From Chloroflexota bacterium (GTDB lineage Bacteria > Chloroflexota > Dehalococcoidia > JACVQG01 > JAHKAY01): 41,014 nt of DNA. The DNA is taken from the NCBI GenBank assembly GCA_018825785.1, contig JAHKAY010000009.1:1-41014 (forward strand), written 5' to 3'. The position numbers were made by a program, and so were the translations under genes. Below the pieces are notes generated by a model. That model had not been told where the DNA came from. It saw only the letters and a program-made list of their open reading frames with translations, and searched no databases. Position 1 is the stretch's first letter. The number at the start of each line of letters is the position of its first letter. Positions 1-41,014 of this stretch are shown piece by piece.

Positions 1-737
1 CACGCCGTGTCGGCCTCCCGCGAAGCCCCACTGGCTTTGCCTGCCGCCACGGCTAGTGCAGACTTTCCGTCCTCGCCCCGGGCCGCGGCGTGCCTCTTGA
101 GAGCCGCCAGCCTCAGCCTCAAGCGCCTGGCACGTGCCCGGGCAGTCGACGCTGGGCCGCCAGTCGGCTCGTGCTCTTGCGGCATCCCCATATGGGAAAA
201 AGGTTCCTTATTCAAGTGAGCCCTCCAGATAGTGAACGCCGGATATGCCGTCGCACCACCCCTTTTTTGGCGGTCCCGGCTCCCCTTTGGCCGGCCCAGA
301 CGCTTGCCCTGGGCCACCGCCCTCCGCAGGCCAACCCGGGTCCGTTCACTGCGTCTTTCCCTCTCCCGCCGGGCTATGTCGGCCAGCAGGGAGATGATGG
401 ACTCCTAGAAGGGCAGTCGGGGGTCTAGGTACGGCTCCTGGTGGGAGTAAACCTTGACCCCCAGAGCATTCAGACGATGGATGTAAAGCAGGGTGGGGAG
501 CGGCCCCTCCCTGGTGAGCCGGTCGAGGCTCCATATCGCCACGATGCCAAACTTGTGCCTTCCAGCATCTTCAAAGAGGTCGTCGAGGCGCTCCCGCCGC
601 CGGGCACGAGAGGCGAAGTCCACATATTCCGCCACAACCGCATAGCCCTGCCCCTCAGCCCACCGCCGCAGCTCAAGAACCTGGTTCGCTGGCTCCTGGT
701 CATCGGTCGACACCCTGGCGTAGATGGCCGCCTTCAC
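1..737 (-). pseudogene. Serine recombinase (resolvase family), interrupted by an in-frame amber codon
   Basis: The GTG start at 737-735 follows an AGGGAAG ribosome site. The N-terminal part reads KAAIYARVSTDDQ, the catalytic-serine signature of the resolvase/invertase family, followed by the family's DRLTRE motif. The frame meets TAG at 407-405 directly after LDPRLPF. The same frame then continues as ESIISLLADIARRERERR, SERTRVGL and GKRLGRPKG, the long E-helix and start of the DNA-binding part, and stays open to the window edge. The break is therefore a nonsense codon inside one gene, not its natural end. TAG is a normal stop elsewhere in the window, so decay is likelier than recoding. The DNA beyond GRPKGSRDRQKRG is not recognisable as a resolvase HTH. 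The start overlaps the upstream gene's stop (GTGA), so the two were translationally coupled. Confidence 0.8.
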
Positions 738-1243
738 CGGGGCAGCTTCCCTTGATGGACGGCCAGCCTCCGGGAGATGGTCCTCGGGCTGACCTCTACA
801 CCCCGCCCCCTCAGAACCCCAGCAATCGCCCGGATGCCTAGCCCTTCCTGGGATAGTCGGCATATCTCCTGGTCAACACCTGGCGTCGTGGCTGAAAGAC
901 GGCCTTCCCTGCAGACGTGGCGTCTCACACCACTCTTGGGGCCACAGGGGTTTTTGGCACGCTTGAGACCCCCTTCCTCAGCCTGATTCTTGACAACCCC
1001 GAGGCCGGACAAGGTGTTCAGCCATCTCGTCTCGAGACGATCAGTCAGTACCGGATAGGCGGACCAGGACAGGACCTCCCCGGGCCTCAGTTCCCGTGGC
1101 ACCAGGACCAGGATAGGGAGACGGCCATGTGCCTGGTAAAAGCTAGCGACACCTTTCTCCAAGACTACGTCAACGCCGCAGGGGGCACCTAGTGGCTTCC
1201 TGCCGGCCATGATGGCGAAGGAGACCAGCTTATTCAGCTTCAT
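734..1243 (-). CDS. Hypothetical protein with C-terminal helix-turn-helix, coupled to the recombinase
   Basis: A 169-aa protein; I do not recognise its family. The start MKLNKLVSF (ATG 1243) is preferred over a longer frame because it forms an ATGA overlap with the small upstream ORF and has a GGAGAGG ribosome site just before it. Residues about 1-75 are compact and hydrophobic, including PILVLVPREL and a WSAYPVL segment. The last ~45 residues (DQEICRLSQEGLGIRAIAGV... SPRTISRRL) resemble the helix-turn-helix normally found at the C-terminus of Hin-type serine recombinases. The stop overlaps the GTG start of the broken recombinase, so this HTH protein may supply DNA binding or control for it. 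That role is inference. Confidence 0.55.
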   Translation of the reverse strand: MKLNKLVSFAIMAGRKPLGAPCGVDVVLEKGVASFYQAHGRLPILVLVPRELRPGEVLSWSAYPVLTDRLETRWLNTLSGLGVVKNQAEEGGLKRAKNPCGPKSGVRRHVCREGRLSATTPGVDQEICRLSQEGLGIRAIAGVLRGRGVEVSPRTISRRLAVHQGKLPR

Positions 1244-1410
1244 CCCTCTCCGCAAGATGGCACGGGGCCGTAGGAGAAGGTCCTCACCCTGCATAGTGGG
1301 CACCATGTGGTCTCGCCACCCTTGCAGGCCTTTGGGACTGGGTGGTGGGGACAGAGGGGGCCCCCGAGCCTAACCCTCTCCAGGAGAACGGGGCTCCTGA
1401 AGAAGGTCAT
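1240..1410 (-). CDS. Possible small zinc-binding protein
   Basis: A 56-aa frame from ATG 1410 to a TGA that overlaps the next start (ATGA). It contains CPHH and CPLCR pairs. Just upstream in the same frame lies HCAGCG, giving a Cys2-Cys2-like spacing, but no start codon precedes that pair before an in-frame TGA, so the gene may be 5'-truncated. The start-stop overlap and the cysteine pattern are the only support. The family is not recognised and the ORF could be a remnant. Confidence 0.35.
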   Translation of the reverse strand: MTFFRSPVLLERVRLGGPLCPHHPVPKACKGGETTWCPLCRVRTFSYGPVPSCGEG

Positions 1411-1572
1411 CCTACCGCAGCCCGCGCAGTGGGCGTAGTAGCCCTTGCCTGTCTCCTGGACAGGGGGCTCCGGCCCCGCAGGGGCAAGGGAGACTCAGAC
1501 CTGATGCAGACCTCTTCAATCGATTTCCGCCTATTAGTCCATCAAACCATCAATCCATCTATCAGGCGACCT

Positions 1573-1941
1573 CTACTTGCCTAAGCCTTGGAGGACAACC
1601 TTGATTTTCTCCTCAAGGCTGGCACTCTGGGAGAACTGTGCCTGGGCCAGGGCCTGCTCTGCCTGCTTCCTCGGGATGCCCAAGCTGGCCAGGGCCAGCA
1701 CTACGTCGCGAGCATCCCCCCCATTGCCCCCACCGGCCTGTGCGAGAATGGGAAGAACTTGGCCTGCTGCCTGGGATAGGACCTTCGCCTTCTCCAGAAC
1801 CTGGAGCGCGCTTGGGTCGAGGAGCCTCTGCAGGCCCACCTTCTTCTCGGCCAGCGCCCAGAGGAAGCCTAGGAAAGCATCGGGCACCCTCCACTCCCTC
1901 CCCATGAAGTCGTAGACCGTCTCCCCCTCCCCCTTCTCCAC
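1573..1941 (-). CDS. Hypothetical protein, probably the C-terminal half of a frameshifted gene
   Basis: A 122-aa frame from a GTG at 1941. It begins EKGEGETVYDFMGREW and ends with a helical Ala/Gln/Leu-rich part (VVLALASLGIPRKQAEQAL) that resembles the UBA-like three-helix tail of RuvA. Function is unknown. It overlaps the 3' end of the preceding frame by 73 nt. Adding one G to the G6 run at 1955-1950 (minus strand) would join the two frames seamlessly, so this is probably one ~270-aa protein split by a frameshift or a sequencing error. No convincing ribosome site precedes the GTG. Confidence 0.5.
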   Translation of the reverse strand: MEKGEGETVYDFMGREWRVPDAFLGFLWALAEKKVGLQRLLDPSALQVLEKAKVLSQAAGQVLPILAQAGGGNGGDARDVVLALASLGIPRKQAEQALAQAQFSQSASLEEKIKVVLQGLGK

Positions 1942-2381
1942 CAGATGGGCCCCCCTGCCTCCAACTCCCCGTTCTTTAATGCCTTGGGCAGGGAGTCCAG
2001 GAGTGCCAGAGGGAAGTCAAAGTAGTCTGCATTTTCGGCTAGCGACCACCAGCACCCCACCCCTTCTTGCCAAGACGCCACCACGTAGATCTCTATGTCA
2101 ACGGACAGGTGAGGAACAGTCTTCAGTGCCACCCTGAAGCGGGGGACCCCCAATACCCAGTGGCGGCTGGGGTGGGTCAGGAGCCGCTCTTCCGCAACTA
2201 GCCTGTCTATAGACTTCGACGTCCGCTGCCGCAGGGCTAGCTTCTGCAGTAGCGCCGGATAGGCGCACCAGGTACACATCCTGGGGTTCACGTCCTTTGC
2301 CAGGCCTGCTAGGACGGTTCCGATGGCCTCGGTGTAGCTTCCCGTGGGCGCGGTCCACTCAGCCAATGTATCGCTCCACAC
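1869..2381 (-). CDS. Hypothetical protein, N-terminal half of a probable frameshifted gene
   Basis: A 170-aa frame starting at GTG 2381, which overlaps the end of the upstream coiled-coil gene by 23 nt. Residues ~30-145 form a plausible mixed alpha/beta domain with a CTWCAYPALL stretch, and no family is recognised. After the G6 run at 1955-1950 the product becomes Arg/Gly/Trp-rich (WWRRGRGRRSTT), typical of an out-of-frame read, while the neighbouring frame turns protein-like. The real C-terminus therefore probably lies in the 1573-1941 frame. Its place in a minus-strand chain ending in a recombinase suggests mobile or phage-like origin. Confidence 0.5.
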   Translation of the reverse strand: MWSDTLAEWTAPTGSYTEAIGTVLAGLAKDVNPRMCTWCAYPALLQKLALRQRTSKSIDRLVAEERLLTHPSRHWVLGVPRFRVALKTVPHLSVDIEIYVVASWQEGVGCWWSLAENADYFDFPLALLDSLPKALKNGELEAGGPIWWRRGRGRRSTTSWGGSGGCPMLS

Positions 2382-2784
2382 GAGCCCCTATCTCTTTCTG
2401 TAGCTTCTCTAGGTGGACCTCGTGGAGCCTGTGGGTCAGGGCCGCTACTTCGTCAGCGCTCATATCTTTGACCTCCTTGTCCACCAACACCTCCCAGCGG
2501 CGGACGGTCGACCGAAGGGTCTCTACCTGGCGGCGATACTCCACGATGGCTTTCTGCCACCCCTCCTTCTCTCTTCTCAGGGAGGCATTCTCCTGGGCTA
2601 GTGCCTTGTTTTGGCCACGCAGCCTCTGGTTCTCAGCACTCAGCTTCCGAGCAATGGCCTCCAGCTCTTCCTCCCTGCCCAGGTAGAAGAGGGCGGCATT
2701 CTTGTGGGCTTGAATCTGGCTAGTCATGGCCTCCGCTTTTCCTGCTCCGGTCTTTTCTCCCTCGCAGTAGTCGTTCAGCTTCAT
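2359..2784 (-). CDS. Coiled-coil hypothetical protein
   Basis: A 141-aa protein, first gene of a minus-strand chain of accessory genes. Residues ~35-110 are a continuous coiled coil rich in Glu, Arg, Leu, Gln and Asn (NQRLRGQNKALAQENASLRR). The end (LHEVHLEKLQKEIGARVERY) is also helical. There is no signal peptide, membrane segment or enzyme motif. It is likely a structural or adaptor protein; phage or plasmid origin is possible from context. No clear ribosome site is seen before the ATG at 2784. Confidence 0.6.
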   Translation of the reverse strand: MKLNDYCEGEKTGAGKAEAMTSQIQAHKNAALFYLGREEELEAIARKLSAENQRLRGQNKALAQENASLRREKEGWQKAIVEYRRQVETLRSTVRRWEVLVDKEVKDMSADEVAALTHRLHEVHLEKLQKEIGARVERYIG

Positions 2785-2822
2785 CTCAGCCCGGCCCAGC
2801 CTAAGCCCCCTCCCGGCGGGGG

Positions 2823-2863
2823 GAGCTCGCCCTCGCCAGGTCTAGCCTCTGGCAGATAGGGAT
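2823..2863. repeat. Direct repeat copy 1 (41 nt)
   Basis: It matches 3801-3841 at 38 of 41 positions, both in plus orientation, with shared core CCTCGCCA and TCTAGCCTCTGGC. The two copies bracket the small membrane protein gene and mop. Confidence 0.75.
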
Positions 2864-2935
2864 AGAGATTTGCAGCAGAGCCGCTTGTTTGAGCCACTAC
2901 CGTTGGGGTAGAGTAGTAGGGCAAGCGGAGGTGCC

Positions 2936-3316
2936 ATGGGGACAATATTGTTTCTCCTGTTCGCTATCATTCCCGCTGTGCTGGCGAACCTGCTTGCCAA
3001 GTGGGCTAGGGGCGGACGGAGACAGTTCTTCGGAATGCTCATGATGGCATTGGGGAGTTCCACAGCCTGGCTGGGCTATCAACTTGGGTTCGTAGTGTCC
3101 GAGGAGTTACAGGGCTCGCAAGTCGTCATGACCACCTTCCCTGCAGCTGGTGTACTTGGGGTGGTTGTGGGCATAGGTATCGTCTTGTGGGGACTATACG
3201 TATGGTCATCCAAAGCGACGCCTGAATCTGAAGGAGTCAAACAGGGGACCAAGACGGAGCCCAAGGCACAAGCCTCTACAGATGCGGAGGCCAAGCCGAA
3301 GCGGAAGCGTAGTTGA
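2936..3316 (+). CDS. Small integral membrane protein, unknown function
   Basis: A 126-aa protein with three predicted membrane segments: residues ~3-20, ~35-55 (LMMALGSSTAWLGYQLGFVV) and ~70-90 (GVLGVVVGIGIVLWGLYVW). A hydrophilic, lysine-rich C-terminal tail follows (EPKAQASTDAEAKPKRKRS), probably cytoplasmic by the positive-inside rule. A GGAGGTG ribosome site lies 3-4 nt before the ATG. It is flanked by two copies of a 41-nt direct repeat and stands alone between opposite-strand accessory genes and mop. Family not recognised. Confidence 0.65.
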   Translation: MGTILFLLFAIIPAVLANLLAKWARGGRRQFFGMLMMALGSSTAWLGYQLGFVVSEELQGSQVVMTTFPAAGVLGVVVGIGIVLWGLYVWSSKATPESEGVKQGTKTEPKAQASTDAEAKPKRKRS

Positions 3317-3537
3317 GGTGGGAAATAGCGGTACATAGTTAGACAGTCAACCGGTGAAATCCGCAGGCAGTCGGGACCGGCAGGGCCACCCAAGAATATG
3401 GCCAGAGGTTGCTCTGAGATACACCCGTTTTGGGGCGGCAGACGTGGGCACCGCCTGACGCTGGACAATGCCCGAAGGTTCATTCCCAAAACCACCGACT
3501 TGTTCCAGAGGGTCCGACGACGTACACATAAGTACAG

Positions 3538-3546
3538 TGGTATAAT
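3538..3546 (+). promoter_or_regulatory. Extended -10 promoter of mop
   Basis: TGG-TATAAT is a perfect extended -10 element 39 nt before the mop start. No good -35 lies at 17 nt. The same TGn-TATAAT pattern occurs before tig, aspS and fmdB. A GGGGGG run before the ATG can serve as ribosome site. Confidence 0.7.
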
Positions 3547-3585
3547 CCTCTAAGGTGGCATACTGCTCTACAGGGGGGTTCAGAA

Positions 3586-3789
3586 ATGTTAAGCGCACGG
3601 AATCAGTTCAGAGGTGCAATCAAGTCGGTGAAGCTGGATGGAGTCATGGCCGAGGTGGTAGTGGCAGTGGGAAATATTGAGGTAGTCTCCCTTATCAGTC
3701 GTGCCTCAGCCGAACACCTGGGACTGAAGGTCGGCGACGAGGTAACCGCGGTAATCAAGGCTACGGAAGTAATGGTGGCCAAAGCCTGA
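3586..3789 (+). CDS. mop: Molbindin, Mop-type molybdate-binding protein
   Basis: A 67-aa single Mop/TOBE domain: LSARNQFRGAIKSVKLDGVM, then AEVVVAVGNIEVVSLISR, then LGLKVGDEVTAVIKATEVMV. This is the usual length and motif order for molbindins, which form hexamers that bind molybdate or tungstate oxyanions in the cytoplasm and buffer metal for molybdopterin enzymes. It stands alone with its own extended -10 promoter. No modABC transporter or molybdenum cofactor gene is adjacent, so it is probably a storage protein for enzymes encoded elsewhere. Confidence 0.92.
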   Translation: MLSARNQFRGAIKSVKLDGVMAEVVVAVGNIEVVSLISRASAEHLGLKVGDEVTAVIKATEVMVAKA

Positions 3790-3800
3790 TACGGCGCCGT

Positions 3801-3841
3801 GAGCCCGCCCTCGCCAAGTCTAGCCTCTGGCGGATAGGGAT
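3801..3841. repeat. Direct repeat copy 2 (41 nt)
   Basis: Second copy of the 2823-2863 repeat, starting 11 nt after the mop stop. Three mismatches separate the copies. Confidence 0.75.
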
Positions 3842-3928
3842 GCAGATAGGGATATTGTTTTCACCAGCTCTGGCTCCCTCTCCACTTCACATCAGCAAAG
3901 AGGGGCGCTTGTACACTGGCACGGCAGC

Positions 3929-4070
3929 CTATTCCCTGACAGGCCCGGCTTCCGATGGCAGGCGCTGTTGCAGCGCCTGAACCAAGTTCTTCATGTCCCG
4001 GGCGTTCCTCACGCCGTAGTCAGCATAACAGTTGTTGAAGAGGTGACTTCGGCCACAGGCGCGACGCTCG
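3929..4070 (-). pseudogene. C-terminal fragment of a DUF72 (YecE-like) protein
   Basis: The minus-strand frame reads HLFNNCYADYGVRNARDMKN LVQ and ends at TAG 3931-3929. The FNN-x-Y...A-x-NA pattern is the conserved C-terminal signature of DUF72 proteins, which are TIM-barrel-like and of unclear function. There is no start codon or N-terminal part: upstream the frame runs straight into the truncated tRNA-Glu at 4071. This is therefore a broken gene end left by a deletion or insertion. I am fairly confident of the family from this short motif and certain that the gene is incomplete. Confidence 0.6.
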
Positions 4071-4132
4071 ACTCGAACCCCTGATTTCCGGCTTGAAAGG
4101 CCGACGTCCTAGGCCACTAGACGATGGGGGCC
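4071..4132 (-). pseudogene. tRNA-Glu (TTC), 3'-truncated in the T-loop
   Basis: From 4132 the minus strand reads GGCCCCCATCGTCTAGTGGC, a D-arm, then an anticodon stem TCGGC/GCCGG around loop CTTTCAA (anticodon TTC, Glu), then AGGGG and TTCGAGT of the T-arm. The sequence then changes to CGAGCGTCGC, which cannot pair with AGGGG, and no complement of the acceptor stem follows. The last ~15-20 nt of the tRNA, with its acceptor arm, are replaced by the DUF72 fragment. A good promoter is retained. Confidence 0.8.
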
Positions 4133-4138
4133 GGAGAG

Positions 4139-4167
4139 AGTATACCAGCCCCCCTGGCATGGGGCAA
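4139..4167 (-). promoter_or_regulatory. Promoter of the truncated tRNA-Glu
   Basis: Minus-strand TTGCCC (4167-4162), 17-nt spacer, TATACT (4144-4139), then 6 nt to the tRNA 5' end. The promoter is intact although the tRNA is not. Confidence 0.6.
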
Positions 4168-4399
4168 CAAAAAAAGAGAGAAGAGCGCTCGGCCATCCGG
4201 CCTCCCACCCTTCAATTAAATAGTATACCACATTTTTAGGTCATTTGTCAAGTTTCAGATTGGGGATGTCTGTTCGGTCACGGTTGATGCCTCATAGGAA
4301 GTTGGGTATCCTCTCTTTATTTGCGGATGCTCTTGCTGGTCATCTAATAACGGCTCGCATACTTGACCCAAGAGTAAAGCAAAGTAGTAGAATATTGCC

Positions 4400-5146
4400 A
4401 TGTCAATATTGCTTTCTATCTTCTTTTGGTGGTGGCGCATAATGTTTGCTGCCTCCTTGTTGGTTGGTGGCTTGGGGTTCATATATGACGCTATACAGAC
4501 CAGGTCTGTTTTGGGTCTATCTTGGTTTCAATTGTCCTTTGCGCTATTTGGCATATCGTCTCTGATAGTCCTTGGCCAGTTGTCTTTTCGACTCCGCCAA
4601 TTGGAGAGTAGGAAACCCGTGATGCGCGTTTGTGGGTGTGAAAACGAAAGGGCACCATTGGTGAACAGGGCTACTGGGCAAGTAATCGGCACCCCTGATT
4701 TCACTCACGCAGTTTTCGCTAACGACCCGCCGATGTCAACTAGGGGCGCCATGGCGGAGAAGGTTGTTGCTCACATCGAGTTCTTCGACACCTCGCGCTC
4801 CAACTTGATATTCCCAGCAATGGTCGGGAGATGGTCAGAAACACCCGAAAGAGCACAAGTAGGTCCTAGAGTTGTTGAGACGAATCAAGTAGATATTGCT
4901 CCAAACGCGATGCCTCGTCGCCTAGACATCGTGCTAAAGTACCAAGCTGAGGCTGACTGTTATGGCCTCAATAATGACACACCGCAGCGAGCTCCTTCAG
5001 GGTGGCGTGATATGGCAAGAAGGATGCCTCCTGGTAGGTACGCTGTGAGGATACGCCTTCGTGGAGTTAATGTAGATAGCATGTTCTGGTTTAGTCTTGA
5101 AAATGGTGGTCTTGGTCAGCAGGTCAGCCTGCAACCTGCCTCCTGA
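4400..5146 (+). CDS. Membrane-anchored hypothetical protein
   Basis: A 248-aa protein. Two N-terminal membrane segments (residues ~3-30 and ~40-65) are followed by a soluble domain of ~180 residues. No family is recognised; the soluble part is rich in beta-type sequence (VVAHIEFFDTS, RYAVRIRLRGVNVD). Base use is clearly more AT-rich than the neighbouring core genes, which suggests acquisition by transfer. A TAGAAT box ends 6 nt before the ATG with TTGACC 19 nt further upstream, and there is no evident ribosome site. The 267 nt between the tRNA fragment and this gene hold no other feature I can support. Confidence 0.6.
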   Translation: MSILLSIFFWWWRIMFAASLLVGGLGFIYDAIQTRSVLGLSWFQLSFALFGISSLIVLGQLSFRLRQLESRKPVMRVCGCENERAPLVNRATGQVIGTPDFTHAVFANDPPMSTRGAMAEKVVAHIEFFDTSRSNLIFPAMVGRWSETPERAQVGPRVVETNQVDIAPNAMPRRLDIVLKYQAEADCYGLNNDTPQRAPSGWRDMARRMPPGRYAVRIRLRGVNVDSMFWFSLENGGLGQQVSLQPAS

Positions 5147-5259
5147 TGAGAGCCATTTGCCACTTTTGAGGAACCTCAGCAAGGGCTCTTGTTCCCTATC
5201 CGTTGACGGATTAGGAGTTGCTTGTCTATCCCTTTCTGGTAGTATGGCAACCCCTTTCT

Positions 5260-5331
5260 GTCATTCTGAGCGACGCGAAGAATCTCGGAGATTCCTCGTC
5301 GTCCCGATGAATCGGGACTCCTCAGAATGAC
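5260..5331. repeat. 72-nt palindromic repeat, copy 1
   Basis: Terminal inverted repeats GTCATTCTGAG and CTCAGAATGAC enclose two inner hairpins: CGAAGAATCTC/GAGATTCCTCG and a perfect GTCCCGAT/ATCGGGAC. A second 72-nt copy lies at 14148-14219. It sits between the membrane protein gene and the argC stop. It resembles a non-coding MITE or REP-like element. Confidence 0.85.
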
Positions 5332-5339
5332 GCCGTCTG

Positions 5340-6374
5340 TCATGGGAATAGCGCTGGGGCTTCCAGGCCGAGGGTTTCGGGGAGGCCCAGCATCAGGTTC
5401 ATGTTCTGGACGGCCTGCCCCGCCGCCCCCTTTACCAGGTTGTCTATCGCCGAGAGGACAATGAGCCGGCCCGTCCTGGGGTCCAGGGTGGGGTGGACAA
5501 GACAGAGGTTGCTCCCCAGGGTGTGCTTGGTGTGGGGAGAGGAGTCCACCACCCGCACAAATGGCTCCCCCCGGTAGAACCGGCGGTAGAGCTCCAAGAG
5601 GTCCTTCTCCCCTTTTTCATCGGCGGGGAGCTTGCCGGGTATCAGAGAGGCATAGCAGGTAGCGAGGATGCCCCGGGTCATGGGGACCAGGTGAGGCACA
5701 AAGGTAATCCGCAGGGGCTCCGGGGAGAGGGGGTTGAGCTCCTGGGCCATCTCCGCCAGGTGGCGGTGGCCCTCCAGGGCATAGGCCGAGACATCCTCGT
5801 TGGCCTCGGCGAAATGGATGTTGAGGCTGAGTGCCCGCCCCGCCCCGGAGACCCCCGACTTGGCATCAATGATAACCGTGGTGCTGATGAGGCCCTCCTT
5901 GAGGGCGGGGGCCAGGGCCAGGATGGCGGCGGTGGGATAGCACCCCGGGTTGGCCACAACCCGGGCCTTTTTTATATCCCCCCGGTGGAGCTCCGGCAGG
6001 CCGTAGACCGCCTCGGGGAGGAGCCCGGGGGCAGGGTGTTTCGTCTCATACCACCTCTCATACTCCCCGGCATCCTTCAGGCGGAAATCGGCGCTGATGT
6101 CCACCACCTTGATTCCCTTTCTTATGTAAGGCAGAAGGGCCTCGGCGCTGGCCTTATGGGGAAGGGCGGAGAAAAGGAAGTCCACCTCCCCTGGTTCCTG
6201 GGTGATGGGCAGGTCAAGGGCAAGAAGGTGAGGGAGGGCCTGGGCAAGGGTCTGCCCTGCCAGGCCCCGGCCGGTGACGGAGGTGAGCCTCACACGGGGA
6301 TGGCGGGAGAGGAGGCGCGCCAGCTCCATCCCGGCGTAGCCGGTAACATTGATGATGCCTACCCGTGGTTCCAT
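5340..6374 (-). CDS. argC: N-acetyl-gamma-glutamyl-phosphate reductase
   Basis: A 344-aa protein of full family length. It catalyses the NADPH-dependent reduction of N-acetylglutamyl phosphate to the semialdehyde, the third step of arginine biosynthesis, in the cytoplasm. The N-terminal nucleotide-binding motif GIINVTGYAGMEL and the catalytic Cys145 in ANPGCYPTA are visible, as is HKASAEALLPYI. It is the last gene of a three-gene minus-strand operon (phosphatase, nth, argC), starting 2 nt after the nth stop. No other arg gene lies in the window, so this enzyme is separated from the rest of its pathway. Confidence 0.97.
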   Translation of the reverse strand: MEPRVGIINVTGYAGMELARLLSRHPRVRLTSVTGRGLAGQTLAQALPHLLALDLPITQEPGEVDFLFSALPHKASAEALLPYIRKGIKVVDISADFRLKDAGEYERWYETKHPAPGLLPEAVYGLPELHRGDIKKARVVANPGCYPTAAILALAPALKEGLISTTVIIDAKSGVSGAGRALSLNIHFAEANEDVSAYALEGHRHLAEMAQELNPLSPEPLRITFVPHLVPMTRGILATCYASLIPGKLPADEKGEKDLLELYRRFYRGEPFVRVVDSSPHTKHTLGSNLCLVHPTLDPRTGRLIVLSAIDNLVKGAAGQAVQNMNLMLGLPETLGLEAPALFP

Positions 6375-6376
6375 CG

Positions 6377-7063
6377 TCAGACCCTTTCCATAACCTGCTC
6401 TCTTTTGACTACGGGATAGAATACACCATAGCTGGGACAGATGCTATTCACCGGGCAGAGGGGACAGCGGGGTTTTCTTGCCCGGCATATCCTTCTCCCG
6501 TGCTCCAGGAGGTAGAGGTGAAAGGGATAGAAACCAGCCGGGGGGACAATGGCCTCCAGGAGCTCGTGGGCCTTCTCCCGGCCGGTGCCGGGGGGGAGAA
6601 GGCCCAGCCGGACGGCTACCCGGTGGACATGGGTATCCACGGGCAGGGCGGGCTTCCCCAAGGAGAAGAGGAGCACCACCGCCGCCGTCTTGGGGCCCAC
6701 CCCCGGCAGGGAGCGGAGCCAAGCCCGGGCCTCCGCCGTGGGCAGGGCCCTGAGGAACTCCAGGTCCGGCCTCCCCCTCCTTCTCTCTATCTCCTGCAAA
6801 ATGGCCTTTAGCCTGCTCGCCTTTATCCGGGCCAGGCCCCCCTGCCTTATGGGCCGGGCAATCTCTACCTCAGAGGCCCCGGCCATCTCCTCCCAGGAGG
6901 CAAAACGCCTTTTCAGGGCCTCAAAGGCAGGATGCGAGTTCCTGTCAGAGGTATTCTGGGAAAGGACCGTAAGGACCAGCTCGGTCAGCGGGTCAAAGCG
7001 GCTGGGAGGGGGGAGAGAGCCGTATTCCCTCGCCAGTCGGGCCATGAGCTCGGATATGTTCAC
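6377..7063 (-). CDS. nth: Endonuclease III, DNA glycosylase/AP lyase
   Basis: A 228-aa protein that removes oxidised pyrimidines and cleaves abasic sites in base excision repair. The helix-hairpin-helix LPGVGPKTAAVVLL carries the catalytic lysine, and VDTHVHRV carries the catalytic aspartate. The C-terminal iron-sulfur cluster motif is C-x6-C-x2-C-x5-C at residues ~193, 200, 203 and 209. The GTG start overlaps the phosphatase stop (GTGA), indicating translational coupling. Confidence 0.95.
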   Translation of the reverse strand: MNISELMARLAREYGSLPPPSRFDPLTELVLTVLSQNTSDRNSHPAFEALKRRFASWEEMAGASEVEIARPIRQGGLARIKASRLKAILQEIERRRGRPDLEFLRALPTAEARAWLRSLPGVGPKTAAVVLLFSLGKPALPVDTHVHRVAVRLGLLPPGTGREKAHELLEAIVPPAGFYPFHLYLLEHGRRICRARKPRCPLCPVNSICPSYGVFYPVVKREQVMERV

Positions 7064-7674
7064 AGGCCCTTCAGGTGGCAGGTATCGTTGATGAGGAGGG
7101 CCGAGGGCCGGCCCAGGCGAAAGTCAAAGACGCTTATGGCCGCCAGGTCCTGCTCCACCTGCCAGAAGCGGGAGTTCTCCAACCCCAGGAGCGCCAGCAC
7201 CAGCACCTTGCAGACCACTTTATGGGAGACCAGGACCACCGTTTCCTCGGGGTGCTTCTCGCGGACCAGGGCGACCGCCGCCTCCACCCTCTCCCTCACC
7301 TCCGCCAGCCCCTCCCCACCCGGGAACCTCGCCCGGTGCGGGGCCTCCTGCCAGAGCTTGAAGAGCCCGCCGTCCTTCCGGGCCCCCTCGTCCAGGGTGA
7401 GGCCCGTCCAGTCGCCGAAGTCCATATCTATGAGCTGAGGAAGGGGCACTGCCTCGAGGCCCAGTTCCTGACTGATGATTCCCGCCGTCCTGGCCGTCCT
7501 TTCCAGTGGGCTGGCATAGATAGCCCTGGGCTGGTAGCGGGGCAGGCTTCTTGAGGCGGCCCGGGCCTGCTCCACCCCCACCCCATCCAGCCCGATATTT
7601 GCCCGGCCCCGGAAGCGCTCCACCCGGTTCCACTCGGTGCGGCCGTGGCGGACCACCACCAGATAGTGTTCCAT
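7060..7674 (-). CDS. Histidine phosphatase family protein (phosphoglycerate mutase-like)
   Basis: A 204-aa protein. It has the RHG motif VRHGRTEWN near the N-terminus with the phosphorylated histidine, and VLVSHKVVCK with the second histidine. ASPLERTARTA and LIDMDFGDWTGL are typical of the CobC/GpmB branch. The substrate (alpha-ribazole phosphate, a sugar phosphate or other) cannot be told. The ATG at 7674 is chosen because the motif begins 8 residues later and a -10 box ends 8 nt upstream; the longer open frame upstream is antisense to tldD. First gene of the operon with nth and argC. Confidence 0.9.
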   Translation of the reverse strand: MEHYLVVVRHGRTEWNRVERFRGRANIGLDGVGVEQARAASRSLPRYQPRAIYASPLERTARTAGIISQELGLEAVPLPQLIDMDFGDWTGLTLDEGARKDGGLFKLWQEAPHRARFPGGEGLAEVRERVEAAVALVREKHPEETVVLVSHKVVCKVLVLALLGLENSRFWQVEQDLAAISVFDFRLGRPSALLINDTCHLKGL

Positions 7675-7682
7675 CGCTCCCC

Positions 7683-7691
7683 ATTCTATCA
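7683..7691 (-). promoter_or_regulatory. Extended -10 of the phosphatase-nth-argC operon
   Basis: Minus-strand TGA-TAGAAT. The hexamer ends exactly 8 nt before the ATG, so the transcript would begin at or next to the start codon. The -35 region is poor. Confidence 0.55.
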
Positions 7692-7706
7692 CATGCCTTC
7701 TCTTTG

Positions 7707-7735
7707 TTGACAGGGCGATTGCCCATAGGTAAACT
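7707..7735 (+). promoter_or_regulatory. tldD promoter, likely leaderless transcript
   Basis: TTGACA (7707-7712), 17-nt spacer, TAAACT (7730-7735). Only 8 nt separate the -10 from the tldD ATG, and no ribosome site lies in between. It overlaps the divergent phosphatase promoter region. Confidence 0.75.
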
Positions 7736-7743
7736 TGCTTTAG

Positions 7744-9120
7744 ATGACCGCGTCTCGTGAGCTTCTGGAGCATGCCCTGAAAGGCGTGAAGGCCGACTAC
7801 GCCGAAATCCGCCTGGAGGAGGCCGAGGCCAGCAACATCCGCTACCGGGGGCAGGAGGTGGAAGAGGCAGGCATCTCCTCCAGCCTGGGGGGAAATGTCC
7901 GGGCCCTGGCAAAGGGAGGTTGGGGCCTTGTCTCCTTCAACGACCTCCCCCAGCCGCAACAGCTCCGGGAGAAGGTGGACCTGGCAGTGAGGCAGGCCCG
8001 CTTGGCCGGTAGGGAGGAGTCCCGCCTGGCCCCCACCCCCACGGTGGTGGAAAGCCTCCAGGATAAGCCCAACCCCAATCCCCTGACTATCCCCCTGGCC
8101 CAAAAGAAGGAGCTCCTGGACCAGTACAAAGAAATCATCCTGTCCACCCCCGGTATCACCACCTCCATCGTCGCCTATAGCGACGGCTGGAAGCGGACTG
8201 TCTTTGCCAGTTCCCAGGGGAGCTATGTGGAGCAGGCCCGCTCCGATGTGGGCCTCCAGATGCTGGCGGTGGCCCGGGATGGGGGTGAGGTGCAACAGGC
8301 CAGCCTTTCCGTGGGGAGCCGGGGGGACTTCCCCCAAATAGCCCACCTCCACCACCAGGTGAAAGAGATATCGCAACGGGCGGTGGAGCTCCTCTCCGCC
8401 CCCCGGGTAAAGGGGGGCGAATACACCGTGGTCCTGGACCCCGTCCTGGCGGGGGTCTTCGTCCACGAGGCATTCGGCCACCTCTCGGAATCGGACTTTG
8501 TCTATGAAAACCCCGGGCTCCAGGAGATAATGGTCCTGGGCAAGCGCTTCGGGGAGGGCATCCTGAACATCGTGGACGATGCCACCATCCCCGGGCTAAG
8601 GGGGAGCTACAAGTATGATGACGAAGGGGTCCCCGCCCGCAAGAACTACCTCATCCGGGAGGGCATCCTGGTGGGCCGGCTCCACTCCCGGGAGACGGCG
8701 GGAAGGATGGGGGAAGGCCTTTCCGGCAATGCACGGAGCGCCTCCTACCGCTTCCCCCCTATTGTCCGTATGTCCAACACCTTCATAGAGCCGGATACGG
8801 CCAACCTGGATGACCTCCTGGAAGGCATAGAAGAAGGGATATATGCCCGGAACTGGCACGGCGGGACCACCAGCATGGAAATGTTCACCTTCTCCGCCGG
8901 TGAGGCCTTCATGATAAGAAAGGGGAAGATAGCCGAGCCCATCCGCCCGGTGGTGCTCACGGGGAATGTCTTTGCCACCCTGGCCCTGATTGACGGGATT
9001 GCCCGGGACCTGGACATGAACCAGGGGGGAGGCTGCGGCAAGGGGGACCAGTCTCCCCTCCCCGTCAGCAACGGCAGCCCCCACATCCGCATCCGGAAGT
9101 GCCTGGTGGGGGGAAGATGA
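7744..9120 (+). CDS. tldD: TldD metalloprotease subunit
   Basis: A 458-aa TldD-type zinc peptidase. The HExxxH motif is HEAFGH at residues 241-246, with LSESDFVYENPG following. The C-terminal part has the family motifs NARSASYRFPPIVRMSNTF and NQGGGCGKGDQ. TldD and TldE form a heterodimer that degrades small unfolded peptides; in E. coli it matures microcin B17 and helps degrade CcdA. It is first in a five-gene operon with tldE directly downstream (ATGA overlap). There is no ribosome site before the ATG. Confidence 0.95.
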   Translation: MTASRELLEHALKGVKADYAEIRLEEAEASNIRYRGQEVEEAGISSSLGGNVRALAKGGWGLVSFNDLPQPQQLREKVDLAVRQARLAGREESRLAPTPTVVESLQDKPNPNPLTIPLAQKKELLDQYKEIILSTPGITTSIVAYSDGWKRTVFASSQGSYVEQARSDVGLQMLAVARDGGEVQQASLSVGSRGDFPQIAHLHHQVKEISQRAVELLSAPRVKGGEYTVVLDPVLAGVFVHEAFGHLSESDFVYENPGLQEIMVLGKRFGEGILNIVDDATIPGLRGSYKYDDEGVPARKNYLIREGILVGRLHSRETAGRMGEGLSGNARSASYRFPPIVRMSNTFIEPDTANLDDLLEGIEEGIYARNWHGGTTSMEMFTFSAGEAFMIRKGKIAEPIRPVVLTGNVFATLALIDGIARDLDMNQGGGCGKGDQSPLPVSNGSPHIRIRKCLVGGR

Positions 9121-10418
9121 TAGAGTCCCTCCTCTCCCGGGCAAAAAGGGAGGCCCAGGAGGCCGAGGTCTATGAGGCCACCCTGGAAGAGACCACAGCG
9201 GCCTTTGAGACCAACCGCCTCAAGCACCTCCAGACCCGCTCCAGCCATCTCCTGGCATTGAGGGTGGTCAAGGATGGCCATACCGGCCATGCCCTGACCA
9301 TGGGAGGGAAGGGAGACCTGGTGGCCCGGGCCCTGGAGGCCTCCCCCTTTGGCCCCCCCACCCACTTCCATTTCCCCCAAAGCATCGCCTCATCCTCCCT
9401 CCAGGTCTATGACCTCGATGGGGAAAGGATGGGGCTGGAGGCCATGGTCGGAGTGGGGGAGGAAGTTATCGGGAGGCTCCTGAACCACACCCCGGGGCTC
9501 CAGTATAGTGCCCGGGTGGTCAGAGGAAGCCTTCACATCCGCCTCCTCAACTCTTGGGGGGCAGAGGCCAGCTACCAGAAGAGCTACTCCGGCCTGGAGG
9601 TGGAAGGGGTCCTGGTGAGGGGGACAGACATGCTCTTTGTGGGGGATAGCTGGTCCTCCTGCCACCCCGTCAAGGACATCTCAGCCCTGGCCCGGGAGGT
9701 GATAACACAGCTGGACTGGGCCCGGGAGCTGGCCCCAAGCCCCCGGGGCCCCCTGCCCGTCATCCTCTCCCCCCGGGGTGTCTCAAGCGCCTTCTCCCTG
9801 CCCCTTAGCCTGGCCTTCAATGGCCGGGTGGTCCTTCAGGGGGCCTCCCCCCTGGCCCAAAGGCGGGGGGAAAGGGCTTTCTCCCCGGGTTTTGACCTCT
9901 GGGACGATGCCACCCTCCCCTTCCAGCCCCGCAGCCGCCCCTGGGACGACGAGGGGGTCCCCTCCCGGCGGGTCCCCCTAGTGGAGAAGGGGGTTGTGGC
10001 CGGGTTCCTCTACGACCTCCAGACCGCCGGCCAGGCAGGCGCAGAGAGCACCGGCTCCGCCACAAGAAGCCTGGGGGCCCTTCCCTCCCCCTCCCCCTCT
10101 TCCCTCATAATAGGGGAAGGGACCAGGACCATGGAGGAGATGATAAGAGGCCTGAGGGAAGGGCTCCTGGTGGAACAGCTTATGGGAGCAGACCAGGGGA
10201 ATGTCCTGGGGGGGGACTTTAGCGGAAATGTCCTTTTAGGGTATAAAATAGAGGGGGGGGAGGTGGTGGGCAGGGTGAAGGATACTATGGTATCAGGAAA
10301 TATGTATTCCTGTCTCAAAGAGGGAGTAGAGGTGGGAAGGGGGGCCCGCTGGGTGGATGGGGGCCTCTATTCCCCACCTATACTTCTCCCCCACCTCTCG
10401 GTGTCCACCGGAGGCTGA
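9117..10418 (+). CDS. tldE: TldE/PmbA metalloprotease partner
   Basis: A 433-aa PmbA/TldE protein, the partner of TldD in the heterodimeric peptidase. The start at ATG 9117 overlaps the tldD stop (ATGA), giving MIESLLSRAKREA; a longer frame upstream is not needed. It lacks an HExxxH motif, as expected for TldE, which does not bind the metal. Family motifs include RSRPWDDEGVPSRRVPLVEKG and the C-terminal GGDFSGNVLLGYKIEGG. It probably acts on the same substrates as TldD. Confidence 0.93.
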   Translation: MIESLLSRAKREAQEAEVYEATLEETTAAFETNRLKHLQTRSSHLLALRVVKDGHTGHALTMGGKGDLVARALEASPFGPPTHFHFPQSIASSSLQVYDLDGERMGLEAMVGVGEEVIGRLLNHTPGLQYSARVVRGSLHIRLLNSWGAEASYQKSYSGLEVEGVLVRGTDMLFVGDSWSSCHPVKDISALAREVITQLDWARELAPSPRGPLPVILSPRGVSSAFSLPLSLAFNGRVVLQGASPLAQRRGERAFSPGFDLWDDATLPFQPRSRPWDDEGVPSRRVPLVEKGVVAGFLYDLQTAGQAGAESTGSATRSLGALPSPSPSSLIIGEGTRTMEEMIRGLREGLLVEQLMGADQGNVLGGDFSGNVLLGYKIEGGEVVGRVKDTMVSGNMYSCLKEGVEVGRGARWVDGGLYSPPILLPHLSVSTGG

Positions 10419-10421
10419 AGA

Positions 10422-11336
10422 ATGATGACCCTGGAGAAGCTCCTCACCGAACTTGGGGACGAGAACAAGAACATCCTGGCCAGCCATCTGGTACACCTTT
10501 CCGACCTCCCTTCCCAGGAGCTGGAGGCCTTCGCCCGGGCCTGGGAGAAGACGGCCACCCACCGCCGCCACCAGCTTGTCAGCCACCTGGTATCCCTGGC
10601 CGAGGACAACTCGGAGCTCAACTTCGACACCATCTTCCGCGTCATCCTCGGCGACCCAGACGCCGAGGTAAGAAATAAGGCCGTGGAAGGCCTGGCCGAG
10701 TGTGAGGACCCCCAGTTCATTGAGCCCCTCCTGGAGCTAGCGCAAAGGGACACGAGTGAAGAGGTGAGGGCAGCCGCTATCTCCGCATTAGGCCATTTTG
10801 CCCTTCTCGCCGAGCTCCAGAAGATAAGGCCCAAGTATGGGCTCCGGATCATGGAGGCCCTCATCGCCCTCATCCGGGACCAGGACCAGCCCCTTGCCGT
10901 CAGACGCCGGGCGGTGGAGGCGGTGGCCCCCCTCAGCCAACCCGAGGTAAAGAAGGCCATCACCGAAGCCTATCTCAGCCCCCTGCTCCCCTTGAAAGTC
11001 AGCGCCCTCTATGCCATGGGCCGGAACTGTGATAGCCAGTGGCTCTCCATCTTGCTCCCGGAACTGCGGAGCCCGGTGGTCGAAATACGCTATGAGGCGG
11101 CGGGGGCCCTGGGCGAGCTAGGAGATGAGGCAGCTATCCCCCATCTGGTCCCCCTCTGCTACGATGAAGATGTCCAGGTCCGGGAGGCGGCTGTCCGGGC
11201 CCTGGGAAGAATAGGCGGCCCGGAGGCCAGGCTGGCCCTGCGGCAGTGCCTGCAACAGGCAGACTCCAGGCTCCGCCAGGCCATCCAGGAAGCCACCACG
11301 GAGTTGGAGGCCCTGGAAGACCCCTTTGAGGGGTAA
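10422..11336 (+). CDS. HEAT-repeat protein
   Basis: A 304-aa all-helical protein with at least five HEAT/PBS-lyase-type repeats, such as DPDAEVRNKAVEGLAE, TSEEVRAAAISALGHF, PVVEIRYEAAGALGELGD and EDVQVREAAVRALGRIGG. There is no catalytic motif, membrane segment or signal peptide. Such proteins are scaffolds for protein-protein contacts. It starts 4 nt after tldE and its end overlaps the Nudix start, so it belongs to the tldD operon. A link to TldD/TldE regulation is possible but only by context. Confidence 0.85.
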   Translation: MMTLEKLLTELGDENKNILASHLVHLSDLPSQELEAFARAWEKTATHRRHQLVSHLVSLAEDNSELNFDTIFRVILGDPDAEVRNKAVEGLAECEDPQFIEPLLELAQRDTSEEVRAAAISALGHFALLAELQKIRPKYGLRIMEALIALIRDQDQPLAVRRRAVEAVAPLSQPEVKKAITEAYLSPLLPLKVSALYAMGRNCDSQWLSILLPELRSPVVEIRYEAAGALGELGDEAAIPHLVPLCYDEDVQVREAAVRALGRIGGPEARLALRQCLQQADSRLRQAIQEATTELEALEDPFEG

Positions 11337-11799
11337 CAACCTGCCTGTTGAATATCCCGTATCCTCAGGGGGGGTAGTGCTGCGTCGCTCCCTGCAGGGG
11401 GTAGAGGTCCTCCTCTGCGGCCAGATGAAAACACCCCTCCTCTGGGGACTGCCCAAGGGCACCCCCAACCCGGGGGAGAACCTGGAGGAGACCGCCCGCC
11501 GGGAGGTGACAGAGGAGACCGGCCTCCAGGTGGAGGCGGGAAGAAAGATTGGCTCCATCCGCTACTGGTTTGTGAAGCGCGGGGTCAAGTATAACAAGAC
11601 AGTCCACTTCTTCCTCATGGCCCCCAGGGGCGGCTCAATAGAGGACCATGACCCCGAGTATGATATCGTCCAGTGGTTCCCCGCTCCTCAGGCCCTTGGG
11701 ACCCTCACCTACAAGAACGAGGTGGATATAGTTGAAAAGGCCCTGGCTCTCTTTGAGGAGGAAGGTGCTGAAGGGGAAAAGGGTCCACCTTCGACCTAA
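11326..11799 (+). CDS. Nudix hydrolase
   Basis: A 157-aa protein with a complete Nudix box at residues 45-67: G-x5-E-x7-REVTEETGL. The fold is typical (SGGVVLRR, LLWGLPKGTPNPGENLEETA). These enzymes hydrolyse nucleoside diphosphates linked to another moiety; the LWGLPKG context resembles MutT/Ap4A-type members, but the substrate is undetermined. The TTG start at 11326 overlaps the HEAT gene's end by 11 nt. The C-terminal tail overlaps the acetyltransferase gene by 35 nt. Confidence 0.9.
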   Translation: MRGNNLPVEYPVSSGGVVLRRSLQGVEVLLCGQMKTPLLWGLPKGTPNPGENLEETARREVTEETGLQVEAGRKIGSIRYWFVKRGVKYNKTVHFFLMAPRGGSIEDHDPEYDIVQWFPAPQALGTLTYKNEVDIVEKALALFEEEGAEGEKGPPST

Positions 11800-12289
11800 G
11801 AGCCTGGGGGACGCCCTCCAGGACTACACCTGGAACCGGGACCGGGAGCTGGCCCGCCTGGACGGAAGCCTGCCTCCTTCCATCGCTTTCAAGGATTACG
11901 TGGAAGCCTATGCCTTGGAGCTGAAGAGCCCCCTCCCCCGTAGGGAGCGTTTCGCCATTGAGACCCTGGAGGGGGTCCATATCGGCAACTGCATGTACTA
12001 TGACCTGAACAGGGAAAAGGGGGAGGCGGAGGTGGGTATCCTCATCGGTGACAGAAGATATTGGGACCAGGGCTATGGCACCGAGGCCATGGACCTGCTC
12101 CTGGACCTCCTCTTCAACAGCACCTCGGTGAACAAGGTCCGCCTGCATACCCTGGGGTGGAACTATCGGGCCCAGCGGGCCTTTAAAAAGTGTGGTTTCA
12201 ACCCTGCAAGGGCCCCACGTCAGGGTCAGCCCTTCCTCCTGATGGCTCTCTCCCGGGAGGACTGGGAGAAGAACTGCAGGACGGTCTAG
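11765..12289 (+). CDS. GNAT acetyltransferase, RimJ/RimL-like
   Basis: A 174-aa protein. The GTG at 11765 is chosen because AGGAGG precedes it and the fold begins immediately (LKGKRVHLRP); the longer frame lies inside the Nudix gene. The acetyl-CoA-binding region GILIGDRRYWDQGYGTEAMD and the NKVRLHTLGWNYRAQRAF segment are typical of ribosomal-protein-type N-acetyltransferases and of spermidine acetyltransferase-like enzymes. Substrate unknown. Last gene of the tldD operon, convergent with clpP. Confidence 0.9.
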   Translation: MLKGKRVHLRPKSLGDALQDYTWNRDRELARLDGSLPPSIAFKDYVEAYALELKSPLPRRERFAIETLEGVHIGNCMYYDLNREKGEAEVGILIGDRRYWDQGYGTEAMDLLLDLLFNSTSVNKVRLHTLGWNYRAQRAFKKCGFNPARAPRQGQPFLLMALSREDWEKNCRTV

Positions 12290-12292
12290 CCC

Positions 12293-12898
12293 TTACCCTT
12301 TAGGGGGCCTTTGCAGTATCTCGTCCACAAGGCCATATTCCACGGCCTGCTCAGCGCTGAGGTAAAAGTCCCGGTCGGTATCGCGGGCTATCTTCTCCAG
12401 GGGCTGGCCGGTATGCTTGGTCAGGATATCCCTTATCCTGTCCTGGATGCGGAGGATCTCCTTGGCGGCGATGGCGATATCCGCCGCCTGCCCCTGGACC
12501 CCGCCAAAAGCCTGGTGCATATGGACGGTGGAGTTGGGCAGGGCATAGCGCTTCCCCTTGGCCCCCGCCGCCAGGAGCACCGTCCCCATGCTGGCCGCCA
12601 GGCCCACACAGATAGTAGAAACATGGGGCCGGACAAGTTGCATGGTGTCGTAGATGGCCAGCCCGGAGCTGATGATGCCCCCGGGGCAGTGGATATACAT
12701 GCTGATATCCTTATCCGGGTCCTCCCTGTCCAGATAGAGGAGCTGGGCAACAATCAGATTAGCTATCTGGTCGTTGATGGGCAGGCCCAGAAAAACAATC
12801 CGCTCCTTTAGAAGCAGGGAGTAGATGTCATAGTATCTCTCCCCACGGGCACCTGATTCAGAGACCATGGGGATGATGTTCTGTGGATATTCCTTCAT
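12293..12898 (-). CDS. clpP: ATP-dependent Clp protease proteolytic subunit
   Basis: A 201-aa ClpP serine protease, which forms a tetradecameric barrel that degrades substrates delivered by ClpX or ClpA-type ATPases. Catalytic triad: Ser103 (GLAASMG), His128 (HMHQAFGG) and Asp ~177 ([11 protein letters not shown]). The oxyanion-loop motif is HCPGG where most ClpP have NSPGG. The start overlaps the tig stop (ATGA), the common tig-clpP arrangement, but no clpX follows: the next gene downstream is convergent. Confidence 0.96.
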
Positions 12899-14118
12899 TT
12901 CGCCTCCTTTTCCCCGGTAGCAATAGCTACCAGCCTCTCCCGGGTTTTCCTCATGGCCAGGGCCTCCTTCAACGCCTGCCGGGGGCCGAGGGAGGCAAAA
13001 AGGCGTTTCAGCTCCGCCCTCCCCTCGGCGGCCCTCTCTGCCTCGGCCTCCACCTCCTCCTCCGAGACCTCTATCTTCTCCACCTCGGAGAGCCTACTCA
13101 GCACCAGGCTCCTCACCACCTGGCGGGCGGCGACGGGTCTTAACTCCTCCCGGGCCTTTTCCGGGGCCTCCCTGACCCCCTGCCGCTGGAGAAGCCGGTC
13201 CACCTGTTGCTCCACCAGGGCGGGGGGGTACTCCACCTGGGCCCCCGCCACCAGGGCCTCGGTGGCCTTCTCCTCCAGCTTCTCCCTGGCCTGGGCCTCC
13301 GCCCCGGCCTTAAGGCCCGAGGACAGGCTCCCTTTCAGAGAGGCCAGGTCAGGGAAGCCGGCCTCCTTGACCAGCTCCTCCAGGGGAAGGAGCTGTCTTT
13401 CCTTCACCTCCAGGACCTTCACCCGGAACAGGACCTCCCGCCCGCGGAGCCTGGGATTGGGATGGTCGGCGGAGATGGGGAGGGAAAACTCCCTCTCCTC
13501 CCCCTTCCCCGCCCCCAGGAGGTTTTCGGCAAAACCAGGCAGGGGGAAATTACCGGCCGGGTCCACCGTCATCTCCAGGGCCTTCTCGTTGACCACGACC
13601 TTGGCCGCCAGCTTGCCCACCACCCCCACCGCCACCAGGTCCCCCAGGGCTACCGGCCTCTCAACCGGCACCCAGGGCGACTTCTGCTCCCGCAACCCCT
13701 CCAGGGCCTTTTCCACCTCATCCTCCCCCACCGGGGGCACCTCCAGAGGGAGGCTGAGGGCCAGGTAGTCCCCCAGCTCCACCTTTGGGGGGAGGGAGAC
13801 AACCGCCTTGAAGGACAGGGGGTCCTTTTTGAGGACTTCAATCTGGGGGTTGGCCACAGGCTGGATGTCCTTTTCTTTCAGGGCCTGCTCATAGGCCCAG
13901 GCCACCGTCTCCCCCAGGGCCTCATCCACCAGGGCCTCCCTCCCCAGCCGGCGTTCCACCAGCGAGCGGGGGGCCTTGCCCGGGCGGAAGCCGGGGAAAG
14001 AAACACGCCGGGCCAGGCGGCGGTAGGCCGCCTCCAGGGGCTTCTCCATCTCCTGGGCCTCCGTCTCCACCTGGAGCAGGAGCTGGCTATCGGGCATGGG
14101 CTCTGTTGAGACCTTCAT
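12895..14118 (-). CDS. tig: Trigger factor, ribosome-associated chaperone
   Basis: A 407-aa protein, slightly shorter than the usual ~430. The ribosome-binding signature [17 protein letters not shown] sits in the N-terminal domain (~residues 42-58). A diverged FKBP-type prolyl isomerase domain follows (~150-245), then a long helical C-terminal chaperone part rich in Glu, Ala and Arg. It binds near the ribosome exit tunnel and assists nascent chain folding. It is coupled to clpP. A TATAAT box ends 12 nt before the ATG. Confidence 0.95.
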
Positions 14119-14130
14119 CGCTGAAAGAGG

Positions 14131-14139
14131 ATTATATCA
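14131..14139 (-). promoter_or_regulatory. Extended -10 promoter of tig-clpP
   Basis: Minus-strand TGA-TATAAT ending 12 nt before the tig ATG. The 72-nt palindromic repeat lies immediately upstream, where the -35 would be. Confidence 0.65.
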
Positions 14140-14147
14140 CGCTTCTT

Positions 14148-14219
14148 GTCATTCTGAGCAAAGCGAAGAATCTCTGAGATTCTTCGTCGTCCCGATTCAG
14201 CGGGACTCCTCAGAATGAC
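14148..14219. repeat. 72-nt palindromic repeat, copy 2
   Basis: Same length and ends as the copy at 5260-5331. The inner hairpin CGAAGAATCTC-T-GAGATTCTTCG is perfect here, while the second hairpin GTCCCGAT/AGCGGGAC has one mismatch. It lies between tig and aspS. Confidence 0.85.
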
Positions 14220-14233
14220 ATCAAGAAACGACT

Positions 14234-16015
14234 TCATCCCTTTCCCTCCTCAATTCTAAGGTGGAGCTCCTGGAGCTGTTCCGGTGAGACAGGAGAAGGG
14301 GCGTTGAACAGGGGGTCCTCAGCACTCTTGGTCTTGGGAAAGGCGATAACCTCCCGGATGTTCTCCTCCCCCGCCAGGAGCATGACCAGGCGGTCGATGC
14401 CGGGGGCGATGCCCCCGTGGGGCGGGGCCCCAAACTCCAGCGCCTCCAGGAGATGGCCAAAGCGTTCCTCTATCTCCTCATCCTTATATCCCAGGACGCG
14501 GAAGACCCTCTCCTGGAGCTGGCGGTTGTGGATGCGGATGCTGCCGGAGGAAAGCTCCCAGCCATTGCACACCAGGTCGTAGTGGCGGGCCCGGACCTTC
14601 TCGGGGGCTGTCTCCAGGATGGGGATGTCCTCCTCGTAGGGGGCGGTGAAGGGGTGGTGGGCGGGCTGCCAGCGCTTCTCCTCCTCGTTCCACTCCAGGA
14701 GGGGGTAGCCGGTGATAAACACAAAGGCCAGGTTCCGTGGGCCGGCCGGGGCCAGCCTTTTCCCCATCTCCTTCCGCAGCTCGCTCAGGACCCGGTTCAC
14801 GGTGAAGGGGTTGCCGGCGGCAATAAGGAGGAGGTCTCCCCCCTTCCCCCCAAGCCTCCGGGCCATGGCTGCCACCTGGTGGGGTTCCAGGTAGCGGGCG
14901 GCCAGGGAGCGGGCGGGGTCGGAGGTGAGGTCGGGGTTGAGGGGAATGGTGGTGAGGCCTTTAGCCCCACAGCCCTGGGCAATCTTCACCAGCTCCTCCA
15001 TCTCCTTCTTGGAATAGCCAGCGCAGCCGGGGGAAGCCAGGCCCCGCACCCTGCCCCCCTCCCCCAGGGCCCGGCGGAAGAGGTCAAAAGCGGTGTCGGC
15101 GGCTATATCTGAGATGTCGCCAAGCTCCAGGCCGAACCGCAGGTCGGGCTTATCGGCGCCAAACCTGTCCATGGCCTCCTGGTAGGTGAGCCGGGGGAAG
15201 GGCTTGATGACCTTCATCTCCGGCCTTATCTTCTCCACGAGAGAGGTCAGGAGTTCCTCCACCAGGACGAGGATGTCCTCCTCCTCCACGAAGCTCATCT
15301 CCAGGTCCAACTGGGTGAACTCCGGCTGGCGGTCCGCCCTGGCGTCCTCGTCACGGAAGCAGCGGGCAATCTGGTAGTATTTCTCCATCCCCGCCACCAT
15401 CAGGAGCTGCTTCATCTGCTGAGGGGACTGCGGGAGGGCATAGAACTTGCCGGGATGAATGCGGCTGGGGACCAGATAGTCCCGCGACCCCTCCGGCGTG
15501 CTCTTGGTGAGAATGGGGGTCTCCACGTCCACAAAGCCACGGGCATTGAGGAACTCCCTCATAAAGGCCACCACCTGATGGCGGAGGATGAGGTTGTCCC
15601 GCATCGGAGGCCGCCTTATGTCCAGGTAGCGGTACTTCAGGCGGACCAGCTCGTCCACCCCCTTATCCTCAGTGATGGGGAATGGGGAGGCCTTTGAGGT
15701 GTTGAGGACCCTGACTTCCCCGGCGATAACCTCCACCTGGCCGGAGGGGATGCGGGGGTTTTCCGTGCCGGGGGGGCGGCGCTCCACCCTCCCCTTTACC
15801 TGGAGGACATACTCCCCCCTCACCTCCCGGGCCTCCTCATAGCCCTGGGGGGCTACCTGGGGGTTCACCACCACCTGCACCAGCCCCTCCCTGTCCCTCA
15901 GGTCCAGGAAGATGAGCCCGCCGTGGTCCCGACGGCGGTGGACCCAGCCGGCCAGGATGACCTCCTGGCCGATGTGCCGGGAGGAAATCTCACCGCAGCT
16001 ATGGCTCTTCAGCAT
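14234..16015 (-). CDS. aspS: Aspartyl-tRNA synthetase, bacterial type
   Basis: A 593-aa class II synthetase. It has an N-terminal OB-fold anticodon-binding domain (AGWVHRRRDHGGLIFLDLRD), the catalytic core with RYLDIRRP, then QSPQQMKQLL, then FRDEDARADRQPEFTQLDLE, a GAD insertion domain (~residues 290-420), and C-terminal motif 3 (GIAPGIDRLVMLLAG). It charges tRNA-Asp; whether it also mischarges tRNA-Asn cannot be told here. It stands alone on the minus strand. The -10 ends 8 nt before the ATG, and an AGGAGGTGA sits upstream of the -10, too far away to serve as ribosome site. Confidence 0.97.
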   Translation of the reverse strand: MLKSHSCGEISSRHIGQEVILAGWVHRRRDHGGLIFLDLRDREGLVQVVVNPQVAPQGYEEAREVRGEYVLQVKGRVERRPPGTENPRIPSGQVEVIAGEVRVLNTSKASPFPITEDKGVDELVRLKYRYLDIRRPPMRDNLILRHQVVAFMREFLNARGFVDVETPILTKSTPEGSRDYLVPSRIHPGKFYALPQSPQQMKQLLMVAGMEKYYQIARCFRDEDARADRQPEFTQLDLEMSFVEEEDILVLVEELLTSLVEKIRPEMKVIKPFPRLTYQEAMDRFGADKPDLRFGLELGDISDIAADTAFDLFRRALGEGGRVRGLASPGCAGYSKKEMEELVKIAQGCGAKGLTTIPLNPDLTSDPARSLAARYLEPHQVAAMARRLGGKGGDLLLIAAGNPFTVNRVLSELRKEMGKRLAPAGPRNLAFVFITGYPLLEWNEEEKRWQPAHHPFTAPYEEDIPILETAPEKVRARHYDLVCNGWELSSGSIRIHNRQLQERVFRVLGYKDEEIEERFGHLLEALEFGAPPHGGIAPGIDRLVMLLAGEENIREVIAFPKTKSAEDPLFNAPSPVSPEQLQELHLRIEEGKG

Positions 16016-16023
16016 GCCCGAAG

Positions 16024-16051
16024 ATTATATCACCTCCTCTTTGTGATTCAA
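16024..16051 (-). promoter_or_regulatory. aspS promoter, likely leaderless transcript
   Basis: Minus-strand TTGAAT (16051-16046), 16-nt spacer ending in TGA, TATAAT (16029-16024), then exactly 8 nt to the ATG at 16015. Confidence 0.75.
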
Positions 16052-16092
16052 ACATTGACACCTTTTGAGCGCATCAGAGGGCTGAAAAGTGT

Positions 16093-16121
16093 TTGACAGC
16101 CGGCCCATTTTTCTTTAGCCT
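16093..16121 (+). promoter_or_regulatory. Promoter of the 16138 membrane protein gene
   Basis: TTGACA at 16093-16098 with weak -10 candidates downstream (TAGCCT at 16116-16121, spacing 17). The TTG of this -35 box could be misread as a start codon. Confidence 0.45.
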
Positions 16122-16137
16122 AGCACAAGAGGCAATG

Positions 16138-16671
16138 ATGAGGGTAGACCTGAGCGATTCGCTGAAGGAGAGCGGGAGGCTGGTCCTGGCGCATCCTTTT
16201 CATGCCTTTGCCCTTGCCCTGGCTGTGCTGGTGCTGGCCGCTGGCGACCTGGTGGAGGTCATCCCCTTCTTTGCCCCCCTGGTCACCTCGTCCTTCTTCC
16301 CCTTCTGGCACGAAGTCCACGACCTGCTGGCTTTGGGGCTGGTCCTGTATCTTGCCTACAGGTTGCCATACAAGTTGGCTCCCACCCTGGGGATAGCTGG
16401 GTTGGTTCTGTTCCTGGCTGACCACGGGCCCTACTTCTTCATGATGTTTCCCAAAGAGCTGCCAGAGATGTTTCGCCTGCTCCTTACAGGCTTTATTGCC
16501 CTCTTGGGCATATTCATGATAGCTGAACGGCGCCGGGCGCTGGAACTGGCGGAACGACGGGAACAGGAGATAAAGGCCACTGCCCAGCTTAACCTCAAGG
16601 TGCTCAATGAGCGTATCCAGCTCCTGGAGGCTATCGGGCGGGGGAAGCGGCCGGCTCCTCCACCGCCATAG
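16138..16671 (+). CDS. Multi-spanning membrane protein with C-terminal coiled coil
   Basis: A 177-aa protein from the second of two adjacent ATGs, which has AAGAGG at the right distance. It has about four hydrophobic segments: ALALAVLVLAAGDLVEVI, LLALGLVLYLAYRLPY, LGIAGLVLFLADHGPYFFMM and LLLTGFIALLGIFMIAERRR. A charged helical tail follows that is predicted to be coiled coil (ERREQEIKATAQLNLKVLNE). Family not recognised. The charged linker after the last helix recalls membrane sensors, but no catalytic domain follows. It lies between the divergent aspS promoter and alaS. Confidence 0.65.
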   Translation: MRVDLSDSLKESGRLVLAHPFHAFALALAVLVLAAGDLVEVIPFFAPLVTSSFFPFWHEVHDLLALGLVLYLAYRLPYKLAPTLGIAGLVLFLADHGPYFFMMFPKELPEMFRLLLTGFIALLGIFMIAERRRALELAERREQEIKATAQLNLKVLNERIQLLEAIGRGKRPAPPPP

Positions 16672-16753
16672 CCCTGGCCTCCAGGCCCCGGGCAACGCTG
16701 GGAAGGGCCGAGAGAACAGGGCCTCCTATAGTTCAAATACCTATCTGGTCTCG

Positions 16754-16782
16754 TTGACAGCCCTCGCTATCTGGAATAAAAT
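16754..16782 (+). promoter_or_regulatory. alaS promoter, likely leaderless transcript
   Basis: TTGACA (16754-16759), 17-nt spacer, TAAAAT (16777-16782), then exactly 8 nt to the alaS GTG. No ribosome site lies between. It probably drives the whole run from alaS to tgt. Confidence 0.8.
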
Positions 16783-16790
16783 CGGACAAA

Positions 16791-19766
16791 GTGAAAAGCG
16801 AGGAAATCCGCAGCTCTTTCCTTGATTTCTTTAAGGGCAAGGGACATCTTGTCCTGCCCGGCTCTTCCCTGGTGCCCCGTGATGACCCCACCCTCCTTTT
16901 CACCAGCGCAGGGATGGTCCAGTTCAAGCCATATTTCCTGGGGACAGAATCCCCCCCTGCCCCCCGCCTGGCCACATGCCAGAAGTGCTTCCGCATGTCC
17001 GACCTGGAGGCGGTGGGGGACAACCGGCACCTCACCTTCTTTGAGATGCTGGGCAACTTCAGCATCGGCGATTACTTCAAGAAGGAGGCCATCGCCTGGG
17101 CCTGGGAGTATGTCACCCAAACGCTGGGCCTGGCCCCGGAGCGCCTGTGGGCCACCATATACTCGGACGATGAGGAGGCGTATGCCCTCTGGAAAGGGGT
17201 GGGGGTACCGGAGGGGCGTATCCGCCGCTTCGGGGAGGAGGACAATTTCTGGGGGCCGGTGGGGGGGGAGGGCCCCTGCGGCCCCTGCAGCGAAATCCAC
17301 TACGACTTCGGCGAAGAATACGGCTGCGGGCGGCCCGACTGCCAGCCCAACTGCAAACAACCTGACTGCCCCCGCTTCCTGGAAATCTGGAACCTGGTCT
17401 TTGTCCAGTTCAACCAGGACCGCCAGAAGGGGCGCACCCCCCTGGCCAAGAAGCACATAGATACCGGCGCCGGCCTGGAGCGCCTGGCGGCCGCCGTGGC
17501 CGGAAAGCCCTCGGTCTATGAGACAGACCTGTTCTGGCCACTGATTGAGCATATGTCGTTGATGGCCACGCATGAGTACCAGTCGCATCCATATGTAACC
17601 GCAGAGGAACTAGCTTCCAGGCGGCACAGCGTGATGTCCCCCAAGGAGAGGATTGCGTTCGGTCTCATGCACGAACATCGCGACCGCGCTACCCGCATAG
17701 TGGTAGAGCACGCCCGGGGCCTCGCTTTCCTCCTGGCCGACGGGGTGATGCCTTCCGACAAGGGGAGAGGCAACGTCGTAAGAAGGCTCCTGCACCGGGC
17801 CGCCCTCTTCGGCCGCAGGCTGGACATCAAAAAACCCTTCCTTATGGAGATGGTCGGTCAGGTCATCGGCCTCATGGGACCCGTTTACCCTGAGCTGAAT
17901 GAGTTCCCTATCCGCAAGGTAGTGGGACAGGAGGAGGAGCGCTTCTCACGCACCCTGGAGGCGGCGTTGGTCCTCTTAAACGAGGTAATAGAGAAGGTGA
18001 GGGATAGCGGGGTTATCCCGGGGGAAGTCGCCTTCCAACTTCACGACACCTATGGCTTGGATTTGGAGCTTACCCGGGAGCTGGCAAGGGAGCGGGGCCT
18101 GGAAGTGGACACAGAGGGCTTTGAGCGGGAGATGGAGAGGCAGCGGGAGCGGGCAAGGGCCGCGCAAAGTGCAGGCCTGGAAAGGAAGGAGGGGATGCCT
18201 GCTCTCACACTGTCTCCGACAAGCGGCCCCTCGGGCTCCATTGTGACGATCAGCGGCACGGGCTTCCCCCCCTACACGGCGGTGTCGTCTCTGACCATTG
18301 GGAACCTCCCAATTTTGCCCTCGCCGACCCCGGCTACAGACGGAAGCGGGAACTTCTCCACAACCATCACGGTTCCTGGCCTGCCTCCTGGCCCTACTGT
18401 CGTCGCAGTTACGATAGATGGAATAACGGGGAGTATCATCTTTACGGTAACAGCAGCTGCGGTATTTGCCCGACCCTCCTTCGTAGGGCATGAGGAACTT
18501 AGCCACCTCACGCTGGTGGGGGCGCTTGCGCGGGACGGCCAGTTCATCCTGCCCGGCGGCAAGTTAGTAGAAAGGGCTGGAGTAGGGGAGGAAGTGGAGG
18601 TAGTGCTTGCGGAAACCCCCTTCTACGGGGAGAAAGGGGGCCAAGTGGGGGACACAGGGGAGATTATTGGTCCTCACGGCAGGGCTACTGTTACGGATAC
18701 CTTTTGGCGGGGGGATATCATCTTTCACAGGACGAAAGTAACAGATGGCTTTCTATCCCTCATGGACAGGGTGGAAGCCCGGGTGGACGCCGAGAGGCGG
18801 CTGGACATCGCCCGCAACCACACCGCCACCCACCTCCTCCAGGCCGCTTTGAGAAAGGTCCTGGGGGCCCATGTGCGGCAGAAAGGCTCCCTGGTGGCCC
18901 CGGAAAGGCTCCGCTTTGACTTCACCCACCTGGAGGCCCCTTCCCCTGAGGAACTACGAAAGGTGGAGGCCCTGGTCAACAGCTACATCCGCGCCAACCT
19001 CCCCGTGGTCTCCCGCACCAGGCCCTATAAAGAGGCCCTGGAGCAGGGGGCCATCGCCCTCTTTGAGGAGAAATACGGGGAGGAGGTCCGGGTCCTGGAG
19101 ATAGGCCAACCCACCCTGAGCATGGAGCTCTGCGGGGGGACCCACCTCCGGGCCACCGGCGAGATAGGCCCCTTCCTCATCACCACCGAGGCCAGCATCG
19201 GCGCCGGGCTCAGGCGCATCGAGGCCCTCACCGGGCGCGGTGCCGAGCATTATGTAAAGGAGTGCCTCGCTATCCTGGGGCAGGCAGGCACCTCGGTTGG
19301 CGGCACCACCGAGGAGCTCCTGAAGAAGATTGACGGCCTCAAGCAGGACCTGGAAAAGGAGCGGAAGAAGGCCCTGGCCCTGGAAAGGGAGCTTCAGCGG
19401 CATACGGCCCAGGAACTGCTGTCCCGCGTGGAGACAGTGAACGGGATATGCCTGCTCTCGGCCAGGGTCAAGGCCAGCCGGCAGGAGGCCCTGAGGGAGA
19501 TGGGGGACATCCTCAGGGACAAAATCAAGAGCGGGGTGGTGGTGCTGGGCGCGGTGATTGACGAGCGGCCCAGCTTTCTGGCCATGGTCACCCCCGACCT
19601 GGTGGCTGGGGGCCTCCACGCCGGGGAGATAGTCAAGGCCGTGGCCCAGGTGGCGGGGGGTGGAGGGGGCGGCAGGCCGGAGATGGCCCAGGCCGGGGGA
19701 AAGGACAAGAACAAAATAGACCAGGCCCTCCAGCTCCCCCGGAAGCTCCTCCAGAAAGGCGCATGA
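16791..19766 (+). CDS. alaS: Alanyl-tRNA synthetase with an inserted IPT/TIG-like domain
   Basis: A 991-aa protein, longer than the usual ~870-880. The catalytic core is normal (FTSAGMVQFKPYFLG, TFFEMLGNFSIGDYFKKEAI, IDTGAGLERLAAAV). The editing domain has HTATH (residues 677-681) and CGGTH (781-785), which clear mischarged Ser/Gly-tRNA-Ala. The C-Ala/DHHA1 tail ends with a GGGGGG stretch. Residues ~470-554 (nt 18198-18452) are foreign: LSPTSGPSGSIVTISGTGF, GSGNFSTTITVPGLPPG and IIFTVTA match IPT/TIG immunoglobulin-like domains of surface proteins. They sit in frame between the tRNA-recognition helices (ERQRERARAAQ) and the editing domain (FVGHEELSHL). GTG start, leaderless promoter; the stop overlaps ruvX. 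Confidence 0.95.
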   Translation: MKSEEIRSSFLDFFKGKGHLVLPGSSLVPRDDPTLLFTSAGMVQFKPYFLGTESPPAPRLATCQKCFRMSDLEAVGDNRHLTFFEMLGNFSIGDYFKKEAIAWAWEYVTQTLGLAPERLWATIYSDDEEAYALWKGVGVPEGRIRRFGEEDNFWGPVGGEGPCGPCSEIHYDFGEEYGCGRPDCQPNCKQPDCPRFLEIWNLVFVQFNQDRQKGRTPLAKKHIDTGAGLERLAAAVAGKPSVYETDLFWPLIEHMSLMATHEYQSHPYVTAEELASRRHSVMSPKERIAFGLMHEHRDRATRIVVEHARGLAFLLADGVMPSDKGRGNVVRRLLHRAALFGRRLDIKKPFLMEMVGQVIGLMGPVYPELNEFPIRKVVGQEEERFSRTLEAALVLLNEVIEKVRDSGVIPGEVAFQLHDTYGLDLELTRELARERGLEVDTEGFEREMERQRERARAAQSAGLERKEGMPALTLSPTSGPSGSIVTISGTGFPPYTAVSSLTIGNLPILPSPTPATDGSGNFSTTITVPGLPPGPTVVAVTIDGITGSIIFTVTAAAVFARPSFVGHEELSHLTLVGALARDGQFILPGGKLVERAGVGEEVEVVLAETPFYGEKGGQVGDTGEIIGPHGRATVTDTFWRGDIIFHRTKVTDGFLSLMDRVEARVDAERRLDIARNHTATHLLQAALRKVLGAHVRQKGSLVAPERLRFDFTHLEAPSPEELRKVEALVNSYIRANLPVVSRTRPYKEALEQGAIALFEEKYGEEVRVLEIGQPTLSMELCGGTHLRATGEIGPFLITTEASIGAGLRRIEALTGRGAEHYVKECLAILGQAGTSVGGTTEELLKKIDGLKQDLEKERKKALALERELQRHTAQELLSRVETVNGICLLSARVKASRQEALREMGDILRDKIKSGVVVLGAVIDERPSFLAMVTPDLVAGGLHAGEIVKAVAQVAGGGGGGRPEMAQAGGKDKNKIDQALQLPRKLLQKGA

Positions 19767-20182
19767 GGTCCCTGGCCCTGGATGTGGGGGAGAAGGGCAT
19801 CGGCCTGGCAATGAGCGATGCCGATGGCCTTATGGCACACCCCCGTGGTGCCCTGGTGAGGAAGGGGGAGGAAAAGGACATAGAGGCCATCCTGGACATG
19901 ATAAAAGCGGAAGGGGTGGAGCGGGTGGTGGTGGGCCTGCCCCGTTCGCTGAATGGTTCCCTCGGCCCCCAGGCCAGGACCATCCTGGCCTTCGTGGAGG
20001 CCCTGAAGGCAAAGGCCCCCGTGCCCGTGGAGGTCTGGGACGAGAAGCTCTCCACCGCCGAGGCAGAGAGGCTCCTTCTGGAAGCCGGCCACCGCCGGCC
20101 CTCAAAGGCAAGGCTGGATGCCGCCGCTGCTACTATCATTCTCCAGGGCTACCTTGACCAGAGGCGATTCCAGAGGCCATGA
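19763..20182 (+). CDS. ruvX: Putative Holliday junction resolvase, YqgF family
   Basis: A 139-aa RNase H-like fold protein. It has RSLALDVGEKGIGLAMSD with the first catalytic aspartate, VVVGLPRSLNGSLG, and the C-terminal ARLDAAAATIILQGYLD with the last aspartate. The family processes Holliday junctions or contributes to 16S rRNA 5' maturation. The start overlaps the alaS stop (ATGA), and alaS-yqgF neighbourhoods are common in bacteria. Its own stop overlaps aroE. Confidence 0.93.
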   Translation: MRSLALDVGEKGIGLAMSDADGLMAHPRGALVRKGEEKDIEAILDMIKAEGVERVVVGLPRSLNGSLGPQARTILAFVEALKAKAPVPVEVWDEKLSTAEAERLLLEAGHRRPSKARLDAAAATIILQGYLDQRRFQRP

Positions 20183-21039
20183 CCACATATATCGCCCTCA
20201 TCGGCTACCCCCTGGGGCACTCCATCTCCCCTCTCTTCCAGCAGGCGGCCCTGGACCACTACCACCTGGATACAAAATACCTGGCCTGGGAGGTAGCACC
20301 AGAGGGGCTTGCCGGGGCCCTGGAGAGGCTCCGCCGCCCGGAGAACCTGGGAGCGAATATTACCATCCCCTATAAGGAGAAGGCCCTGCCCTCCCTTGAC
20401 CGCCTGGAGGGACAGGTCCGGGAGATAGGAGCAGTGAACACGATAGCCAAAGACAAGGACGCCCTGGTGGGCTACAACACCGACGGGCCTGCATTTCTCA
20501 AGGCACTCCGAGAGAAGGGCGACCTGGAGCCCCGGGGCCAGGATGTGGTCCTCCTGGGGGCGGGTGGGGCGGCCCGGGCCCTGGCCTTCTCCCTCCTCCG
20601 TGCCGGCATCCGCTCCCTCACCATCTACAACCGGGGCCTGGAGAGGGCACGAAAGCTGGCTGGGGACCTGGAAGAAGTCCTGGCCCCCGGCCAGGGGGTC
20701 CAGGCCCTCCCCTGGGAAGAAAGGCTCTCCGGCCTCCCCCCCTGCCAGCTCATCGTCCAGGCCACCCCCCTGGGCACCACAGGGGAAAACCCCCAGTCTC
20801 CCCTCCCTGCCCAACTTATCCCCCGGGGTGTGCTGGCCTATGACCTGGTATATAATCCCCCCGAGACCCCCTTCCTGAAGGAAGCCAAGAAGGCGGGGGC
20901 CAGGGCCCTGGGGGGGCTGGCCATGCTGGTCTATCAGGGGGCGGCCTCGTTTGGACTGTGGACGGGGAGGGAGGCACCCGTTGACGTGATGTTCCACACG
21001 GCAGAAAAGGCGCTAAAATCATCTCAAGGAAAGGTTTAA
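20179..21039 (+). CDS. aroE: Shikimate dehydrogenase
   Basis: A 286-aa protein that reduces 3-dehydroshikimate to shikimate with NADPH. The substrate-binding start is ALIGYPLGHSISP. The catalytic lysine is in NITIPYKEKAL, where most family members have His or Phe in place of Tyr, and the catalytic aspartate is in VGYNTDG. The Rossmann motif VVLLGAGGAARALAF precedes IYNRGLERARKLA, the NADP-side loop. ATGA overlap with ruvX; aroC starts 1 nt after its stop. Confidence 0.95.
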   Translation: MTTYIALIGYPLGHSISPLFQQAALDHYHLDTKYLAWEVAPEGLAGALERLRRPENLGANITIPYKEKALPSLDRLEGQVREIGAVNTIAKDKDALVGYNTDGPAFLKALREKGDLEPRGQDVVLLGAGGAARALAFSLLRAGIRSLTIYNRGLERARKLAGDLEEVLAPGQGVQALPWEERLSGLPPCQLIVQATPLGTTGENPQSPLPAQLIPRGVLAYDLVYNPPETPFLKEAKKAGARALGGLAMLVYQGAASFGLWTGREAPVDVMFHTAEKALKSSQGKV

Positions 21040-21040
21040 G

Positions 21041-22183
21041 ATGCTGAGGTTTTTAACCGCAGGGGAGTCCCACGGCCGGGGGCTGGTGTCCATAATGGAG
21101 GGGATGGTGGCCGGCCTGCCCCTGGGCCGGGAGGACATCCAGAGGGACCTGGCCCGGCGGAAGAAGGGTTTCGGCAGGGGTGCCCGCATGGCCATAGAAA
21201 AGGACCCGGTGGACATACTCTCCGGGGTAAGGCACGGCCTCACCCTGGGCAGCCCCATATCCCTGCTTATCCCCAACCGGGAGTGGCAGGCCTGGCAGGA
21301 GGTTATGGGTGTAGAAGCCCCGGCGAAGCCTGTGGAGCCCCTCACCCACCCCCGCCCCGGCCACGCCGACCTCCCCGGCTATCTCAAATATGGCTTCAAG
21401 GACACAAGACCGGTGCTGGAGAGGGCCTCGGCCCGGGAAACGGCGTCAAGGGTGGCCCTGGGGGCTATCGCCCGGAGGTTGCTGGGGGAGTTCGGCATGA
21501 ATATCAGGAGCCACACCAGAGCCGTCGCCGGTATCACCGCCAAGAAGCTTTCCTGGCGGAGGGTGGAGGCCTCTCCCCTCCGCTGCGGCGACCCCGAGGC
21601 AGAGAAGGCCATGCTCCAGGCCATAGAGGAGGCCCTGGCCCAGGGGGACACGGTGGGGGGCGTCTTCGAGATGGTGGCCTCGGGGGTCCCGGTGGGGTTG
21701 GGCAGCTATGTCCAATGGGACCGCCGCCTGGATGCCCAAATTGCCGGGGCCACGATGAGCATCCCCTCGGTCAAGGGGGTGGATATAGGCCTGGGCTTTG
21801 GGGGGGCGGGGATGAGGGGCTCCCAGTTCCACGATGTCATTCTCCCGGGTTCCCTCCGCCGCAGGACGAACCGGGCGGGGGGAATTGAGGGTGGGATATC
21901 CAACGGCGAGGACATCGTGGTGCGGGCGGGGCTGAAGCCCATCTCCACCCTGGCCCACCCCCTGCCCTCGGTGGACCTCCAGACCGGTGAGGAGGCCCTC
22001 GCCCACTTTGAGCGCAGCGATGTCTGCGTTGTCCCCGCCGCCGGGGTGGTGGGGGAGGCGGTCCTGGCCCTGGTCCTGGCCCAGGCCTTCCTGGAGAAGT
22101 TCGGGGGCGATAGCCTGGAGGAGACCCGGCGCAACTTCAACGCCTACATCTCCTCCCTCCCGGGGGAACTGGGCAGGGCCTGA
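21041..22183 (+). CDS. aroC: Chorismate synthase
   Basis: A 380-aa FMN-dependent enzyme converting EPSP to chorismate, the last step of the shikimate pathway. Family signatures: FLTAGESHGRGLVSIMEGM at the N-terminus, RPGHADLPGYLKYGFKD, and the C-terminal RTNRAGGIEGGISNGEDIVV. Full length. It lies between aroE and the aroK-aroB fusion with 1-nt gaps, clearly one operon. The 3-phosphoshikimate to EPSP enzyme (aroA) is not in the window. Confidence 0.97.
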   Translation: MLRFLTAGESHGRGLVSIMEGMVAGLPLGREDIQRDLARRKKGFGRGARMAIEKDPVDILSGVRHGLTLGSPISLLIPNREWQAWQEVMGVEAPAKPVEPLTHPRPGHADLPGYLKYGFKDTRPVLERASARETASRVALGAIARRLLGEFGMNIRSHTRAVAGITAKKLSWRRVEASPLRCGDPEAEKAMLQAIEEALAQGDTVGGVFEMVASGVPVGLGSYVQWDRRLDAQIAGATMSIPSVKGVDIGLGFGGAGMRGSQFHDVILPGSLRRRTNRAGGIEGGISNGEDIVVRAGLKPISTLAHPLPSVDLQTGEEALAHFERSDVCVVPAAGVVGEAVLALVLAQAFLEKFGGDSLEETRRNFNAYISSLPGELGRA

Positions 22184-22184
22184 A

Positions 22185-23786
22185 TTGACGGGCAATATCA
22201 TCCTCATCGGCTTTTCCGCCACCGGCAAGAGCCGGGCGGCCCCCCTGGTGGCCCAGGCCCTGGGCTGGGAGGCCCTGGACACCGATGCCCAGGTGGAGAA
22301 GCTGGCCGGAAAGCCCATCCCCACCATCTTCGCCGAGGAGGGGGAGGCCCGCTTCCGGCAGTATGAGCGCCAAGTGCTCATGAAGGCCCTGGAGGGAGAA
22401 AAGAAGGTCATCGCCGCCGGCGGGGGGGCCATCCTGGACCCCAAGAACCGGGAGAGGGTGAGACAGCGGGGCTTTGTAGTCCTCCTTGAGGCCAGGCCCA
22501 GGACCATTCTGGAAAGACTCTCCCAGGACCCCAACAGCCGTCCCCTCCTCCAGGGCCCCGACCCCCTGGCCCGGATAAATGAGCTTAAGGCCAGAAGGGA
22601 GCCCTTTTACGCCTTCGCCCACCATACCCTGCCCACCGACCGCCTAACCCTGGAGGGGGTGGCCAGGAGGGTGGTCCGGGCCTACAGGGCCTGGACCACC
22701 CCTTCCGCCCTGGTGAGGACCCCCACCCGGACCTGCCCCATCTATGTGCGCTGGGGTGGGCTGGAAGGGCTGGGAGAATTGATGCGGGAAAGGGGGCTGG
22801 GGGAAAGGGCGGTGGTCATCAGCGATGTGGTCGCCTTTTCCCATCACGGGGAGAGGGTGATAGCCTCCCTGGAGGCAGCCGGCTTCCGCACTTTCCCCTA
22901 CACCTTCCCCGCTGGAGAGGAGAGCAAGGGCCTGGAGACCGCCCGCCGAATATACGATTTCCTGGTGGACTATAGGGCGGAGCGGGGCTGGGCGGTGGTG
23001 GCCCTGGGTGGCGGGGTGGTGGGGGACCTGGCCGGCTTCGTGGCCGCCACCTACCTCCGGGGTCTCCCCCTGGTCCAGGCCCCCACCAGCCTGGTGGCTA
23101 TGGTGGACGCCAGCATCGGCGGCAAGGTGGGCGTGAACCACCTCCAGGCCAAGAACCTCATCGGCGCCTTCCACCAGCCCCACTTCGTCCTGACCGACCC
23201 CTCCTGCCTCCTCACCCTGCCAAAAAGGGAGCTCGTCTCCGGCTTTGCCGAGGTGATAAAGCACGGCCTCATCCTGGACAAGCGGCTCTTCGCCTTCATG
23301 GAGGCCAGGGCCCCTGCCCTCCTTTCCCTGGAGCCACCCTCCCTCTCCCAGGCGGTGGCCTGGAGCGCCCGGATAAAGGCCAGGGTGGTGACCCGGGATG
23401 AGCGGGAGACGACGGGCCTCCGCACCCTCCTTAACTACGGCCACACCATAGGCCATGCCCTGGAGGCGGCCACGGGATACACCCGCTTCCTCCACGGCGA
23501 GGCCGTGGCCATAGGCATGACGGGGGCGGTCCGCCTCTCCCAGCACCTGGGCCTGGTGGGGGAAGAGGTGGTGAAAAGACAGGAGAGCCTCCTCCAGGCC
23601 TTCGGCCTGCCTACCGCCTGCCCCCGGCTATCCGCGGACAGGATTATTCAGGCCATGGAACTGGACAAAAAGGTCAGGGAGGCGGAGGTGCGCTGGGTCC
23701 TGCTGGAGGACATCGGCCGGGCCATCACCCCCCACCGGGTACCCCAGGAGGAGGTCCAGGCTGTCCTCCAGGAGCTGACAAAATGA
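22185..23786 (+). CDS. aroKB: Shikimate kinase / 3-dehydroquinate synthase fusion
   Basis: A 533-aa bifunctional protein. Residues ~1-165 are shikimate kinase: Walker A GFSATGKS at 9-16, the DTD motif ALDTDAQVEKLAGK, and AAGGGAILDPKNRE. Residues ~180-533 are 3-dehydroquinate synthase: WAVVALGGGVVGDLAGFVAA, QAPTSLVAMVDASIGGKVGV, metal ligands in ELVSGFAEVIKHG and the histidines of LLNYGHTIGHALEA. It thus catalyses pathway steps 2 and 5. The TTG start at 22185, 1 nt after the aroC stop, is chosen because the kinase fold begins there; the frame upstream is antisense-like read-through inside aroC. Confidence 0.94.
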   Translation: MTGNIILIGFSATGKSRAAPLVAQALGWEALDTDAQVEKLAGKPIPTIFAEEGEARFRQYERQVLMKALEGEKKVIAAGGGAILDPKNRERVRQRGFVVLLEARPRTILERLSQDPNSRPLLQGPDPLARINELKARREPFYAFAHHTLPTDRLTLEGVARRVVRAYRAWTTPSALVRTPTRTCPIYVRWGGLEGLGELMRERGLGERAVVISDVVAFSHHGERVIASLEAAGFRTFPYTFPAGEESKGLETARRIYDFLVDYRAERGWAVVALGGGVVGDLAGFVAATYLRGLPLVQAPTSLVAMVDASIGGKVGVNHLQAKNLIGAFHQPHFVLTDPSCLLTLPKRELVSGFAEVIKHGLILDKRLFAFMEARAPALLSLEPPSLSQAVAWSARIKARVVTRDERETTGLRTLLNYGHTIGHALEAATGYTRFLHGEAVAIGMTGAVRLSQHLGLVGEEVVKRQESLLQAFGLPTACPRLSADRIIQAMELDKKVREAEVRWVLLEDIGRAITPHRVPQEEVQAVLQELTK

Positions 23787-24649
23787 GGGCGAGAACGCTA
23801 TCCTGGCCGCCGGCCCTTGTCTGGTCGCGGTACCTGGAGGTGCTCAAGCCCCGGGAGACGGCCCTCCTCACCTTCATCGGGGCTATAGCGGGGCTGATGG
23901 CAGGGAGCCCTTCCTGGGACCGGCTTTTGCTGGTGGCCCTGACAGTGGGCCTGGGCAGCGCCGGGGTCAACGGCCTCACCAACTACCTTGACCGGGAGGT
24001 GGACGCCAGGATGGAGAGGACCCGCGGCCGGGCCTTGCCCTCCCTGGCCATCTATCCACCGGAGAAGGTCCTGCCCCTCTGCGGGGGGCTGGTGGCCCTG
24101 GCCCTGGCCCTGGCCTGGTATCTCCACCCCTGGGCCATGGCGGCCGGCCTCCTGGGCACTGCCAGCGCCCTGGTGGGGAGAAAGCGGGCCTTCACCCACC
24201 TCCTGGGGGGCATCTCCGGTTCTGCCCCGGTCCTGGTGGGCTGGCTGGGGGTAAACCCCAGCTTTACCCCCCTCCTGGGGCTCCTGGTCCTCCTCATCCT
24301 GGCCTGGGTGCCCCTCCATGTGTGGAGCCTCATGCTGGCGTGCAAAGAGGACTACCTGGGGGCGGGGGTGGGGACTTTCCCCCTCACCTGGGGAGAAAGG
24401 CAGGCCAGGGGGGTGCTCCTGGCCCTCGCCATCCTGATATATGGTCTTTCCCAGGCTATCTATCTGGTGGGCGGTTTCGGCAGGGGATATTTCATCGTGG
24501 CCACCGGGCTGGGCTGGCTCCTGGTCCTGGCCTCCTACGGGATGCTGGCCCTCCCACAGGGAAGGGGGGCCTGGCGGCTTTACAAGCTGGCCGCTTTCCC
24601 CTACCTGGGCCTCCTTTTCCTCACCCTGGGGCTCGACTCGGCGCTATAG
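23783..24649 (+). CDS. ctaB: UbiA-family prenyltransferase, heme O synthase-like
   Basis: A 288-aa membrane protein with about eight or nine hydrophobic helices. The first Asp-rich motif [20 protein letters not shown] matches the protoheme IX farnesyltransferase pattern (N-x3-D-x3-D-x2-M-x-RT-x-x-R). The loops [16 protein letters not shown] and [22 protein letters not shown] also follow the CtaB rather than the UbiA/MenA pattern. It would farnesylate heme b to heme o for a terminal oxidase. No cytochrome oxidase genes are near, and its place at the end of an aro operon leaves a quinone-pathway role possible. ATGA overlap with aroKB. Confidence 0.8.
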
Positions 24650-24665
24650 ATTGAAGGAGATGCAG

Positions 24666-25229
24666 ATGAAGACGAGGTCCACGACCATTCTGGCAGTGAA
24701 GAGGGGGGGTGAGGTTGCCCTCGCCGGCGACGGACAGGTGACTGTGGAGGATATGGTCATGAAGCATACAGCCAAGAAGGTCCGCACCCTCTTCAGAGAA
24801 CGGGTTATGGCGGGCTTCGCCGGTTCCGCCGCCGATGCCCTGACCCTCTTTGACCGCTTTGAAGGCCAGCTGGAAAAGCACAGCGGCCAGCTCAAGAGGG
24901 CTGCGGTGGAGCTGGCCAAGGAGTGGCGCACCGACCGTGCCTTGAGACGGCTTGATGCCTGGATGGTGGCGGCTGACGGGGAGCAGATCCTGGTCCTCTC
25001 CGGCCAGGGCGATATAATCGAGCCCGACGAGGATGTGGTAGGCATCGGCTCCGGCGGCGGCTACGCCCAGGCCGCCGCCACGGCCCTGTTGCGCCACACT
25101 GCCCTTTCGGCCCACGAGGTAGCCAGCACCGCCATGGAAATCGCCGCCGACCTGTGTATCTTTACCAACCGCAATATCACCGTGGTCACCCTTAAGAAGG
25201 GAGAGAGCCAGCAACCCTCCCTTGTTTGA
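24666..25229 (+). CDS. hslV: HslV, proteasome-like peptidase subunit
   Basis: A 187-aa protein. The second of two nearby ATGs is preferred because AAGGAG stands at proper distance. A short prepeptide MKTRS precedes [19 protein letters not shown]; autocleavage would expose the catalytic N-terminal threonine. [20 protein letters not shown] and [16 protein letters not shown] are typical. HslV forms a dodecamer activated by the HslU ATPase. No hslU is adjacent, since tgt follows directly with an 8-nt overlap. The partner must be elsewhere or replaced. Confidence 0.94.
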
Positions 25230-26376
25230 ATTCCGTATTGAGAAGGTCTGCCCTACCACCCGGGCCCGGGCCGGGAAGCTAGTCACCCCCCACGGCCCGG
25301 CCCCCACCCCCATCTTTGCCCCCGTGGGGAGCCAGGGCACGGTAAAGACCCTCACCCCTGATGAACTGCGAGAGCTGGGGACCCACATCCTCCTGGGCAA
25401 TGCCTACCACCTCATGCTGCGTCCGGGGGTGGAGGTCATCCGGAAGATGGGGGGCCTCCACCGCTTTATGGGCTGGGACGGCCCCCTCATCACCGATAGC
25501 GGCGGCTACCAGGTCTTCAGCCTGGCCCGGTTAAGAAAGGTCTCCGATGAGGGGGCTTTTTTCCGCTCCCATATAGACGGCAGCGAGCATTCCCTTTCCC
25601 CCGAGAAGGCTGTCTCCGTCCAGGAGGCCCTGGGGGCGGATATAGCTATGGCCCTGGATGAGCCCCCAGCCCACGGCGTGGGCCGGGAGAAGGTGGATGA
25701 GGCCACCCGACGCACCCACCTCTGGGCCGGAAGGTGCCTGGCGGTCCACCGGCAGGGGGCCCTCTTCGGCATCGTCCAGGGGGGAGGTTTCCCCGACCTG
25801 AGGCGGGAATCGGCCCGCCACCTGGCCTCCCTGGACTTCTCCGGCTACGCCATCGGCGGGCTGAGCCTGGGGGAGCCCAAGGAGATTACCTGGGCCATGC
25901 TGGATATCTGTACCGAAAACCTGCCCCCCAACAAGCCCCGCTACCTGATGGGGATGGGTTCCCCCGAGGACCTGGTGGAGGGTGTGGCAAGGGGAGTGGA
26001 CCTGTTTGATTCCGCCCTCCCCACCCGGGTGGCCAGAAACGGCGGCCTCTATACCTCAACGGGGAGGATAGCCATTGAGAAGGCTGAATTCAGAGAGAAG
26101 GAGGGACCCGTAGAGGAGGGCTGCCCCTGCTATACCTGCCGAAATTTCTCCGCCGCCTACCTCCACCACCTCTTCCGGGCCCAGGAGCTGCTGGCCCTGC
26201 GCCTGGCAACCCTGCATAACCTGACCTTCTACATGAGGCTGATGGCTGATATGCGGACGGCCATCCTGGAGGAGAACTTCGCCCTCTTCCGGCAGGAGTT
26301 CCTGGCCCGCTACCGCCCCGCCCCCGAGGATGCCCGGCTGGCCCAGAAACAGCGCTGGCTAAAAGAGAGGCTGTAA
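25222..26376 (+). CDS. tgt: tRNA-guanine transglycosylase
   Basis: A 384-aa enzyme that exchanges guanine-34 for preQ1 in GUN-anticodon tRNAs during queuosine synthesis. Motifs: [16 protein letters not shown] with the active-site aspartate, [27 protein letters not shown], the nucleophile region [14 protein letters not shown], and the zinc site CPCYTC with a downstream histidine (AAYLHHL). The TTG start overlaps the hslV end. Last gene of the alaS run, convergent with the MoaD-like gene. Confidence 0.96.
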
Positions 26377-26383
26377 TACCTCT

Positions 26384-26659
26384 TTACCCCCCGGCGATGG
26401 CGGGGATAATGCTCACCTCGTCCCCCGGCTTGAGGGGGGTCTTCAGGTCCTGGAGGAAGCGGACATCCTCACCGTTGACATAGACATTGACAAAGTGCTG
26501 GACTTCCCCCTTGGCATCCAGGAGCCTTTCCTTTATCCCGGGGTGGCGCTTCTCCAGCTCCTCCAGGCAGTGGGCCAGGTCCTTGGCCTCCACCTCCACC
26601 ACCGGCTGGTTGGCGGTGAACCGTCTTAGAGGGGACGGGATGCGCACCTTTACTGCCAT
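26384..26659 (-). CDS. MoaD/ThiS-family sulfur carrier protein
   Basis: A 91-aa beta-grasp protein. KVRIPSPLRRFTANQPVVEV leads into a helix and then HFVNVYVNGEDVR, LKPGDEVSIIPAIAGG. The C-terminal Gly-Gly is the site that becomes a thiocarboxylate in MoaD, ThiS and CysO-type carriers. No moaE, thiG or E1-like activating enzyme is near. It follows the NIL gene with no gap and shares a transcript with thrC, which argues for sulfur donation to amino-acid synthesis rather than molybdopterin. That role is inference. Confidence 0.88.
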   Translation of the reverse strand: MAVKVRIPSPLRRFTANQPVVEVEAKDLAHCLEELEKRHPGIKERLLDAKGEVQHFVNVYVNGEDVRFLQDLKTPLKPGDEVSIIPAIAGG

Positions 26660-26902
26660 CTAGCCCTCCACCACATCGCCCGTCACCCGGTCCACCTTCA
26701 CCCCTTTGGAGGTGACCCATGCCAGGCCCTTTTCAATGTCCGCCTCCTTCCCCTCCAGCTCCAGGATAACCCAGCCCCGGTCCTCGGTTACATCCGCCCG
26801 GCGGATATTGGTGATTACCTTGAACTGCATCCCCAGATTGTAGATGATGGGCTCGGTTACCAGCTCCGTAGGGAAGGTGAACATCACCCTGCGTCTAGCC
26901 AT
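26660..26902 (-). CDS. NIL-domain protein
   Basis: An 80-aa protein starting at ATG 26902, with GGAGG 7 nt upstream; a GTG 18 nt earlier lies against the thrC stop and is less likely. MARRRVMFTFPTELVTEPII, YNLGMQFKVITNIRRADVTE and GWVILELEG match the NIL domain, a ferredoxin-like fold otherwise found at the C-terminus of methionine ABC ATPases (MetN) and next to ferredoxins in homocysteine-forming systems. No Fe-S cysteines are present. It lies between thrC and the sulfur carrier. Confidence 0.88.
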   Translation of the reverse strand: MARRRVMFTFPTELVTEPIIYNLGMQFKVITNIRRADVTEDRGWVILELEGKEADIEKGLAWVTSKGVKVDRVTGDVVEG

Positions 26903-26916
26903 ATCTATTCCTCCCT

Positions 26917-28164
26917 TCACCCGTGAGTGGTTTCCTCTCTCAGCTTGGCCCCCAGGGACTCCTCAAAGGAAGCCAGCGTGGGCTTGATGATGATGGCCTG
27001 GACGATCTTATCCTCCACCGCCTCTACTGTCTTGGGTCCGGCCCCGGTGATATAGGCTACGGCCGTCTCCCCGGGGGCGATGGCCCCGGCTTGGACCAGG
27101 CTCCTGAGCCCGGCAATCACAACACCCCCCGCCGTCTCGGCGAAGATGCCCTCGGTCTCCGCCAGGAGCTTCATCCCCTCCACAATCTCCTCATCGGGGG
27201 TAGCGGCCACCCCTCCCCCCGATTCCCGCAGAACCCGCAGGGCATATACCCCGTCGGCGGGGTTGCCCATAGCCAGGGACTTGGCCAGGGTCTGAGGCCT
27301 GACAGGCTTGACCCGCTTATCCCCCCTCTCAAAGGCCTGGACAATGGGGGCGCACCCCAGGGGCTGGGCCAGGTGCATCCGGGTCCTCACCTCCCCGATG
27401 AGGCCAAGAGAGGAAAGCTCATGGAGCCCCTTCCACACCTTGGTATAGAGGGAGCCGGATGCGGCCGGGACGATGCAGTGGTCGGGGGCCCGCCACCCCA
27501 ACTGTTCCGCCACCTCATATGCCAGGGTCTTGGAGCCCTCGGAATAGTAGGGGCGGATATTGATATTTACAAAGGCCCAGGGGTAGCGCTCTGCCAGCTC
27601 CCCGCAGAGGCGGTTCACCTCATCATAGTTGCCCTCCACCGCCACCAGGGTAGGCCGGTATATTGCCGTGCCCACTATTTTCCCCTTCTCCAGGTCGGTG
27701 GGGATGAAGATGAAGGCCTTCATCCTGGCCTTGGCCGCATGGGCCGCCACGGCGTTAGCCAGGTTCCCCGTAGAGGCACAGGCCACCGTGTCAAAGCCGA
27801 ACTCCCTGGCCTTGCTTACCGCCAGGGAGACCACCCGGTCCTTAAATGAGTATGTCGGGTTAACGCAGTCGTTCTTGATGTAGAGCCCTTTCAGGCCCAG
27901 GGCCGCTCCCAGGTTATCCGCCTTGAGGAGGGGGGTGAACCCGGCATTCATGTCCACCACCTCCCCCTCCAGGGGAAGAAAGTCGCGGTAGCGCCACATG
28001 GAGAGGGGGCCCTGGGCTATCTTTTCCCGGCTGGTGGCCCGGGCCAGGGCCTCGTAGTCATAGGCTACCTCCAGGGAGCCGAAGCAAAACTCGCAGACAT
28101 AGAGGGGCTGGAGGGGATACTCCCGGTGGCACTCCCGGCAGCGCAACGCCCGCGCAAACGACAT
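26917..28164 (-). CDS. thrC: Threonine synthase family PLP enzyme with N-terminal zinc ribbon
   Basis: A 415-aa fold-type II PLP enzyme. The zinc ribbon is C-x2-C...C-x2-C at residues 9, 12, 24 and 27. The PLP lysine is K108 in NPTYSFKDRVVSLAV, followed by ACASTGNLANAVAAHAAKA and the phosphate loop AASGSLYTKVW. Threonine synthase converts O-phosphohomoserine to threonine. The zinc ribbon is common in archaeal and Chloroflexota enzymes. The co-transcribed NIL and MoaD-like genes raise the alternative of a sulfhydrylase acting on a phosphorylated amino acid. The start MSFARALRC has an AAGGGGGG ribosome site. Confidence 0.9.
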   Translation of the reverse strand: MSFARALRCRECHREYPLQPLYVCEFCFGSLEVAYDYEALARATSREKIAQGPLSMWRYRDFLPLEGEVVDMNAGFTPLLKADNLGAALGLKGLYIKNDCVNPTYSFKDRVVSLAVSKAREFGFDTVACASTGNLANAVAAHAAKARMKAFIFIPTDLEKGKIVGTAIYRPTLVAVEGNYDEVNRLCGELAERYPWAFVNINIRPYYSEGSKTLAYEVAEQLGWRAPDHCIVPAASGSLYTKVWKGLHELSSLGLIGEVRTRMHLAQPLGCAPIVQAFERGDKRVKPVRPQTLAKSLAMGNPADGVYALRVLRESGGGVAATPDEEIVEGMKLLAETEGIFAETAGGVVIAGLRSLVQAGAIAPGETAVAYITGAGPKTVEAVEDKIVQAIIIKPTLASFEESLGAKLREETTHG

Positions 28165-28273
28165 CAGCCCCCCTTCAGTCCGGTTTCCAGAGGTGAATAG
28201 CTTTAACCGCGTCCATCAAAAGCCTGTTCCCCAATATACCATTGCCCTGGAATTCAGGCAAGGCCTGGACCGC

Positions 28274-29785
28274 TCAGCAGGCGGGGGTGCGGGGGCGGTA
28301 CTGGAGGGCTTCGGCCAGGTGAGAGGGGCCGATGGTCTCGGAGCCGCAGAGGTCGGCGATGGTACGGGCCAGCTTCAGGACCCGGTGGAAGGCCCGTGCG
28401 GACAATGATAGCTGCTTCATGGCCGAGATGAGGAGGGCCTGGGCCCCGGGCTCCAGGGGGCAGAACTGCCTGACCTCGGCGGGGCGCATCTCGGCGTTGG
28501 TCAGGATGCTGTTCCCCTGGAAGCGCCCCTTCTCTATCTCCCGGGCCGCTTTCACCCGCTCTCTTACCCTTTCCGACATCTCCCCCGCCCGGTCATCGAT
28601 GAGCTTCTCGTATTCCACCCTCGGCACCTGGACGAAGATATCAATCCTGTCCAGGAGGGGGCCAGAGATGCGCCTCTGGTACCGGGAGACAAGGGAGGGG
28701 GGGCAGGTGCAGGGCTTTTTGGGGTCGCCGAAGTAGCCGCAGGGGCAGGGGTTCATGGCCGCCACCAGCATGAAGTTGGCGGGGAAGGTGAAGGTCCCCT
28801 GGACCCGGCTTACGGTTACTGTTTTATCCTCCAGGGGCTGTCGCAGGGCCTCCAATAAATGCCCGAACTCGGGCAGCTCGTCCAGGAAGAGGACCCCCCG
28901 GTGGGCCAGGCTTATCTCCCCCGGGTGGGGCCAGCGCCCCCCGCCCACCAGGCCGGCCTCGGAGACGGTGTGGTGGGGGGAGCGGAAGGGCCTCTGCCGC
29001 AGGAGGGGGGAGCCCGGAGGCAGGAGGCCGCTGACGCTGTATATCCTGGTCACCTCCAGGGCCTCCCCTTTTGTCATAGATGGGAGGATGGAGGGGAGGG
29101 CTCGGGCCAGAAAGGTCTTGCCTGAGCCGGGTGGCCCCATCATGACCAGGTTGTGCCCCCCCGCCGCCGCCACCTCCAGGGCCCTCTTGGCGTGCTCCTG
29201 CCCCTTGATATGGGCCAGCTCCGCCGCCGGGGTGGGCACCATCCCTTCCTCTGCCGGTGGGGCGGGGGGGATAGGTTTCTCCCCCCTCAGATGGGCCACC
29301 AGGGCAGAAAGGCTTTCCACCGGCACTATCTCCAGCCCCTCCACCAGGGTGGCTTCGGCGGCATCGACGGCGGGGACATAGGCAGCCTTGAAGCCCTTCT
29401 CCAGGGCCAGGGCCACCATGGGGAGGATGCCCGGGGTATGCCTCAGGCCCCCGTCCAGAGAAAGCTCCCCCAGAAAGACGGCTTGGGAGACATCGGCCTC
29501 TAGCTGTTCCGAGGCCAGGAGGACCCCCAGGGCCATAGGCAGGTCATAGGCGGGGCCTTCCTTGCGGAGGTCGGCGGGGGCCAGGTTGATGGTAATACGC
29601 CGGTTGGGGAAGATGCATCCGGAGTTCCTGATAGCCGCCCGCACCCTCTCCCTGGCCTCCTGGACCGGGGTATCCGGCAGGCCCACGATGGTGAAGGAGG
29701 GGAGGCCAGGTGATATATCCACCTCCGCCTCCACCAGCACCCCCTCCAGCCCCGCCACAGCACAGGTGAGAACCTTGGCCAGCAT
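28274..29785 (-). CDS. comM: ComM/YifB family Mg-chelatase-like AAA+ ATPase
   Basis: A 503-aa protein. The N-terminal LonC-like domain (ISPGLPSFTIVGLPDTPVQE, IITNLAPADLRKEG-like segment) is followed by the AAA+ core with Walker A MMGPPGSGKTFLARAL (~residues 215-230) and Walker B GVLFLDELPEF. A YFGDPKKPCTC cysteine cluster and a C-terminal Mg-chelatase-like domain follow. ComM is a hexameric branch-migration helicase that helps integrate DNA during natural transformation. It lies next to the pilus/competence operon, which fits. The -10 ends 9 nt before the ATG. Confidence 0.95.
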   Translation of the reverse strand: MLAKVLTCAVAGLEGVLVEAEVDISPGLPSFTIVGLPDTPVQEARERVRAAIRNSGCIFPNRRITINLAPADLRKEGPAYDLPMALGVLLASEQLEADVSQAVFLGELSLDGGLRHTPGILPMVALALEKGFKAAYVPAVDAAEATLVEGLEIVPVESLSALVAHLRGEKPIPPAPPAEEGMVPTPAAELAHIKGQEHAKRALEVAAAGGHNLVMMGPPGSGKTFLARALPSILPSMTKGEALEVTRIYSVSGLLPPGSPLLRQRPFRSPHHTVSEAGLVGGGRWPHPGEISLAHRGVLFLDELPEFGHLLEALRQPLEDKTVTVSRVQGTFTFPANFMLVAAMNPCPCGYFGDPKKPCTCPPSLVSRYQRRISGPLLDRIDIFVQVPRVEYEKLIDDRAGEMSERVRERVKAAREIEKGRFQGNSILTNAEMRPAEVRQFCPLEPGAQALLISAMKQLSLSARAFHRVLKLARTIADLCGSETIGPSHLAEALQYRPRTPAC

Positions 29786-29794
29786 CCCAATCCC

Positions 29795-29823
29795 ATATTA
29801 GCAGGGAGAAACTCTATAGTAAA
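29795..29823 (-). promoter_or_regulatory. comM promoter candidate
   Basis: Minus-strand TTTACT (29823-29818), 17-nt spacer, TAATAT (29800-29795), 9 nt to the ATG. The -35 lies inside the first 20-bp tandem repeat. Confidence 0.5.
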
Positions 29824-29876
29824 GATATGGTCAACATAGTAAAGATATAGTCAAGATGGTAAAGATATGGTAAAGA
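29817..29876. repeat. Three 20-bp tandem repeats upstream of comM
   Basis: Units 29817-29836, 29837-29856 and 29857-29876 share TAGTAAAGATATGGTCAA with 2-4 differences. The 20-bp period is about two helix turns. The array overlaps the comM -35 and ends 12 nt before the pilD stop codon. It is AT-rich in a GC-rich setting. Confidence 0.85.
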
Positions 29877-29888
29877 TAAAAGGCGGGC

Positions 29889-30629
29889 TCACCCCAGAAG
29901 GCGCAGGTAGAGGTCAAGGAGGCCCTGGCCCCAGAGCAGGGTCACGAAGGAGCCCCCCACCAGGAAGGGGCCGAAGGGTATGGCGGCCTTTCTCCCTTTG
30001 AGCCTGAGGGCCAGGAGAACGGAGGCCAGCAGCCCCCCGCTGACAACGGCCACTAGAATAGCCACAAGGACCAGGGGCCAGCCGTTAATCAGGCCCAGGA
30101 GGCCAGCCAGTTTCACATCCCCAAGTCCCATCCCCCCCCGGGCCAGGAAATATATGGCCAGGAAGAGGCCAAACCCCACCCCACCCCCCACCAGGGCAGG
30201 AATGGCGCGGCCCTCAAGCAGGGCCAGGCCCAGGGCCAGGGCCATCCCCGGGAAGACTATCACATCGGGGATAATGCCCTCCCTCAGGTCTATGAAGAAG
30301 ATAGGGACAAAGAGGGCCACATATACCAGGGAGGAGAAAAGCTCCAGGCCGGGCCCCAGCCTCCACCCCAGGAAAGCGAAAAGCCCCCCCGTCAGCAGTT
30401 CCACCAGAGGGAGACGCCAGGAAATTGGCACACCGCAGAACCGGCATTTCCCCCGAAGCAGAACGTAGCTCAGGACCGGCAGCAGGTCCCGCGTGGAAAG
30501 CCCCCGCCCGCAGGCCTCGCAGCGGGAAGAGGGGAAGAGAAGGGACTCCCCCCGGGGCAGGCGGTCAATGACCACATTGAGGAAGCTGCCCACCACCAGG
30601 CCCACCAGGCCCAGGAAGAGAGCCAGCAT
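29889..30629 (-). CDS. pilD: Prepilin peptidase / N-methyltransferase
   Basis: A 246-aa integral membrane aspartic protease that cleaves type IV prepilin leader peptides and methylates the new N-terminus. The two zinc-type CxxC pairs (SRCEACGRGL and KCRFCGVPISW) are present. The catalytic aspartates lie in FIDLREGIIPD and in GMGLGDVKLAGL (GxGD). About eight membrane helices. The start overlaps the pilM stop (TAATG). Last gene of the pilus operon. Confidence 0.95.
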   Translation of the reverse strand: MLALFLGLVGLVVGSFLNVVIDRLPRGESLLFPSSRCEACGRGLSTRDLLPVLSYVLLRGKCRFCGVPISWRLPLVELLTGGLFAFLGWRLGPGLELFSSLVYVALFVPIFFIDLREGIIPDVIVFPGMALALGLALLEGRAIPALVGGGVGFGLFLAIYFLARGGMGLGDVKLAGLLGLINGWPLVLVAILVAVVSGGLLASVLLALRLKGRKAAIPFGPFLVGGSFVTLLWGQGLLDLYLRLLG

Positions 30630-31552
30630 TATCCCTTGCCCAGGGGGCGGAGAAGAAGGCCGATGTTCACCATGAACAGGGCCAGGGAGAACTCGGGGTC
30701 CGGGGGCAGAGGCAGAGGGGCCTCCAGGGGAGCCAGAGAGTGGCCAGTGGCCGCCGCCAGGTCATCGGCCAGGCCCGGTAGCCCCGCCAGCCCCCCCGTG
30801 AGGTAAAGGGGCACATCCTCGGCAAGGGGCTCCCCGTAGGTCTCGGTGTAAAAGCTGATGCTCCTACCCACCTCCTCCATCACCCTGGCCGAGACTTGCT
30901 CCGAGGGAAGGGGCTCATCCCCCAGGAAAACACTCCTCGTCAGGGCAGGAAAGCCCTCCCTGACCACCGCCATCTCCACCGAGTTGCTCTCCACGTGGGC
31001 CAGGATGGCCTCCCGGCGCCTCGTACAGCGGGCCAGGGCCAGTGCCTTCAGGTCCAGCCTCTCCAGCTTCAGCCCCCCCCTGTCAAACACCGCCAGGAGG
31101 GCGTGGAGGGGCTCCCGCGGACAGGCCGCCACAAAGACCCGCCGGACTCCCCTTCCGGGGAGTACCCGCCAGAAAAGGTAATGGCTTTCCGGAGAGACCG
31201 CCATCTGCCGGCGGGTCTCCCTGACCACTACCCCCTCCACGTCCAACCCCCGAAAAGCAGGCAGGCTCAGGGTGCGGGTGAGGGCCGCCAGGCCTGGGAA
31301 GGAACAGAAAAGGCGGGCGGGGAGAAGGGAACGGGAGCGGAGGGTGGATATCACCATCTCCCTCAGCCCCTCGGCGTCCGCCACGTATCCATTGCGCAGG
31401 AAACGGGGGGCAAAAGGTATGGAACCCCAGTACTCAGGGGAGCCACCCCAGAAGCTGAGGAGCCTCAGGCTGTTCCCCTCCAGGCTCACCGCCAGAAGGC
31501 GCCGCTGAAAAAGGCGAGGGGCCCCCTTCAGCCTCTTCTCCTGGGCCGTCAT
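30629..31552 (-). CDS. pilM: PilM-like actin-fold pilus assembly protein
   Basis: A 307-aa cytoplasmic protein with an actin/FtsA-type fold: RLLAVSLEGNSLRLLSFW, EAILAHVESNSVEMAVVREG, the RSISFYTETYG region and LYLTGGLAGLPGLAD. It is diverged from well-studied PilM but is placed directly beside pilN and pilO, as in other type IV pilus loci. PilM binds the cytoplasmic tail of PilN (INLLP motif) and links the inner-membrane alignment complex to the PilB motor. ATGA overlap with pilO. Confidence 0.85.
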   Translation of the reverse strand: MTAQEKRLKGAPRLFQRRLLAVSLEGNSLRLLSFWGGSPEYWGSIPFAPRFLRNGYVADAEGLREMVISTLRSRSLLPARLFCSFPGLAALTRTLSLPAFRGLDVEGVVVRETRRQMAVSPESHYLFWRVLPGRGVRRVFVAACPREPLHALLAVFDRGGLKLERLDLKALALARCTRRREAILAHVESNSVEMAVVREGFPALTRSVFLGDEPLPSEQVSARVMEEVGRSISFYTETYGEPLAEDVPLYLTGGLAGLPGLADDLAAATGHSLAPLEAPLPLPPDPEFSLALFMVNIGLLLRPLGKG

Positions 31553-32091
31553 GGCCCTTCCCCCTGGAGCAGGAGAACGATGTCAAACTCGGCCTCCCAG
31601 CCCGTTTCGCCCTGGCTGAGGCTGATGTTGTCCAGGAAGAGGGTAGGAAAGGCCCCGGCCGCCAACCCTTTCATATAGGAGACCAGGGAGGAAAAGGGGC
31701 CGCTAAAGGCGGCATGGGAGATGAGAGCCCTGTACTCCCGGCCGCCCACCTTCTCCTTCCCCTGCTCCCCCAGCGCAATTTCGCGCACTGTCAGCTGGTC
31801 GGCGGTCAGAATCAGCTCCTCCAGCCTGGGGCCAGGGTCTTCTTCGGGGAAGGGGACCTTCTCCAGAGCGGCCCGGACCTCCCCCAGCCGCCGGTTGAGC
31901 TCAACCACGTCCATGTCCACCCGCAGCCTCTCCACCAGGCGGGCCTTTTCGGCGATGGCCACTTCCACCGCCTTCTCCTGCGCCTGGGCCCGGTTCCAGA
32001 AAACGGCCAGGGAGAGGTCGGAGAGAAGAAAAAGGACCGCCGCCAGGAGGAAAAGCTTCTCCAGCCAGGAAAGCCTCTTCAGGGCTTTCAC
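31549..32091 (-). CDS. pilO: PilO-like pilus alignment protein
   Basis: A 180-aa bitopic membrane protein: one N-terminal helix (LEKLFLLAAVLFLLSDLSLA), a coiled-coil stretch (EVAIAEKARLVERLRVDMDV) and a ferredoxin-like C-terminal domain (FSGPFSSLVSYMKGLA). Sequence identity to PilO is low; the call rests on topology, size and position between pilN and pilM. It would heterodimerise with PilN outside the membrane. Confidence 0.8.
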   Translation of the reverse strand: MKALKRLSWLEKLFLLAAVLFLLSDLSLAVFWNRAQAQEKAVEVAIAEKARLVERLRVDMDVVELNRRLGEVRAALEKVPFPEEDPGPRLEELILTADQLTVREIALGEQGKEKVGGREYRALISHAAFSGPFSSLVSYMKGLAAGAFPTLFLDNISLSQGETGWEAEFDIVLLLQGEGP

Positions 32092-32654
32092 TGCGCTCCT
32101 CCCCGGGGCTTGAGAAGCAGGGTGAACTCCACCCCCTTGTCGGTCTCCCGATAGTTGAACCTGATGTTGGAGAAGAGCCCCCCCAGCGACAGCTGCCGCA
32201 CATGGAAAACTACCTGCTGGGCGTCTGTGGCCGTGCCCGTGGCCTCCAGGTCAGGGTCCTTCTGGACGAAGGAAAGGAAGGCCATCCCGGAGGGTAGCCT
32301 GGCGACGAGGGCCTCAAGCACCAGGGGCCAGTCCACCCTTTCTTGCTGGAGGGTCTTGTAGTCCTCCTCCAGCTCCTTGAGCTTCTTCCCCTCCGTTTCC
32401 AGCCGGGAGCGGAGTTCCGAGGCGGTGGGCTCATTGACCAGGAGCCCCTTCTCCTCCCCCACCAAGATCTCCAGCCTGGCCTGCCGGGAAGCAAGGGCTT
32501 CCGCACTCCGGGCCCGGGCGTCAAGGAGAGGGAAAAGGAGGGCCAGGAGGAGGAGGGCGGCCAGAGCCACCACCAGCCCCGCCCAGGAAAAGAGGGGCCG
32601 CGGGCGGTAGTCCGGCGGGAGAAGATTCATATCCAGCAAAGGCCCAGCTTTCAT
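32088..32654 (-). CDS. pilN: PilN-like pilus assembly protein
   Basis: A 188-aa bitopic protein. The cytoplasmic N-terminus MNLLPPDYRPRP corresponds to the INLLP motif that docks into PilM. One membrane helix follows (WAGLVVALAALLLLALLFPL), then a coiled coil (ELRSRLETEGKKLKELEEDY) and a compact C-terminal domain (LVARLPSGMAFLSFVQKD). Stop/start overlaps on both sides (ATGA) couple it to pilC and pilO. Confidence 0.87.
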   Translation of the reverse strand: MKAGPLLDMNLLPPDYRPRPLFSWAGLVVALAALLLLALLFPLLDARARSAEALASRQARLEILVGEEKGLLVNEPTASELRSRLETEGKKLKELEEDYKTLQQERVDWPLVLEALVARLPSGMAFLSFVQKDPDLEATGTATDAQQVVFHVRQLSLGGLFSNIRFNYRETDKGVEFTLLLKPRGGAQ

Positions 32655-33871
32655 CTTATCTGGCGGACAAGGCCGTAGAGGGGGCTGAGGATAGAGACGG
32701 CAATAAAGGCCACCACCCCCCCCACCAGGATGATAAGGGCCGGCTCCAGCATCCCCACCAGGCGGGCGATGGCCCGCCCTGCCTCCTCGTCATAGCTTGT
32801 GACAACGGTATCCAGGTTAGCCTCCAGCTGGCCGGTGTGCTCCCCGATGCTCACCAGCTGGCCCACCAGAGGCGGGAAGAGGGGCCGGGAGGCCAGGGCC
32901 TGGGAAAGGAGCTTCCCCTGCACCACATCCGCCCTCACCCCTGTCAGGACCTCCCTGAAGGGGGCATTCTCCGTGGTCTGGACCAGAAGGTTCAGGCCCT
33001 CGGTGAGCGTGACCCCCGCCTTGAGAAGGAGGGAAAGGGTGCGGCAGAAGCGGGCTACCTGGGAGAAGATAATGGCCCGGCGCACCTGGGGGACCCGGAG
33101 TAGGAAACGGTCCCAGCGGGCCCTCCCCCGCGGGCTGCGGATATACCAGGTCCCCCCCACCACCCCCAGGGCCAGGGCCACCATCACCAGCCCCCCCCGC
33201 TCCCGGAGAAAGCCTGCTATCGCCACGAGGGCCCGGGTGGAGAGGGGCAGGCTGCCCCCCCACTCCCGCAGCAGGGCCCTCATGGAAGGGAGAACAAAGG
33301 TAACCAGGATGACCACCACCCCCACGGCCAGGACGGCGATGAAGGCGGGATAGCCCAGGGCCCCCCTCACCCTGATGGCAGTCTCCCTCTCCCTTTCCAG
33401 GTGGACCTCCAGTTGCCTCAGCACCAGAGGGAGACTACCTATCTCCTCCCCCACGTGGATAAGACGGAGGTAGAGGGTAGAGAATACCTGGGGATGGCGG
33501 GCCAGGGCCTGGGAGAAGGAATCCCCCCGGCTAATATCCTCAATGACCCGGTTAAGCACCCGGCCGAAGGGACCAGAGGTCTGGGCCTGGAGCATCTTCA
33601 GGGAGGGGACCTCGCTTATGCCCGCGCCGAGGAGGTTGGCCAGGCTCCGGGTGAAGTGGATAATCTCCCCCCTCCTCACCCCAAAGAGTGTGGGGGACAG
33701 GGACTCCAGATGCAGGCCCCCGCCGTCTTTCTTGAGTCTGCTGAGGCGTAGTATGGTGAGGCCCGCTTGCCACAGGGCCTCCTCCGCCTCCTTTTCCGTC
33801 TCCGCCTCCAGCTCCCCCGCCCTCATCTCCCCCTGGGGCGTGGATGCCAGATACTTATATCTCATAGCCAA
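32651..33871 (-). CDS. pilC: Type IV pilus inner-membrane platform protein
   Basis: A 406-aa GspF/PilC family protein. Two repeated GspF domains are visible: FTRSLANLLGAGISEVPSLK with GDSFSQALARHPQVFSTLYL, and FCRTLSLLLKAGVTLTEGLN with LLSQALASRPLFPPLVGQLV. Three membrane helices are present (GYPAFIAVLAVGVVVILVTF; RGGLVMVALALGVVGGTWYI; ALIILVGGVVAFIAVSIL). It is the rotor or platform driven by PilB. Its start lies 23 nt after the pilB stop. Confidence 0.95.
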   Translation of the reverse strand: MAMRYKYLASTPQGEMRAGELEAETEKEAEEALWQAGLTILRLSRLKKDGGGLHLESLSPTLFGVRRGEIIHFTRSLANLLGAGISEVPSLKMLQAQTSGPFGRVLNRVIEDISRGDSFSQALARHPQVFSTLYLRLIHVGEEIGSLPLVLRQLEVHLERERETAIRVRGALGYPAFIAVLAVGVVVILVTFVLPSMRALLREWGGSLPLSTRALVAIAGFLRERGGLVMVALALGVVGGTWYIRSPRGRARWDRFLLRVPQVRRAIIFSQVARFCRTLSLLLKAGVTLTEGLNLLVQTTENAPFREVLTGVRADVVQGKLLSQALASRPLFPPLVGQLVSIGEHTGQLEANLDTVVTSYDEEAGRAIARLVGMLEPALIILVGGVVAFIAVSILSPLYGLVRQIR

Positions 33872-33894
33872 GGAAAAGGCCGAGAGGGTCCGGG

Positions 33895-35610
33895 CTATCC
33901 GATGAGGAAGACGTGGCGGAGGACCTCGCTGGGTGTCGTGACGCCATCCCTGGCCTTGAGCATCCCATCCCGGCGCAGGGTGACCATCCCCTCCTTTACC
34001 GCCTGAGCCTTTATCTCCATTGCCGGGGCCTGCCGGTTCACCAGCTGGCGGATGGGGTCGGTGAGGGGCAGCATCTCAAAGACCCCCGTCCTTCCCAGGT
34101 AGCCCGTCCGGGAGCAGAAGTTGCAGCCCCGGCCCATGTAGAAGTCCGTCCTCACCTCCTGCATCTCCTGCTGGTAGGCCGCCGCATCGGCGGGGCTCAC
34201 CTTCTCCATGTTGCGACAGTAGGGACAGACCTTCCTCACCAGCCGCTGGGAGAGGGAACCGATGACCGCCGAGGTGACGAGGAAGGGCTCCACCCCCAGG
34301 TCAATAAGGCGGATGATGGCCGCCACGGCATCGTTGGCGTGGATGGAGGTAAGCACCAGGTGGCCGGTGAGGGCCGCCTGGACGGCCACAGTGGCTGTCT
34401 CCTTGTCCCTTATCTCCCCCACCAGTATGACATCGGGGTCAAGGCGCATGATGGCCCTGAGGCCGGCGGCAAAGGTTATCTCCGCCTGCCGGTTCACCTG
34501 TATCTGGTTGATACGTTTGAAATGGTATTCAATGGGGTCCTCAATCGTCATGACATTGCGTTCCTGGGGATTTAGCTCCCCGATGGAGGCATAGAGGGTG
34601 GTGGTCTTACCTGAGCCCGTGGGCCCGCTGACCAGCACCATGCCGAAAGGGGAGTCCAGGATGCGCCGGTGGCCCTCCTGCACGCCAGTCGCCATGCCGA
34701 CCTGGGAGAGCTGGAGGAGGCCCAGGGACTTGTCCAGCACCCGGAGAACCGCCATCTCCCCGTGGGCCGTCTCCGCCGTGGCCACCCGGAAGTCAATGGG
34801 CCGCTCAGCGATGGCGGCGGAGAACTGGCCGTCCTGGGGACGGCGCCTTTCAGCGATGTTCATGTTGGCCATGACCTTTATCCGGGAGATGAGGGCAGAA
34901 TGGATCCCCATTGGGAGGGTGGCAACCTGATGGAGGATACCATCAATGCGGTAGCGCACCCGGATGCCGTCCTCCTCGGGCTCGATATGCACATCCGAGG
35001 CCCGGTCCTTCACCGCCTGGGTCAATATCATGTCCACAGCCCGCACGATGGGGGCCTGGGCAATGGCCTCCCCCACCAGGCCCGGGTCTGACGCCGCCAC
35101 CCGGGTGCCCGCCGGGGCCTGGGGCTGGGCGCCAACCGCCTGGCTTATCTCCTGCTCAATCTTCTGGGCCAGCCGGTAGTGGGTGCGGATGGCATCCTCC
35201 AGGCCCCCGTGGAGGGGGATGACCACCCGGAGGCGCTTCCTTGAGAGGGCCGCCAGGGTATCCACGGTGGCCACATCGGAGGGGTCTTCCATGGCCACGG
35301 TGAGGACATCCCCCTCCACCTTAAGGGGCAGTACCCGATGCTCCCTGGCCACCTCCTCGGGGACAAGGGCAACAGCCTCGGCCTCAACCTCATACTGGCG
35401 CAGGTCTACTACGGGGACATTGAACTGAAAGGAGAGGACAGTAGCCAGTGTCTCAGCGCTGATGATGTTGTCCTGGAGGAGGACCTCCACCAGCTTGCGG
35501 CCCTGGCCCCGGGCTTTCTCCTGGGCCTTGGCCAGCTCCTGGGGCTTGAGGAAAGCCCCCTCCACCAAGACCTGGCCGATGTCCTTCCTGGTCTTGGCAC
35601 GCTCCATCAT
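33895..35610 (-). CDS. pilB: Type IV pilus assembly ATPase
   Basis: A 571-aa GspE/PilB motor ATPase. N-terminal GspEII domain (IGQVLVEGAFLKPQELAKAQ; DVLTVAMEDPSDVATVDTLA), Walker A VSGPTGSGKTTTLYA, Asp box TIEDPIEYHFKRINQIQVN, Walker B RLDPDVILVGEIRDKETA, His box LVLTSIHANDAVAAI, and the zinc-binding CPYC...CNFC tetracysteine. The ATG at 35610 is chosen because it overlaps the stop of the 66-aa gene (ATGA); 14 extra codons lie upstream in frame. Confidence 0.95.
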   Translation of the reverse strand: MMERAKTRKDIGQVLVEGAFLKPQELAKAQEKARGQGRKLVEVLLQDNIISAETLATVLSFQFNVPVVDLRQYEVEAEAVALVPEEVAREHRVLPLKVEGDVLTVAMEDPSDVATVDTLAALSRKRLRVVIPLHGGLEDAIRTHYRLAQKIEQEISQAVGAQPQAPAGTRVAASDPGLVGEAIAQAPIVRAVDMILTQAVKDRASDVHIEPEEDGIRVRYRIDGILHQVATLPMGIHSALISRIKVMANMNIAERRRPQDGQFSAAIAERPIDFRVATAETAHGEMAVLRVLDKSLGLLQLSQVGMATGVQEGHRRILDSPFGMVLVSGPTGSGKTTTLYASIGELNPQERNVMTIEDPIEYHFKRINQIQVNRQAEITFAAGLRAIMRLDPDVILVGEIRDKETATVAVQAALTGHLVLTSIHANDAVAAIIRLIDLGVEPFLVTSAVIGSLSQRLVRKVCPYCRNMEKVSPADAAAYQQEMQEVRTDFYMGRGCNFCSRTGYLGRTGVFEMLPLTDPIRQLVNRQAPAMEIKAQAVKEGMVTLRRDGMLKARDGVTTPSEVLRHVFLIG

Positions 35611-35807
35611 TTCAGCCCTGTCTGGGTCACCTTCACCCCCCACAGCCACCACACCTTATCCCCATCCCTCACCTCAGCGGAGAAGCCCTCCACCTCAGCC
35701 GGTTCCACCGAGGCGCGGAAGACCCAGTCCCCCAGCACCATGTTCTCCTTAAGGGGATAGCCCATGCGGAGCCACGTCTCCAACTTGGAAAGCTCGGGGT
35801 CCATCAT
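35607..35807 (-). CDS. 66-aa hypothetical protein in the pilus operon
   Basis: A small protein beginning MMDPELSKLETWLRMGYPLK and ending WWLWGVKVTQTGLK. No membrane helix; the mixed beta pattern (VLGDWVFRASVEPAEVEGFS) suggests a small beta-barrel or SH3-like fold, which is speculative. Both ends overlap neighbours by ATGA (HTH gene upstream, pilB downstream), which strongly supports that it is translated. Family not recognised. Confidence 0.65.
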   Translation of the reverse strand: MMDPELSKLETWLRMGYPLKENMVLGDWVFRASVEPAEVEGFSAEVRDGDKVWWLWGVKVTQTGLK

Positions 35808-36034
35808 CGCTTCTCCGTCCTGGTCTCCAGAGTCTCCCCCGGGGCCAGGGCCACCTTCTTCAGGTCCACCCCGTAGCGGAGCATCCAGTACCAGACGGTG
35901 CTGCGGCTCACCCCCAGCGCCTCTGCCATCCGGGGCAACCCCATCTCGTTGTACATCCGGGGCAAAAGCTTCTCCAGCGGCTGGTTGTACCGCTCCTCCA
36001 CCCCTCTCATCAGCTTTGTCCTCCTCATCGCCAT
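35804..36034 (-). CDS. Helix-turn-helix regulator at the head of the pilus operon
   Basis: A 76-aa protein. The HTH is MAEALGVSRSTVWYWMLRYG within PLEKLLPRMYNEMGLPRM...; there is no ligand domain. ATG 36034 has a GGGGGG ribosome run at 7 nt; a second ATG two codons on is also possible. It is the first gene of the pil operon and lies just downstream of a promoter overlapped by an inverted repeat, so autoregulation is likely. Whether it belongs to the pilus system or was captured cannot be told. Confidence 0.75.
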   Translation of the reverse strand: MAMRRTKLMRGVEERYNQPLEKLLPRMYNEMGLPRMAEALGVSRSTVWYWMLRYGVDLKKVALAPGETLETRTEKR

Positions 36035-36059
36035 GGCTCCACCCCCCTTTCAACGCAAT

Positions 36060-36109
36060 ATGCTAGCATAAATCTAATATTTTGTCAAGACCTTGTTTAA
36101 CATTAGATT
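36060..36109 (-). promoter_or_regulatory. pil operon promoter with overlapping operator-like inverted repeat
   Basis: Minus-strand TTGACA (36088-36083), 17-nt spacer, TAGCAT (36065-36060). The inverted repeat AATCTAAT/ATTAGATT (36102-36109 and 36071-36078) has one arm upstream of the -35 and the other inside the spacer, a classic repressor layout. The region is strongly AT-rich. Confidence 0.7.
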
Positions 36110-36218
36110 AACTAAACTCTAGAGTAGTATTGGAAGAATATTAGCATATGCTTAGAACACGGCCAATACATTAGTTCTGCCAATCAATAGTATAGCACTT
36201 CTGTTCTAGGATTTCCTC

Positions 36219-36247
36219 TTGACGGGTGGCGAGGGGGAGGGGATAAT
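36219..36247 (+). promoter_or_regulatory. tRNA-Gly promoter
   Basis: TTGACG (36219-36224), 17-nt spacer, GATAAT (36242-36247), 10 nt before the tRNA 5' end. Confidence 0.65.
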
Positions 36248-36257
36248 TGCTCAGAGG

Positions 36258-36332
36258 GCGGGTGTAACTCAGGGGTAGAGTGCCTGCTTCCCAAGCAGGC
36301 TGTCGTGGGTTCGAATCCCATCACCCGCTCCA
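36258..36332 (+). tRNA. tRNA-Gly (CCC)
   Basis: Acceptor stem GCGGGTG/CACCCGC with discriminator T and an encoded CCA end. Anticodon stem CCTGC/GCAGG around TTCCCAA (anticodon CCC). T-arm GTGGG-TTCGAAT-CCCAT. All four arms pair. Confidence 0.97.
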
Positions 36333-36698
36333 CAGATAACTTAAGGCGCCCTCAGTGGAACTCGTGTCATGACCGTGTGGCTGGAGCTGATACGAAGTAG
36401 CCAAGATTGCTGCCTAGGGTTGCCGACAAACACTAGTCCTAAGGACCTATGGACTTTCGGCAGGGGGACTAATAGAGTGGTGGCGTCTTCACCGGACGGG
36501 AGCAGTTCGGCCCCTGAACAAGGAGGCGGCGGATGGTGTTTGTGAAGAGGGCGGGCCTGAACTCCACGGTTATCCCCCCTGCTGAGTCCCTGCAGCATCC
36601 CCATGGGCCCTTCCAGGGTCCTCCCATAGCCTCTTTCCCAACGCCCTAACAGCAGAGACTGGCCAGGCCCCCTCGCATCAACGCGGGGGGGAGCGACC
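36333..36698. other. Gene-free stretch downstream of tRNA-Gly
   Basis: About 366 nt with no convincing coding frame, RNA gene or terminator. Its composition is less biased than core genes. No second copy of the tRNA 3' end is visible here, so there is no direct sign of an integrated element. Confidence 0.5.
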
Positions 36699-36806
36699 AT
36701 GGACCAGGCAGAGAAGAGGCCAGGCAATTGGCGGGCGCGGTGCATCGGTCTTACCACCGGGGCCTTCAGCCTTTATTGGCCGCATGGCCACTGGGACGGA
36801 GCATAA
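36699..36806 (+). CDS. 35-aa small ORF coupled to the winged-helix gene
   Basis: Reads MDQAEKRPGNWRARCIGLTT and ends SLYWPHGHWDGA. GGGGGAG lies 5 nt before its ATG, and its TAA shares one base with the next ATG (TAATG), a translational-coupling arrangement. No family is recognised. It could be a leader peptide or a real small protein. Confidence 0.4.
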   Translation: MDQAEKRPGNWRARCIGLTTGAFSLYWPHGHWDGA

Positions 36807-37018
36807 TGGCAGCGATTACGCCTGAAGCCGCCACCAAAGCCAGAGTGCTCAGGGCATTTCAAGAATCAGCACCGGTCGATTTGAGCATGTCTGATGCTGC
36901 CAGACGCGCGGGGGTCAGCCTGGCCACAGCCTCAACCTACATCAAGGTCCTGGTAGCCGAGGGTGCGCTGGAGGAGTCACGCCGCATAGGGAACGCCAAG
37001 CTCTTCCGCCTCAGATGA
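36806..37018 (+). CDS. Small winged-helix DNA-binding protein
   Basis: A 70-aa protein starting MAAITPEAATKARVLRAFQE. The core SMSDAARRAGVSLATASTYI followed by KVLVAEGALEESRRIGNAKL and FRLR is a MarR/ArsR-type winged helix with the wing strand pair at the end. No sensor cysteines or ligand domain. ATG 36806 is chosen because of the GGAG before it and the TAATG overlap with the small ORF. The target is unknown; the two 30-bp direct repeats just downstream are candidates. Confidence 0.7.
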   Translation: MAAITPEAATKARVLRAFQESAPVDLSMSDAARRAGVSLATASTYIKVLVAEGALEESRRIGNAKLFRLR

Positions 37019-37064
37019 AAAGGCCTGTGGCCGGGCAGGGAATGCTTCGTAGTGCACCCTGCAA

Positions 37065-37094
37065 GAAAGGGGGTGAGAATCGGGGGTAGCAAAA
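37065..37094. repeat. 30-nt direct repeat, copy 1
   Basis: GAAAGGGGGTGAGAATCGGG plus GGTAGCAAAA. It matches 37149-37178 at 28 of 30 positions; start-to-start distance 84 nt. Confidence 0.85.
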
Positions 37095-37148
37095 GCTTGG
37101 ACAACTCTGGCTGAAGCTAAGATGCTGAAAACTGTATAGATGGTGCCG

Positions 37149-37178
37149 GAAAGGGGGCGAGAATCAGGGGTAGCAAAA
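37149..37178. repeat. 30-nt direct repeat, copy 2
   Basis: Second copy of the 37065-37094 repeat, with T to C and G to A changes. Between the winged-helix gene and the 3' end of the radical SAM gene. Confidence 0.85.
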
Positions 37179-37231
37179 CTGGGGGGAACGGGGGATGGGC
37201 CATCTTCCGGGCCAGCACTGGCAGGGAGAGG

Positions 37232-39052
37232 CTAGCCGGGCTCGGTCAGCCTCTGGAACTTCTCCTGGCAGGGGGGGTAGCGGTCCTGGAGGCCGCAGGT
37301 GGAACAGGGACCAGAGCGGCAGTCGGGGGTCTCCCTGGAGCGGAAGGCCCGCTGGTATTCCCGCCAGAGGAAGGCCCGGCTGACCCCGATATCCACCGTG
37401 TCCCAGGGGAAAACCTCGTCCCTCCCCCGCTCCCGGTGGGCGTAGAAGGCGGGGTCCAGGGAGGCCCCATGGAAGGCCTCAAGCCAGCCCCGGAGGTTGA
37501 AGGCCTCGTTCCAGGCATCAAAGCGCTGGCCGCTCTTCCAGGCCAGCTCCAGTGCCTTCCCCAGCCTCCGGTCCCCGCGTGAGAGGACGCCCTCCAGGAG
37601 ACTCATCCCGGGGTCCTGCCAGGAGAGGGCCACCCCCATCCTCCCCAGGCCCATCTTCACCGTCTCGGCCTTCTTTTCCATCTCCTCCAGAGTGAGCTGG
37701 GGTGCCCACTGGAAGGGGGTATGGGGCTTGGGGACAAAGGGGGAGATGCCGACCCGGAGCCGGAGCCTCCCCAGCTTGAAGGCCTTCTTCAAGAGGTCCA
37801 GGATGGCCTGGATGTCCTCGGGGGCCTCCGTGGGCAGCCCCACCATAAAGTATAGCTTCACGGAGTTCCATCCCTTCTCCAGGGCGGTGGAAAGGACGGA
37901 GAAGAGCTCATCATCCCCTATAGTCTTGTTGATGGCCTGCCTCAGGCGGGTACTCCCGGCCTCGGGGGCGAAGGTGAGGGCCCTCTTCTTTCCCCCGGGC
38001 AGGGCCTCCATAAGGCGGATGGAGAAGGCGTCCATCCGGAGGCTGGGCAGGGAGACCGTGATGTCCTCGTAGCGGTCCACGACCTCCCGGACGACCGTTT
38101 CAATCCCGCTGTAGTCGCTGGTGGTCAGGGAGACCAGCGAGACCTCGCTATAGCCGCAGTCACGGAGGAGCCCCCCCACCGCCTGGACAACCTCGCCCGG
38201 CGGGCGCTCCCTCAAGGGGCGGTAGATGACCCCGGCCTGGCAGAAGCGGCAGCCCCGGGTGCAACCCCTCTGGACCTCCACCGCCCCCCGGTCATGGACC
38301 ACCTCAATATTGGGCACCACCGGGCGGGTGAGGGGAGGGGGGAGGGGGGCCACCAGCCGCCTCTCCACCCGGGGCCGGGCCTCCCCCGCCAGAGGCTCAA
38401 TGCCCTTCAGGGTGCCATCGGCATGGTATTCCACCCGGTAGAGAGAGGGCACATAGACCCCCTGTATGGCGGCCAGCTTCCTCAATAGCCCCCTCCGGGG
38501 CAGGCCCTTGAGCTCCTCGTAGGCCTCCAGGAAGTGGGAGAGGACCTCCTCCGCCTCCCCCAGGATGAAGAGGTCAATGAAGTCGGCCAGGGGCTCGGGA
38601 TTAAGGGCAGCGCTGCCCCCGGCGATGACCAGGGGGTAGCGGCCTTCCCTCTCCGCGGAACGGAGCGGGATGCGGGCCAGGTCCAGCATATTGAGGAGAT
38701 TGGTATAGGTGAGCTCATATCCCAGGGAGAAGCCAAGGATGTCAAAATCCCTGAGGGGCTTCTTCGTCTCCAGGCTGAAGAGGGGTATGCCCCTTTCCCG
38801 GAGGGCCCCCTCCATATCACCCCATGGGGCATAGGCCCTTTCGCAGAGCCAGCGGGGGGAGGTATTTATTATGTCATATAGGATAGGGATGGCCAGGTTA
38901 GACATGCCGATTTCGTAGAGGTCGGGATAGACCAGGCACACCCGGACCCGGGCCCGGTCCCAGTCCCTGGCGACGGCGTTCCACTCCCCACCGGCATACC
39001 GGCCGGGACGGACCACACCGGAGAGAAGGGTGTCCAGCTCCCTGGCTTCCAC
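37232..39052 (-). CDS. B12-binding-type radical SAM protein (TIGR03960-like)
   Basis: A 606-aa protein. The N-terminal part (~residues 35-190) is a cobalamin-binding-like Rossmann domain (VRVCLVYPDLYEIGMSNLAI; GFSLGYELTYTNLLNMLDLA; VIAGGSAALNPEPLADFIDL). The radical SAM cluster motif is RGCTRGCRFCQAGVIYRP (CxxxCxxC) around residue ~270, followed by SLTTSDYSGIETVV and FAPEAGSTRLRQAINKTI. The C-terminal end has a cysteine-rich CRSGPCSTCGLQDRYPPC. The reaction of this family is not established. GTG start 2 nt after the phosphodiesterase stop. Confidence 0.9.
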   Translation of the reverse strand: MEARELDTLLSGVVRPGRYAGGEWNAVARDWDRARVRVCLVYPDLYEIGMSNLAIPILYDIINTSPRWLCERAYAPWGDMEGALRERGIPLFSLETKKPLRDFDILGFSLGYELTYTNLLNMLDLARIPLRSAEREGRYPLVIAGGSAALNPEPLADFIDLFILGEAEEVLSHFLEAYEELKGLPRRGLLRKLAAIQGVYVPSLYRVEYHADGTLKGIEPLAGEARPRVERRLVAPLPPPLTRPVVPNIEVVHDRGAVEVQRGCTRGCRFCQAGVIYRPLRERPPGEVVQAVGGLLRDCGYSEVSLVSLTTSDYSGIETVVREVVDRYEDITVSLPSLRMDAFSIRLMEALPGGKKRALTFAPEAGSTRLRQAINKTIGDDELFSVLSTALEKGWNSVKLYFMVGLPTEAPEDIQAILDLLKKAFKLGRLRLRVGISPFVPKPHTPFQWAPQLTLEEMEKKAETVKMGLGRMGVALSWQDPGMSLLEGVLSRGDRRLGKALELAWKSGQRFDAWNEAFNLRGWLEAFHGASLDPAFYAHRERGRDEVFPWDTVDIGVSRAFLWREYQRAFRSRETPDCRSGPCSTCGLQDRYPPCQEKFQRLTEPG

Positions 39053-39054
39053 CT

Positions 39055-39555
39055 TCAGGGCCTTTCCTTCCCCAGAAAGACCACCTCTGCCTCCACCTTT
39101 CCCCCTTCCAGGGTGAGGAGGCCGTAGGAGCCCGGTGCCCGCGAAGAGCCATAGCCCTGGCCGGGGTTGAAAAAGAGTACCCCATCGCGGTAGATGTTCC
39201 GGGGCTCATGGGTGTGGCCGAAGAGGATGATGTCCACCCCGGGGAACTCCCTGAAAAGCCTCTCCTCCAGGCCCCAGGGGGGCCCGCCGTAGGCCGGGTG
39301 GGTGATGGCTATCCTTTTTCCCTCCAGCTCCAGGGTTTCCCTGGCGGGCAGTTCCTGGCGGACATCCCCCGGGTCCAGATTGCCGTGGACGCCGACAAAC
39401 CGAGGGGAGGCCTTTTTGAGGGCCTCCACCACCTCCCGGTCCACGAAGTCCCCGCAGTGGACCACCAGGTCGGCTTCATCCGCGGCACGGACTATCTCCG
39501 GCGAGACCTCCTCCAGCCGGCGGGCATGGGTATCAGCCAGGACCAAAAGCCTCAT
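39055..39555 (-). CDS. YfcE/MJ0936-type metallophosphoesterase
   Basis: A 166-aa calcineurin-like phosphodiesterase with all metal motifs: LVLADTHAR (DxH), VHCGDFVD (GD), GVHGNLDP (GN[H/L]), ITHPAYGG (H) and ILFGHTHEP (GHxH). These act on phosphodiester substrates; the natural substrate is unknown. It leads the two-gene operon with the radical SAM gene. Its ATG lies only about 15 nt from the transposase remnant, so its upstream control region has probably been rearranged. Confidence 0.92.
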   Translation of the reverse strand: MRLLVLADTHARRLEEVSPEIVRAADEADLVVHCGDFVDREVVEALKKASPRFVGVHGNLDPGDVRQELPARETLELEGKRIAITHPAYGGPPWGLEERLFREFPGVDIILFGHTHEPRNIYRDGVLFFNPGQGYGSSRAPGSYGLLTLEGGKVEAEVVFLGKERP

Positions 39556-39569
39556 TCCATGAATTCTCT

Positions 39570-39731
39570 ATTGTCGGCTCTTACCATCAGGTGAGCAAAA
39601 AGCATCTTGACGCCTACCTCGATGAACTGGAGTGGCGGTTCAATAACCGAGAGAATCCATACCTGTTCAGGGATACGCTTCTAAAACTCATCAGGTCTGA
39701 GAACCTTCGTTATCAGAAATTGGTTGGATAG
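39570..39731 (+). pseudogene. C-terminal remnant of an IS1595-type transposase
   Basis: The frame reads GSYHQVSKKHLDAYLDELEW, then RFNNRENPYLFRDTLLKLI and a TAG at 39729-39731. HLDxYLxExxWRFNNR followed by LF is the conserved end of IS1595/ISXO2-like DDE transposases. The catalytic domain and both terminal inverted repeats are missing. It overlaps the 3' end of the minus-strand membrane gene. Confidence 0.8.
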
Positions 39732-40137
39732 ATATGTCGGGTTGCGGTTGTGAGCTAACCGCACTCATTTGGTCAATAGCCACTGCCTGACGCTTAATTT
39801 CAGTTAGTCTAGACCGCCTTTTACACCAAGCCCAACTACCTACACCAACGCAAGCCACGGCCAGTATCAATCCGGTCACTCCTCCAAATTGGAGTAATGC
39901 AGTTGCCTTCTCTGACAAAGTACCCTGCATGATGGCACTAGTGTATAACCCGACTGCAAACAAGAAAGCTCCGCTCGCTGCTGCGAAAAAACCAGATGCC
40001 AGAGTGTTTAGTAAACTGATGTCGTCAAGTTCTGCCTCGGTAAGCACAAACTCTTTCATCTGGCGCACCGTGTGTGTATGTGGGAGACTTGAGAATTGTT
40101 GAGGGATTCCTGCCAGCCTGTCCGGGTGCGTGGCCAT
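39691..40137 (-). CDS. Membrane protein paired with a zinc-ribbon protein
   Basis: A 148-aa protein from ATG 40137, chosen for GGAGGG 9 nt upstream and for lying 4 nt after the stop of the preceding gene. A hydrophilic N-terminus (~50 residues) precedes two membrane helices (TLASGFFAAASGAFLFAVGL and GVTGLILAVACVGVGSWAW) and a basic, then acidic tail. Family not recognised. Base use is AT-richer than in core genes. Its 3' end overlaps the transposase remnant on the other strand. Confidence 0.6.
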   Translation of the reverse strand: MATHPDRLAGIPQQFSSLPHTHTVRQMKEFVLTEAELDDISLLNTLASGFFAAASGAFLFAVGLYTSAIMQGTLSEKATALLQFGGVTGLILAVACVGVGSWAWCKRRSRLTEIKRQAVAIDQMSAVSSQPQPDISIQPISDNEGSQT

Positions 40138-40141
40138 CGCC

Positions 40142-40456
40142 CTATTCCCTCCGTGGCACAGGCGACGGCGGAGTGGGTGGTGCTGGGTACAGCCCCATCC
40201 TCCATGCACTGAACGACAGGACATGACCGCAACCGGCGCACATTAGCCGAACAACAGGCCAAGCAATCGGTGCTACCGGTGTGCCCAAACTTGCTTGTAT
40301 GGGGAAAATGATGGCCTGAGTGACGTATTCGTCTACTAGCCAAGTCGTGTGACCAGACACTGGGCAAGGGTAGGGAGAGCCAGCACGTTGATTTGCTACC
40401 CACTGGAGTATGTACGATATTTCGGCTGGACTTAAATGACCTTGTGCATCTGGCAT
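40142..40456 (-). CDS. Zinc-ribbon-like hypothetical protein
   Basis: A 104-aa protein with the pattern CPVSGHTTWLVDEYVTQ, then APIAWPVVRLMCAGCGHVLS. This matches a widespread small family of unknown function in which two CxxC pairs flank a W-x-hydrophobic core. Here the first pair is reduced to C-x2-S while the second (CAGC) is intact, so zinc binding may be weakened or lost. AAGGAG and AGAGG precede the ATG. First gene of a two-gene unit with the membrane protein. Confidence 0.65.
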   Translation of the reverse strand: MPDAQGHLSPAEISYILQWVANQRAGSPYPCPVSGHTTWLVDEYVTQAIIFPIQASLGTPVAPIAWPVVRLMCAGCGHVLSFSAWRMGLYPAPPTPPSPVPRRE

Positions 40457-40494
40457 ACCTCTTCTCCTTTTCTAAGGGTTTCTCACATACCCCT

Positions 40495-40503
40495 ATTCTA
40501 CCA
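40495..40503 (-). promoter_or_regulatory. Extended -10 of the zinc-ribbon/membrane pair
   Basis: Minus-strand TGG-TAGAAT, 38 nt before the ATG at 40456. No clear -35. Confidence 0.45.
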
Positions 40504-40580
40504 TCTTGCCATCTTGAGCCGAGCGTATAACCCCGGATGAATTATAGACGATTACCCGGTAGTCTGGCGACTTTTGGCCG

Positions 40581-40589
40581 TGCTATAAT
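40581..40589 (+). promoter_or_regulatory. Extended -10 promoter of the fmdB-like gene
   Basis: TGC-TATAAT, 35 nt before the ATG, leaving a short leader with a GGAGGGG ribosome site. Confidence 0.7.
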
Positions 40590-40624
40590 TGGTTAAGAGA
40601 CACAATCAAAGGAGGGGTTCCATC

Positions 40625-40924
40625 ATGCCCATCTACGAATACCTGTGTAGCAGTTGCGGGAATATCTTTGAGCTGATAAGGCCCTTCAGCCAGGCGGGGG
40701 AGCCTGCCATATGTCCCCAGTGCGGTGGGAGGGGGGAGAAGCTGCTCTCCGTCTTCGCATCCAAGGAGGACTTCAATATCAAGGTGCCCCGCGGGGAGGC
40801 CTTCCGGGGCACGGCAGCTCCTTCACCAGGTAAGGCCCCCCAGGCGAGTAGCCCAGCGCCCGGTAATATTCCTTTGCCCCCACCCCGCTCAGCACGGAAA
40901 GGGAAGAAGCCCCGGCAGAGCTAG
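40625..40924 (+). CDS. FmdB-family zinc-ribbon protein
   Basis: A 99-aa protein starting MPIYEYLCSSCGNIFELIRP with GGAGGGG 7 nt upstream; an in-frame ATG 12 codons earlier precedes the ribosome site and is rejected. The two CxxC pairs (CSSC and CPQC) form the family's zinc ribbon within the first ~45 residues. The rest is a Pro/Ala/Ser-rich tail (APSPGKAPQASSPAPGNIPL) ending in basic residues. FmdB-like proteins are thought to be regulators, but their role is unclear. The tail is antisense to the end of an Elp3-like gene. Confidence 0.88.
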   Translation: MPIYEYLCSSCGNIFELIRPFSQAGEPAICPQCGGRGEKLLSVFASKEDFNIKVPRGEAFRGTAAPSPGKAPQASSPAPGNIPLPPPRSARKGKKPRQS

Positions 40925-41014
40925 CAATCCCCTCCGCCCCCCGGAGAAGGGCCTGGCCCAGCCCCCGGTGCTGGGGGGCGAGGGGGCTTCTTTCCCCCAG
41001 GGCCAGCTCAGGCC
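40779..41014 (-). CDS. C-terminal part of an Elp3-like radical SAM/GNAT protein (runs off window)
   Basis: The minus-strand frame, open from the right edge, reads LALGERSPLAPQHRGLGQAL, then GAEGIASSAGASSLSVLSGV, then AKEYYRALGYSPGGPYLVKE, ending at TGA 40781-40779. QHRGLGxxLL is the acetyl-CoA loop of the GNAT fold, and SGVGxxEYYRxLGY followed by GPYL is the typical end of Elp3-type tRNA-modifying proteins. Only ~77 residues are visible. Its last ~145 nt overlap the fmdB-like gene on the opposite strand. Confidence 0.75.
   Translation of the reverse strand, partial: PELALGERSPLAPQHRGLGQALLRGAEGIASSAGASSLSVLSGVGAKEYYRALGYSPGGPYLVKELPCPGRPPRGAP

Follow-up and report, generated by a model that had tools for sequence, protein, structure and literature searches.

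The window, by which is meant the whole stretch of 41,014 nucleotides analysed here, carries on its minus strand a pil operon (Table 1). As the first-pass annotation had stated, the first gene of this operon encodes a helix-turn-helix (HTH) protein of 76 aa, P0001. Its stop codon overlaps the start codon of the second gene, whose 66-aa product (P0002) gave no Pfam match up to an E-value of 0.001. The product of the Mg-chelatase ChlI-family gene, which shares the strand of the operon, is presumably ComM/YifB. The operon is preceded by TTGACA and TAGCAT elements with a 17-bp spacer between them (36082-36066 on the minus strand), the latter 25 bp from the ATG of the HTH gene, and this is a good sigma-70 type promoter.

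Table 1. Coordinates of the features at the HTH-pil locus of the window.
Feature	Position	Strand	Remarks
Phased array	36057-36155	-	nine successive 11-bp rows; -35, spacer and -10 fall in the last three
-35 element	36083-36088	-	TTGACA
-10 element	36060-36065	-	TAGCAT; extended -10, with TG at 36067-36068
Left arm of the inverted repeat	36071-36078	+	AATCTAAT; within the -35/-10 spacer; part of the array's spacer row
Right arm of the inverted repeat	36102-36109	+	ATTAGATT; 13 bp upstream of the -35, within array row 36101-36111
AT-rich motif	36144-36151		GCATATGC; one copy
HTH protein P0001 (76 aa)	35804-36034	-	probably Fis-type helix-turn-helix; first gene of the operon
Protein P0002 (66 aa)	35607-35807	-	start codon overlaps the HTH stop codon
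pilB-type ATPase	33895-35652	-	T2SSE, MshEN
pilC-type membrane protein	32651-33871	-	T2SSF
PilN-like, unassigned 180-aa, PilM-like and A24 prepilin peptidase genes	29889-32654	-	PilN and PilM matches below the Pfam cut-off
Mg-chelatase ChlI-family protein	28274-29785	-	Pfam assignment
tRNA-Gly gene	36258-36332		divergent from the HTH operon

The inverted repeat AATCTAAT/ATTAGATT, earlier described as spanning the promoter, was found at that place, and its arms can be lengthened to 11 nt with one mismatch (36071-36081/36099-36109). With a gap of 10-40 bp, the pair occurs at a single place in the 1.59-Mb draft genome. The surrounding region (36050-36190) has 32% GC and holds two inverted pairs with perfect arms of 8 bp and loops of 3-60; as many were obtained in 56 of 1000 dinucleotide shuffles of the same region, and the 11-nt form with one mismatch was equalled in 89 of 1000. 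An arm pair of 8 bp spanning the -35 was reached by 2% of 200 shuffles. The repeat does exist, but its inverted symmetry exceeds chance only marginally. The further AT-rich motif noted near 36145, GCATATGC, was also located. A search of the own genome with TTAATCTAAT, allowing one mismatch, gave 9 matches against 8 in the reversed control. Separately, a 12-bp perfect palindrome, TATGCTAGCATA, lies over the -10 element (36059-36070).

An 11-bp array at the promoters of the HTH gene

The DNA from which the inverted repeat was picked can be written as nine successive 11-bp rows, CTAAGCATATG, CTAATATTCTT, CCAATACTACT, CTAGAGTTTAG, TTAATCTAATG, TTAAACAAGGT, CTTGACAAAAT, ATTAGATTTAT and GCTAGCATATT. 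The identity of this array with itself at a lag of 11 bp was 0.466 (p=0.0002 in 5000 dinucleotide shuffles, and p=0.004 when all lags of 7 to 20 are admitted), a level reached by 9 of the 8183 99-bp segments of the 41 kb, three of the nine lying at this array. Unlike the inverted repeat, the 11-bp periodicity therefore clearly beats chance. The arm centres are 31 bp apart, compared with the 33 bp of the array, so that the arms are not whole-period partners. The reported inverted repeat is a visible scrap of a longer, helix-phased row of repeats, and its arms are pieces of the rows.

Loci with the HTH gene were fetched from 57 of 60 further genomes, which with the window gave 58 HTH loci. A -35 matching at least five of six positions was required; this kept 44 loci and dropped 14, and removal of seven near-duplicates left 37 promoters, although some -35 assignments among the 44 are doubtful. 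Arms of at least 8 bp spanning the -35 were present in only three of the 44 orthologous promoters, and 28 lacked even 5 bp. The inverted repeat is thus ruled out as a conserved operator, its conservation upstream of orthologous operons being a check that the first-pass annotation had proposed, and a palindromic operator of a dimeric repressor, for which such conservation would be expected, finds no support at these promoters.

Over the 66 bp preceding the -35 of the 37 non-redundant promoters, lag-11 self-identity was 0.385 against 0.280 in dinucleotide shuffles (z=11.5), with further peaks at lag 22 (z=5.4) and lag 33 (z=5.3); the adjacent lags 10 and 12 were also raised (z of 6.0 and 5.0). 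Taken individually, 18 of the 44 promoters (15 of the 37 non-redundant ones) had a lag-11 p<0.05, the window having p=0.002, and 26 of the 44 were non-significant. Along the promoters the lag-11 signal peaked from -44 to -1 and was near background beyond about -56 and, when averaged, downstream of the -35. The averaged unit was T-rich and then A-rich. In an unanchored test, the 300 bp before the HTH start were scanned for the 66-bp segment with the highest lag-11 identity; this maximum was at least 0.45 in 40 of the 58 loci (median 0.49).

Two sets of control promoters, both with a higher GC content (45% and 59%, respectively) than the HTH promoters (35%), lacked this signal. The first consisted of 38 other intergenic promoter-like sites of the HTH loci, in which lag 11 gave z=0.7 (lag 10, 2.1; lag 12, 3.0). 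The second came from a search for strong promoters (TTGACA-17-TANAMT) that turned up 141 sites, spread over 11 of 12 HTH-bearing genomes; the 62 that were scored, from five genomes, had z=0.8 at lag 11 and z=-3.7 at lag 33. A lag-11 value of at least 0.42 was found in 12 of 37 HTH promoters and in one of these 62 controls, an ftsZ promoter with an array (genome G091, lag-11 0.45). For 12 genomes in which the HTH gene is absent, the corresponding sites were read by eye only. In a looser first control of 85 sites, the AT-rich part (n=43) had a lag-11 value of 0.331 against 0.284, 0.308, 0.284 and 0.289 at lags 8, 9, 10 and 12, an excess that was gone once sites inside long open frames were removed. 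The array as a general promoter feature is ruled out by the two control sets.

The array is not confined to the DNA upstream of the promoter elements. GT at -3/-2 before TTGACA was present in 15 of 37 HTH promoters against one of 38 controls, and it makes the -35 itself unit-like (GTMTTGACA compared with GTTTTGAAC); among cell-division sites, GT preceded TTGACA in 0 of 5 and 5 of 9. The spacers of the orthologous promoters keep the register of the upstream units, T being favoured at +9 to +11 and A at +13 to +15, and a register test across the -35 gave a moderate result (lag 22, z=2.8; lag 23, z=2.0). At two loci, L119 and L120, about eight consecutive 11-bp rows run through the promoter. The array therefore overlaps the -35, and its overlap with the spacer is shown more weakly.

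The HTH protein and the neighbourhoods of its gene

When P0001 was compared with Pfam, all ten families listed, HTH_23, HTH_8 and HTH_50 among them, were below threshold, the Fis family (HTH_8, PF02954) scoring 18.3 bits with a curated cut-off of 22. No MerR-type Pfam family was listed up to an E-value of 0.1, no receiver-domain match was found in Pfam, and nothing in NCBIfam came near its cut-off. A structural model made from four sequences (mean pLDDT 80, residues 61-76 at low confidence) has three predicted helices, at 7-16, 20-40 and 44-53. Foldseek gave the model a weak likeness to the DNA-binding domains of Fis and NtrC4 (E-values of 0.6-1, the best 0.62), and VIA-align a similarly weak one to the Fis-type fold (Z 4.8, rmsd 2.8 over 45 residues). 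BldC was absent among the best 50 structural matches listed, and a longer list may hold one. A sequence search of solved structures returned Cgl2762 as the best match (E 0.0036, HTH part only), and PHROGs, for the protein of the window only, pointed weakly (E 2.8e-5) to a family of HNH endonucleases. P0001 is probably a Fis-type helix-turn-helix protein.

Relatives of the protein were detected in 21 of 100 near genomes, besides the own genome, and in 61 of 393 genomes of Dehalococcoidia, own included. In a phylum sample of 400 genomes, whose listing does not give the share of other classes, nine matched and all were Dehalococcoidia. Two IMG/VR viral contigs also carry a relative (L230, L231), one of them together with a frame taken to be thyX-like. 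A weak match of 31 residues in Acidobacteria (L033) lies inside a 330-residue frame, presumably that of a biotin-ligase-like protein, and was not counted as a relative. At L119 and L120 the HTH is part of longer open frames, of 270 and 282 aa, respectively. Within the samples searched, the HTH protein was found only in Dehalococcoidia and on the two viral contigs.

The element had been described as belonging to the pil operon, and this did not hold across loci. Genes for pilB lie behind the HTH gene in only four of the 58 loci (the window, L065, L069 and L072), and the recurrent neighbours elsewhere are genes taken to be larB-like (22 loci), dnaN (22), DedA-like (18) and prepilin-like (4), dnaN being backed by Pfam for one representative. 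The array was seen in varied contexts, with pilB downstream (the window and L065), with prepilin-like genes and in the larB-like/dnaN neighbourhood. For the other two pilB-linked loci, L069 had p=0.25 at lag 11 and 0.05 at lags 10-12, and L072, which had been dropped as it has no clear -35, showed no promoter array by eye and a best unanchored lag-11 value of 0.47.

Conversely, a search of 33 genomes located pilB at 17 places in 14 genomes, three of them HTH-linked. Eight upstream regions from the 14 places without HTH linkage were compared, which with 44-62% GC are richer than the HTH promoters. Promoter-like sites were present in four of the eight (five sites) and had lag-11 values of 0.16-0.27, without an array; in the unanchored test within 300 bp, the best values were 0.27-0.40, none of the eight reaching 0.45 compared with 40 of 58 HTH loci. 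On these eight regions, the array as an element of pil operons is ruled out. The array and its periodicity are demonstrated at promoters of the HTH gene, with which they are linked across gene contexts. This association fits a self-regulating HTH protein, without proving self-regulation.

Arrays at cell-division promoters and other sites

The own genome has three ftsZ-like genes. Two ftsZ-linked promoters ending in TTTTAAGAAAGGTATTGACA were found, one (G000:C1:6317-6337, L151) about 1.2 kb before ftsA-ftsZ and the other (G000:C56:41327-41347, L152) about 0.4 kb before a second ftsZ, both with unit-like DNA up to TTGACA. Individually they were non-significant (p=0.09 and 0.16, respectively), and with up to three mismatches their common pattern occurs only at these two places of the genome. 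The sole promoter-like site within 3 kb of the third ftsZ (C54) has no array.

In other genomes, phased TYNRAA units lie directly upstream of TTGACA before mraZ (L243, L245), mraW (L247) and ftsZ (L167, L242), the mraZ and mraW products being assigned by Pfam and the two ftsZ partly by eye. L243 is from a genome in which no HTH gene was found; the other four are from HTH-bearing genomes. Twelve cell-division promoters of HTH-bearing genomes gave a lag-11 z of 6.3, a value inflated by the picking of many of them by pattern, and eight from genomes without the HTH gene gave 2.6, 2.5 and 2.8 at lags 10, 11 and 12, that is, an AT-tract signal with no sharp 11. At lag 33 the HTH promoters had z=5.3, against -0.9 for the twelve and 1.3 for the eight. 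In 30 genomes without the HTH gene, the anchored pattern with at most one mismatch had 26 matches (control 8), and in 30 with it 25 (control 7), which are equal frequencies. All five perfect matches were in HTH-bearing genomes. HTH-gene and cell-division arrays were no more alike within a genome than between genomes (p=0.46, eight genomes).

A search for three TTNRAA units gave seven matches in the GC-rich own genome, one of them in the window, and none in the reversed control; as a regulon search in AT-rich genomes, it stayed at control level. At G000:C37:11820-11847 (L149), three 11-bp units lie upstream of a 225-aa protein with no Pfam match and a start taken to be twin-arginine-like, and no clear -35 is present. 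Four 11-bp units were found at G000:C52:2541-2579 (L150), flanked by what are presumably IS3-like transposase frames on one side and a DegT-like aminotransferase frame on the other. A perfect two-unit anchored array (G061:C17:32214-32242, L240) precedes a 351-aa protein with a DUF4358 match.

Possible readings of the array

The reading tentatively preferred, with slightly less than an even chance of being right, is that copies of the HTH protein sit next to one another along the array and repress the promoter of the HTH gene itself, in the window together with the pil genes. The small protein would recognise degenerate, AT-rich units that average to a T-tract before an A-tract and are YTAA-like in the own genome, and the 11-bp repeat would place successive units on one face of the helix, allowing cooperative binding. 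Beginning at 36155, the rows pass through the upstream DNA and cover the -35, the spacer and the -10, so that their occupancy would exclude RNA polymerase. Such negative autoregulation of the HTH gene may also set the level of the overlapping downstream pil genes. The HTH protein as the binder, its cooperativity and repression as the sign of the effect are all inferred. The earlier proposal of an operator stands in part: conserved, site-like DNA does lie over a good sigma-70 promoter and is linked to the HTH gene, but it is a tandem 11-bp array and not an inverted repeat.

Among known regulators, Fis and NtrC4 come closest in fold to the HTH part, although P0001 is below the Pfam cut-off of the family and reaches a Z of only 4.8. 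Fis sites are single degenerate palindromes, unlike the tandem units found here. Another parallel would be BldC of Streptomyces, an HTH protein of small size that forms head-to-tail multimers on direct repeats at the whiI and smeA-sffA promoters (PMC5859096). Both proteins are some 70 aa long and consist of little more than the HTH, and in both cases the direct repeats are AT-rich and vary in number (PMC5859096). They differ in that BldC has a MerR-like winged HTH on 9-bp repeats (PMC5859096), whereas the units here are of 11 bp, the HTH is probably Fis-type, no wing is seen in the low-confidence C-terminus, and oligomerisation is putative. The spacing counts against autorepression by the HTH protein, as 11 bp is that of ArcA sites (PMC3798270) and BldC uses 9 bp (PMC5859096).

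A wider proposal would be that the Dehalococcoidia-specific, Fis-type HTH protein represents a new class of filament-forming local regulators on 11-bp units, which autoregulates and sets ftsZ and mraZ through matching arrays. This is a long shot; if true, a filament-forming HTH protein would tie cell division to pilus or competence genes where its gene stands before pilB. Gene regulation in Dehalococcoidia is little charted, most members being uncultured, and no literature match was found for helix-turn-helix promoter operators in this class or for the Fis family on direct repeats in Chloroflexi. The array can be recognised from sequence alone, goes with a single small regulator gene across tens of genomes and is similar to DNA at cell-division promoters; as a cis-element it offers a concrete, testable point of entry.

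The main alternative, clearly less probable but a serious one, is that the 11-bp repeats are read by a response regulator with housekeeping duties, of the OmpR/PhoB family (ArcA-, WalR- or MtrA-like), which would act as repressor or activator and have the HTH gene and the ftsZ/mraZ operons among its targets. In ArcA sites the direct repeats number two to five, and their centres are mostly 11 bp apart (PMC3798270); the array has direct repeats at this distance. The differences from ArcA/PhoB-type sites are that the linked protein is of 76 aa with no receiver match and that the unit is more degenerate. Phased units occur before ftsZ, mraZ and mraW with or without the HTH gene, and a single factor would account for both sets of arrays; it is because anchored-pattern matches are equally frequent in both groups of genomes that this explanation was kept. 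The arrays of one genome are, however, no more alike than those of different genomes, and those of the HTH gene are longer, as the lag-33 values indicate, and enter the spacer, all of which argues against a shared regulator.

It is unlikely that the array is an extended UP element, on whose phased A/T tracts the alpha-CTDs of RNA polymerase would strengthen the promoter. UP elements are not known to extend beyond the DNA upstream of the -35, alpha-CTD is not known to bind in the -35/-10 spacer, and the E. coli consensus consists of A/T tracts. Here the period continues through the -35, with units in register in the spacer, a result of moderate strength that includes the rows of L119 and L120; the array running into the spacer and core promoter favours a repressor over a pure UP element. 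The long arrays also have G and C in their units, unlike those A/T tracts, and other strong promoters lack the 11-bp period. On the other side, the cell-division promoters show mainly near units, and the A-rich columns at -8 to -5 before TTGACA correspond to about -43 to -40, close to the adenines at -41 to -43 that matter for the activity of the proximal subsite of rrnB P1 (PMC4390567).

Phased A/T tracts acting through intrinsic curvature or a general nucleoid protein, with no specific protein involved, would agree with an average unit of T-tract then A-tract every 11 bp, but this is quite improbable, as rows CTAAGCATATG, CCAATACTACT and CTAGAGTTTAG of the window are poor in A-tracts and the controls lack the period. 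Least probable is the original model, in which an HTH dimer binds AATCTAAT/ATTAGATT and represses: the pair is unique in the genome and arms of 11 bp and 9 bp span the -35 at L074 and L073, respectively, but 41 of 44 orthologous promoters have no such arm of at least 8 bp, the arm spacing is off the period of the array, and the repeat exceeds chance only marginally. The case illustrates how a degenerate tandem array can give rise to a short inverted repeat that catches the eye.
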